In this document: piece by piece, positions 1 through 43,966 of the stretch
Position numbering within the stretch: position 1 is the first letter of the stretch
How the letters are laid out: each line of letters opens with the position of its first letter
Assembly: GCA_025936175.1 (NCBI GenBank)
Contig: JAICTV010000015.1
Location: 1 to 43,966 of the forward strand
Direction of reading: 5' to 3'
DNA from: Phycisphaerae bacterium
Lineage (GTDB): Bacteria > Planctomycetota > Phycisphaerae > Tepidisphaerales > Tepidisphaeraceae
DNA: 43,966 nucleotides
Made by a program: the position numbers and the translations under genes
Notes under the pieces: model-generated
What the model was told of the DNA's origin: nothing
Database searches by the model: none
Seen by the model: the letters and a program-made list of their open reading frames with translations, nothing else

Positions 1-1
1 C

Positions 2-178
2 AATCGCACCGGCGAAGACAATGCGGATGCGCACCTCAAGCGGCAGGTCCTGGGCCGCGAGGTGGTCGTCGCAATCACCGACGGCAAGCTCGATTTCGGG
101 CCGTGGGAGCAGATCTTTTACGCGGAGTTCGACGGGCGGCGGAAGAAGCGGGTGCTGGTGAAAATCATTGGCGAGTGA
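2..178 (+). CDS. yjbQ: YjbQ/UPF0047 family protein, C-terminal part
   Basis: This is the 3' end of a gene whose start lies outside the window. The visible 58 residues contain the sequence [15 protein letters not shown] followed by [20 protein letters not shown] and end in VLVKIIGE. This matches the conserved C-terminal half of the YjbQ/UPF0047 family, including the invariant acidic/His stretch and the GPWEQIFY signature. Family members are about 130-140 residues, so roughly 75-80 residues are missing. E. coli YjbQ has weak thiamine-phosphate synthase activity in vitro; the physiological role is unsettled. The next gene starts about 28 bases downstream on the same strand, with no recognisable ribosome binding site between them. 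Confidence 0.88.
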
Positions 179-206
179 GCAAGACTAAGCTAAGCTGCCG
201 CACGTG

Positions 207-1097
207 ATGCGCAAGCTGCTGCCGGTGGTTTTGATCGCTTTTCTCGCTTCTCCGTCGTTCGCGCAGCTTACCACCGCCACCGGTCGCACGATCCAGATGA
301 GCGACTCGGGATGGAAGATCTTCATCCCGAGCACGTATCAGTCGCGCGGCAACGTCGCCGACCTGCTCGTGCACTTCCACGGCGATCCGCAGACGTACTG
401 GAACAACGCCAGGTACGCCAACCTCAACGCGATCATCGTCACGGTCAACTACAACGGCCTGTCCAGCGCGTATTCCACGCCGTTCTCCAACAGCGCGCTG
501 TTCGGCAACCTGATGAACGAGGCGCTGGCGGACGTGCGGGCGCAGAGCGATTTTCCGGACACGCTGCAGTGGGACAAGATCGGCGTTTCATCGTTCAGTG
601 CCGGATACGGCGCGGTGCGCGAGATCCTCAAGAGCTCGACCTATCGCAACGACATCGACGCCCTGCTGGCGGCGGATTCGTGCTACGCGACCACCGCCGC
701 CGACGGCACGCCGCTCGATTCGCAGATGGTCGATTACAAGACCTACGCGGCGGCGGCGAAGGCGGGAGGCAAGTGGTTCATGTTCAGCCACTCGCTCGTG
801 CCGACCTACACCTACGAGAGCACGCAGGAGTGCGGCGATGAGCTGATGCAATACCTCGGCATCAGCGCGACCGCCGTCAATCAGAGCGGCTTGGGAACAT
901 TGCAGTTCTACCGTCACGCCAAGAGCGGGAACTTCGAGCTCTGGGGGGCGACGGGATCGACCGGGGACGATCACCTCAAGCACCTTCAGTACATCGGGCA
1001 GTACCTGCAGTCGATGCCGATCGCGCACGTTCCTGAACCCGCGTCTTTCGCGCTGTTGGCGCTGACGATCCCGCTGATCGCGCGTCGTCGAAGATGA
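207..1097 (+). CDS. PEP-CTERM exported alpha/beta-hydrolase-like protein
   Basis: The product is about 296 residues. It begins with an n-region MRKLL, a hydrophobic stretch and a likely cleavage after SPSFA, so it is exported. The body has alpha/beta-hydrolase hallmarks: LLVHFHGD near residues 53-60, and a nucleophile-elbow-like SSFSAGYGA with Ser131 as the possible nucleophile. Late acidic and His residues occur in GDDHLKH. The C-terminus is a textbook PEP-CTERM signal: VPEP, a hydrophobic helix, then RRRR. This predicts processing by an exosortase and surface or exopolysaccharide association. A GTG at 204 lies directly before the chosen ATG at 207; neither has a clear Shine-Dalgarno. The substrate is unknown. 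No exosortase gene is in the window. Confidence 0.75.
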   Translation: MRKLLPVVLIAFLASPSFAQLTTATGRTIQMSDSGWKIFIPSTYQSRGNVADLLVHFHGDPQTYWNNARYANLNAIIVTVNYNGLSSAYSTPFSNSALFGNLMNEALADVRAQSDFPDTLQWDKIGVSSFSAGYGAVREILKSSTYRNDIDALLAADSCYATTAADGTPLDSQMVDYKTYAAAAKAGGKWFMFSHSLVPTYTYESTQECGDELMQYLGISATAVNQSGLGTLQFYRHAKSGNFELWGATGSTGDDHLKHLQYIGQYLQSMPIAHVPEPASFALLALTIPLIARRRR

Positions 1098-1100
1098 CTT

Positions 1101-1877
1101 ATGAAGTCACATGCCCGATCACATAGCCCGCCGCTTGCGGCGGGGCCTTTGTTTTTCGCGTCCGCGAAAAACCCCGCCGGCGGGCTATATGTCGTCCTGC
1201 TGCTCCTGCTCGCCGCGGCGCCGTCAACAACGACCGCTCCGAGCTACGGCACCTGCGCGCCTAGTCCCGACGGCATCGGCAGAACCTACCTGGGGCGCGA
1301 GATCGCGCAGGTCATGGGCCACCAGGCCGCCGACTGGCTCGAGCGGCCGGAGCGCGAGCACGAGGAAAAGCCCTCGCTCGTCGTCGATCTGATGGAGCTG
1401 AAATCCGCGGACGTCGTCGCCGACATCGGCGCCGGCACCGGCTACTTCACCTTCCTCATGGCCCCAAAGGTGCCGCAGGGGAAAGTACTTGCCGTCGATA
1501 TCCAGCAGGAGATGCTCGATCTGCTTGCGGCTAAGTCGAAGCAGGTTGGCGTGAAGAACGTCGAAAGCGTGCTTGGCGCGGAGGACGATCCGAAGCTGCC
1601 GGCATCGGCGGTCGATGTGGTGCTGATGGTGGATGCGTATCACGAGTTCTCGCAGCCGCGCGAGATGATGGAATCGATTGTGCGATCGCTCAAGCCCGGT
1701 GGGCGAGTCGTGCTCATCGAATACCGCGGCGAAGATCCGAAGGTGAACATCAAGCCGCATCACAAGATGACCGAGGCCCAGGCGATCAAGGAGATGTCGG
1801 CGGTGGGACTAAAACACCTCGCGACGAAGGAAGACCTGCCGCTTCAGCACATGATGATTTTTGAGAAGCCCAGATAA
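1101..1877 (+). CDS. Exported class I SAM-dependent methyltransferase
   Basis: The product is 258 residues. A hydrophobic segment (LYVVLLLLLAAAPS, about residues 29-42) looks like a signal peptide. It is followed by YLGREIAQVMGHQAADWLER and a Rossmann methyltransferase core: motif I VVADIGAGTGYF (about 100-111), the acidic loop VLAVDIQQEML, and post-motif LKPGGRVVLIEYRGE. The GREIAQVMGH...WLERPERE block is, as I recall, typical of exported planctomycete/verrucomicrobial methyltransferases, so the gene must extend upstream of the ATG at 1314. The only ATG before the hydrophobic segment is at 1101, and the codons from about 1124 to 1187 are a palindromic repeat. The true start is therefore uncertain. 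The substrate is unknown. Confidence 0.75.
   Translation: MKSHARSHSPPLAAGPLFFASAKNPAGGLYVVLLLLLAAAPSTTTAPSYGTCAPSPDGIGRTYLGREIAQVMGHQAADWLERPEREHEEKPSLVVDLMELKSADVVADIGAGTGYFTFLMAPKVPQGKVLAVDIQQEMLDLLAAKSKQVGVKNVESVLGAEDDPKLPASAVDVVLMVDAYHEFSQPREMMESIVRSLKPGGRVVLIEYRGEDPKVNIKPHHKMTEAQAIKEMSAVGLKHLATKEDLPLQHMMIFEKPR
1124..1187. repeat. Nested palindromic element at a gene 3' end and next gene start
   Basis: The outer arms are tagcccgccg (1124-1133) and cggcgggcta (1178-1187). Inside are ggcgggg (1139-1145) paired with ccccgcc (1172-1178) and tttttcgcg (1152-1160) paired with cgcgaaaaa (1163-1171) around a 2-base loop. The element starts 27 bases after the stop of the PEP-CTERM gene. It falls inside the predicted N-terminus of the following methyltransferase frame, which reads through it without a stop. 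It could act as a 3' hairpin of the upstream gene; there is no terminal T-run outside the stem. Confidence 0.8.
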
Positions 1878-1948
1878 CGTCATCCTGAGGTACTCCGAAG
1901 GATCTGGCCTGGAGAACCCAGATGCTTCGGAGTACCTCAGCATGACGT
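1877..1948. repeat. Dispersed palindrome, family A copy 1
   Basis: Two 24-base arms (1877-1900 and 1925-1948) are complementary with one mismatch; the inner part continues with atctgg (1902-1907) against ccagat (1918-1923). The core of the arm reads gtcatcctgaggtactccg. It starts at the last base of the methyltransferase stop codon. Other copies in the window are at 23657-23747, 35029-35105 and 38014-38155. There is no T-run after the stem, so simple intrinsic termination is not evident. Confidence 0.88.
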
Positions 1949-1994
1949 CTTTCGAAAACCGACGCGACTTGAGCAACCGCACGGCTGTCGTACG

Positions 1995-3527
1995 ATGGCA
2001 CGCATGATCCGATCCTTTCTCGTGCTCACAGCAGGAATCGTCTTGATGACAACCGCCGTCTCCGTCTCCGCGCAAACCACCGAACCATCCGGCGCCTCGC
2101 TCGCCTTTACCAGCAGCGATCCTTCGGTGAAGCAAGCGCTGTCGCTCATGAACGACGGGAAGTTCAAGGAGGCCAAGGCGTTGCTCGGCGCGGACGATTC
2201 ATCCGCCGACGCGGCGGCGACACAGGCGCGGGACGAACTGAAGGAAGTCATTCGCCGGACGCTCAACGATTATTCGCTCAGCCCCGCGGGTCTGCTCTCA
2301 AAGCTGAAGAAGGAGATCCCCGACGTCTCCGCCGACGATCTCGAGAAGTGGCGCAAGGCGGGCGAGGCGCAGTATCGGATGATCGACGGCCAGGTCGCCT
2401 ACTTCAATCGCGAGCCGCAGAATATTTACCTGTTCTGCAAGGAGGCGAAGGACCGCCGCGACGCCAGCGGCAAGAAGTCCGACGAGAAAGACGGCTGGAC
2501 GCTGATCAAGCATCTCCAGCACGTCATCGACGAGGCTCAGAAGACGGGGAAGACGGAAGTCGTGCCGATCCGGCATCGGCTGACGTACACGCTGACGGTC
2601 GACGGCAATCGCCCGGGCGCGAAGGAAGGTTCGCTCGTGCGCTGCTGGCTCCTCTTCCCGCAGGAATACCGGCAGCAAAAGAACGCGACACTGGTCTCGA
2701 GCGAGCCCGCGGGGGCGTTCGTCGCGCCCAGTGCGATCGACGGCAAGACGCACATCGCCAGCGGAGCGCCGCAGCGAACGGTGTACTTCGAGCAGCGGAT
2801 CACGGATCCGAGCAAGCCGATCACGTTCACGGAGACGATCGAATACGACTCGTACGCGTACTACCCGATCCTGAAGGACGAGCTGTGCCAGCCGCTGCCG
2901 GCGGACTGGAACGGCGCGTACCTCGGCGAGCGGCTGCCGCACATCGTCTTTACGCCGCAGATCAAGGAGACCGTCGCGAAGATCGTCGCCGATGAGACCA
3001 ATCCGCTCGCGAAAGTGCGCAAGATCTTCCACTGGTGCAGCGACAACATCCCCTGGCACGCGGAGGAGGAGTACACCACAATCCCGAGCCTTGCCCAATC
3101 CGCATTCGCGCGGAAGAAAGGCGACTGCGGCGTGCAGAGCACGCTCTTCACCACGATGTGCCGGATTGCGGGCGTACCGGCGCGCTGGCAGAGCGGGTGG
3201 GAAACCAAACGCTCCGGCTCGAGCATGCACGACTGGTCGGAGGTGTACATCGAGCCGTGGGGCTGGCTGCCGGTGGACGCGAGCTACGGGGTGCAGAGCA
3301 AGTCCGACGATCCGAAAGTGCGCGATTTCTACATCGGGCATCAGGACAGCTACCGGACGATCGTGAACCTGGATTACGGGCGACCGTTGATGCCTCCGAA
3401 ACAATCCTCACTCCGCAGTGAGCCGCTCGATTTCCAGCGCGGGGAGGTGGAGATCGACGGGAGGAATTTGTATTTCGATGAGTGGGATTACTCGATGAAG
3501 ATCGAGTGGTTGACGGGGGAGAAGTGA
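1995..3527 (+). CDS. Secreted transglutaminase-like superfamily protein
   Basis: The product is 510 residues with an N-terminal signal peptide ending near VSVSAQ. The first 150 residues are helical and charged, resembling a repeat region, and are followed by a beta-rich part. A transglutaminase-like (papain-fold) core occupies about residues 330-450. Its expected catalytic triad is visible: Cys378 in KKGDCGVQS, His412 in MHDWSEVYI and Asp428 in WLPVDASYG. Bacterial members of this fold are proteases, amidases or cross-linkers, and the sequence alone does not distinguish these. An ATG at 2004 (MIRSFL) is an alternative start giving a more compact signal peptide. The gene ends convergently against the RTX protein, with a palindrome filling the gap. 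Confidence 0.82.
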   Translation: MARMIRSFLVLTAGIVLMTTAVSVSAQTTEPSGASLAFTSSDPSVKQALSLMNDGKFKEAKALLGADDSSADAAATQARDELKEVIRRTLNDYSLSPAGLLSKLKKEIPDVSADDLEKWRKAGEAQYRMIDGQVAYFNREPQNIYLFCKEAKDRRDASGKKSDEKDGWTLIKHLQHVIDEAQKTGKTEVVPIRHRLTYTLTVDGNRPGAKEGSLVRCWLLFPQEYRQQKNATLVSSEPAGAFVAPSAIDGKTHIASGAPQRTVYFEQRITDPSKPITFTETIEYDSYAYYPILKDELCQPLPADWNGAYLGERLPHIVFTPQIKETVAKIVADETNPLAKVRKIFHWCSDNIPWHAEEEYTTIPSLAQSAFARKKGDCGVQSTLFTTMCRIAGVPARWQSGWETKRSGSSMHDWSEVYIEPWGWLPVDASYGVQSKSDDPKVRDFYIGHQDSYRTIVNLDYGRPLMPPKQSSLRSEPLDFQRGEVEIDGRNLYFDEWDYSMKIEWLTGEK

Positions 3528-3531
3528 ATCG

Positions 3532-3595
3532 CGGGTATCGGGTGTCGGGTATCGGGTCTGATTCGTCATACCCGATACCCGACGCCCGATAGCCG
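3532..3595. repeat. Palindromic element, family B copy 1
   Basis: The left arm (3532-3557) is built of three tandem gggtatcggg/gggtgtcggg-type units. The right arm (3569-3595) is its reverse complement with a few mismatches. It fills the gap between two convergent stop codons (3527 and 3602), starting 5 bases after one and ending 6 bases before the other. A second, shorter-armed copy is at 9458-9510 and shares the gtcatacccgatacccg loop and right arm. Confidence 0.87.
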
Positions 3596-3601
3596 AACTC
3601 G

Positions 3602-5572
3602 CTATTCCAGCGACGCGAGCGCGACTGCGGAGAGCGCGAGCGAATCCGCGGGCGCGGTATCGACTCCCTTGGTGAACTCGGTCTTGATCACGTCCGCGAT
3701 TTCTTTTTTCGGCGCGGAAAGTTGGACCGTCGCGCGACCGTAGAGTTTCTCCTTCGCGATCCTCGACTTGATCCACTGGTCATCGGACGATCGCTTGATC
3801 ATATCGGCGCCTTCGCCGCCGATGAGGGTGTCGTCACCGGAGCCGCCGTCGAGGAGGTCGTCGCCCGCGCCGCCGGAGAGGCGGTCGTTACCGGGTCCGC
3901 CGCGGAGGATGTCGCGCCCGCCGCACCCGCGGAGGACGTCGTTCCCGCCGTTCCCTTCGAGCGTGTCGTTTCCCGCGCCGCCGACGAGCGTATCGTCGCC
4001 GTCGCCGCCGGCGATGCGGTCGTTGCCCGCGTTGCCGAACACGTACGCGCCGATGATGCCGTGGCCGATGATGACCGAATCGTCTCCGCCGCCGGCGTCG
4101 ATCGAGATGCTCTTCACCTTTTTGCGGTCGAAGCCGAAGCTGGTCTTGTTGATGCTGACGACGATGCGCGAGCCGGAGCGGAAGACGAGGATGTCCTCGG
4201 CATCGTCAGAGCCGCTGACGAGCAGGCGCGATCCGCGCAGCTCGGCGGTTGCCGGCGGGGGCATTTGGAGGACCGGGGGGATGACGACGGCGGCGAGCGC
4301 CGCCGCCGGCGGCGCTGCGGGCCCGGGCGCAACGGGGGCAGCCACCTTCGCATCAACGTGTACGGCCGGCTGGGCGATGATCATCACTTCGCCGATCAGG
4401 GCGGCGGCCAGGGCACCAAGGGAAAGAGCCGGCGGTGGCGCGGGCGCCGAGACGTGCTCGGTCCTGGGCCCACGAACGGTGGCATCGTTTCCGACGACGC
4501 GCTCGAGCTCGTCACGACGCTGTTCGTCATCGCTGCCATCGCCCGCACCGCCGGTCGAGTTCATCCCGCCCGACGATTGCGTCAGGCCGTCGAGCCGGAC
4601 GAGTTGCAGCAGCGACGAAGCGGACGCGCCCACGAACGGCCCCATCGTGCTCGCCGAGGCGGACCCGCCGACGCCGGACGATGTGCCGGATCCGATCAGC
4701 GGCTGCTGATAACTGAGCCCTCCGCCGAAGGCGCTGTTGAGATTTCCGTCCGATGTGAAGCGGGCGACGAAGGGCGTACGGTAATCGTACGAATAGCCGG
4801 CGAGCTGCGCGTGATCCGCCGATTCCATCGTCCCGCGCAGCACGATCTGACCGGAATAATCGAACGCGACGCGGGCGGCGGCGCGCATGTCAAACCCGCC
4901 GGCGTCGTTGTCCTGTTCGACGAGCGGACCCACCGCGACGCCGGATCGGCCGAAGCGCCAGTCGAGCGTTCCGTCGGGCCGAAGCTTGATGACCGCGGCG
5001 GCCGCGCCGGCGTCGAGGTTGCTGCCCTTCCTCACGAACAGCCCGGAGAGCAGCAGCCCACCGTCCTCGGCGAAGATCGCTCCGCCGGAGGTGCCGCGCA
5101 GGTTTCCCCCGGGCAGCTTTTCCAGAACGCGCGTGCCGTCGTAGTCGAAGTGTTTATCGACCCGGCCGTCGGCGCGGAAGACGGTGACGGTGATCGACCC
5201 CCCGCCGCTGTCGATCACCGCGATGCGCCCGTTGCCGGAGACCGCCAGGAAATGCTGCTGATCGGGCGAGCGGTTGTCCTTCTTCGGGAGGATGTATTGA
5301 ACGATGCCGGCGGGCGCGGCGAGTTGCCCGCCGAAGGTCGTGTCGAGGGAGCCGTCGCCGTTGAGGCGCTCGATGACGTGACCGGGACGATGATCGTAGA
5401 TGGTGGTGCCGAGGCGGACGGTCTTTCCATCCGAGAGGCGGACGACGTCGGCGTGGCCCGAGTCGATGTCGGAAAGCGCGAATCGCACCCACCCCTTCGC
5501 GGCGGCGTGAACGGCCGCCGTGGAAGTCGCGTCCAGAAGCACGCGTCGCTCCAAGCCCTCGAGGTGCCTCAT
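3602..5572 (-). CDS. Large secreted delta-60/RTX calcium-binding protein
   Basis: The product is 656 residues. It opens with [13 protein letters not shown], a variant of the LEPR-XLL motif near the N-terminus of many planctomycete extracellular proteins. Residues about 60-280 carry delta-60-type repeats ([48 protein letters not shown]), probably forming a beta-propeller-like unit. An Ala/Pro-rich linker follows. About residues 510-595 hold nine RTX nonapeptides of the GGxGxDxLx type, such as GGAGNDTLE and GGSGDDTLI. These bind calcium in a parallel beta-roll and suggest folding outside the cell. The C-terminal 60 residues are unlike the repeats and resemble no type I secretion signal I recognise. 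No dedicated secretion genes are adjacent. Confidence 0.88.
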
Positions 5573-5628
5573 GCTGCTAAGAGTATCCCCAAACGCCTTA
5601 AGATTTCACGCGCGGAGGCGCGCAATGT

Positions 5629-6810
5629 TCATTCGTACAGCAGGTGCGGCCGGACGCGGGCGGGCCAATCGGGAGCTGCGGTCCATTTCGCGATGTGGGC
5701 GTCGAGATCGGGCGGCTGCGCATCGAGCGTCGGCCGCATGTCCGATTGACCGACTAATCGATCGAAGTGCTGCAGCCCCTTCCGATTCGCCGCCGTCGGG
5801 TAAGGCAGCCATTCGAAATCGTTCTTGTGTAGGCGAATGAGATCAGCGACGAGCGCGATGCCGAGACGCACGGGCCGAAGCGCCTTGGCGTTTGTCACGT
5901 CAAATCCAACGCCGTTGCAGCACTCGCCGGCGTACTTGCGGCCCTCGGGGACAAACTGCGCGGGCGTGATGCGCACGCCCGGGAGATTTCGTTGCGTCAG
6001 TAGATCGGCCAAAGCTTCGCCGTCGACCCATGGCGCGCCGATCAGTCGGAACGGCGCATCGGTTCCGCGGCCCTCGCTGAGCTTCGTGCCTTCGATCAAG
6101 CACGTCCCGGGGTAGAAGAGTGCGGTCTCGTACGATGGCAGGTTCGGTGAAGTCGGGATGAACTTCAGCTTCGTCGCCGGCCAATGCATCGAGCGCGTCC
6201 AGCCGGCGCAGCGGACGATGCGGAGACCGCAGCCGATCTTTCGCTCCGCGTTCCACAGCGCCGCCAGCTCGCCGATCGTGAGCGCGTAGCGGATCGGGAT
6301 GTTCCATCGGCCGACGAAGCTCGAAAAGTTCGTCTCATCGAGCATCGGCCCTTCGACGGCGTCGAGCTCTCCGCCGATAGGGTTAGGGCGATCGAGGACG
6401 TAGAGCGGCTTGCTCGATTCCGCGCACGCTTCCATCACGTGCGAGAGCGTCCAGATGTAGGTGTAAAAGCGCGCGCCGACGTCGGGGATGTCGTAGAGCA
6501 TCACGTCGATGTCGGCAAGCTGCTCGCGCGAGGGGCGGACGCTGTCGCCGTAAAGGCTGACGACGGGAAGGCCGGTGGGATTGTCCCGCGAGTCGGCGAC
6601 GGGGTCGCCGTCGGCGGCAGTCGCGGACAAACCATGTTCGGGGCCGAAAAGCTTCGTCAGATTCACCGCCGCTTTGCGCAACGCGACGCGCGACAGCTCG
6701 CCCGATGCGGCGATCGTCGCGACGTTGCTGGTGACCATCCCCACCCGCGCGCGGCGAAGCTCCGCGGGGACGTTTTTCAGCAGCTCATCGACGCCGAAGG
6801 TGACTTTCAT
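5629..6810 (-). CDS. namZ: DUF1343 family, NamZ-like exo-beta-N-acetylmuramidase
   Basis: The product is 393 residues, the usual size for DUF1343 (formerly YbbC). Conserved blocks include LFGPEHGLSA (about 74-83), PDVGARFYTYIWTL (about 129-142), LDRPNPIGG, and FYPGTCLIEGTKLSEGRGT in the second half. B. subtilis NamZ releases MurNAc from the non-reducing end of peptidoglycan fragments. The N-terminus (MKVTFGVDELL) has no signal peptide, so this copy is predicted cytoplasmic, suited to recycling imported muropeptides. It is divergent, across 35 bases, from a secreted Cys/His hydrolase, which suggests shared wall catabolism. The family assignment is firm; the activity is inferred. Confidence 0.87.
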   Translation of the reverse strand: MKVTFGVDELLKNVPAELRRARVGMVTSNVATIAASGELSRVALRKAAVNLTKLFGPEHGLSATAADGDPVADSRDNPTGLPVVSLYGDSVRPSREQLADIDVMLYDIPDVGARFYTYIWTLSHVMEACAESSKPLYVLDRPNPIGGELDAVEGPMLDETNFSSFVGRWNIPIRYALTIGELAALWNAERKIGCGLRIVRCAGWTRSMHWPATKLKFIPTSPNLPSYETALFYPGTCLIEGTKLSEGRGTDAPFRLIGAPWVDGEALADLLTQRNLPGVRITPAQFVPEGRKYAGECCNGVGFDVTNAKALRPVRLGIALVADLIRLHKNDFEWLPYPTAANRKGLQHFDRLVGQSDMRPTLDAQPPDLDAHIAKWTAAPDWPARVRPHLLYE

Positions 6811-6845
6811 GGTTTTCTTCGGGCGGAAATGATACGGTTTTCCGC

Positions 6846-7709
6846 ATGAATCGTCGCATGATCGCGGCTGCGGCCGCCGCCGCTTGCGTCTTTGCGATTT
6901 TGAGCGAGCACTTAGCGTTCGCGGGGTCCACCACTCAACCGACGCGCGACGACGGATCGCTGTACGTTCTCACGAGCGACCAACTTGCCGCCGGCGCGCA
7001 TCACACGCGTCATGCGGATCTCTTCTCCCGCGGGATCGACGGCTATAACCTCGCGGTCCTCCGCGGGATCGACAAAGCGCAATCGACCGCGCCCGAGGGC
7101 GGCGGATATTTCGTCGGCGTCAAGGCCAACCCGCCGGAGTCTCCGATCGGATATGCGCTGTCGCTCTTTGGAAGGCCGCTGCTCTCCCCGCCGCGCGCAA
7201 CCAGCTATTGCAGCGGCTCGTCGTACACCGCGTTGATCGAATCGCTCAACCTGATCTTTCCGGATGCCGCATCGCGCCTCTCGCCCGAGCGCTTGGAAGC
7301 GCTACGCATGCAGGAACCCGACGGCGGGCGGCGCGAGGACGGCGTGAAATTCTGGGGCCACTGGAACGACGACGGCCCCGGCTGCCAGTACGCGCTCGTG
7401 CAGTACGCGAAGATGGGCGTCGAGATCAAGCCGGCGCACGCGCGACCGGGCGACTTCATGAACATCAACTGGAAGAGCGGCCTGGGTCACTCGACCGTCT
7501 TTCTCGGCTGGAAGATCGACGGCGACGGCAAGAGGAGCGTCCTGTATTGGGCGAGCCAGAAGGGAACGAACGGCCTGGGCGATCAGCTCTCGCCGGTTGA
7601 GAAGATCGCGAGCGTGAAGATCGTCCGCCTGAACCGGCCGGAGAAGTTGTTCGAGTTCGATCCTGCCACGCCGGTCGATCGAAAAGTGGCGGGCGACCCG
7701 GTTCCGTGA
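6846..7709 (+). CDS. Secreted NlpC/P60- or CHAP-like cysteine hydrolase
   Basis: The product is 287 residues with a signal peptide (MNRRMIAAAA, then a hydrophobic run to about HLAFAG). Cys122 in TSYCSGSSYTAL precedes a helix, and His215 lies in RPGDFMNINWKSGLGHSTVF. This order of Cys, then GD, then a GH-strand is the arrangement seen in papain-like amidases (NlpC/P60 and CHAP). I infer a peptidoglycan or peptide amidase, but the match is by pattern only and no specific family is certain. Its stop codon is one base before the ATG of the nucleoside hydrolase, so the two are probably co-transcribed. It is divergent from the NamZ-like muramidase. Confidence 0.6.
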   Translation: MNRRMIAAAAAAACVFAILSEHLAFAGSTTQPTRDDGSLYVLTSDQLAAGAHHTRHADLFSRGIDGYNLAVLRGIDKAQSTAPEGGGYFVGVKANPPESPIGYALSLFGRPLLSPPRATSYCSGSSYTALIESLNLIFPDAASRLSPERLEALRMQEPDGGRREDGVKFWGHWNDDGPGCQYALVQYAKMGVEIKPAHARPGDFMNINWKSGLGHSTVFLGWKIDGDGKRSVLYWASQKGTNGLGDQLSPVEKIASVKIVRLNRPEKLFEFDPATPVDRKVAGDPVP

Positions 7710-7710
7710 C

Positions 7711-8676
7711 ATGCGAACGTTTCTGATCGACACCGACACCGCCTCCGACGACGCCGTCGCGTTGATCATGGCGCTGCGACATCCGGAGGTTCGCGTGGCG
7801 GCGATCACGGTGGTCGCCGGGAACGTGCCGCTGGAGCAGGCGACTCGGAACGCAATTTATACCGCCGAATTGTGCGGATCGGACGTGCCGGTTTACGCCG
7901 GCGCGGGCGAGCCGCTGCTGCGCCGGGCGGAGCACGCGACCTGGTTTCATGGCGCCGACGGGCTGGGCGATCAGAACTATCCGCCGCCCAAATCGTGCTC
8001 CCGGCGGGAGCACGCGACCGATGCGATCATCGGCACCGTCGCGAAGCATCCCGGGCTGACGCTCGTTACGCTCGGGCCGCTGACGAACGTCGCGCTGGCG
8101 ATCGTGCGCGAGCCGAGTCTGGTGAAGAATGTCGCGCGGTGCGTCGTGATGGGCGGCAACCCGTGCTGCGAGGGCAATGTCACGCCGGCGGCGGAGTACA
8201 ACATCTGGGTCGATCCCGAGGCGGCTCAGATGGTGCTGACCAGCGGGATGGCGATCGATCTGGTCGGTTGGCAGCTTTGCCGCGGCGACGCGAAAGTGAA
8301 CGCCGAAGAGATCGCGACGATCCGCAAACTCGACACCAAGCTGGCCCACTTCGCGATCGACTGCAATCGAGTCGCGATGCAGGCGAATCAGACGCAGACC
8401 GGCGAGATCGGCATCGCGCTGCCGGACCCGGTAGCGATGGCGGTTGCGCTGGATCCGAGCGTGGCGACGCAGTCGTCCGTACATCACGTCGCGGTGGAGA
8501 CGGCGAGCGAATTGACTCGGGGGATGACCGTGGTCGATCGGCTCAACGTTGCGAACGATGCGCGGAATCGCGGCTTGTGGAGCGAGATGGCGCACAACCG
8601 CGAGCCGAGCGTGCGCGTGGTCTGGTCTATCGATGTTCCGCTGTGGAAGCGGATGCTGTCTGCGGCGCTGGCGTGA
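7711..8676 (+). CDS. Inosine/uridine-type nucleoside hydrolase
   Basis: The product is 321 residues, the normal length for the IUNH family. The calcium-binding aspartate cluster is at the N-terminus: DTDTASDDAVAL, with Asp9, Asp13 and Asp14; the more usual form is DTDPGxDDA, so the PG is replaced by TA. Further family blocks are ITVVAGNV, TLVTLGPLTNVALAI, VMGGN, EYNIWVDPEAAQMV and the late active-site region around ALPDPVAM. The enzyme hydrolyses N-ribosides to base and ribose in nucleoside salvage. There is no signal peptide. It is coupled to the upstream hydrolase. Its last 50 bases overlap, tail to tail, the 3' end of the glycosyltransferase gene on the other strand. Confidence 0.9.
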   Translation: MRTFLIDTDTASDDAVALIMALRHPEVRVAAITVVAGNVPLEQATRNAIYTAELCGSDVPVYAGAGEPLLRRAEHATWFHGADGLGDQNYPPPKSCSRREHATDAIIGTVAKHPGLTLVTLGPLTNVALAIVREPSLVKNVARCVVMGGNPCCEGNVTPAAEYNIWVDPEAAQMVLTSGMAIDLVGWQLCRGDAKVNAEEIATIRKLDTKLAHFAIDCNRVAMQANQTQTGEIGIALPDPVAMAVALDPSVATQSSVHHVAVETASELTRGMTVVDRLNVANDARNRGLWSEMAHNREPSVRVVWSIDVPLWKRMLSAALA

Positions 8677-9436
8677 CGGGCGGCCCGTCGATCGGCGGGA
8701 AGAGTCGCGAGCGGATCAGGCCCATCCTGGACAATCGAAACGCCAGCGCCGTCGCGAGACACCCGAATCCGTACTTGATGCTCCGGCGCAGGTTGATGCT
8801 CGACGCCTCGGCGAAATATCGGGTCGGACAGCTCACCTCCGCAATCGAATGGCCGTAGTAAATCACCTGTGCGATCATCTGGTTGTCGAAGACGAAGTCG
8901 TCGCCGTTCGCCGCCAGAGGCAGCGATTCGATCAGCTTGCGCGAGAACGCGCGGTAGCCGGTGTGGTATTCCGACAGCTTGGCGCCGAGCACGATGTTCT
9001 CGACGAACGTCAGTCCTCGATTGGCGACGTACTTCCACCACGGCATCCCCTGCACCACGGCGCGCCCGCCGAGGATGCGCGAGCCGATCACACAGGAATA
9101 CAGCCCGTTGCCGATGAGCGACACCATCGCCGGCAGCAGCTTGGGCGTGTACTGATAATCGGGGTGGACCATCACGACGATGTCCGCGCCGTGCTCGAGC
9201 GCCAGGCGATAGCACGATTTCTGGTTTCCCCCGTAGCCCAAGTTTTTCTTGTGCGTGTGGACGATCGTCTGCGGGAGCGTGTTCGCCAGCGCCGTCGTCT
9301 CGTCCTTGCTGGCGTCATCGACGACGATGACCAGATCCACGACGCCCTGCGCAAGCACTTCCGCGTGCGTCTGCAGAAGCGTCCTGGCCGCGTTGTAGGC
9401 GGGCATCACGACGATGACTTTGCGATCAGCGAACAT
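8627..9436 (-). CDS. Family 2 glycosyltransferase
   Basis: The ATG at 9436 gives a 269-residue product beginning MFADRKVIVVMPAYNAA. The 45 codons upstream in the same frame read through a palindromic repeat and are probably not translated. The GT-A fold is visible: VVMPAYN, the VVDDASKDET nucleotide-binding motif, HKKNLGYGGNQKS, and VVMVHPDYQYTPK in place of the DxD loop. This resembles dolichol-phosphate-mannose-synthase-like enzymes that move sugar to a lipid or polymer. A late segment (GCLATALAFRLSRMGLI) is only moderately hydrophobic, so membrane anchoring is unclear. The 3' end overlaps the nucleoside hydrolase by 50 bases. The sugar and acceptor are unknown. Confidence 0.85.
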   Translation of the reverse strand: MFADRKVIVVMPAYNAARTLLQTHAEVLAQGVVDLVIVVDDASKDETTALANTLPQTIVHTHKKNLGYGGNQKSCYRLALEHGADIVVMVHPDYQYTPKLLPAMVSLIGNGLYSCVIGSRILGGRAVVQGMPWWKYVANRGLTFVENIVLGAKLSEYHTGYRAFSRKLIESLPLAANGDDFVFDNQMIAQVIYYGHSIAEVSCPTRYFAEASSINLRRSIKYGFGCLATALAFRLSRMGLIRSRLFPPIDGPPVTPAPQTASASTAEHR

Positions 9437-9457
9437 GATGGGTCGTGCGGGTGCCGC

Positions 9458-9510
9458 GTGCCGGGTGCCGGGTGTCGGGTATCGGTTTTGGTCGTCATAC
9501 CCGATACCCG
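9458..9510. repeat. Palindromic element, family B copy 2
   Basis: The left arm has gggtgccgggtgtcgggtat-type units (9458-9485) and the right arm is tacccgatacccg (9498-9510). It shares the units and loop of 3532-3595. It lies 4 bases beyond the stop codon of the solute-binding protein gene (minus strand) and upstream of the glycosyltransferase start. The arms are unequal in length, so the copy is partly decayed or truncated. Confidence 0.8.
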
Positions 9511-9513
9511 TGC

Positions 9514-10959
9514 TCAACGAACCGCCTCGCGTCGAAGCCCGGCGTACTCGCGCCTGAAATCGTCCGTCCATCGCCGCTGCAATTCCAGCCGATCGAGCGG
9601 TGAGGCGGCTGCCATCTGCTTCATGCGCGACAACGCCTCGCGCTGATCGAAGGGGAAAACGCCGAGCCTCGCATCTAGTTTATCGGCACTCGGGCAGGCG
9701 AGGATGAGCCGGCGGGTGTCGCTCAGATCGTCCAGGCAGTCGATGCAGCTCACCTGGATCAGCTCCGCGAGGATGCCGAAGGTCGCGGTGCGAGAGCGCG
9801 AGGTGTTGAAGCTGCCGCTGCTGACGTACGGGTTCACCGCGTCCGTGAAATTCGTCGGGGAGTCGTAGACGGCTTTCATGATCGGCAGGCGGCGGAGCGA
9901 GGTGTGCTTCGGCCCGCCCGGCGCGCCGGCGCGGGTGTTCCACAACCGCTGGCCGTCTTCACTCAACAGGAACTCGATGAAATGCTGCGCCAGCTCCGCG
10001 TGCTCGGCGCCTTTGACCATCGCGACCGGGTCCGGATTAATCGCCGTCGCGCCGGCGGGCTCGATGTAGCCGAGGCGCGACGAGCCCGCGTCGCCCTGCT
10101 GCACCGCATCCACCTGCGAGCGCGCCTGGAAATCGATCGCCATCCCCGCCGCGGCGTCGCCGGAGCCGACGATCGCCGGGACGACCGTGCCGTTGTCGGT
10201 GAAGAGCCGCGCGTTGGCGGCGATCTGGCGGATCAGTCCCATCCCGCGCGCCCAGCCGCCGTCGGCGGAATCGCCGCGCTCGATCGCGTCCTGCATCGCG
10301 CGCTCGACGACGATCATGTAGGCGGTGCGCGCCACCCCGCTGCGCATCGGGTCGGCCAGGATGATCCAGCCGCGGTAGCGCGGGTCACGCAGGTCGCTCC
10401 AGGTCTTCGGGTCCGCCAGGCCGAGGTGGCGCAGCGCGTCGCGGTTGTAGACGATGCCGAAGCTGCTCAGCGCCGTGCCGAACCACTGCGGCGGATCGCT
10501 CGACAGGTCGTAGAGCGGCAGTCCATTGATATCCCGCTGCGCGAACGCGCGATGCATCACGTCATCCGGCAAGCGCACGCCCTGCAGATAGCCGCCCTGC
10601 TTCAGCCGGCGATCGAACAGCTCATCCCCGCCGCCCCAGACGACGTCAACTTTGTACGTGCCCAGGGATGCGAAGAGCGTTCGCCTGGCGGATTCGAAGT
10701 AGCGGACGATGTCGCTCGCCCCGCCGTAGATGCGGTAGTCGACGGCGGCAGTTTGGCCGTAATGCCGCTGGTGCCATAGCGAAAAGGCGTCGGCGAACTC
10801 GGTGCGAATGGGCTCCGCGTGCGGGCTGATGACGATGACGCGTGCGACGGCCTGCGACGGTGCATTGGTCGTTCCCGCCGACATCACCGCCCGCAGGAGA
10901 AACGGCACGCCGAGAAGGAGAAAAAACAGGACGACGGGGAGCGCGCGCCGCGTGAGCAC
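9514..10959 (-). CDS. ABC-type extracellular solute-binding protein
   Basis: A GTG at 10959 gives 481 residues beginning MLTRRALPVVLFFLLLGVPF, a signal peptide or membrane anchor. The same frame stays open to 11217 but would then overlap the divergent MFS gene, so I prefer the shorter form. The body has class II (iron(III)/polyamine/thiamine-type) binding-protein features: VIVISPHAEPIRTEFADAF, VDYRIYGGASDIVRYF, KVDVVWGGGDELF, YNRDALRHLGL, TWSDLRDPRYRGWIILADP and FIEFLLSEDGQRLWN. The ligand cannot be read from the sequence; the group often binds ferric iron. An ABC ATPase of the matching type is encoded 1.7 kb away, but no permease gene is present in the window. The C-terminal 110 residues exceed the usual family length. 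Confidence 0.78.
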   Translation of the reverse strand: MLTRRALPVVLFFLLLGVPFLLRAVMSAGTTNAPSQAVARVIVISPHAEPIRTEFADAFSLWHQRHYGQTAAVDYRIYGGASDIVRYFESARRTLFASLGTYKVDVVWGGGDELFDRRLKQGGYLQGVRLPDDVMHRAFAQRDINGLPLYDLSSDPPQWFGTALSSFGIVYNRDALRHLGLADPKTWSDLRDPRYRGWIILADPMRSGVARTAYMIVVERAMQDAIERGDSADGGWARGMGLIRQIAANARLFTDNGTVVPAIVGSGDAAAGMAIDFQARSQVDAVQQGDAGSSRLGYIEPAGATAINPDPVAMVKGAEHAELAQHFIEFLLSEDGQRLWNTRAGAPGGPKHTSLRRLPIMKAVYDSPTNFTDAVNPYVSSGSFNTSRSRTATFGILAELIQVSCIDCLDDLSDTRRLILACPSADKLDARLGVFPFDQREALSRMKQMAAASPLDRLELQRRWTDDFRREYAGLRREAVR

Positions 10960-11072
10960 GGATCGATTCGTACCCGCTGGCGAGTGAGCCGGCAATAGTG
11001 GTCGAACGCGGCGGGTTCGGTTAACTTTGACGTCGCACAATCCGCTTGGGATGAGATGCCGCGCGCCAGGCG

Positions 11073-11079
11073 AAGGAGG
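11073..11079 (+). promoter_or_regulatory. Ribosome binding site for the MFS gene
   Basis: AAGGAGG lies 5 bases before the TTG at 11085. An ATG at 11081 is in a different frame and only one base from the motif, so this site selects the TTG. Confidence 0.7.
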
Positions 11080-11084
11080 CATGT

Positions 11085-12581
11085 TTGTCGGATCACCTGA
11101 ATTCGCCGCGCCAGCGCGAGCCAGTCCCGTCCGTCGTCGGCTCCGCCGCAGGTGAAACGCCCCCCGCCGTCCCCGCCGTGCCCATCGCGCCACCCGGCGA
11201 GGATGCGCCCATCGCACAGGCGATCCCGCCGCATCCCGTCGGCTATCGCATGCGCCGCGGGCGGAACTGGTTTTTCCTCGGGCTGATGTACGCCTCCTAC
11301 TACCTCTGCCGCCGCAACCTCACCATCGCCGCGCCGGAGTTCTCCAAGGCGTTCAACTTCAGCAACGAGCAGTACGGCATGATCAACACCGGTCGCGACG
11401 GGGGGTACGCGATCGGCCAGTTTTTCAACGGGCTTTTTACCGACCGCCTCGGCGGCAAACAGGCAATGGCGTTCGGCGCGCTCTGCACGATCGGGCTCAA
11501 CGTCGCCTTCGGGCTGGTCTCGATGACTGGAATCAGTTGGATGCTGCTGGCGTTCGTGCTCATCCGCACGGTCGACGGCTACCTTCAGGCGTTCGGCTCG
11601 CCCGGGATGGTGAAGATCAACACCTCATGGTTCCAACGCCGCGAGCGCGGCCGCTTCGCGGGGATCTTCGGCGGGATGATTCAGCTCGGCGACGTCGGTG
11701 TCGGCCAGCTCGGATACTTACTGCTCAACGGGTTCGCGATCACCTGGCTTGGAATTCACGTCGCCAAACAGAGCTGGCGGTCGATGTTCTTTGTCCCGCC
11801 GGCCATCACCCTGGTCATCGTCGTCCTCATGTGGCTGAACGTGAAGAACCATCCGGAGGAGGCCGGTTACTCGATCCCGCACGACGATGATGAGCACGGG
11901 ACGGACATCGAGCAAAAGCTGCCCCTCGGCTACGTTTTCAAAAAGATCGCCTCCAATCCGATCGCGTGGATCAACGCCGGCGCCTACTTCTGCACCGGCT
12001 TCGTCCGCGCGGCGACGGTGGCGTGGTGGACGAAGTACATGGCCGACCGCTGGCACGAGAGCAAAGATTCCGGATTCTTTGTCGCGCTGACCTGGAGCCT
12101 GCCGGTGGCGGCGTTCGTCGGTTCGTTCTCGTCGGGGTTCCTGTCCGATACCCTCTTCCGCGGCCGCCGCGCTCCCGTGGCGGCGCTGCTCTACCTCATC
12201 GAGACGGCGGTCATCGTCCTGACCATCGTGATCCTCGGCCACACCAGCGCCGCCGGGCCGCTCACCGCGACGATCCTCCTCACGGCCATCGCCGTCACCT
12301 GCAACTCGACGCACTCGATCATCGGCACCGCCGCCGCGATGGATCTGGGCGGGCGGAAGATGGCGGGCTTCGCCTCCGGCATCATCGACTCGTTCCAGTA
12401 TTTCGGCGCGATGCTCTCGGGCTGGATGCTCGGGCGCATCCTCGATGACCAGATCAAGCTGCACGGCCCCAACGGCTGGAACGCGCTCTTTTACGCGATG
12501 GTCCCCTTCAGCGCGCTGGGCACGATGCTGATGGTCTACGTCTGGCTGACGACCCGCGGCCGCGACGTGAAAGGGAGTTAG
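11085..12581 (+). CDS. MFS transporter, OPA (organophosphate/sugar-phosphate) type
   Basis: The product is 498 residues. The TTG start is supported by a strong Shine-Dalgarno. The first 55 residues are Pro/Ala-rich and hydrophilic, an unusual extension. The membrane domain then begins RGRNWFFLGLMYASYYLCRRNLTIAAP, close to the first helix of GlpT/UhpT-like carriers. It continues with the loop motif FTDRLGGKQAM, SPGMVKINTSWFQRRERGRFAG, and about 12 hydrophobic segments. OPA carriers exchange a phosphorylated solute for phosphate; the substrate here is unknown. The gene is divergent from the solute-binding protein across about 125 bases. A TTGACG at 11027-11032 could be a -35, but no good -10 follows it. 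Confidence 0.87.
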   Translation: MSDHLNSPRQREPVPSVVGSAAGETPPAVPAVPIAPPGEDAPIAQAIPPHPVGYRMRRGRNWFFLGLMYASYYLCRRNLTIAAPEFSKAFNFSNEQYGMINTGRDGGYAIGQFFNGLFTDRLGGKQAMAFGALCTIGLNVAFGLVSMTGISWMLLAFVLIRTVDGYLQAFGSPGMVKINTSWFQRRERGRFAGIFGGMIQLGDVGVGQLGYLLLNGFAITWLGIHVAKQSWRSMFFVPPAITLVIVVLMWLNVKNHPEEAGYSIPHDDDEHGTDIEQKLPLGYVFKKIASNPIAWINAGAYFCTGFVRAATVAWWTKYMADRWHESKDSGFFVALTWSLPVAAFVGSFSSGFLSDTLFRGRRAPVAALLYLIETAVIVLTIVILGHTSAAGPLTATILLTAIAVTCNSTHSIIGTAAAMDLGGRKMAGFASGIIDSFQYFGAMLSGWMLGRILDDQIKLHGPNGWNALFYAMVPFSALGTMLMVYVWLTTRGRDVKGS

Positions 12582-12622
12582 CGTCAGGCGTGCGCAGCGG
12601 TCGGGCCGCGGGTCCACATCGT

Positions 12623-13360
12623 TTACGCAGGCGGGATGACGGCTTCATCCTGCTTCATGAAATCCGCAACAAAGGCGGTGACGGGTCTGTGATACAGATC
12701 CGAGGGCGTGCCCACCTGCTCGATCCTTCCCGCGTTCATCACGGCGATCCGGTCCGCGATCGCGAGCGCCTCCTTCTGATCGTGCGTGACGTAAAGCGTG
12801 GTCGAGCCGGCGGATTTGCAGATGCGGCGGATCTCGCCGCGCATCTCATGACGGAGTTTCGCGTCGAGGTTCGACAGCGGCTCGTCGAGCAGAAGACACG
12901 CCGGATTGACCGCCAGCGCGCGCGCCAGCGCGATGCGCTGCTGCTGCCCGCCGGAGAGTTGATTGGGCTTGCGGTCCGCAAAATCGCGCATGCGGACGAG
13001 ATCGAGCACTTCGTCCACGCGACGAAGCTGCTCCGCCTTCTCGCCGCCGCGCACGGACAGGCCGAAGCGCACGTTCTCGGCCACCGTCATGTGCGGCCAG
13101 AGCGCGTAGCTTTGGAAGACCATGACGGCGTTGCGCTTCGAGGTCTGCAGCGAAGTCACGTCGCGGTCGTCGAAGAAGATCCTGCCGGTCGTCGGCGCGA
13201 GCAGGCCGGCGATCAGCCGGAGCAGCGTGCTCTTGCCGCAACCGCTGGGGCCGAGGAGGAAGAACAGTTCCCCCGCCGCGATCGAAAGGTCCGTCGACCG
13301 CACGGCGACGGTGCCGCCGGGGAAGGTTTTGGAGATCTTGTCGAGGCGGACGGCGGTCAT
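12623..13360 (-). CDS. ABC transporter ATP-binding protein
   Basis: The product is 245 residues with a complete nucleotide-binding domain. Visible are Walker A GPSGCGKST (37-45), the Q-loop VFQSYALWPHMTV, the signature LSGGQQQR (135-142), Walker B CLLLDEP (155-161), the D-loop SNLD and the switch His193 in YVTHDQKEA. The subfamily resembles MalK/PotA/FbpC importers, but the protein stops soon after the switch region and lacks the C-terminal TOBE domain (family length about 350). Its ATG overlaps the stop of the upstream GT-C gene in an ATGA, so the two are translationally coupled. No permease is encoded in the window. The nearby solute-binding protein is the likeliest partner, with the permease elsewhere. 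Confidence 0.9.
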   Translation of the reverse strand: MTAVRLDKISKTFPGGTVAVRSTDLSIAAGELFFLLGPSGCGKSTLLRLIAGLLAPTTGRIFFDDRDVTSLQTSKRNAVMVFQSYALWPHMTVAENVRFGLSVRGGEKAEQLRRVDEVLDLVRMRDFADRKPNQLSGGQQQRIALARALAVNPACLLLDEPLSNLDAKLRHEMRGEIRRICKSAGSTTLYVTHDQKEALAIADRIAVMNAGRIEQVGTPSDLYHRPVTAFVADFMKQDEAVIPPA

Positions 13361-15606
13361 TGATCGGAGGGACGAGTCGCCGGCGCGTGATAGACTTCCG
13401 CCGTGCCGCGTGTTGTCGTCGATACCGCTGCCGCGCGCGTTGTTGATCGCGTGGTGGAAGGTCGTGTGCTCGCCTCGAAGGCGTCACTCCACTTTTTCGC
13501 CGCCTGCATCAGCCGCGGGTCGTTCTTGTTGATCCGTGCCGCTTCGATCAGCTCCGCGCGCGAGCCGGCAAGATTGCCGACCGACAAGCGCAGCAGCGCC
13601 AGGTCGATGTGCGAATCGGCGATCTCCGGCGCCAGGCGGATCGCCTGCGCGAACGCCTCCGCCGCCTTGATCGGCTCGTTGATCTTCACCATCAGCTTGC
13701 CGTACTCGTAATAGACGCGGCCGTTCTTGTCGGCGAGTTTCATCGCCGTCTCCAGCTCTTGCCGCGCCGTCTCGAGATCGCCCTTGTCCATCGCGGCGGA
13801 GCCGAGCTTCTGGTGGATCAGCCCGACTTGCGAATCGGTGAACGAGACGCGTTGTTTATCGGCGGCATCGAGCGCCCGGCGGAAAGAATTGATCGCGTCG
13901 TCCGGCCGATTCATCTGCCGCAGCAGCTCGCCGCGGACGGTCCAGGCGTCCACGTTGTTCGGGTTGATCTCGACGGCGCGGTTGAGCATCGCAAGGCCTT
14001 CGTCCGGCTTCTTCTTTCGCGCCAGCGCCTGGCCGAGGGACATGTAGGCGCGGTCGTGATCGCTTTTGAGCTGGATGGCGGTGCGGAAGTGCGCGATGGC
14101 TTGATCGAGCATTGCGTCCGCCTCGTCGGCGCGGTCCGCCGGAAGATCGATCGAGTCGCGGAACAGCGCGACGCCGAGGTTGTTCTGCGCCATCCATGAT
14201 GACGGGTTCTTCGCGACTGTGTCACGCCACAGCGCCGTCGGGCTGGCGTAGATGCGCGATTGCAGCAGCGTCAGCAGTGCGAGGATGACCAGGACGACGC
14301 CGGCGAGCACGAAAGGCAGAGTGCGCGGCGCCGCCGGCGCCGCATCCTGAGCGGGCGCGCGCGTCCGCCGGATCCACGTCGCCACGCCGGCGACGATCAG
14401 CGTGATCAGCGCCGGTCCGGCGAGGTATTGGAAGTGGTCGGCGACGTACGAATAGCGCATCGGGAAGACGTCCACGAAGCCCAGCGCCGGCACGAGCACG
14501 CCGCAGAAGATCAGCGCCGCCGTCACCGCGCCGCGGCCGATCCGCTTGCGCAGCGCGAACAGGATCGCCAGCACCGCGACCACGCCGATCGGATACAGCC
14601 ACTGCGCGGCCTGAGCAGGATCGACGTTCCACTTGGGATAGCTGAATGTCAGCCTCGCCGGCCAGAGGAGCTTCATCACGTAGAACCAGACCGCGCGGCC
14701 GGCGACGATCAGGCGCTGGGTCGGCGAGAGGTTCCATTCCTGCGGGATGACGCCCAGCGCGTTCTTCATCACGTGCTCGTGCTCGACGTAGCCGGTCACT
14801 GCGGACATCGCCACGCCGAGCACGAAGAACGGAATCAGGGGCACGACGTCGCGCATCGTGATCCGCCCGCGCTTCCACCAAACGAGCAGCAGCATCACCG
14901 CCGGCATCGAGCAGGCGACGGATTTGCTCAGCAGCGCCAGCACGAACAGCAGCAGCGATGCGCCCCACAGGTTCCAGTCGCGCTTCTGCGGCGGCGCCGA
15001 ATCGCGCGGCGGGAGCGCGAAGCCCGATCGCAGATACGCGTAGATCGCGGCAAAGAAGAAGATGCCCGACAGCACGTTCTTCCGCTCGCTGATCCACGCG
15101 ACGGATTCGACCTCGATCGGATGCAGCGCGAAGATCGCCGCCGCCACCCACGCGCCCGGAACCGCCAGCTCGCGCAGGATGAACCAGAGCAGGATCGCAC
15201 CGCCCGCGTGCAGAATGACGTTGGTGACGTGGAAGATCGTGGGATCGATGTCGTTCGGCGTGGCGCCGCTGAGCTGGTATTCCATCCAGAAGGTCGTGTG
15301 CGTGACCGGGTAATACTGCGGCGTGCCGCCGTTGCGGAGCCCGAGCTTCGTCCAGATGTTTGCCAGGCCCTCGGCGTCGCGCAGGTTCTTGTTCTGCTCG
15401 ACGTGGCGGTCATCGTCCCAGATAAAGCCGCCGTGAATCGCGGGCGCGTAGATCGTCAGCGTGATCAGCACAATCACGCCGGCCCAGAGCAAAAAATCCT
15501 TCGCCGTGGTGGACTCATCCGGCGCGGTGATGATGAGTTGATCGCCCGCGTCTTGGGAAGGATGCTGCTGGGGCGATTCGCTCGCCGGCTCGGTCGGCTC
15601 AGTCAT
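13357..15606 (-). CDS. TMTC-like GT-C membrane glycosyltransferase with TPR domain
   Basis: The product is 749 residues. A hydrophilic tail of about 37 residues precedes the first membrane helix (FLLWAGVIVLITLTIY). The first luminal loop carries GGFIWDDD (Asp64-66), the acidic motif typical of GT-C enzymes. It is followed by NLRDAEGLANIW and GGTPQYYPVTHTTFWMEY. About ten hydrophobic segments extend to roughly residue 430. HPIEVESVAWISERKNVLSG and MRYSYVADHFQYLAG match the TMTC/DUF1736-like group. Residues about 470-700 are tetratricopeptide repeats (for example NNVDAWTVRGELLRQMNRPD). The C-terminus is Thr/Ser/Arg-rich. Eukaryotic TMTC proteins O-mannosylate proteins; the bacterial substrate is unknown. 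It lies 30 bases downstream of its paralogue and overlaps the ABC ATPase by 4 bases. Confidence 0.85.
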   Translation of the reverse strand: MTEPTEPASESPQQHPSQDAGDQLIITAPDESTTAKDFLLWAGVIVLITLTIYAPAIHGGFIWDDDRHVEQNKNLRDAEGLANIWTKLGLRNGGTPQYYPVTHTTFWMEYQLSGATPNDIDPTIFHVTNVILHAGGAILLWFILRELAVPGAWVAAAIFALHPIEVESVAWISERKNVLSGIFFFAAIYAYLRSGFALPPRDSAPPQKRDWNLWGASLLLFVLALLSKSVACSMPAVMLLLVWWKRGRITMRDVVPLIPFFVLGVAMSAVTGYVEHEHVMKNALGVIPQEWNLSPTQRLIVAGRAVWFYVMKLLWPARLTFSYPKWNVDPAQAAQWLYPIGVVAVLAILFALRKRIGRGAVTAALIFCGVLVPALGFVDVFPMRYSYVADHFQYLAGPALITLIVAGVATWIRRTRAPAQDAAPAAPRTLPFVLAGVVLVILALLTLLQSRIYASPTALWRDTVAKNPSSWMAQNNLGVALFRDSIDLPADRADEADAMLDQAIAHFRTAIQLKSDHDRAYMSLGQALARKKKPDEGLAMLNRAVEINPNNVDAWTVRGELLRQMNRPDDAINSFRRALDAADKQRVSFTDSQVGLIHQKLGSAAMDKGDLETARQELETAMKLADKNGRVYYEYGKLMVKINEPIKAAEAFAQAIRLAPEIADSHIDLALLRLSVGNLAGSRAELIEAARINKNDPRLMQAAKKWSDAFEASTRPSTTRSTTRAAAVSTTTRGTAEVYHAPATRPSDQ

Positions 15607-15636
15607 GGGCTGGAGAAGATTACACGCAAAGCCGGA

Positions 15637-17379
15637 TTATGACGAGGGTGAGACTGCCCGCCGCAGGCGGTCGCGATTCTTCATCGCCGGCTCGAACTTC
15701 GGACGAAGGCGCAGCGCCGATTCGTACGCGTCGAGGGCGGCGGCGGCGTCACCGATCTGCTCGTAGCACGTGCCCAGGTTGTTGTAGACGGCGGCGGCGC
15801 TGTCGGGATCGGCGAAGGCGGGACCGAAGGATTGCCAGATGTCGATCGCGAGACGGAACTGCCCGATCGCGCCGGTGACGTCGCCGCCGCGGCGGAGCAG
15901 CTCGCCGAGATGAACATGCGGCTCGGCGAAGCGCGGCTCCAACTCGATCGCGCGGTCGAACTCATCGATCGCGCGCCGCGTCTGGCCCTGCTGCACGAAA
16001 AGCGACGCGCGGACGCTGGCGATCTCCGCGCTATCGGGCTTGAGCTTCGCGGCAGCGTCGAGTTGATCCGCCGCCACGGCCAGCCGATGCTCCCCCATCA
16101 GCACCTTCGCGTAGTTCAACCGCGGCATCCAACCCGTCGGGTTCTTCGCGACCGTGTCGGCCCAGAGCGACTCCAGCCCTGCGAACGCGGCCTGCCGCCG
16201 CCACGTCAGGATCGCCAATGTCAGCGGCAATACAACGCGAACGATCCACCGTCCCTTCGGCGGCAGGAGCGTGATCAGCAGCGACACGATCAGGACGATC
16301 AGTCCGATGCCGGCGATGTATTGAAAATGGTCGGCGACGAAGGAGTATCGCATCGGGAGCACGTTCACGAAGCCGAGCGCCGGGAGAAGCGTGCCGCAGA
16401 AAAACAGGATCGCGACCACGATGCCGCGACGGTTATGCCGAAATGAGGCGACAACGCCGGCGATTGTCGCGACCAGCGCAAGCGGAAAGAGCCATTGCAG
16501 CGGATCGCGCGCGTCAACGTTCCATCGCGTGTAGATGAAGGACAGCTTCGCCGGCCAGATCAGCTTGCACGCATAGAACCAGACCGCGCGGCCGGCGATC
16601 AGCACCCGCTGGGCGATCGAAAAATCGAACTCCGGCCCCTGCGCGCCGACGTAATGTCGCTCGACGTGACCCGTCAGCCATCCCATTGCCGCGCCGAGGA
16701 CGAACATCGGCAGCAGCGGCGCGAGATCGCGCCATCGCACGGCGCCCCGCTTCCACCAGACGATCAGCAAGATCACCGCCGGCAGCGACGCCGCCACCGA
16801 TTTGCTGAGCAGCGCGCAGACGAAGCAAGCCAGCGCGAGCGCGTACCATCGCTTCTCGTCCGCGCGAGCCTGCCAGCGCAGGTACGCGAGCATCGCAGCG
16901 AAGTAGAAGAAGCCGGACAGCACGTTCTTCCGCTCGGTCACCCACGCGATCGACTCCACGTTGACCGGATGCAGTGACCACACCGCCGCGGCGAGCCACG
17001 CGCCGCAGACGTCGAGCTTCTTCAGCACGATCCAGAGCATCACTGCGCTCGCCGCGTGCAGCAGGATGTTGATGACGTGATACCCGCTCGGATGCAATTC
17101 CCACAGGTGATATTCGAGCCAGAAGGTGGTATGGGTGACCGGGTAATACTGCGGCGTGCCGCCGTTGGCGAGGCCGATCTTCGTCCAGATGTTCACCGGG
17201 CCGCGGGCATCGCGGAGATTCGCGTTTCGCGTGACGTAGTAGTCATCGTCCCAGATCCAGCCGCAGCGCGTCGCCGCCGGCAGATACGCCAGCAGGGTCA
17301 TCAGCACCAGCAAGGATGCGAGAACCCAGTTCCGCGGCGGTTGCTTCTGCACTGCGCGAATTATAATGGCCCGACTCAT
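15637..17379 (-). CDS. TMTC-like GT-C membrane glycosyltransferase with TPR domain, paralogue
   Basis: The ATG at 17379 gives 580 residues. A GGTGA lies four bases upstream; a GTG at 17352 is an alternative start. The protein is a clear paralogue of the next gene: GWIWDDD (Asp44-46), NLRDARGPVNIWTKIGLANG, TPQYYPVTHTTFWLEY, HPVNVESIAWVTERKNVLSG and MRYSFVADHFQYIAG correspond block by block. About ten membrane segments are followed by shorter TPRs (about residues 420-570), such as AEPHVHLGELLRRGGDVTGA. Strong conservation of the catalytic loop and His/Glu blocks suggests both copies are active. The substrate is unknown. The ORF can be opened further upstream to 17466, but that would cover the divergent gene. 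Confidence 0.84.
   Translation of the reverse strand: MSRAIIIRAVQKQPPRNWVLASLLVLMTLLAYLPAATRCGWIWDDDYYVTRNANLRDARGPVNIWTKIGLANGGTPQYYPVTHTTFWLEYHLWELHPSGYHVINILLHAASAVMLWIVLKKLDVCGAWLAAAVWSLHPVNVESIAWVTERKNVLSGFFYFAAMLAYLRWQARADEKRWYALALACFVCALLSKSVAASLPAVILLIVWWKRGAVRWRDLAPLLPMFVLGAAMGWLTGHVERHYVGAQGPEFDFSIAQRVLIAGRAVWFYACKLIWPAKLSFIYTRWNVDARDPLQWLFPLALVATIAGVVASFRHNRRGIVVAILFFCGTLLPALGFVNVLPMRYSFVADHFQYIAGIGLIVLIVSLLITLLPPKGRWIVRVVLPLTLAILTWRRQAAFAGLESLWADTVAKNPTGWMPRLNYAKVLMGEHRLAVAADQLDAAAKLKPDSAEIASVRASLFVQQGQTRRAIDEFDRAIELEPRFAEPHVHLGELLRRGGDVTGAIGQFRLAIDIWQSFGPAFADPDSAAAVYNNLGTCYEQIGDAAAALDAYESALRLRPKFEPAMKNRDRLRRAVSPSS
17360..17367. promoter_or_regulatory. Symmetric ATTATAAT, possible divergent -10 element
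   Basis: ATTATAAT reads TATAAT on both strands (17362-17367 plus, 17365-17360 minus) in otherwise GC-rich DNA between two divergent genes. The rightward gene would start only about 10 bases after the plus-strand -10, implying a near-leaderless message. The leftward GTG at 17352 would be similarly close on the other strand. No convincing -35 is seen on either side. Confidence 0.4.
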
Positions 17380-18523
17380 GACTTCACCGACCGCCGCCGC
17401 CGAATCAATCCCCGTCGCAATCAATGATCCGATCAACGCGAAGATCCTTGCCGTCTCCGAGGACAAGCTTCAGGGCTTTCAGCCTGATCCGATCGGTGAA
17501 ATCGCGCGCCTGAGCGGCGTGGACGTGCCCGCGGTGATCGATCGGATCCGCGCGATGCTCAGCGCCGGCACGATCCGCCGGGTGCGGCAGACGCTCATGG
17601 CGACCAACCTGGCGCGCGGCGCGCTCATCGCCTGGGTGGTCCCGGAAGAGAAGCTGTCGGCGGCGTTCGACTGGATGTTCCAGCACGATCCTTTCTCCGG
17701 TCACGTGGTCATCCGCTCGACCGACCAGGCGATCGTCGCGGCGAAATACCGACTCTGGACGACGCTGAAGGTGCCCCAGGGATTCTCGATGCAGAAGCAC
17801 TGCGAGTTCCTGTGCGAGAAAACCGGCGCGACGAAGTTCCTGCTGCTGCCCGCGAAGAAGTTGTTCGCCCTGGGCGTCGGGCACGTTCGTCGCAAGGGGC
17901 TGGAGCCGGGAAGCAAGATCGAGGGGCTGGCAGATACGATCGACACGGGAATCGTCGAGTTGTCGGATCTGGATTGGAAGGTGCTGATCGAGCTGAAACG
18001 TGAATTCACTCCGGATGAGATCACCCGTGATCTTTGGAAGCCACGAGCGAAAGCTGGTGGTCTTGCGCTCGATGAGTTCTATCGGATCGCGCGATCACTC
18101 AACGATCGGAAGGTGATCGGTCGCTTCTCCACCTTCCTCGAACACGTGAAACAGCTCAAGACGGGAGAGCACGTCACAAAGTACAACGCGCTCTTTCACT
18201 GGGCTGTTCCGCAAGGTCGCGAGATCGAAGCCGGGCGCGAGGTCGGACGATTCCATGTCATGACCCACGCCTACTGGCGCGAGGCGGGGCCGGATTTCGG
18301 CAACGTCAACATCATGGGCGTCGCGCACGGGACCGACAAACAGGTTGTTCTCGAGCATAAGCGCGCGATCGACGAACACCTCGAATCGATCGGCATCCCC
18401 GTCAGCTACACCAACGTCTTCTGGGGCGGGCGCAGCGAGATCAAGCCGAGCGAGATCTCGCCCGTCGCGTACATGGATTTCTGCCGATCGCAAGGGATCG
18501 ATCCGGTCGCCATGCGGGAGTGA
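17378..18523 (+). CDS. AhbA-AhbB-like fusion (siroheme decarboxylase/AsnC-type domains)
   Basis: The product is about 381 residues from ATG 17378; an ATG at 17366 overlaps the presumed -10. It has two successive modules of winged helix plus ferredoxin-like domain. The first (about 10-150) has EIARLSGVDVPAVIDRIRAM, GTIRRVRQTLMATN and AAKYRLWTTLKVPQG. The second (about 190-380) has LSDLDWKVLIELKREF, IARSLNDRKVIGRFSTFLEH, KYNALFHWAVPQGRE and GNVNIMGVAHG. This layout resembles AhbA/AhbB and NirDL siroheme decarboxylases, normally two chains of about 150-170 residues, related to Lrp/AsnC regulators. No ahbC, ahbD or nir genes lie nearby. A decarboxylase role or a regulatory, haem-sensing role are both possible; the fusion itself is clear. 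Confidence 0.65.
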   Translation: MTSPTAAAESIPVAINDPINAKILAVSEDKLQGFQPDPIGEIARLSGVDVPAVIDRIRAMLSAGTIRRVRQTLMATNLARGALIAWVVPEEKLSAAFDWMFQHDPFSGHVVIRSTDQAIVAAKYRLWTTLKVPQGFSMQKHCEFLCEKTGATKFLLLPAKKLFALGVGHVRRKGLEPGSKIEGLADTIDTGIVELSDLDWKVLIELKREFTPDEITRDLWKPRAKAGGLALDEFYRIARSLNDRKVIGRFSTFLEHVKQLKTGEHVTKYNALFHWAVPQGREIEAGREVGRFHVMTHAYWREAGPDFGNVNIMGVAHGTDKQVVLEHKRAIDEHLESIGIPVSYTNVFWGGRSEIKPSEISPVAYMDFCRSQGIDPVAMRE

Positions 18524-18571
18524 GCCGCTCCGTCTGTCCCGCCGCGAGTGCCACCGGACATTACCACGTCA

Positions 18572-19966
18572 ATGAGCTCACGCGCCAGAATCTGGCTGCC
18601 GCTCTCGGTGCTCGCGATCGTCGCCATTGCCGTGGCGGTGCTGCTCTATTTCAACCTCTCATCACCGCGACAGCGGACGATCACCATCAGCAAGCCGCAA
18701 GCCGAAGTGCGCAGCGCCGCCGAGGCAAGGAAAGCGCTGGACGCCCGCATCGCCGCATACAAGCAGGCGGGCGAGCCGACCCTGCTCGCTGACTTCCACG
18801 AGCCGGTGGTGGATCCCGCAGACAACATGGCCGAGCCGGTCATCGCCGCCGGCAAGCTGCTCGAAAAGGCCGACAAGGACCCCTTCTGGAACATCGACGT
18901 CGGTTTGAATCTCAAAGACGAGCAATGGAAGCAGGTTGACGCCGCCCTCGATCGTTTCGCGCCCGCGCTGGCGTTGATGGATCAGGCGGAGACCCGCAAC
19001 GGCGTGAACTGGGGCATCAAATTCGAGAGCCCCTCGATCGGCATCCTCCTGCGCCCGCTCAACGGCGCCCGCGCGCTGGCGAACGTGCTTCAGGCGGCGG
19101 CGTTCTCGGCGCATCATCAGGGCCGCGACGATCAGGCGATCCATCGCTGCGGCCAATTGCTGGCGCTGGGACGCGGCGTCGATGAGCAGCCCTTCCTCGT
19201 CAGCCATCTCGTATCGCTCGGCATCACGTCGATGTGCGCGCAGGCAGTGAGTGACCTGGCGCCGACGCTGCGCATCGGCGCGGGCGACGGCGACGCATCA
19301 CCGCAGCAGGTCAAGCGGCTCGTCGCGGCGATGAGCGACGACCAATGGCTCTCCGCCGGCTTCGCGCGATCGTTCATGGCCGAGCGGATGTCGATCATCG
19401 ACACCGCCGACGCGCTGATCGAGCATCGGCTCGATCCTTCCAAACTTGCTGCGATGAGCACAGGGAAGAAGGACGCGGCGCCCGCGGCGATGCCGCCCGA
19501 TGCGGAACTTCTTACCGACGCCGGCACGATGCTCGATCATCTCACCCAGATCCTCGTCGCCGCCAAATCCACGCGACTGGCCGACTTCCGCAGCAAAGTT
19601 CCCCCGTCGGTCCCGACGCTTCACACGTCGGCGATGCGGCTGTTGCTAGCGCCAACGTTCGACCGCGCCGCGGTTTCGCATTACGGCGATCTGACGCGAT
19701 TGCGTCTCGCCACCGTCGCCTTGGCCGTACGCTGCTGGATGGCGGATCACAACGCTCAGCTTCCGCCATCGCTCGACGCGCTCGTCCCGGAATATCTCGC
19801 CGCGATCCCGGACGACCCGCTGACGGCGTCGAGCGCGCCGGCAAAGCTTCTCTATCGCCCCGCCGCCACCCGCCCCGCCGTCGTTAGTGCCTCCGTCGGC
19901 TTGACTGCGCGCGCCGGCAAACCCTCCGGCGAGCTGTCGGTGTCGCTCACCCCCGCGACTCATTAG
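18572..19966 (+). CDS. Membrane-anchored protein of unknown function
   Basis: The product is about 464 residues from ATG 18572 (MSSRARIWLPLSV); a GTG at 18548 would add eight residues. One N-terminal membrane helix (WLPLSVLAIVAIAVAVLLYF) is followed by a soluble, helix-rich domain. I recognise no catalytic motif. The C-terminal part contains LRLATVALAVRCWMADHNAQ followed by LPPSLDALVPEYLAAIPDDP. This pattern, a helix then a proline-rich sizing motif, recurs in planctomycete exported proteins of unknown function and recalls the C-terminus of pseudopilin-like proteins. The lineage-specific pattern is recalled from experience, not searched. It sits 12 bases before the DUF5677-like gene and is probably co-transcribed with it. 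Confidence 0.6.
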   Translation: MSSRARIWLPLSVLAIVAIAVAVLLYFNLSSPRQRTITISKPQAEVRSAAEARKALDARIAAYKQAGEPTLLADFHEPVVDPADNMAEPVIAAGKLLEKADKDPFWNIDVGLNLKDEQWKQVDAALDRFAPALALMDQAETRNGVNWGIKFESPSIGILLRPLNGARALANVLQAAAFSAHHQGRDDQAIHRCGQLLALGRGVDEQPFLVSHLVSLGITSMCAQAVSDLAPTLRIGAGDGDASPQQVKRLVAAMSDDQWLSAGFARSFMAERMSIIDTADALIEHRLDPSKLAAMSTGKKDAAPAAMPPDAELLTDAGTMLDHLTQILVAAKSTRLADFRSKVPPSVPTLHTSAMRLLLAPTFDRAAVSHYGDLTRLRLATVALAVRCWMADHNAQLPPSLDALVPEYLAAIPDDPLTASSAPAKLLYRPAATRPAVVSASVGLTARAGKPSGELSVSLTPATH

Positions 19967-19978
19967 AATTCGCCGGCG

Positions 19979-20860
19979 TTGGTGGAAACCGTCAAGCAGA
20001 TCCTCGACTCCCTCGAGCCCGTCATCCGCCGATGTGTCAGCGGAAGCGTGCAGGATGACGGCTTCTTCCTGCTCTGCGTGCGCGCGGCGCTGGCGAAGAA
20101 TTACGAGATCAATCGCTTCCTGCAATCCCCCGCCGCCGCGGGAAACGCCTTTGCCATCACGTCCGCGCTGCGCGGCATCTGCGAGGACATCATCGCGCTC
20201 AAGTGGCTCAGCACCTTCGAGAAGCGCGACCGCGACGAAGCCGTCGGCGTGATGATGATGAAGTCGGTGCTCGAGCTGATGCAGCAGCAGACCGCCTTCT
20301 TCGGCAAGTACCGCCCCAGCCAGCCGATCATGGAGGCCAAGGACGTGACCGCCGAAGTCCACGCGCTCAAGCAGCGCCTCCGCGCGATGCGCAAGGGCAA
20401 TCGCTGGCGCAAGCACCGCGAGTGGCCCAGCGTCCGCGAGATGGCCGAGCCGACCGGACTGCTGCCGCTCTACGATTTCCTCTACGCCGCCACCAGCAGC
20501 TTCGTCCACTTCAGTCCGAACAATCTGATTCGCATGGGCAAGGTGCTGCCCGGCGAGAAGATGCTTTTTTCGACGACACACTTCAGCGATTACTACAACG
20601 CGTTCAACCGCTTCTACGGCCTGTTCCTCTTCGTCACCTTCTGCACGACCTTCGCCGCGACGCTGGGCTGCAAGAGTGATCTCAAGTCGGGGATCGAAAA
20701 GCTGATGAAGCACGTGGATGAAGAAATCCGCTGGCCAGAACTGGTGACCATGGAAGAGATGAACATCCCGGCGGTGAGCGAGATGCTGAGACTGATGGCG
20801 CACAAGGCCCGCAAACTCGCGACCGCGCCCGAGGTGTGGACCTGGGAAGAAGCGAAATGA
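19979..20860 (+). CDS. DUF5677-like protein
   Basis: The product is 293 residues, starting at TTG 19979 or GTG 19982; no ribosome binding site is evident. It is predicted to be mostly helical. ALRGICEDIIALKWL (about residues 61-75) and SSFVHFSPNNLIRMG (about 175-189) resemble the conserved segments of DUF5677, a family of unknown function often found in accessory regions. The paired histidine and arginine/glutamate-bearing helices could form an active or binding site, but none is established. GLFLFVTFCTTFAATLG near the C-terminus is hydrophobic enough to bury or to touch the membrane. A short hairpin lies 22 bases after the stop. The function is unknown. Confidence 0.6.
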   Translation: MVETVKQILDSLEPVIRRCVSGSVQDDGFFLLCVRAALAKNYEINRFLQSPAAAGNAFAITSALRGICEDIIALKWLSTFEKRDRDEAVGVMMMKSVLELMQQQTAFFGKYRPSQPIMEAKDVTAEVHALKQRLRAMRKGNRWRKHREWPSVREMAEPTGLLPLYDFLYAATSSFVHFSPNNLIRMGKVLPGEKMLFSTTHFSDYYNAFNRFYGLFLFVTFCTTFAATLGCKSDLKSGIEKLMKHVDEEIRWPELVTMEEMNIPAVSEMLRLMAHKARKLATAPEVWTWEEAK

Positions 20861-20881
20861 CCGCAACGACTGATTGCCAAG

Positions 20882-20901
20882 CCGGGGGCTTTAGCCCCCG
20901 G
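20882..20901. repeat. Short perfect hairpin after the DUF5677-like gene
   Basis: ccgggggc (20882-20889) and gcccccgg (20894-20901) pair perfectly around a 4-base ttta loop containing the t of the stem edge. It begins 22 bases after the stop at 20860. No T-run follows. Confidence 0.7.
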
Positions 20902-20922
20902 GTCTAGCGACGAACAGCACGA

Positions 20923-21381
20923 ATGACCATCGACCACGTCAATCTCGTTGTCGCGAACCTCGAGTCGATGACCGCGTTCTACCGCGACCTCCTCGGACTG
21001 CGCGTGACGAAAGGGGCGACGATCAGCGGCGAATGGATCGGCAGTGTCGTCGGACTCGGAGAAGTGCACGCGGACGTGATCTATCTCGATTTTGAGACCG
21101 GACCGCGAATCGAACTGATCCGCTATAACAAGCCGGCGCGCGATCGATCCGCCGACGTCGGCAGGCCCAACGCCCCCGGCCTGCGGCACCTCGCCTTTCG
21201 CGTCGATGACATCGATGCGCTGGTCGCGCGGCTCCGAGACGCGGGAGTGCAATTCTTCAGCGACGTCCAGCGCGTGCCGGACTCGCAGGTCACCTACGCC
21301 GGCGGCATCCGAAAGCGACTGGTCTACTTCACCGATCCGGAAGGAAACCTGCTCGAGCTGTGCGAGTACAAGTCAGCTTGA
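20923..21381 (+). CDS. VOC superfamily (glyoxalase-type) metalloenzyme
   Basis: The product is 152 residues with two beta-alpha-beta-beta-beta modules. The metal-binding set expected for the superfamily is visible: His5 (IDHVNLVV), Glu64 (RIELIRY), His89 (GLRHLAFRV) and Glu145 (NLLELCEY). The spacing fits lactoylglutathione lyase, methylmalonyl-CoA epimerase and dioxygenase-like members, and the specific reaction cannot be assigned. There is no signal peptide. Its last 9 bases overlap, tail to tail, the GDPD-like gene on the other strand. Confidence 0.85.
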   Translation: MTIDHVNLVVANLESMTAFYRDLLGLRVTKGATISGEWIGSVVGLGEVHADVIYLDFETGPRIELIRYNKPARDRSADVGRPNAPGLRHLAFRVDDIDALVARLRDAGVQFFSDVQRVPDSQVTYAGGIRKRLVYFTDPEGNLLELCEYKSA

Positions 21382-22182
21382 CGTTTGGCCGTCAAAGAAC
21401 ACCCGCAGGCCGCGCAAATTGTCCGTGTTGATGCAGTCCACGCCGGCATCAAGCAATTCACGCCATGCGTTCGACCGATCAGGCGCGTCCCAGAATCGAA
21501 TCTGCCGGCCCTTCGCATGGGCGCGCGCGACCAGATCGCGCAGCCGCGACCGTTCCTCCGCCGGCAGAGGTCCATCTCCCTTCCACTGAAACACCTTCGT
21601 CCACTGCACGTTCATCTGCGGCATCAGGTCGTGCGGGTACTCGCGATCGAGATCGGCGAGCACGCCGTCGATGGCGACGTAGCGCGGGTTCTCGGCCGCC
21701 AGCATCTCCGGACGCGGGCGGCTGCCGGTGAGGATGATGTTCAATGCGCCATCGTATTCCTTGTCGTCCTGGTAGCGCGTCAGCAGGTCGGCGTATTTCA
21801 GCAACAACTTCCTGAGCACCGGATACGTCGCGGCCGCGGGCGTTTTGAAATCGATCATCAGCGTGACCGTCGGCCCGCCGCGATACACGCGCCCGCCGTG
21901 CTCGGCGGCCCGTTTGCGCAGCGGCTCGAGGTAGAGCGACTCGAGCGTACGGTGCGGCGAGGTCTTCTTCGGATCGTGCGCGACGAGGAGCTTGCCGTTC
22001 ACGAGACAGATGTCCGCCTCGATGCTGCAGAAGCCGCATTCGAGCGCCTCGGCGCGGGGGCGATCGTGCGCGTAGTCGTTGTGAGCGTGGCCGTAGACAA
22101 GCGGAGCGGGATCGGGGCGAACGCGCGCGGCGCAGCCGATCAGCAGCGCGGCGGTGATCGCGATCATCGCTCCACTACGCAC
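21373..22182 (-). CDS. GDPD/PI-PLC-like lipoprotein
   Basis: The product is 269 residues from GTG 22182; an ATG at 22167 gives 264. The N-terminus is a lipoprotein signal (IAITAALLIGCAA, acylated Cys17). The core starts LVYGHAHNDYAHDRP, the HAHNDY signature of phosphatidylinositol-PLC/glycerophosphodiesterase-like proteins. It continues with SIEADICLVNGKLLVAHDP: His32, Glu55, Asp57 and His69 form the expected catalytic and metal site of the TIM barrel. RAHAKGRQIRFWDAPD and VDCINTDNLRGL are the late barrel strands. It probably cleaves a phosphodiester, perhaps of phospholipid headgroups, at the cell envelope. Its start overlaps the end of the Mug gene by 8 bases, placing it last in a three-gene operon. 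Confidence 0.83.
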   Translation of the reverse strand: MRSGAMIAITAALLIGCAARVRPDPAPLVYGHAHNDYAHDRPRAEALECGFCSIEADICLVNGKLLVAHDPKKTSPHRTLESLYLEPLRKRAAEHGGRVYRGGPTVTLMIDFKTPAAATYPVLRKLLLKYADLLTRYQDDKEYDGALNIILTGSRPRPEMLAAENPRYVAIDGVLADLDREYPHDLMPQMNVQWTKVFQWKGDGPLPAEERSRLRDLVARAHAKGRQIRFWDAPDRSNAWRELLDAGVDCINTDNLRGLRVFFDGQTSS

Positions 22183-22744
22183 GTTCGACCTCCCGCCGCA
22201 GCTTCGCGAACACCTGTTTGAGCGCGTCCGACTGATAATGCGCGTTCAAGCCGCTCGGGTTGGGGAGCACCCACAGCCGCGTTTGGCCGATCCTCTGTTC
22301 CTGCCGGCCGACTTGTGCTTTGGGTTGCGCGAACGCGACGCGGTACGCGCCGACGCCGAGCAACGCGAGCACGCGCGGCTGGAACCTGTTGATCTTTCGC
22401 ACGAGCGACTTTCCGCCGGCGATCATCTCGTCGCCGCCGAGTTCATCCGCCCGGGCCGTCGCGCGGGCGACGACGTTGGTGATCCCGTAGCCGAGCGAGA
22501 GGAGGCCGCGCTCCTCAAACGGCCGGAGCAAGCGCGGCGTAAAACCCGCGGCGAAAAGTGCAGGCCAGAAGCGATTGCCAGGCCGCGCGAAATGATGCTG
22601 CACGGCGGCGGAATAGAGACCGGGGTTGATGCCGCAGAAAACCACCATCAGCTTCGGCGCGATGATGTCCGGGATCGACCGCCCCGCCGCCGCCGCGAGC
22701 TGCTGGCGCGTCGGCTTCCACGGCGTTTCGTGCTGCGGCGCCAT
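22175..22744 (-). CDS. mug: G/U mismatch-specific uracil-DNA glycosylase
   Basis: The ATG at 22744 gives 189 residues; the open frame continues upstream to 23461 only as a shadow of the flavin reductase gene. The family motifs are visible: VVFCGINPGLYSA with Asn40 (the water-activating position of the GINPG motif), HHFARPGNRFWPAL, and the intercalation/recognition motif NPSGLNAH with Asn162. Mug removes uracil and ethenocytosine opposite guanine in base excision repair. The ATG overlaps the TAA stop of the flavin reductase (TAATG), and the 3' end overlaps the GDPD-like gene. The three genes therefore form a tightly coupled operon despite unrelated functions. Confidence 0.9.
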   Translation of the reverse strand: MAPQHETPWKPTRQQLAAAAGRSIPDIIAPKLMVVFCGINPGLYSAAVQHHFARPGNRFWPALFAAGFTPRLLRPFEERGLLSLGYGITNVVARATARADELGGDEMIAGGKSLVRKINRFQPRVLALLGVGAYRVAFAQPKAQVGRQEQRIGQTRLWVLPNPSGLNAHYQSDALKQVFAKLRREVERA

Positions 22745-23235
22745 TAATAGTGAAACCCGCTGCCGCGCAGGTGCGTGAAGGACTGGCCCGGATGCAGCAG
22801 CGCGCCCGCGGTGACTTGCGCAATCAGCAGCTCGTGATCGCCGCCGAAGTCGCAAGTGCTGATCACCTTCGCCTCCATCCACGCCAGCGCGTGCGCGAGC
22901 GCGGGAACGCCGGCGGGCGTCGACAGCGCGTGCGCGCCATCGAAAGGATCCTCTCCCGGCTTCATCCCGCGCGCATACTTCTTCATCAGCGTGGTGTCGC
23001 CCTCCGGCACGACCGACAGCGCCAGCAGCTTGCTCGCCTTGATCGCGTCGAGGATCGGCCGTCCCCTGGCGACGGCGATGCTGACCGCCGGCGGATCGAA
23101 CGCCGCCTGCTGCACCCACGACGCCATCATCGCGTGACCGTGACCCGCGTGCTTCGCCGTGAGAATGAACACGCCGCTGGGAATGCGGCCCAGCGCCTTC
23201 CCGATCGTCGCTTTGAGTTCTTCTGAAGTCGCCAT
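22744..23235 (-). CDS. Flavin reductase-like FMN-binding protein
   Basis: The ATG at 23235 gives 163 residues; a TTG two codons upstream is also in frame. The protein matches the flavin reductase-like split-barrel family. It has ALGRIPSGVFILTA at the start, MMASWVQQAAFDPPAVSIAV in the FMN-binding sheet, the alternating strands around ALSVVPEGDTTLMKKYA, and the late HELLIAQVTAGAL with a final GSGFHY. Members reduce flavins or carry FMN in two-component monooxygenases; no partner oxygenase is nearby. The gene heads the operon with Mug. It is divergent from a small membrane protein across about 53 bases, where a promoter is expected but no clear one is visible. Confidence 0.85.
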   Translation of the reverse strand: MATSEELKATIGKALGRIPSGVFILTAKHAGHGHAMMASWVQQAAFDPPAVSIAVARGRPILDAIKASKLLALSVVPEGDTTLMKKYARGMKPGEDPFDGAHALSTPAGVPALAHALAWMEAKVISTCDFGGDHELLIAQVTAGALLHPGQSFTHLRGSGFHY

Positions 23236-23288
23236 GATCAACTCGAATTTGTAGCCGACTTGCGCCGCGCGTGCTACCGTGAACCGCC

Positions 23289-23648
23289 GTGGCGGACGAA
23301 GATGAACTCAACGAGCTGCGCATCCGCCACATCGCACAGGAGCGGCGGGCGATGTACCGGCTGCGCTCGTGCTTCGTCATCGCGGCCGTCGCGTGCATCG
23401 TCGTCGCGATCCAGCTCGCCTGGATGATCTTCCAGCGCGCCCGCGCCGGCGTGTGGGACAAGCGGGCGATCGGTTACATTCTCTTCGTCGTCCTCGCGCT
23501 CATCGCGACGCGCTATTTCATCCGCCGCGCGACCGCCGCTCATCGCGAAGCCGTCCAATCGCGCATCGACGCACCGACATCGCCGCCGGATTTCTCGACG
23601 CTCGGCGACGGGTCGCAACGCTGGAAGAACTTGGAAAACATTGAATAG
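23289..23648 (+). CDS. Small two-helix membrane protein
   Basis: The product is 119 residues from a GTG start. It has a charged, helical N-terminal segment (about 1-25) followed by two hydrophobic segments, SCFVIAAVACIVVAIQLAWM and AIGYILFVVLALIATRYF, separated by a basic loop of about 15 residues. The tail is basic and then acidic, ending LGDGSQRWKNLENIE. I recognise no domain. It may be an accessory subunit or a small integral protein with both ends in the cytoplasm, judging by the positive charges. The function is unknown. Confidence 0.55.
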   Translation: MADEDELNELRIRHIAQERRAMYRLRSCFVIAAVACIVVAIQLAWMIFQRARAGVWDKRAIGYILFVVLALIATRYFIRRATAAHREAVQSRIDAPTSPPDFSTLGDGSQRWKNLENIE

Positions 23649-23656
23649 CTCCGCAA

Positions 23657-23747
23657 TGTCATGCTGAGGTACTGGGTACTCGCGCAGCGGGTGATCTAAC
23701 TATCTGGGCGCGGGCGGGCAGATGCTTCGGAGTACCACAGCATGACA
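23657..23747. repeat. Dispersed palindrome, family A copy 2
   Basis: The arms tgtcatgctgaggtact (23657-23673) and agtaccacagcatgaca (23731-23747) are complementary with one mismatch. The right arm side also carries the gatgcttcgg segment seen at 1921-1930. The middle holds an extra segment on the left side, about 23674-23700. It starts 9 bases after the stop of the small membrane protein and lies before the end of the convergent helicase gene. Confidence 0.85.
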
Positions 23748-23812
23748 AGCCTCGCGTGGCGCGCATTTTAGACAATCTCTCAGGTTGAAACTCGTGTGGG
23801 CGCGATGGTGTT

Positions 23813-26053
23813 TCAAAACGGCGCCGACGTTTCCGCCGGCTCGATCTGGGATTGCTCGAGGATGAACGCGCGCTGGCCGACCGAATCGAACTGGATCTCC
23901 GCGCGCGTGTCGCTGCCGCGGTCGCTCATGGTCGTGATCCGCCCGATGCCGTACTTCGGATGCCGGACGCGCTGCCCGACGCGGAAACGGGACGCCTTCT
24001 CGCTCTTGAAGTGCGATGCCAGCGTGCGCGATTCATCCGCCGTCGGCAGGCCCGTGCGGTCGGTGATGTCGAGCATCTCGACCGGCATTTCAGACAGGAA
24101 GGGGCTCGTGATCGTGCGATCGCGCAGGCCGCGGATCGTACGATACTGCCCCTTGGTCAGGATCAGGTGTTCCTGCGCGCGCGTGATGCCGACGAAGCAG
24201 AGCCGGCGTTCTTCTTCCAGCTCGCGGATGTTCCCGCGCGCCCGCGCGTGCGGCAGGATTCCTTCTTCCAATCCGATCATCGCCACGACCGGAAACTCCA
24301 ATCCCTTCGCCGCGTGCAGCGTCATCAGCGTCACGGCGCCGCCGGCGCCTCTCATGTGATCGGCGTCGCTGACGAGGCTCACGATCGACAGATAATCATC
24401 GAGTGAGCCCTCGGGATTCTCCTTGTCATATTCCGATGCCGACGAGATCAACTCGTACACGTTCGCCAGCGGCCCCTCGCCGACTTCGTCCGCATCGTTG
24501 TCCTTTCGCAGCAGCGCTTCGATTCCGCCGCGGCGGACGACGTCCTCCATCACGCGCTGCACGACGCCCTTCTGCTCGGCGACCAGATCATCGCCCATCC
24601 CGCCCATCGCGATCGATCGCCATTGGCGAATCAGCTCGCAGAACTGCTTCGCCGCGTTGATGGCGCGCGTCGATAAACCGCTGATCTGCCCGGCGCGCTC
24701 CATCGCCTCCCACAGCGTCATGCCGTTGGCCACGGCGTACGCCTGCATCTGCCTGACCGTCGTATCGCCGATCCCGCGCGGCGGGACGTTCACGATGCGC
24801 GTCAAGCTCACCTCATCGAGCGGGTTGGCGACGACGCGCAGGTACGCGAGAACGTCCTTGATCTCCTTGCGGTTGTAGAACTCCACGCCGCGCGCGATCT
24901 GGTACGGGATGCCGGCCCGACGCAGCGCGTCTTCCATCACGCGCGACAGCGCGTTCATGCGATAGAAGACCGCCATCTTGTTCCACTCGATCTGCTCCTG
25001 CTCCGCGAGGCGCTTGAGCTCCTGCATGACGACGTTCGCCTCGTCGTGCTCGTCCTGGCAGAGCACGAGCCTGGCCTTCTCGCCCTGCGCATTCTCCGTC
25101 CACAGCCCTTTTTTCTTGCGCTCGGTGTTTTGATCGATGAGCCGAGAGGCGATGGCGAGGATGGTCTTGGTCGAGCGGTAGTTCTGCTCGAGCTTCACCA
25201 CCTTGGCGTCGGGATAATCCTTCTCGAAGTCGAGGATGTTCTGGATGTCGGCGCCGCGCCACGCGTAGATGGATTGGTCCGGATCGCCGACCACGCAGAT
25301 GTTGCGGTGCCGTTGCGCCAGCGCGTGCGCGATGATGTACTGCGCGTGGTTCGTGTCCTGGTATTCGTCGATCAGGATGTACTGAAACCGGTCCTGAAGC
25401 TCGCGCAGGATTCCCGGATGATCGCGAAACGCGTGGGCCGTGCGCAGCAGCAGGTCGTCGAAGTCCAGCGCGTTGTTCTGGTTCAGCATCTGCTGGTACT
25501 TCACATACACCCGCGCCACCTGCCGCTGGTAAAAATCGCCCGCCGTTCGCGAAAAATCCTCCGGCGAAAGGAGCTGGTTTTTGGCGTTGCTGATCGTCGA
25601 ATGCACCGCCGACGGCGTGAAGTTTGTGCTCGACATTTCCAGCGATTTCAAGGCGTCTTTGACCACTTTCGTCTGGTCCGCCGAGTCGTAGATCGTGAAG
25701 TTCCCCGGCAGCGCGATCGCCGGCGCGTAGTGCCGCAGGATGCGCAGACAGAGCGAGTGGAACGTGCAGATCGTCGGCCAGCGCTGATCGAGCTTGCCGA
25801 AATCGCGGATCGGCCGGTCGAGCACTTGGCTCACGCGGTTTTTCATCTCGCCGGCGGCTTTGTTGGTGAAGGTGATGGCGAGAATGGAGCTGGCGGAGAT
25901 GCCCGTGCTGACGAGGTAAGCGACGCGCCGCGTAATCACGCGCGTCTTTCCGCTGCCGGCGCCCGCGACGATCAAAAGCGGCCCGTCCACGTGCGTGGCC
26001 GCCTCGCGCTGCGGCTCGGTGAGATCCGCCAGTAACTGCTCGGTATCGATCAC
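23813..26053 (-). CDS. UvrD/PcrA family superfamily 1 DNA helicase
   Basis: The GTG at 26053 gives 746 residues starting MIDTEQLLADLTEPQREA; the frame is open to 26092, but the extra residues do not look like a helicase N-terminus. All SF1A motifs are visible: the Q motif LTEPQREA, Walker A GAGSGKT (31-37), ITFTNKAAGEMK (Ia), ILIDEYQDTN (II), VVGDPDQSIYAWRGAD (III), LEQNYRSTKTIL (IV), VTLMTLHAAKGLEFPVV (V) and CFVGITRAQE (VI). The C-terminus (FRVGQRVRHPKYGIGRI) is the Tudor-like domain of PcrA that contacts RNA polymerase. It unwinds DNA 3'-5' in excision repair and removal of recombination intermediates. Length and architecture match PcrA/UvrD. Confidence 0.93.
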   Translation of the reverse strand: MIDTEQLLADLTEPQREAATHVDGPLLIVAGAGSGKTRVITRRVAYLVSTGISASSILAITFTNKAAGEMKNRVSQVLDRPIRDFGKLDQRWPTICTFHSLCLRILRHYAPAIALPGNFTIYDSADQTKVVKDALKSLEMSSTNFTPSAVHSTISNAKNQLLSPEDFSRTAGDFYQRQVARVYVKYQQMLNQNNALDFDDLLLRTAHAFRDHPGILRELQDRFQYILIDEYQDTNHAQYIIAHALAQRHRNICVVGDPDQSIYAWRGADIQNILDFEKDYPDAKVVKLEQNYRSTKTILAIASRLIDQNTERKKKGLWTENAQGEKARLVLCQDEHDEANVVMQELKRLAEQEQIEWNKMAVFYRMNALSRVMEDALRRAGIPYQIARGVEFYNRKEIKDVLAYLRVVANPLDEVSLTRIVNVPPRGIGDTTVRQMQAYAVANGMTLWEAMERAGQISGLSTRAINAAKQFCELIRQWRSIAMGGMGDDLVAEQKGVVQRVMEDVVRRGGIEALLRKDNDADEVGEGPLANVYELISSASEYDKENPEGSLDDYLSIVSLVSDADHMRGAGGAVTLMTLHAAKGLEFPVVAMIGLEEGILPHARARGNIRELEEERRLCFVGITRAQEHLILTKGQYRTIRGLRDRTITSPFLSEMPVEMLDITDRTGLPTADESRTLASHFKSEKASRFRVGQRVRHPKYGIGRITTMSDRGSDTRAEIQFDSVGQRAFILEQSQIEPAETSAPF

Positions 26054-26105
26054 GGACGAATCGTACGGGGCGGGGTTGCGAGTGTGAAGCAATCAGAAAA
26101 GTAAA

Positions 26106-26177
26106 CCACCGACGCGCGGAGACACGGAGGGACGCTTGAAGTTCGAGCGCGCCTCCGTGCTCCGTAACCCCGTGGTG
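26106..26177. repeat. Palindromic element after the phosphatase gene
   Basis: The left arm (26106-26130) contains ggagacacggagg and the right arm (26152-26177) cctccgtgctccgt followed by ccccgtggtg. The inner parts pair well and the outer ends accg/tggtg pair with mismatches. It lies 10 bases beyond the stop of the phosphatase (minus strand) and upstream of the helicase start on the same strand. Confidence 0.7.
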
Positions 26178-26186
26178 AATCTCTTT

Positions 26187-27467
26187 TCACACCCGCCGCA
26201 CAACGACGATCGTCTGATCGTCCGCCGGCTCTTCGCTGCCGGTCCACTTGGTCGCCGAATCGCGCAGCGTCGCGATGACCTCCTTGGGCGGGCAATTGCA
26301 CTTCTCGTCGAGCGTCGCGACGACGCGCTCGATGCCGAACTGTTCGCCGACGCCGTTCATCGCTTCGAAGATGCCGTCGCTGACGACCACGAGCGATCCG
26401 CCGGCCTTGAGCTGGACCGGCGCAACCGGGTCGCCCAACAGCTCCGGCATCACGCCCAGCGGCACTTCCGACGCCGGCAGCTCATCGACTTTGCAGTCGC
26501 CGCCGCAGCGGAGCAGGATCGGGCCGTGGCCCGCGCTGCACCACTCGAGCGTGCCGTCGGATGAGAGGAACGCGAGGAAAGCGGTGACGAATCGCTCGTC
26601 TTCAAGATCCGCCGCCAGTCGTTCGTTCGCGCGCGCGAGCAAATTCCGCGGGTTCGGATCGATATCCGCGAAGGCGCGCACGAGCGTCCGCACCTGCGAA
26701 ACCACCAGCGTCGGCGCGAGGCCATGACCCGAAGCGTCGGCGAGGAAGATACCGAGCCGCCCGTCGGGTGCTTCCCAGAAATCGAAGCAGTCCCCGCCGG
26801 TGACCGATGCCGGCCGCGTCCAGCCCATCGCCTCGATCCCGATGATCGCGGGGATTTTCTTCGGCAGCATGTTGTCCTGCACGCGCCGGGCGAGCTTCAT
26901 CTCGTGCCGCATGGCTTCGGCCTGCAGCGCGGTGAGTTGGAGCTGATAACGCTGCAGTGCGACGCCCGCCTGGTCGGCGAGCATCTGGATCAGCGCGATG
27001 TCCGAATCCTTGAACGCCGCCCCGCTCTTGTTGATCGCCTGGATGACGCCCAGCGGCTGCCCGTCCAGATTCGACATCGGCGCGGACAGGATGTTGCGCG
27101 TGACGAAGCCGGTCTTCTTATCCACGTCGCGGTTGAAGCGCGGATCGTCATAGGGGCTGGCCACGTGCAGCACCTGGTTGGCGCTGAACGCCGCCCCGAC
27201 GATCCCCGCCGCCGCCGGCACGCGGATCTCGCTCGTCTGCAGCGCGACCTTCGTCCACAGCTCATCGGTCGTGCGATCGTAAACGAAGATGCTGGACCGT
27301 TCGCACTGCAGCAACTCGCACGCCGTTTCGGCGATGTGCCGCAGGAGCGCGTCCAGATCGGTCGTGACGGCGAGCATCCGCGTCATGTTGAGCACGAGGC
27401 GGACGTGGTCCGAAGAGATCGGACCGACCTCGCGCGAGGGGGCGGTGTAGGGGGCCGAATTGCTCAT
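26187..27467 (-). CDS. GAF-domain SpoIIE/RsbU-type serine phosphatase
   Basis: The ATG at 27467 gives 426 residues; the frame remains open upstream to 27551 but that overlaps the divergent gene. A GAF domain spans about residues 25-175. A helical linker (LQAEAMRHEMKLARRVQDNM, 181-200) leads to LPKKIP, as in RsbU-type proteins. The PP2C/SpoIIE catalytic domain follows: GGDCFDF (224-230) and DASGHG (244-249) provide metal-binding aspartates, with GPILLR and the terminal PADDQTIVVV. Such proteins dephosphorylate anti-sigma-factor antagonists (STAS-domain proteins) in response to a ligand or partner bound by GAF. No STAS or anti-sigma gene is adjacent, so the partner must be elsewhere. Confidence 0.9.
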   Translation of the reverse strand: MSNSAPYTAPSREVGPISSDHVRLVLNMTRMLAVTTDLDALLRHIAETACELLQCERSSIFVYDRTTDELWTKVALQTSEIRVPAAAGIVGAAFSANQVLHVASPYDDPRFNRDVDKKTGFVTRNILSAPMSNLDGQPLGVIQAINKSGAAFKDSDIALIQMLADQAGVALQRYQLQLTALQAEAMRHEMKLARRVQDNMLPKKIPAIIGIEAMGWTRPASVTGGDCFDFWEAPDGRLGIFLADASGHGLAPTLVVSQVRTLVRAFADIDPNPRNLLARANERLAADLEDERFVTAFLAFLSSDGTLEWCSAGHGPILLRCGGDCKVDELPASEVPLGVMPELLGDPVAPVQLKAGGSLVVVSDGIFEAMNGVGEQFGIERVVATLDEKCNCPPKEVIATLRDSATKWTGSEEPADDQTIVVVRRV

Positions 27468-27592
27468 GACGCGCGTACGAAGCGGGTCAGGGTAAAACGA
27501 TGCTGCCGAAGTTGCAACGCATCCGTGCATGGATGCCCCTCGTCTCGACACAATTTCGCAATCCGCGGTTATCCTTCGCTTGTTCGACGCGC

Positions 27593-28879
27593 ATGGGCGA
27601 AACAGGATTCCAACTCGACGACCGCCGCGACGATGCGATCGCCGTCGTCCGCCGGCTGCGCGAGTCCGGGCACACAGCGTACTTCGCCGGCGGATGCGTG
27701 CGCGACATGCTTCTGGGTTTGGAGCCCAAGGATTACGACATCGCGACCGACGCAGAGCCTGGGCGCGTGCGGCAGCTCTTCAGCAACACGCAGGCGGTCG
27801 GCGCCGCGTTCGGTGTGATCCTCGTCCGCCAGCGCAAGAGCGTCATCGAGGTCGCCACCTTCCGCACGGACCTGGCCTACAAGGACGGCCGCCGCCCCGA
27901 GGGCGTCGTCTTCACCACCGCCGAGGAAGACGCCAAACGCCGCGACTTCACCATCAACGGCATGTTCTTCGATCCGATCGAGAACAAGGTGATCGACTAC
28001 GTCGGCGGGCAGGCGGATTTGAAGAACAAGCTGCTGAGAGCGATCGGCGAGCCGAATCATCGGTTCGAGGAAGATCATCTTCGCCTTTTGCGCGCGATCC
28101 GATTCGCGGCACGGTTCGGATTGGCGATCGAATCGGAAACGTTGACTGCCGTTCATCGCCACGCATCCGAGCTTCAGCGGATCAGCCCCGAACGCGTCGG
28201 CGAAGAAGTTCGCCTGATGCTGACGCCCGCCACGCGCACCTCTGCCTACAACGGGCTGCGAAAACTCGGTCTCTTGCAAGTCATCTTTCGATTCGTTCGT
28301 CGACAACAGGCAGGCATGGTGCGTGTGTTCGATTCGCTCGCCCCGGGGAAAGACATTCCGTTTGGACTGGCGCTGGCGGGCGCACTGGTTTCATCGCGCT
28401 GGCAAGGCCGCAATGACGCCGCAAATCAGGAGCTGTTCTCGAAGACCGTCGCGCAGCAGTTTTGCCAAGCGATGCGTCAAGCATTGAAGATCAGCAATGA
28501 GGAGTCGGAAGACCTCTTCGGCACACTGGAAGGTGTCGGATCGCTTCTGAATCACGACGCGCCGACGGTGGCTCAGAAGAAACGCTTTCTAGCGAGACCG
28601 ACGTCCTCACTCTCGCGCGCCCTGATGCACTCGGTGATGATGACTAACTTTCGCGCTGAGCGAATCGCGACCCTCCTTCGGGAGTTGGAGACTCTCGAGA
28701 AAACGGAATTCGCTCCCCCACCGCTTATCACGGGCGATGATCTGACCGCCGCGGGGCTACAACCCGGCCCGCTCTTCAAACGCGTCCTCCATCAGGTTTA
28801 CGACGCGCAGCTCGAAGACCGCGTCAAGACAAAGCAGGAAGCAATGGAGATGGCGATGAAGCTGGCTTCTGAAATCTGA
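27593..28879 (+). CDS. CCA-adding enzyme/poly(A) polymerase (class II nucleotidyltransferase)
   Basis: The ATG at 27593 gives 428 residues beginning MGETGFQLDDRRDDA; earlier in-frame starts overlap the divergent phosphatase region. The nucleotidyltransferase head has FAGGCVRDMLLGLEPKDYDIAT with the catalytic pair Asp47 and Asp49, and RRDFTINGMFFD. RFEEDHLRLLRAIRFAARFG is the template-like nucleotide-binding region. About 200 helical residues follow with no HD phosphohydrolase domain. The family includes tRNA CCA-adding enzymes and the poly(A) polymerase PcnB, which cannot be separated with certainty by eye. Its stop is 40 bases from the convergent fabF stop. Confidence 0.88.
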   Translation: MGETGFQLDDRRDDAIAVVRRLRESGHTAYFAGGCVRDMLLGLEPKDYDIATDAEPGRVRQLFSNTQAVGAAFGVILVRQRKSVIEVATFRTDLAYKDGRRPEGVVFTTAEEDAKRRDFTINGMFFDPIENKVIDYVGGQADLKNKLLRAIGEPNHRFEEDHLRLLRAIRFAARFGLAIESETLTAVHRHASELQRISPERVGEEVRLMLTPATRTSAYNGLRKLGLLQVIFRFVRRQQAGMVRVFDSLAPGKDIPFGLALAGALVSSRWQGRNDAANQELFSKTVAQQFCQAMRQALKISNEESEDLFGTLEGVGSLLNHDAPTVAQKKRFLARPTSSLSRALMHSVMMTNFRAERIATLLRELETLEKTEFAPPPLITGDDLTAAGLQPGPLFKRVLHQVYDAQLEDRVKTKQEAMEMAMKLASEI

Positions 28880-28926
28880 GGTTTGAAATCTGAAATTTCA
28901 GATTCGAGATTCCGGATCTCAAATCT
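28868..28926. repeat. A/T-rich palindromic element between convergent cca and fabF
   Basis: A perfect 18-base palindrome aatctgaaatttcagatt lies at 28887-28904. Around it are repeated gaaatctgag and gagattccgg units. The region is strikingly A/T-rich against a GC-rich background and sits between the two convergent stops (28879 and 28919). The motif aaatctgaaatct recurs inside the element at 32416-32502. Confidence 0.8.
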
Positions 28927-30157
28927 TCCGAATCACCAGCGACGCGTTGTGCCCGCCGAAGCCGAAGCTGTTGCTCATCGCGATGTCGACCTTCTTGTCG
29001 CGCGCCTTGTGCGGGACGTAGTCGAGGTCGCACTCCGGATCGGGGTTCTCGAGGTTGATCGTCGGGGGAACCAGGTTGCGGTTGACCGTCATCGCGGTGA
29101 TGACCGCTTCCACACCGCCGCTCGCTCCCAGCAGGTGGCCGATGTGGCTCTTGGTGGAGCTGATGGGGAGCTTGTAGGCGTAATCGCCGAAGGTGGTCTT
29201 TACCGCCTTGGTCTCGGCGATGTCGCCCAGCGGCGTGCTGGTGCCGTGGGCGTTGATGTACTGCACGTCCTGCGGATTAAGCCCCGCGTCGCGGAGGGCG
29301 AGTTGCATCGCCTTGGCGGCGCCGGCGCCGTTTTCATCAGGCGCGGTGATGTGCGTCGCGTCGGCGCTCATGCCGTAACCGACCAGCTCGGCGTAGATCT
29401 TCGCGCCGCGCCTCCTGGCGTGCTCGTATTCTTCCAGGACGACGACACCCGCGCCTTCGCCCATCACAAAACCGTCGCGGTCCTTGTCCCACGGACGCGA
29501 CGCGTGAGCCGGATCGTCGTTGCGGGTGGAAAGCGCCCGCGCGGCACAGAAGCTCCCGACGCCCAGTTCGCACAGCGCGGCCTCGGACCCGCCGGCGATC
29601 ATGATGTCGGCCATGTCGTGCTGGATGAATCGCCCGGCGTCGCCGATGGCGTTGGAGCCGGTCGCGCACGCCGTCGCCACCGCCGTATTCGGCCCTTTCA
29701 GACCGAAGATGATCGAGACGTTGCCGCTGGCGGCGTTGACCATCAGCCGCGGGACGGTGAACGGGCTGACGCGACCGACTCCGCGGGCGACGAGGATCTT
29801 GTTCTGCTCTTCGAGGGTTTCGATCCCGCCGATGCCGCTGCCGATCACCACCCCGCAGCGGTACGGGTCTTCCTTGGAAATGTCCAACCCGCTGTCGCGC
29901 ATGGCGGTGACGGAGGCGGCGACGCCGAACTGGCCGAAGCGGTCGAGTCGCTTGGCCTCGCGGACATCGACGCCGTACCTCGTCACATCAAACTTGGCGC
30001 ATTCCCCGCCGAAGCGCGACGGATATTTGCTGGCGTCCCAGCGCGTGATGGTGGTGATGCCGTTCTTGCCGGCACAGATGTTTTCCCAAAGCTCATCGAC
30101 CACCTCGCCAAGCGGGGTGACGACGCCCATACCGGTAATGACGACACGACGCTTCAT
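28919..30157 (-). CDS. fabF: 3-oxoacyl-ACP synthase II
   Basis: The ATG at 30157 gives 412 residues starting [17 protein letters not shown], the classical FabF N-terminus; the longer open frame adds unrelated repeat-encoded sequence. The thiolase-fold active site is complete: Cys164 ([11 protein letters not shown]), His304 ([13 protein letters not shown]), Lys336 and His341 ([15 protein letters not shown]). FabF condenses malonyl-ACP with acyl-ACP during elongation. It is last in the rpmF-plsX-fabH-fabD-fabG-acpP-fabF cluster. The gap to acpP is filled by a palindromic repeat. FabF must accept AcpP from the adjacent gene, in line with the usual acpP-fabF pairing. Confidence 0.96.
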
Positions 30158-30165
30158 GCGGATGG

Positions 30166-30241
30166 TTGTTTGAGGTTCGGGATTTGAGGGTTTGAGGGGC
30201 TGCCTCGAGCCATCAAACCCAAACAACAAACCTCAAACAAC
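30166..30241. repeat. Palindromic element between acpP and fabF
   Basis: The left arm starts gttgtttgagg (30166-30176) with gatttgagggtttgag after it. The right arm ends cctcaaacaac (30231-30241), and the inner tcaaacccaaac pairs with gggtttga. It overlaps the acpP stop codon by one base (minus strand) and ends just above the fabF start. The middle shows many mismatches. Confidence 0.82.
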
Positions 30242-30480
30242 TATTTGTTCTGATGTTCCTTGATGTAATCGATCGCCTGCCCGACGGTCTGGATCTTCTC
30301 CGCTTCCTCGTCGGGGATGGACAACTCGAACTCGTCCTCGAACTCCATGACCAGTTCTACGGTGTCGAGTGAGTCGGCGTTCAGGTCGTTGATGAAGTGG
30401 GTCTCGCGGGTGATCTCACTCTTGTCCACGCCCATCTGCTCGCTGACGATCTCGATGACCTTCGTATCCGTTTCGTCCAT
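30241..30480 (-). CDS. acpP: Acyl carrier protein
   Basis: The product is 79 residues, the usual ACP size. The 4'-phosphopantetheine attachment site is Ser37 in [12 protein letters not shown]. The sequence is strongly acidic with the four-helix ACP layout ([48 protein letters not shown]). It carries acyl intermediates between FabD, FabH, FabG and FabF, all encoded nearby. A AGGA ribosome binding site lies about 5 bases before ATG 30480. The gap to fabG upstream is 218 bases with GC-rich hairpins, so acpP may also have its own promoter. Confidence 0.97.
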
Positions 30481-30623
30481 AGCTTCCTACCCGTTAAATG
30501 GCTCCAAGACCGTCCTTTACACACCTCTCCGCGGGGCCACACTGGCCCCGAGGTGGCTGGAAATATAGCGGTGAGAGGGTCTTTTGCAAACGGACCGCCA
30601 GTCAACCGTGTACGCGCTTTGTT

Positions 30624-30690
30624 GGGAGCGCGAGGCTCCCGCCCGGCCGCTGCGGGCGCCGCGCCTGCCGCTCGGCAGGAGCCTGGCTCT
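30624..30690. repeat. GC-rich multi-hairpin between fabG and acpP
   Basis: Three adjacent inverted repeats are visible: gggagcgcgaggctccc (30624-30640), gcccggccgctgcgggc (30641-30657) and cctgccgctcggcagg (30664-30679). The array begins 9 bases beyond the fabG stop (minus strand). The rest of the 218-base gap, 30481-30623, includes a second hairpin ggggccacactggcccc (about 30534-30550). I see no clear promoter. Confidence 0.75.
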
Positions 30691-30698
30691 CTGCTGTC

Positions 30699-31445
30699 TC
30701 ACATCACCATCCCGCCGTCTACGCAGATGACCTGCCCCGTGACATAGCTCGCATCGGGGCTGGCCAGGAACGCCACCGCCGCCGCGATCTCGTGGGGCTG
30801 ACCGAAGCGCTTGAGCGGCACGAAGTTCTTCACGCCCTCCTTGATCTGCTCCGGCAGCACGTCGGTCATGTCGGTGGTAATGAACCCGGGCGCGATCGCG
30901 TTGCAGGTGATGTTCTTGCCCGCCAGTTCCTTGGCGACGGTCTTGGTCAAACCGATGAGCCCGGCCTTCGACGCCGAGTAGTTCGCCTGCCCCGCGTTTC
31001 CCGCGACGCCCGCGACGGAACTGATGTTGATGATCCGTCCGCCGACCGCGCCCTTGATCCGCATCATCGGCCGCGCCGCCGCGCGGATCGCGACGAACGC
31101 GCTCTTGAGGTTCGTGTCGATGACCGAATCCCAGTCCTCATCGTCCATGCGGAGCAGCAGGCCGTCCTTGGTGATGCCTGCGTTGTTCACCAGCACGTCA
31201 AGCCGACCGTGCGCTTCGGTGACCTTCTCGATCGCGTCGGCCAGCGCCTTGAAGTCGGCGATGTCCACGGTCGCCGTCTCCGCGGAGCCGCCCTCTGCTT
31301 TGATCTCGTCGACGATTGCGTTGAGCTTGTCCGCACTGCGCGCGACGGCGACGACATGCAGCCCGTCCTTCGCGAGGCGCCTGGCGATCGCCGCGCCGAT
31401 CCCGCGCGACGCCCCGGTGACGAATGCGACTCGTTTCTCGGTCAT
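30699..31445 (-). CDS. fabG: 3-oxoacyl-ACP reductase
   Basis: The product is 248 residues, a classical short-chain dehydrogenase/reductase. The NADPH-binding motif is TGASRGIG (10-17), NNAG is at 87-90, and the catalytic Ser143, Tyr156 and Lys160 lie in NISSVAG and NYSASK. The GQVICVDGGMVM terminus is typical of FabG. It reduces 3-oxoacyl-ACP to the 3-hydroxy form. It sits between fabD and acpP in the cluster, with a 12-base gap to fabD. Confidence 0.95.
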   Translation of the reverse strand: MTEKRVAFVTGASRGIGAAIARRLAKDGLHVVAVARSADKLNAIVDEIKAEGGSAETATVDIADFKALADAIEKVTEAHGRLDVLVNNAGITKDGLLLRMDDEDWDSVIDTNLKSAFVAIRAAARPMMRIKGAVGGRIINISSVAGVAGNAGQANYSASKAGLIGLTKTVAKELAGKNITCNAIAPGFITTDMTDVLPEQIKEGVKNFVPLKRFGQPHEIAAAVAFLASPDASYVTGQVICVDGGMVM

Positions 31446-31457
31446 CAGACTTCCTCC

Positions 31458-32399
31458 TCATCCTGCTTTCGCTGCGCTCAACGCTTCGCTCGTCGCGACG
31501 CTCTCGATCGGAAGACGACGATTGATTCGTTTCGCCAGTCCAGCAAGCGTCCGCCCGGGCGCAAGCTCGACAAAACGCGCTTCCGCGCCCAACGCGATCA
31601 GCGTCTGCATCGTCTGTTCCCACTTCACGGGCGAGACGATCTGCGCCACCAGCAGCCGCTTGATCGACTCCCCGTCCCCGTGCGGCTGAGCGGTCACGTT
31701 CGAATAGACCGTCACCTTCGGCGGCTCGAATTTCACGCGATCGAGCTCCGCCTTCATCTTGTCCGCGCCACTCTGCATCAGCGGGCTGTGAAACGCGCCG
31801 GCGACTTTCAGCGTGGTCGCTTTGAACCCGGCGGCTTCCGCGACTTTGAGCGCGCGCTCGCACGCCGCCGTCGCGCCGCTGACGACGATCTGCCCCGGCG
31901 CGTTGTAGTTCGCCGGCACCAGAACGTCTCCGCCGCCCGCTTCGGCGCAAATCTTGTCCACCGCCGCCGCATCCGCGCCGAGGATCGCCACCATGCCCGA
32001 AGGCGTCGCGACCGCCGCCTCCTGCATGTACTTCCCGCGTGCCGCAACGAGTTTCAGCCCGTCGTCGAACGAAAAGGCGCCGCCGAGGTGCAACGCCGTG
32101 TATTCGCCGAGGCTCAGTCCCGCGTACGCCGTCACGTCAGCCGGATGGATGATCCCCGCGTCCACCGCCGCGCGATATGCCGCGACGCTGGTGACATAAA
32201 TCGCCGGCTGGCTCACGTCGGTCTGATTCAGCCGCTCTTCCGGGCCGGCGAAACAGAGCGACGAGAGATCCGTCCCGAGCACGCGATTGGCCGTGTCGAA
32301 CACGTCCTGCGCCGCGGGCGAATTCTGGTAAAAATCCTTCCCCATCCCGACCACTTGAGCGCCTTGACCGGGACAGAGGATGCAAGTGGGTTGGGGCAT
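31458..32399 (-). CDS. fabD: Malonyl-CoA:ACP transacylase
   Basis: The product is 313 residues. The acyltransferase fold has CPGQGAQVVGMG (9-20), the nucleophile elbow GLSLGEY with Ser96 and the catalytic His204 in GAFHSPLMQ. FabD loads malonate from CoA onto AcpP to feed FabH and FabF. The gap to fabH upstream is 117 bases and is mostly occupied by a palindromic repeat; no ribosome binding site is obvious before ATG 32399. It is 12 bases from fabG downstream. Confidence 0.95.
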   Translation of the reverse strand: MPQPTCILCPGQGAQVVGMGKDFYQNSPAAQDVFDTANRVLGTDLSSLCFAGPEERLNQTDVSQPAIYVTSVAAYRAAVDAGIIHPADVTAYAGLSLGEYTALHLGGAFSFDDGLKLVAARGKYMQEAAVATPSGMVAILGADAAAVDKICAEAGGGDVLVPANYNAPGQIVVSGATAACERALKVAEAAGFKATTLKVAGAFHSPLMQSGADKMKAELDRVKFEPPKVTVYSNVTAQPHGDGESIKRLLVAQIVSPVKWEQTMQTLIALGAEARFVELAPGRTLAGLAKRINRRLPIESVATSEALSAAKAG

Positions 32400-32415
32400 T
32401 GGAATATGCGATTTG

Positions 32416-32502
32416 CACCGCCGGGGCGCAGAGGACGCAGAGGAATTTCAAATCTGAAATCTGAGATTTCTTTTTCTCTGCGTCCTCTGCGCCTTTGCGG
32501 TG
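32416..32502. repeat. Palindromic element between fabH and fabD
   Basis: The arms at 32416-32443 and 32476-32502 contain ggcgcagaggacgcagag and its complement over 27 bases with three mismatches. The loop carries the A/T-rich aaatctgaaatct motif also found at 28868-28926. It starts 15 bases beyond the fabH stop (minus strand) and ends 17 bases above the fabD start. Confidence 0.88.
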
Positions 32503-32516
32503 AAAGAGTATTGGAA

Positions 32517-33503
32517 TCAGACGCGCACGACGGCGTTCGCCCACGTCAGCCCGCCGCCGAACGCGACGAAGATCAGCACGTCCCCGCTCTTGATCTCCCC
32601 GCTCCGCCACGCCTCGTCCAGCGCCAGCGGGATCGAAGCGGCAGACGTGTTGCCGTACTTGTGGATGTTGACGAACGCCTTGCTCATCGGCATCTCGAGT
32701 CGCTCCATCGCGCTCTCGATGATGCGCATGTTCACCTGGTGCGGGATGACGAACTTGACCTGCTCCTTGGTCAGCTCGCACTTGGTCACCGCTTCGTCGA
32801 TCAATCGCTCGAAGCTGTTCACCGCGAACTTGTACACCTCGCGGCCCTTGATCTGCATGTACTGCTGATCGTTGGCGACCAGGTCCTGCGTGATCGGATA
32901 CCGGCTGCCGGGCATCAGCTTCATCACGTCCACGGCGTTTCCGTCCGCGTGCAGGCTGCTGTAGATCAGGCCGCGCTTCGGATCGGTCGAGCGCTGCATC
33001 ACCACCGCGCCCGAGCCGTCGCCGAAGAGGATGCAGGTGTTGCGATCGCGGTAGTTGACGATGCGGCTGAGCGTCTCGGAGCCGATGACGAGCACGTTCT
33101 TGCACTGACCCGCGCGGATGAAGTTCGCGCCGGTCACCATCGCATAGATAAATCCGCTGCACGCCGCCGACATGTCGAACGCGGGAACGCCCGGAATCCC
33201 CAGCGCCGCGCCGATGAAGCATCCCGTGGACGGAAACACCATCTCCGGCGTGATGGTGGCAACGATGATCAGCTCGATGTCGCTGGCGTCGATCCCCGCC
33301 GCCTCGATCGCCTTGCGCGCGGCGGCGGTGCCGAGCGTCGCGGAGGACTCATCCACCGCGGCGATGCGGCGTTCCTTGATGCCGGTGCGCTGCGTGATCC
33401 ACTCATCCGACGTGTCGACCATCTTCGAGAGATCGTCGTTGGTCAGACGGCGTTCGGGGACGTGCGAGCCGGTGCCTGCGATGATGGCGCTGAAGGGGGA
33501 CAT
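32517..33503 (-). CDS. fabH: 3-oxoacyl-ACP synthase III
   Basis: The product is 328 residues. The active site is Cys115 (DMSAACSGFIYAM), His255 (FVIPHQVNMRI) and Asn285 (HKYGNTSAASIP). FabH condenses acetyl-CoA (or another starter acyl-CoA) with malonyl-ACP, starting fatty acid synthesis and setting chain branching through starter choice, which cannot be read here. It is the third gene of the cluster, 75 bases after plsX. Confidence 0.95.
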   Translation of the reverse strand: MSPFSAIIAGTGSHVPERRLTNDDLSKMVDTSDEWITQRTGIKERRIAAVDESSATLGTAAARKAIEAAGIDASDIELIIVATITPEMVFPSTGCFIGAALGIPGVPAFDMSAACSGFIYAMVTGANFIRAGQCKNVLVIGSETLSRIVNYRDRNTCILFGDGSGAVVMQRSTDPKRGLIYSSLHADGNAVDVMKLMPGSRYPITQDLVANDQQYMQIKGREVYKFAVNSFERLIDEAVTKCELTKEQVKFVIPHQVNMRIIESAMERLEMPMSKAFVNIHKYGNTSAASIPLALDEAWRSGEIKSGDVLIFVAFGGGLTWANAVVRV

Positions 33504-33578
33504 TATCTCGTGTGCGAAAACGGCTGGGCCTGACTTCGACGAGCTCAGTCGAGTCGCGGCCCGGCCGCCACGCGAACT

Positions 33579-34616
33579 TTACGCGGTTGCGCTTTGCGAA
33601 TCTTCATTAACCGGGATGCTTTCGGCAACCTTCTCGATGATCTTTTCGTTCACCCCGCTCTTGACCAGTTGCTTGCCCACGCGGATCGCGTTCTTGATCG
33701 CCCGGCTGTCCGAGCGTCCGTGGCAGATCAGGCAATAACCGCCCACGCCCAGCAGCGGAGCCCCGCCGTACTCCTGCCAGTCGTGCTTGTGATAGATCTT
33801 CTTCATCACCGGCTTGAATTGATCGAGCAGCTCGGGCGCGAACTCCTGCAGCTCCGCGAGGATCGTCTGGAACATTCCCTCGGCGATGCCCTCGGTGAAC
33901 TTCAGGATGATGTTGCCGACGAAGCCGTCGCACACCACCACATCCACCGCGCCCTTGAAGATGTCGCGCCCCTCGATGTTGCCGATGAAGTTGATCTGCG
34001 GCTCGTCGCGCATGAGCTTGCGCGCTTCCTTGGTGAGCGAGTTGCCCTTGGCGTCTTCTTCGCCGATCGAGAGCAGCCCGACGCGCGGGTTGTCCGTGCC
34101 GCAAATCGCGCTGGCGTACGCGCCGGCCATGATCGCGTATTGCTCGAGGTGCTTGGGCTTGGGCTCGGGGTTGGCGCCGACGTCGCAGATGACGACCGGC
34201 CCGTGAAACGTCGGGAGGATGACCGCGATGCCGGGCCGGCTCACGCCCGACAGCAGCCGCATCTTGAGCTGCGCCGCCGCGACGCACGCCCCGGTGTTGC
34301 CCGCCGAGATCGCGACGTCCGCTTCGCCCTTCTTCACCAGGTCGCACATCACGCTGATGGAGCTGCGCGGCTTGGAGCGGATGGCATCGACCGGCGAGTC
34401 ATCCATCTCGATGACCTGCGTCGTCGCGATCGTCTGGTAGCGCTCTTTTTGTTGCGAGGTGAGGTTCGATTCCGCCAGCGCTTTGCCGATCGTCTCGGCA
34501 CAGCCGACGAGGTACACGGTGTCTTCAGCATTCAGCAGGGGCGCGGCCTCCCAGCATCCCTGAAGGATGGCGGCCGGCGCCTTGTCGCCGCCCATCACGT
34601 CCACCGCTGCTCGCAA
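33579..34616 (-). CDS. plsX: Phosphate acyltransferase
   Basis: The product is 345 residues. The start is a TTG at 34616, giving MRAAVDVMGGDKAPAAIL, which matches the conserved PlsX N-terminus. A strong AGGAGG is seven bases upstream. Other conserved blocks are GNTGACVAAAQLKM, PTFHGPVVICDVGANPEPKP, GLLSIGEEDAKGN, NFIGNIEGRDIF, VVCDGFVGNI and YGGAPLLGVGGYCLICHGRS. PlsX makes acyl-phosphate from acyl-ACP for PlsY in phosphatidic acid synthesis and works at the membrane surface. It follows rpmF closely, the usual pairing. Confidence 0.95.
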   Translation of the reverse strand: MRAAVDVMGGDKAPAAILQGCWEAAPLLNAEDTVYLVGCAETIGKALAESNLTSQQKERYQTIATTQVIEMDDSPVDAIRSKPRSSISVMCDLVKKGEADVAISAGNTGACVAAAQLKMRLLSGVSRPGIAVILPTFHGPVVICDVGANPEPKPKHLEQYAIMAGAYASAICGTDNPRVGLLSIGEEDAKGNSLTKEARKLMRDEPQINFIGNIEGRDIFKGAVDVVVCDGFVGNIILKFTEGIAEGMFQTILAELQEFAPELLDQFKPVMKKIYHKHDWQEYGGAPLLGVGGYCLICHGRSDSRAIKNAIRVGKQLVKSGVNEKIIEKVAESIPVNEDSQSATA

Positions 34617-34623
34617 GGCAATT

Positions 34624-34629
34624 CCTCCT
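34624..34629 (-). promoter_or_regulatory. Ribosome binding site for plsX
   Basis: AGGAGG on the minus strand lies seven bases before the TTG at 34616. It supports this non-ATG start, which also matches the family N-terminus. Confidence 0.75.
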
Positions 34630-34651
34630 GTGCCCGATCAGTGTGACGAGA

Positions 34652-34837
34652 TTAAGCCGTTTCCTCTTCCACCTGAAGCGCCAGCTTCGGGTTGACGTAG
34701 CCGCAGTTGTCGCAGGCGACGTGCGGGAGCTTGGCGTTGCCGCACTGCGGACAACGCACGTAGTGAATCGGCTTGAGCGCGTGATGCGTGCGACGCTTGC
34801 GCTTGCGCGACTTGGAATGTTTCTGGACGGGAAGCAT
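34652..34837 (-). CDS. rpmF: 50S ribosomal protein L32
   Basis: The product is 61 residues. It has the basic N-terminal tail SKSRKRKRRTHHAL followed by a zinc ribbon with Cys29, Cys32, Cys42 and Cys45 (CPQCG and CDNCG), so it is the zinc-binding form. It belongs to the large ribosomal subunit. A CAGGAG ribosome binding site lies 10 bases before ATG 34837. It heads the rpmF-plsX-fab cluster. The alaS terminator stands between it and alaS, so it should have its own promoter at about 34838-34900. Confidence 0.96.
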   Translation of the reverse strand: MLPVQKHSKSRKRKRRTHHALKPIHYVRCPQCGNAKLPHVACDNCGYVNPKLALQVEEETA

Positions 34838-34901
34838 TGCTCGTTAACTCCTGCAACCGCCGCGATTTGCTCACCGGCATGCGGACGGCGCTTGATTCGC
34901 T

Positions 34902-34931
34902 AAAAAAAGCAACGGCGGGCGAAACCCGCCG
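34902..34931 (-). terminator. Rho-independent terminator, end of alaS transcript
   Basis: On the minus strand the stem cggcggg/cccgccg (34925-34931 and 34913-34919) encloses a short loop and is followed within four bases by seven Ts (34908-34902). It faces away from alaS, whose stop lies about 190 bases upstream, and separates alaS from rpmF. Confidence 0.85.
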
Positions 34932-35028
34932 CCGGTAGGCAACAGGGGCGGTACGTTAGGGAAACGCGGAAGTTCTGTCAAGGACAACGGGTTATGCACG
35001 ATCTGTCACGCGCCAGCGCACGTGCTGG

Positions 35029-35105
35029 ATGTCATCCCGAGGTACGCCGAGGGATCTCGGAAGCAAGTGGTGTCCGAGACCCCTCGGAGGACCTCGGCAT
35101 GACAT
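35029..35105. repeat. Dispersed palindrome, family A copy 3
   Basis: The left arm (35029-35060) contains gtcatcccgaggtacgccga and the right arm (35074-35105) is its complement with about four mismatches over 32 bases. It begins 13 bases beyond the alaS stop (minus strand) and lies between alaS and its terminator. Confidence 0.87.
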
Positions 35106-35117
35106 GTCGGGGGCGAA

Positions 35118-37952
35118 TCAGGCCACCTTTTCTGCCGCAAACTCTCTCGCGACCTTCAGCGCCTCGCCGAGCTTGCTCGGATCTTTCCCGCCCGCCTGTG
35201 CCATCTGCGGACGGCCTCCCCCGCCGCCGCCGGCAGCTTTCGCGGCTTCGCGGACCCAGTCGCCGGCCTTGAGACCCTTGGCGATCAGATCATCGCTCAC
35301 GGCGGCGACGAAACTGAGCTTCGTCCCGTCGCTGCCTGCCAACAGCGCCGCGAAGCTCGGCGAACGCTTCTTGATCGAGTCGATCACGCTGCGGAGCTGA
35401 TCGTCCGATGCGTTGTCAAGCGAAGCGACGACGATGTTGCCGCCCGCGCTGTTGTTGAGCAGATTCGCGGCTACCTGGGCGACGTCGATCGATGCGCCGG
35501 CGGACTTCTGCGACTTTTCCCACGCTTTCTGTTTCGCCTGGAGCTCCGCTACCGCCGCCTGACCGCGACGCTTGGCGCGGAGCGGGAGGTTTTCGACGCC
35601 GAGCTGTTTCTGGAGGGCGTTGATCCTTTGAGGAAGTTCTGGTTCGGGAAGTAATCGCGTTTGAGTGATCGACGCATCGAGTTGCTTGGTCGCATCGCTT
35701 GCCGCCGAAGCTGCAAGCCCGGTGAGCGCGACAAGCCGTCGGATTCCCTTGCTGACCGATTCTTCGCCGGTGATCACGAAACCTTCGACGTCTCCGGTAT
35801 TCTTCAGGTGCGTCCCACCGCAGAACTCGACGGAAAACTGTCGCCACTTCTCGTTCGACGGGTCTTTCAGCAGCTCCGCCACCGGCGCGCCGATCGACAC
35901 CACCCGCACCATCGGCGGGTATTTTTCGCCGAAAACGGCGCGCAGTCCGTGGATCTTTAACGCCTGCTCCTGCGGCGCGACCTCCGCGTACACAGGGAGC
36001 TTCTGCTTGATCCGTTCATCGACGAGCTGTTCTACCCGCGCGACTTCCTCCTCGCTCATCGCCTTCGTGTGCGAGAAGTCGAACCGCAGCTTGTCCGGAT
36101 CAACCAGCGACCCCTTCTGCTGCACGCCTTCACCCAGCACTTCGCGCAGCGCCCAGTTCGCCAGGTGCGTCGCCGTGTGATTCTTCTCCGTCCGCGGTCG
36201 CACACCCGCCAAGGTCGCGGTGACGTGATCGCCCACGCTCAGGTGCGACTCGATCATGTTCCCGACGTGCAGCACGAATCCGCCGGCGGCACGCGTGGTG
36301 GTGACGTCCATCACCGCGCCGCTCCTCGATCGCAGTTGACCCGTATCGCCGACCTGTCCGCCCATCTCCGCGTAAAAGTTCGTCTGATCGAGGATGACGG
36401 CGACACCCTGCGCCGCCGCCTCGGCGCCGTGCGTGTTGTCGATGAGCCGATGCCCGTCCCAGATCGCCTTGACGGTCGCGCCGATCGGCGCCGCGTTGAA
36501 CTTGGCCGAATCATCCGTCGCCTTGACGCCCTGCTGCTGCAGCTTCGCGAGCACGTCCGGCGGAAGCTCGAACAGCCGGGTCGAGCCTTCCTTCCCACCG
36601 CCCTGCGAGATGAGCTGGTGCTGCTTGAATTCCTTGTCGTACCCGTCGACATCAACGGACACGCCGCGCTCGTCGCCGATGATTTTCGTGAGGTCGATCG
36701 GAAACCCGTACGTCGCGTGCAGGTCGAACGCCTGCTTGCCGGTGATCTTCCCGCCCTTCGCGGCTTCGCCAAATAATTCCAGCCCGCGATCGATGGTGCG
36801 ATCGAAACTTTCTTCCTCCGACTTGATGATCTCCGCGATGCGCTTCGGATCTTTCTTCAGCTCCGGAAACGCCGCCCCCATCGCCTCGACCACCACCGGC
36901 ACGAGCTTGTGAACGAACAACTCACGCATGCCGAGATGCTGGCGGCCGAAAAACGCCGCCCGGCGGAGGATCCGCCGCAGCACGTAGCCTCGGCCTTCCT
37001 TGTCCGGCTCCGCGCCGTCGGTGATCGCGAACGTCAGGCAGCGGACGTGATCGGCAATGACGCGGAAGGCGATGTCGGTGCGAAGCTGCGCGTCCGCGGC
37101 CTCCGCCGCCGGGTCAGGCTTGTTCGTCTTCGGATACTTCCCGGTGTAATTGCGACCGGTGATCTTTGTCAGCGCTTCCCAGAACGGCTGAAACAAATCA
37201 ATCTCGTAATTGCTGTCGACGTTCTGCAGCACCTGGCAGATGCGCTCGAAGCCCATGCCGGTATCGACGTGCTGTGCGGGCAATGTCGTGAGCGAGCGAT
37301 CGGGGTTGCGGTTGTACTGGATGAAGACGTTGTTCCAGATCTCCATCACGCGCGGATCGTCGCCGTTGACCAGCGGTCCGCCGGATTTGTCCGGCGTGCG
37401 ATCGACGTAGATCTCCGTGCACGGCCCGCACGGGCCGGTGTCGCCCATCTCCCAGAAATTGTCCTTGCCGAAGAAGTGGATGTGATCGTCGGGAAGACCG
37501 GCGATCTCCTTCCAGAGATTCGCCGCCTCGATGTCGCGCGGGACGTCGGCGGCGCCTTCATAGCAGGTGACGTGCAATCGCGTCGGGTCGAGCCTGAAGA
37601 CCTGCGTGAGCAGCTCCCAGCTCATCTCGATCGCGCCGCGCTTGAAGTAATCGCCCAGGCTCCAGTTCCCCAGCATCTCGAAGAACGTGTGATGCCGCCG
37701 CGAGCGGCCCACGTCGTCCAGGTCGTTGTGCTTCCCGCCGGCGCGGATGCACTTCTGCGTGTTCGCCACGCGCTTCCAGGGCGGCTGCTGCGTGCCGAGG
37801 AAGTACGGCTTGAACTGGTTCATCCCCGCGTTGGTGAACAGCAGCGTCGGATCATCGTGCGGGACGACCGATGACGACGGCACGAACGTGTGGCCATGCC
37901 GCTGGCAGAAGAAGTCGATGTAGGTCTGGCGGATTTGGGCGGAAGTCATCAT
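35118..37952 (-). CDS. alaS: Alanyl-tRNA synthetase
   Basis: The product is 944 residues; the family is usually about 870-890, so there is some extra sequence, mainly in the C-terminal half. The start is MMTSAQIRQTYIDFF; the second ATG at 37949 is equally plausible. Class II motifs are seen in the first 350 residues (LFTNAGMNQFKPYFLG, CIRAGGKHNDLDDVG, HHTFFEMLGNWSLGDYF). The editing domain has the zinc ligands of HTATHLAN (about 590) and CGGTHLKNTGD (about 709). The C-Ala domain ends near GGGGGGRPQMAQAGGKD. It charges tRNA-Ala and clears Ser/Gly mischarging. A short Gly-rich segment precedes the last helix, as in other AlaS. Confidence 0.97.
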   Translation of the reverse strand: MMTSAQIRQTYIDFFCQRHGHTFVPSSSVVPHDDPTLLFTNAGMNQFKPYFLGTQQPPWKRVANTQKCIRAGGKHNDLDDVGRSRRHHTFFEMLGNWSLGDYFKRGAIEMSWELLTQVFRLDPTRLHVTCYEGAADVPRDIEAANLWKEIAGLPDDHIHFFGKDNFWEMGDTGPCGPCTEIYVDRTPDKSGGPLVNGDDPRVMEIWNNVFIQYNRNPDRSLTTLPAQHVDTGMGFERICQVLQNVDSNYEIDLFQPFWEALTKITGRNYTGKYPKTNKPDPAAEAADAQLRTDIAFRVIADHVRCLTFAITDGAEPDKEGRGYVLRRILRRAAFFGRQHLGMRELFVHKLVPVVVEAMGAAFPELKKDPKRIAEIIKSEEESFDRTIDRGLELFGEAAKGGKITGKQAFDLHATYGFPIDLTKIIGDERGVSVDVDGYDKEFKQHQLISQGGGKEGSTRLFELPPDVLAKLQQQGVKATDDSAKFNAAPIGATVKAIWDGHRLIDNTHGAEAAAQGVAVILDQTNFYAEMGGQVGDTGQLRSRSGAVMDVTTTRAAGGFVLHVGNMIESHLSVGDHVTATLAGVRPRTEKNHTATHLANWALREVLGEGVQQKGSLVDPDKLRFDFSHTKAMSEEEVARVEQLVDERIKQKLPVYAEVAPQEQALKIHGLRAVFGEKYPPMVRVVSIGAPVAELLKDPSNEKWRQFSVEFCGGTHLKNTGDVEGFVITGEESVSKGIRRLVALTGLAASAASDATKQLDASITQTRLLPEPELPQRINALQKQLGVENLPLRAKRRGQAAVAELQAKQKAWEKSQKSAGASIDVAQVAANLLNNSAGGNIVVASLDNASDDQLRSVIDSIKKRSPSFAALLAGSDGTKLSFVAAVSDDLIAKGLKAGDWVREAAKAAGGGGGGRPQMAQAGGKDPSKLGEALKVAREFAAEKVA

Positions 37953-38013
37953 GCGGGAACTCGAAAAAGTTCCGCATTATTTACGGCGGGGCACTACGCG
38001 GCAAGCGCGGAGC

Positions 38014-38155
38014 ATGTCATCCCGAGCGGACTTCGGCGACTCCCTTCGGGTCTGAGCCTCAGGGTCGAAAGACCGTCGAGTCGCACTCCGCGAGGGATCT
38101 CGCAGTCGAACGATTTTCCTATGCCGAGATCCCTCGGAGTACCTCGGGATGACAA
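38014..38155. repeat. Dispersed palindrome, family A copy 4 (composite)
   Basis: The outer arms are gtcatcccgag (38016-38026) and its complement at 38142-38153. Inside, gagggatctcg (about 38093-38103) pairs with cgagatccctcgg (about 38125-38137). The middle holds inserted sequence with its own inverted repeats (38027-38090). It is about twice the length of the other copies. It starts 28 bases beyond the htrA stop (minus strand) and lies before alaS. Confidence 0.83.
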
Positions 38156-38182
38156 TCGGGGATACCGCGAGCATGGTCGAAC

Positions 38183-39691
38183 TCATTGCTGCGCCGAGAC
38201 GACCGCCGCATCGGCGACGTCCACCTTGATGTTCTCCGGCGGCGTGCTGGCGACGATGGCCTGCAGGTCGGCGATGCTCTTGACGACCTTTCCGGCGACC
38301 GCGGTGATGATGCTGCCCTGCTTGACGCCCAGCTTCTTGCCCAGCTCCGCGTCTTCGATGCCGACGACGTACAGCCCTCCCGCCGGCTCCGAGCCGGCCT
38401 TGGTCTGCCAGCCCTGCGGCACGCTGCTGAGGGTGATCCCGTGCCAGCGCATCCGCTGCGTCTCGCGCTTGATCGCGACCTGCGCGATCGGCCGCTTGCG
38501 CGGCGTGATGTCCACGTCCATGCACTTGCCGGCGCGATAGATCGTCAGCTTGGCCGACTGATCCACCTCGCACTTGCCGATCATGCGGATGAACGTGTCG
38601 CTGTCGTGAATATCGTTGCCGTTGAAGGCGACGATCACGTCGTCGGTCTTCAGCGCCGTCCCGTCCGCCGGTGACTTGGGCTCGATCCAGTCGATCTTCG
38701 CCGCGCCAGTGCTCTTTCCGACGCCCGCGACGGTGCGCTCGCGCGCCGTCGGATCGCTCACCGTCACGCCGAGATAGCCGTAGACGACCTCGCGGCCCTG
38801 CTTGAGCTGATCGACCTTATTCATCACCTCGTCGGTGATCGGGATGGCGAAGCCGATGCCGTTGGTCTGCTTCTGCGGGAGGATGACGGCGGTGTTGATG
38901 CCGATCACTTCCCCCGCCAGGTTAAACAGCGGCCCGCCGGAGTTGCCGGGATTGATCTCGGCGGTGGTCTGGATCAGGTTCGAATAGAGCCGGCCTTCCT
39001 TGGTCGAGAGGCGCGGGAGCGACCGCTCGGTCGCGCTGACCACGCCGACGCTCATCGCGAGCTCACCCTCTGCCGCGAGTCCGTAGGGATTCCCGACGGC
39101 AATGGTCCACTGTCCCCGGTGCAGAGCACCGGGCTTGGCGATCGGCGCGACGGAGCATTTCTCTGCTGGAATCTTGAGGACTGCGAGGTCCGCTCGGGGA
39201 TCGGTTCCGATCACGATCGCGGGATAGACCTTGCGGTCATCGGTGGTCACCCAAAGCTGCTCGGCTTCGCAGACGACGTGCTCGTTGGTCAGGATGAAGC
39301 CGTCTTCGTCGACGAAGAATCCGGTGCCCACCGTGCGCGTCGTCTTCGAGAGCATCGTGTCGAGCTTGTGCGGGTTGAGGCTCTCGGTGCGCAGCGCGTC
39401 ATCGGTGTCGATGACCGTGCCGGATGCGCTGATCGCGACGACGCACGGCGAGACGCTGTCCGCGACGTGGGAGAACTGCGCCTGCAGGCCGGTGAGGTCG
39501 AGCGTGCTGGCGGATTCGATATCGCTGGTGGAGCCCTGCGGCTGCTGTGCGTTCGTCGCGTTCGCGGCCGCGGAGGCGGTTTGCGCCGCGCTGGCCCCGG
39601 GAGCGACGACACATCGCAGACTCAGGACGGATAACACCGACAGCGTAACGGCCAGCCCGCGGCCGCTGCGCGACAAATAGCAGCTTCCCAT
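38183..39691 (-). CDS. HtrA/DegP-type serine protease with PDZ domains
   Basis: The ATG at 39691 gives 502 residues with a signal peptide or anchor (GLAVTLSVLSVLSL) and an Ala/Gln/Ser-rich linker to about residue 60. The trypsin-like domain has His138 (TNEHVV), Asp168 (PRADLAVLKI) and Ser251 (NPGNSGGPLF), the complete triad; the Glu before the His replaces the usual residue. The domain ends at about residue 300. PDZ1 (YGYLGVTV, IEPKSPADGTALKTDDVIVAFNG) and a divergent PDZ2 (VVGIEDAELGKKLGVKQGSIITAV) follow. It degrades or refolds damaged envelope proteins. The frame stays open to 39754, but the first 21 residues look untranslated. Confidence 0.92.
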   Translation of the reverse strand: MGSCYLSRSGRGLAVTLSVLSVLSLRCVVAPGASAAQTASAAANATNAQQPQGSTSDIESASTLDLTGLQAQFSHVADSVSPCVVAISASGTVIDTDDALRTESLNPHKLDTMLSKTTRTVGTGFFVDEDGFILTNEHVVCEAEQLWVTTDDRKVYPAIVIGTDPRADLAVLKIPAEKCSVAPIAKPGALHRGQWTIAVGNPYGLAAEGELAMSVGVVSATERSLPRLSTKEGRLYSNLIQTTAEINPGNSGGPLFNLAGEVIGINTAVILPQKQTNGIGFAIPITDEVMNKVDQLKQGREVVYGYLGVTVSDPTARERTVAGVGKSTGAAKIDWIEPKSPADGTALKTDDVIVAFNGNDIHDSDTFIRMIGKCEVDQSAKLTIYRAGKCMDVDITPRKRPIAQVAIKRETQRMRWHGITLSSVPQGWQTKAGSEPAGGLYVVGIEDAELGKKLGVKQGSIITAVAGKVVKSIADLQAIVASTPPENIKVDVADAAVVSAQQ

Positions 39692-39754
39692 GCTTCGACC
39701 CCGCGCTACGGAACCGATCAGCAACCGGCTCGAGAAACAACTTTCGAGCCGCAC

Positions 39755-40094
39755 ATCGCCTCACGGTGCCCACCGCGAAACGATGCGTGCAACATCAATG
39801 CAATCGGCAGGCCGCGGGGTCGGCATTATCAACCCAACCTGCGCGGCCGGCTTTTCCTACCAGCCCTGCGGTTATCGGACGGACTGGCGGCGCGGTAAAC
39901 GCAGCGAGCCCGACATCCTTATTACCTTTCATAAGTAATACGGTTGCCGGGCTCTGCTGGTTTTCTGCGTCTCAAATTCAAGGCGACGCTGAGTCGACGG
40001 GAGACGAGGCCCACACCGAGCCGCGCCTTGTGTAATCGCCTCCACAGACGGCTCGGAAGGCGCCTCGCCTTTCCGCACTGCTCACGTCTATTTC
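39755..40094. other. Gene-free stretch between htrA and recA
   Basis: About 340-400 bases lie between the htrA start region and the recA stop. The stretch holds hairpins but no convincing gene. One hairpin, gagcccg (39906-39912) with cgggctc (39948-39954), has an inner tattac/gtaata. A second, ccgagccg (40016-40023) with cggctcgg (40049-40056), lies within 40 bases of the recA stop. Neither has a T-run on the recA-terminating strand. I see no clear htrA promoter. Confidence 0.6.
40016..40056 (-). repeat. Hairpin 3' of recA
   Basis: ccgagccg (40016-40023) and cggctcgg (40049-40056) are perfect inverted repeats around a 25-base loop, with a smaller ggaaaggc/gccttcc pair beside it (about 40055-40075). 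The outer pair begins about 39 bases beyond the recA stop at 40095. It may form the 3' end of the recA mRNA, though there is no T-run. Confidence 0.55.
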
Positions 40095-41339
40095 TTAAGC
40101 ACTCGCCTCCCCGCCGCTCGATGCTTCGGCAGCCTTCTTCGACTCGATCAGACCCTTGCTGGTCAGCACCGCCTGTCGGATTTCTGCGGCGACGTCCTTG
40201 TTGTCGAACAGGAACTGCTTGGCGTTCTCGCGGCCCTGGCCGAGGCGCATCTGGCCGTAGTTGTACCAGGCGCCGCTCTTCTCCACGACGTTGGCGACCA
40301 CCGCCAGATCCACCAGGTCGCCCTCATAGCTGATGCCGCGGTCGAACATGATGTCGAACTCGGCATCGCGGAACGGCGGAGCGATCTTGTTCTTCACCAC
40401 CCGCGCCCGCGTGCGGGCGCCGATCGAGACATCGCCCTCCTTGATCGTCTGCGTGCGTCGGACGTCGATGCGGACGGAGGCGTAGAACTTGAGCGCCCGC
40501 CCGCCCGGCGTCGTCTCGGGGTTGCCGAACATCACGCCGATCTTCTCGCGGATCTGGTTGATGAAGATGACGGTCGTGCGGCTCTTGGCGATCGCGGCGG
40601 TGAGCTTCCGCAGCGCCTGGCTCATCAAGCGGGCCTGCAGGCCGACGTGCGAATCGCCCATTTCCCCTTCGATTTCCGCCCGCGGGATCAGGGCCGCGAC
40701 GGAGTCGATGACGATGACGTCCACGGCATTCGATCGCACGAGCAGCTCGCAGATCTCCAGCGCCTGCTCGCCGGTGTCCGGCTGCGAGACCAGCAGGTCA
40801 TCGAGCTTCACGCCCAGACGCTTCGCCCACGACGGATCAAGCGCGTGCTCCGCGTCGATGAACGCGGCGACGCCGCCGTTCTTCTGCGCGCTGGCGACGA
40901 TGTGGAGACACAGCGTCGTCTTACCGCTGGATTCCGGCCCGAAGATCTCGAGCACCCGGCCGCGCGGCACGCCGACGCCGCCCAAGGCGATGTCGAGCGA
41001 GAGCGAGCCCGTCGCGATGCCGTCGACGGCCGCGCGCTGGTCGCCGTCGAGCTTCATCACCGCGCCCTTGCCGAACTGCTTTTCGATCTGCTGGACGGCG
41101 CGGGTCAGCGCCGAATCGCGTGCCGGATTGTGCGGTGCGGCGGGGATCTCCTTCATCACCGGCTTGCTCGCGCCCGCGGGGGCGCTCGCGTTCTTCGCCG
41201 GCGCGGGCGCGAGCGAGGGCGAGGGCGCAGTCGTAACCGCGGTCGCGGATGAAGAATTCGAAGCACCGGAGGAGGAATTGGACGAAGTGGACGACTCGGG
41301 ACGGTCTTTCTTCCCGTCCTTCTCAGGGGACTTGGCCAC
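40095..41339 (-). CDS. recA: RecA recombinase with long low-complexity N-terminal extension
   Basis: The GTG at 41339, with AAAGGAG six bases upstream, gives 414 residues starting [17 protein letters not shown]. The open frame continues to 41414 but lacks a ribosome binding site. The core has [21 protein letters not shown], Walker [10 protein letters not shown] (134-142), [10 protein letters not shown] (Walker B), and [10 protein letters not shown] with [22 protein letters not shown] in loop L2. E. coli RecA has Walker A at residues 66-73, so this protein carries about 68 extra N-terminal residues, Ser/Ala/Pro/Thr-rich and free of recognisable motifs. RecA drives strand exchange and SOS induction. 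The promoter and leader are described separately. Confidence 0.96.
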
Positions 41340-41345
41340 GGAGGG

Positions 41346-41352
41346 CTCCTTT
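41346..41352 (-). promoter_or_regulatory. Ribosome binding site for recA
   Basis: AAAGGAG on the minus strand is followed by six bases and GTG at 41339. It fixes the recA start well downstream of the longest open frame. Confidence 0.8.
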
Positions 41353-41659
41353 CGATTTTCGCCGGGTCTCTTGTTCAGCCGGCGATTGCTCTTGCAGCGA
41401 TCTGGCGAATCCATTGAGCCGCGGGACTACGCCCCGCCACTTCCTGGGTGCTCGCGCAAGACCGCTCCTTCGAGCGACGGTGACTTGCGTGCGGCCGACC
41501 GCTGCCGATGCGATCAACCGCGGGTGCGTCCGGTCGCGTTTGTGCTGGTCAGAGACGAGCCTAAACGCTTGCAGCACGCTGCTGGACTCGACGGCAAGTC
41601 ACCTCGTCCGTCCTGATCCAGCACCTCCGCGTCAGGCCAAAAAGCCCACGGCGGATTAG
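41353..41659 (-). other. Long 5' leader of recA
   Basis: If transcription starts near 41659 (just downstream of the putative -10), the recA mRNA has a leader of about 320 bases, with no convincing gene. It has several small inverted repeats, for example gcagc/gctgc in the region 41570-41585. A GTG-initiated 84-codon frame (41577-41323) overlaps the recA start but shows no ribosome binding site. I see no known riboswitch. Confidence 0.45.
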
Positions 41660-41665
41660 GGCGAA

Positions 41666-41693
41666 ATTCTAGCTAACAAAAGCTAAACGTCAA
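41666..41693 (-). promoter_or_regulatory. Putative recA promoter with overlapping perfect palindrome
   Basis: Reading the minus strand, TTGACG (41693-41688) is followed by a 16-base spacer and TAGAAT (41671-41666), a plausible sigma-70-type promoter. A perfect inverted repeat tagct-N6-agcta (41670-41685) spans the spacer and touches the -10. Its position is that of a repressor operator. It matches neither the CTGT-N8-ACAG nor the GAAC-N4-GTTC LexA sites, so any LexA assignment is inference. The -35 overlaps the thpR stop codon. Confidence 0.5.
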
Positions 41694-42259
41694 GTCTTTT
41701 TCTCGGCTCCGATTGGGAATCGCGCCACCGGCAGGTAGACCGAGCCTTCGGAGCCGAGTTTGCTCTCCATCAGCACGAATTCCGGCGGCCAAAACGGGGG
41801 CCCCGGCCAGAGGTCCGCCGTCGCCTCCGCCGCCGTCGCCCGGAACCTGGCTGACAGCACCGGCCGCGCCCGCGCGATCGTCACGTGCGGACGATACGCG
41901 CGCTGCTCCTTCTCAAATCCCAGGAACCTGCACCGCTGCTCGATCGAGTCCACCAGCGCCCGCAGCGGTGGAATCGTCCCGTCGAGCGCGGCAGCGATGA
42001 TGCGCACCGGCCCGCGATTGGGAAAACAGTCAATGCCGGTCGCGGACAACTCGACCCGCGGGGTCGAGATCATCGCGATCGATTCGCTGATCGCGCCGAC
42101 CTTCTTCGCTTCAACCTCTCCGAGAAACTTCAACGTCAGATGCAGATTCTCCGCGCGCGTGCAGGAGACCTTGGGCAGCGCGGCTTCGAGCCGGCGACGG
42201 ACCTCGAGCAGATGCGATCGGACGTCCTTTGGCAACTCGATGGCGAGAAACAAACGCAT
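41690..42259 (-). CDS. thpR: RNA 2',3'-cyclic phosphodiesterase (2H family)
   Basis: The product is 189 residues. Both signatures of the 2H phosphoesterase fold are present: His40-x-Thr42 in ENLHLTLKFLGEV and His125-x-Thr127 in YRPHVTIAR. FLAIELP at the start and a C-terminal ARFPIG are typical of ThpR/LigT. It opens 2',3'-cyclic phosphates on RNA; E. coli LigT also joins half-tRNAs weakly. It follows the PfkB-family kinase by 40 bases, a gap holding a fragment of a repeat. The recA promoter begins at its 3' end. Confidence 0.88.
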   Translation of the reverse strand: MRLFLAIELPKDVRSHLLEVRRRLEAALPKVSCTRAENLHLTLKFLGEVEAKKVGAISESIAMISTPRVELSATGIDCFPNRGPVRIIAAALDGTIPPLRALVDSIEQRCRFLGFEKEQRAYRPHVTIARARPVLSARFRATAAEATADLWPGPPFWPPEFVLMESKLGSEGSVYLPVARFPIGAEKKT

Positions 42260-42298
42260 CTTTATCTGCGTTCATCCGCGTGAATCCGCCGTTCCGCA
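42260..42298. repeat. Single-arm repeat fragment between pfkB-family gene and thpR
   Basis: The stretch contains tctgcgttcatccgcgtg followed by aatccgccgttccgc. It resembles one arm of a palindromic repeat I recall from other bacteria, without its partner arm here. It starts two bases beyond the stop of the kinase gene (minus strand). The family is a recollection, not a search result. Confidence 0.4.
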
Positions 42299-42299
42299 A

Positions 42300-43205
42300 T
42301 TAAAAGCTCATCGCGTTCTTGAACTCGAGCCAGCGCTCGTCGATCTGCTCGCGCGTCGTCGACTGCATTCCACCGAGCGAGAAGTCGGAGATGGTAAAGC
42401 TCGCAACGACGGTGCCGAAGGCGAGGGCGCGCTTGATCGTCGCCGGCGAGATCGAGCCGCCCTGCGTGGCGAGGTAGCCCATCATCCCGCCCGCGAAGCT
42501 GTCGCCCGCGCCGGTGGGATCGACCACCTTGTCCGCCGGGAACGCCGGCAGCACGAACGTGTCGCGCGCCGAGCACATCAAACACCCGTGCTCGCCCTTC
42601 TTGATCACGACGAACTTCGGGCCCATTTTCAGCACGTCCCGCGCGGCTTCGATCAGGTTCTTCTTCTCCGTCAGCAGCCGCGCTTCGCCGTCGTTGAGCA
42701 CCAGGCCGTGGATCATCGGCAGCAGCTTGCACAGCTCGTCGCGCTGGGTCTGGATCCACAGGTTCATAGTGTCCGCGACGATCAGCTTCGCCGATTTCAG
42801 CGAGCAGGCCATCTGCTGCTGCAACGCCGGGTGCGTGTTGGCGAGGAAGACGTACCTGCTGTCGAAAAATTTCTCCGGCACCTTCGGCGCGCGCTCGGCG
42901 AGCACGTTGAGATCGACTTCGACCGTCTCCGCCTCGTTCATGTCTTTCAGATAAGACCCGTGCCAGCGAAACGTCTTGCTGCCTTTGCGGATTTCCAAGC
43001 CCGTCGTGTCCACCTCGCGCCCCTGGAACACGTCGAGCAGCGACTTGGGGCAATCCTCGCCCACCACGCCGACCAGTCGCACCGGCGTGAAAAAACTGCT
43101 CGCATAAGAGAAGTAAATCGCCGACCCGCCGATGACGTCCGGCCGCTTGCCGAACGGCGTCTCGACCGTGTCGATCCCGATGGAACCGGTGACGAGCAAT
43201 GACAT
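42300..43205 (-). CDS. PfkB-family carbohydrate/nucleoside kinase
   Basis: The product is 301 residues. The ribokinase fold has GSIGIDTVETPFG and VIGGSAIYFSYAS near the N-terminus, LVGVVGED, and the C-terminal anion-hole motif DPTGAGDSFAGG (229-240) with catalytic Asp235. No residue set specific for fructose, ribose, adenosine or 2-keto-3-deoxygluconate is obvious, so the substrate is open. The upstream PIN-like gene ends 4 bases before its start, suggesting coupling. Downstream is thpR. Confidence 0.88.
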   Translation of the reverse strand: MSLLVTGSIGIDTVETPFGKRPDVIGGSAIYFSYASSFFTPVRLVGVVGEDCPKSLLDVFQGREVDTTGLEIRKGSKTFRWHGSYLKDMNEAETVEVDLNVLAERAPKVPEKFFDSRYVFLANTHPALQQQMACSLKSAKLIVADTMNLWIQTQRDELCKLLPMIHGLVLNDGEARLLTEKKNLIEAARDVLKMGPKFVVIKKGEHGCLMCSARDTFVLPAFPADKVVDPTGAGDSFAGGMMGYLATQGGSISPATIKRALAFGTVVASFTISDFSLGGMQSTTREQIDERWLEFKNAMSF

Positions 43206-43209
43206 GCGT

Positions 43210-43593
43210 CTACATTCTCCCTGGCAGTTGGCGGACCTTCACCCGCGCGCCGGTGACGGTGTACAGCCGGCCCGGCGTCATGCGCTTGTATCGTTCGAAC
43301 AGGCGGTCGATCGCATCGGCCTGCTCGACGTCGCCCCCTTCGAGCTGAAGGAAGACGACGACGCGGTTGAAGTAAATCTTCTCCTCGAAGATCGCGTTGA
43401 CCAGCGCCGCGTCGGTCGTGATGACGTCGAGTTGCTTCGACTGCGCGGCCTTGAAAAAATCCCACGGCGACGCATCGGGCGACAGTCCCAGCTCCTCCAC
43501 CGCCGACGGCTTCTGCTCGTGCCGGAGCAGCGCATCCGTCACCGCCGGCGTGAGATTCCCGTGCAGCACCCATCGCATCGCGAGTGCGCGCAT
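43210..43593 (-). CDS. PIN-like domain protein (DUF5615/Mut7-C type)
   Basis: The ATG at 43593 gives about 127 residues beginning MRALAMRWVLHGNL; an ATG at 43578 is equally possible, and the frame is open to 43662. The order HGNLTPAV, LLRHEQKPSAVEELGL and LDVITTDAALVNAIF gives a PIN-like pattern in which Asp residues could bind metal. These families include toxin-like nucleases and conserved housekeeping proteins. No antitoxin gene is next to it, so I would not call a toxin. It lies 4 bases upstream of the PfkB-family gene and is probably co-transcribed with it. The assignment is tentative. Confidence 0.5.
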   Translation of the reverse strand: MRALAMRWVLHGNLTPAVTDALLRHEQKPSAVEELGLSPDASPWDFFKAAQSKQLDVITTDAALVNAIFEEKIYFNRVVVFLQLEGGDVEQADAIDRLFERYKRMTPGRLYTVTGARVKVRQLPGRM

Positions 43594-43666
43594 CCTAGTC
43601 GAAACCCTCCCGTTTGCCATCGCCGACGCCGCACCTAAGATGCGCGAGAGGCAAGAGAGCAATGCG

Positions 43667-43966
43667 ATGACGCACGCCGAACAACCCGCTTATCTCCGGC
43701 CCTACGCGCGAGCCGTGCAGCGTCACGGCGCCGGCTTCTCCGCGCTTCTGTGGGCCAGCAAGCGCACGCAGGAACAGCGCTTCGACGCGCTGACCAAACT
43801 CGCCGATCCGACCGGCCTGACGATCCTCGACCTCGGCTGCGGCCGCGGCGATTTGCTCGATTTCCTCATCGCCCGCGGCATGAAACCGAAGCGCTACGTC
43901 GGCATCGAGGGCGTCGAAGAACTCGCCAAAGCCGCCGAAGTAAAAGAGTTCGACAATCTCCGCATC
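43667..43966 (+). CDS. SAM-dependent methyltransferase, 5' part
   Basis: The gene runs off the end of the window; about 100 residues are visible from ATG 43667. Motif I is ILDLGCGRGDLLDFL (about residues 52-66), followed by an acidic loop GIEGVEELAKAAE, so a class I Rossmann methyltransferase. The preceding AGAGAG is a weak ribosome binding site. It is divergent from the PIN-like gene across about 73 bases. The substrate cannot be judged from this fragment. Confidence 0.8.
   Translation, partial: MTHAEQPAYLRPYARAVQRHGAGFSALLWASKRTQEQRFDALTKLADPTGLTILDLGCGRGDLLDFLIARGMKPKRYVGIEGVEELAKAAEVKEFDNLRI

Follow-up and report, generated by a model that had tools for sequence, protein, structure and literature searches.

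A candidate LexA direct-repeat operator and a conserved pseudoknotted leader RNA at recA in a family of Phycisphaerae

The recA locus

The window analysed here, a stretch of 43,966 nucleotides, comes from a genome (G000) assembled as 5.5 Mb in 384 contigs. Its closest named relatives by RecA place it in the class Phycisphaerae of the Planctomycetota, and the family is tentatively Tepidisphaeraceae. It carries recA with a thpR-like gene of the 2'-5' RNA ligase/LigT type directly upstream (Table 1). The likely start codon of recA is the GTG at 41339, which has AAAGGAG ahead of it. For the promoter, an earlier sequence-only reading had given TTGACG-16-TAGAAT, and we find exactly that sequence at that place, with a spacer of 16 nt between the two elements. 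It is the sole promoter-like match within 41300-41760, where 0.1 is expected. With the transcript predicted to begin near 41659, the leader of the recA message would be ~320 nt long.

Table 1. Features of the recA locus in the window
Feature	Position	Strand	Remarks
recA	40095..41339	-	PF00154, E=3e-135
Structured recA leader RNA	41340..41622	-	model R1 match 41579-41625, E=1.3e-8
Shine-Dalgarno AAAGGAG of recA	41346..41352	-	
P4 hairpin CGCCGG-CTGAACAAGAGAC-CCGGCG	41360..41384	-	conserved loop; pairing probability 0.95-1.0 in G000
Pseudoknot 3' strand AAGTCAC	41480..41486	-	
P1 3' strand GTCCAGC	41581..41587	-	
P2 3' strand CCGTC	41590..41594	-	
Pseudoknot 5' strand GTGACTT	41596..41602	-	in P2 loop
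P2 5' strand GACGG	41608..41612	-	
P1 5' strand GCTGGAT	41616..41622	-	
Box with degenerate opposite-facing second box, ATTAGG-N22-CTAAAC	41655..41688	+	second box weak
-10 element TAGAAT of recA promoter	41666..41671	-	
Palindrome TAGCT-N6-AGCTA	41670..41685	.	by-product of direct repeat
LexA-type box GTTTAGCTTTTGTTA, GTTN-N7-GTTN direct repeat	41674..41688	-	11-bp period; between -35 and -10
-35 element TTGACG of recA promoter	41688..41693	-	overlaps thpR stop codon
thpR-like 2'-5' RNA ligase/LigT gene	41690..42259	-	PF02834, E=2e-22; directly upstream of recA

A structured RNA in the recA leader

The fold of the window's leader reaches z=-3.7 against shuffled sequences, with none of 200 shuffles as good. 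The same elements recur across the family: a stem P1 of the CTGAAC/GTTCAG type, a stem P2 (GACGG/CCGTC), and a P2 loop, GTGACTT, that pairs over 7-9 bp with a strand (AAGTCAC) ~100 nt downstream, across a variable insert, to form a pseudoknot. A further hairpin, P4, reads GCCGG-CTGANNAANATAC-CCGGC, ends 12-23 nt ahead of the start codon and abuts the Shine-Dalgarno sequence of recA.

Covariation supports this architecture. In an alignment of the full structure, 97.8% of the cells are paired, 13 of the 25 pairs are changed on both sides, and 53 double changes are seen against 12 in shuffles; this alignment leans towards structure, because its pieces were picked by eye and complementarity. An alignment of P1 and P2 alone, made with the pseudoknot left out of account, has 98.2% of its cells paired and 7 of its 12 pairs changed on both sides. 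For the pseudoknot, an unguided duplex search provided an independent test and picked the same partner in 20 of 20 leaders. Compared against their own and permuted leaders, the loops fit their own better, with 0 exceptions in 20,000 (Fisher p=4e-10). Two positions of the internal loop (A2 columns 10 and 28) are exchanged in step, reading G/G in 16 leaders and A/C in 4; this exchange is not of the Watson-Crick type, which suggests a tertiary contact. A covarying structure upstream of the same gene, the mark of a structured cis-regulatory leader, is thus what these genomes present.

The P1/P2 model finds one copy per genome, at recA, in 20 of the 26 family genomes. The RNA is missing from three others in which recA was located (G008, G024 and G011), and recA was not located in the remaining three assemblies (G006, G016 and G019). 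Among 371 other genomes of the class, the model found nothing convincing; weak matches in five of them (E 5e-4 to 4e-3) do not lie at recA and were taken as chance. Rfam covariance models gave no match up to E=1 in 41200-41800, and no Rfam family fits the recA loci of the relatives, where a single sub-threshold match to a miRNA model appeared (L046).

The leader RNA most likely tunes recA translation or mRNA stability in cis, since P4 puts the leader within reach of the initiating ribosome. Transcription attenuation was rejected because the leader holds no terminator. Fold predictions do not consistently sequester the Shine-Dalgarno sequence and give no clear on/off switch. A metabolite-sensing riboswitch, as opposed to a protein-binding or constitutive translation element, would suit the aptamer-like build, which combines a pseudoknot with invariant internal-loop bases and the 16:4 in-step exchange of G/G for A/C, as well as the conserved P4 loop adjoining the Shine-Dalgarno sequence. 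However, the RNA is confined to one gene in one family, a terminator is absent and the Shine-Dalgarno switch is inconsistent, so that we consider a riboswitch rather unlikely.

A direct-repeat box at lexA, recA and other SOS genes

LexA typically regulates its own gene, and the lexA promoters of 16 family genomes (33 sites, ~16 bits) define a box, GTTNGG-N4-TGTT. A promoter usually has the box twice, once per strand, and 21, 22 or 23 bases then lie between GTTNGG and CCNAAC. This variable gap, together with the occurrence of single boxes elsewhere, argues for a single direct repeat as the binding unit. The 11-bp GTT repeat is present in the 33 lexA sites and at recA, and the fourth base of the first half-site is A in 15, C in 10 and T in 8 of the lexA sites. 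In the genome of the window, a short ORF stands ahead of lexA in the operon, and the operator lies at the operon promoter, TTGACA-17-TAATGT.

Several other features were observed around lexA. The short ORF (...SLVEADPTLAPKEQSQLLVAARVLDEAELQALLDGL..., contig C111, L036 about 3129-3642, minus strand) can be matched to a counterpart ahead of lexA in G007/G023 and has no Pfam match; it may encode an SOS protein. An RNase P RNA (RF00010, E=1e-90; L036 3881-4335, minus strand) adjoins the promoter of the lexA operon on its upstream side. In the lexA locus of G012 (L031 69-250), the lexA-type double operator is present twice before lexA, complete both times; the two copies are mirror images in sequence and lie ~100 bp from each other.

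Only 17 sites in the 5.5-Mb genome match GTTHRG-N4-TGTT. Two of them are at lexA and one is at recA; another precedes ruvB, and a fifth lies where ruvA starts. Such a distribution over lexA and further SOS genes within one genome characterises LexA operators. The pattern was shaped partly by the lexA and recA sites and not by those at ruvA and ruvB; about 0.002 of the remaining sites would be expected by chance within two 300-bp promoters. The ruvB-upstream site is identical to a lexA half, GTTAGGGTAATGTT. Genome-wide the pattern is not enriched (17 sites against 39 for a reversed control), and several further sites fall within genes, which argues that most of the others are chance occurrences. 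A box-like site, GTTAGGTATATGTTTGGG, was also seen before a DUF1559/pseudopilin-type gene (G000:C62:4610-4623, L196) and is either chance or an unusual SOS target.

A matrix built exclusively from the lexA sites of other genomes detects boxes in the recA promoters of 22 genomes. Fisher p is ~3e-22 on the assumption of independent genomes, which does not fully hold, and local p is <=0.011 in 17 of the 22. Boxes also precede imuA in at least G008, G011, G005, G014 and G013; in the genome of the window the imuA promoter lies beyond the edge of its contig (C72), outside this comparison. At uvrA promoters no clear box was found, apart from similar weak sites in G015, G009 and G007, and the dinB-like gene of the window's genome (C367) shows none either. 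Among 397 genomes of the class, the strict double operator was matched 13 times; lexA accounts for 11 of these matches, and recA in another family for the remaining 2.

In that other Phycisphaerae family (G192 and G088), the lexA-type double operator stands directly before recA (L234/L235 around 1501), whose leader is much shorter and holds no copy of the leader RNA. At two imuA promoters (L189 2273-2298 and L181 2834-2859), three GTT-type half-sites follow one another in 11-bp steps, as if two boxes overlapped.

We infer from this distribution that LexA is the protein that would bind GTTNGG-N4-TGTT. Motif and protein are linked solely through the promoters they have in common, so another regulator could in principle read the box while LexA uses a different site. 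This is improbable: the strongest boxes stand at lexA itself, further ones occur at recA, ruvA, ruvB and imuA, which belong to the classical LexA regulon, and the genome encodes a canonical LexA, with PF01726 and S24 peptidase domains and with the Ala-Gly site and GDSM in its sequence.

Turning to the recA promoter itself, the putative LexA box reads GTTTAG-CTTT-TGTT, with half-sites GTTT and GTTA, and differs from the lexA consensus by an A in place of a G. It scores 10.8 bits against the matrix from other genomes' lexA sites, the second-best match in the window; the best match (21728-21742, 14.8 bits), which falls within a coding sequence, was disregarded. Sites scoring 10.8 bits arise by chance about once per 6 kb, and the recA genes of most relatives carry GTTCAGNNTTTGTTCGG-like boxes in reverse orientation at the transcript start, whereas here the box occupies the promoter spacer. 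Both points would fit a chance match at a recA that escapes LexA regulation. To this reading we nevertheless give little weight: GTTN[AG]G-N4-TGTT occurs once in the whole 44-kb window, on either strand, and precisely within the promoter; G024 (GTTTAGCTTTTGTTT) and G005 (GTTCGGCTTTTGTTA) have an almost identical sequence at recA; and the degenerate second box reproduces, at N22, the layout of the lexA operators (GTTNGG-N21..23-CCNAAC).

In most relatives, the box and the leader RNA meet, with GAAC of the P1 5' strand doubling as half of a LexA-type box. In four genomes (G000, G021, G012 and G002) the box half is gone from P1 and the best box lies elsewhere; in these four leaders both strands of P1 have changed, and all but an outer or single pair remain formed. 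This sets the two functions apart and shows that P1 is retained as RNA. That the P1 repeat (GAAC...GTTC) is a DNA operator dyad and no RNA stem, as the shared GAAC might suggest, is very improbable in view of these paired changes on both strands and of covariation in P2, the pseudoknot and P4, which are not GTT repeats.

The palindrome TAGCT-N6-AGCTA, which the sequence-only reading had noted across the recA promoter, is indeed present. As an inverted repeat it is unremarkable: perfect repeats with 5-bp arms and 4-8 nt spacers number 431 in the window, one per 102 bp. That the palindrome itself is a lineage-specific LexA operator we dismiss as scarcely credible: it is a perfect dyad located exactly between -35 and -10, but comparable dyads occur every ~100 bp, no further exact copy exists anywhere in the 5.5-Mb assembly, be it before lexA, before other repair genes or elsewhere, it is absent from the lexA, ruvA and ruvB promoters, and the lexA promoters have a different motif in common. 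It was accordingly rejected as a shared motif. We regard it as an accident of the direct repeat that it overlaps, since two copies of TTAGCT stand 10 bp from each other and TAGCTA is its own reverse complement. What holds of the proposed undescribed, lineage-specific LexA motif is an SOS-type operator at this location: a candidate box does lie between -35 and -10 of recA and recurs before lexA and other repair genes, which is the check that the sequence-only reading had itself proposed. What these promoters share, though, is GTTNGG-N4-TGTT, a direct repeat, and not the palindrome.

Predicted two-level control of recA and known systems

Taken together, we consider it probable that recA is controlled at two levels, by a LexA direct-repeat box and by a pseudoknotted leader RNA. 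The basis is comparative: the motif returns at several SOS genes, the leader has a covarying RNA structure, and this RNA is confined to recA; on these grounds LexA is the presumed binder, repression its presumed effect and translation the presumed controlled step. LexA bound to the box between -35 and -10 would block RNA polymerase, and the position of the box in the spacer suggests that this block is direct. Upon DNA damage, RecA-stimulated cleavage of LexA would free the recA promoter. The transcript would then begin with the conserved pseudoknotted leader, ending in a hairpin directly before the Shine-Dalgarno sequence, and the leader RNA would set or switch recA translation in cis.

With the box defined, the SOS regulon of planctomycetes becomes predictable and open to testing. 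Of the two findings, the leader RNA is the more important. Accounts of recA usually treat it as a gene under LexA control; an RNA that covaries strongly and stays with recA throughout a whole family implies a second layer of control. A more tentative proposal, which we hold possible without thinking it probable, is that the leader belongs to a regulatory RNA class not described before, either a riboswitch or a sensor of protein, which gates recA translation and adds an RNA signal on top of LexA. If so, the DNA-damage response of this family would be set by RNA as well as by LexA, with operator DNA and P1 sharing bases in most species.

Taken alone, the leader RNA would be a new RNA family. It resembles H-type pseudoknot riboswitches (preQ1, SAM-II/V, SAM/SAH) in being a 5' leader in which a loop pairs downstream, near the Shine-Dalgarno sequence. 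It differs from them in having no sequence or Rfam match, a long variable insert, a separate P4 and an association with recA only.

Our search, confined to the open-access literature, turned up neither a LexA motif for planctomycetes nor any account of a leader RNA at recA. Planctomycete LexA has been reported not to use the E. coli box (PMC3108266). With the E. coli (CTGT-N8-ACAG) and Gram-positive (GAAC-N4-GTTC) systems the present one shares the regulon core lexA, recA and ruvAB; their boxes, however, are inverted repeats, and neither is found in the sequence 41640-41700 around the recA promoter, in agreement with the sequence-only reading. LexA motifs differ between phyla. For Verrucomicrobia, of the same superphylum, Erill and colleagues, in a 2016 study cited in PMC8565304, reportedly described a LexA motif that is a 14-bp palindrome, TGTTC-N4-GAACA, and discussed tandem LexA sites at lexA; that motif differs from the present box. 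The closest likeness in build is to the Alphaproteobacterial LexA box, a direct repeat GTTC-N7-GTTC (PMC3323433, PMC8565304): both are direct repeats of GTT-type half-sites with an 11-bp period, found before lexA and recA. In the planctomycete box, by contrast, the fourth base is free (A/C/T), a conserved GG follows the first half and T precedes the second, two opposite-facing boxes are usual at lexA, and the phylum is another. Because the fourth base is not C in both half-sites, the present box is a variant and not a member of GTTC-N7-GTTC, and the operator is a variant of the direct-repeat LexA box type known from Alphaproteobacteria.
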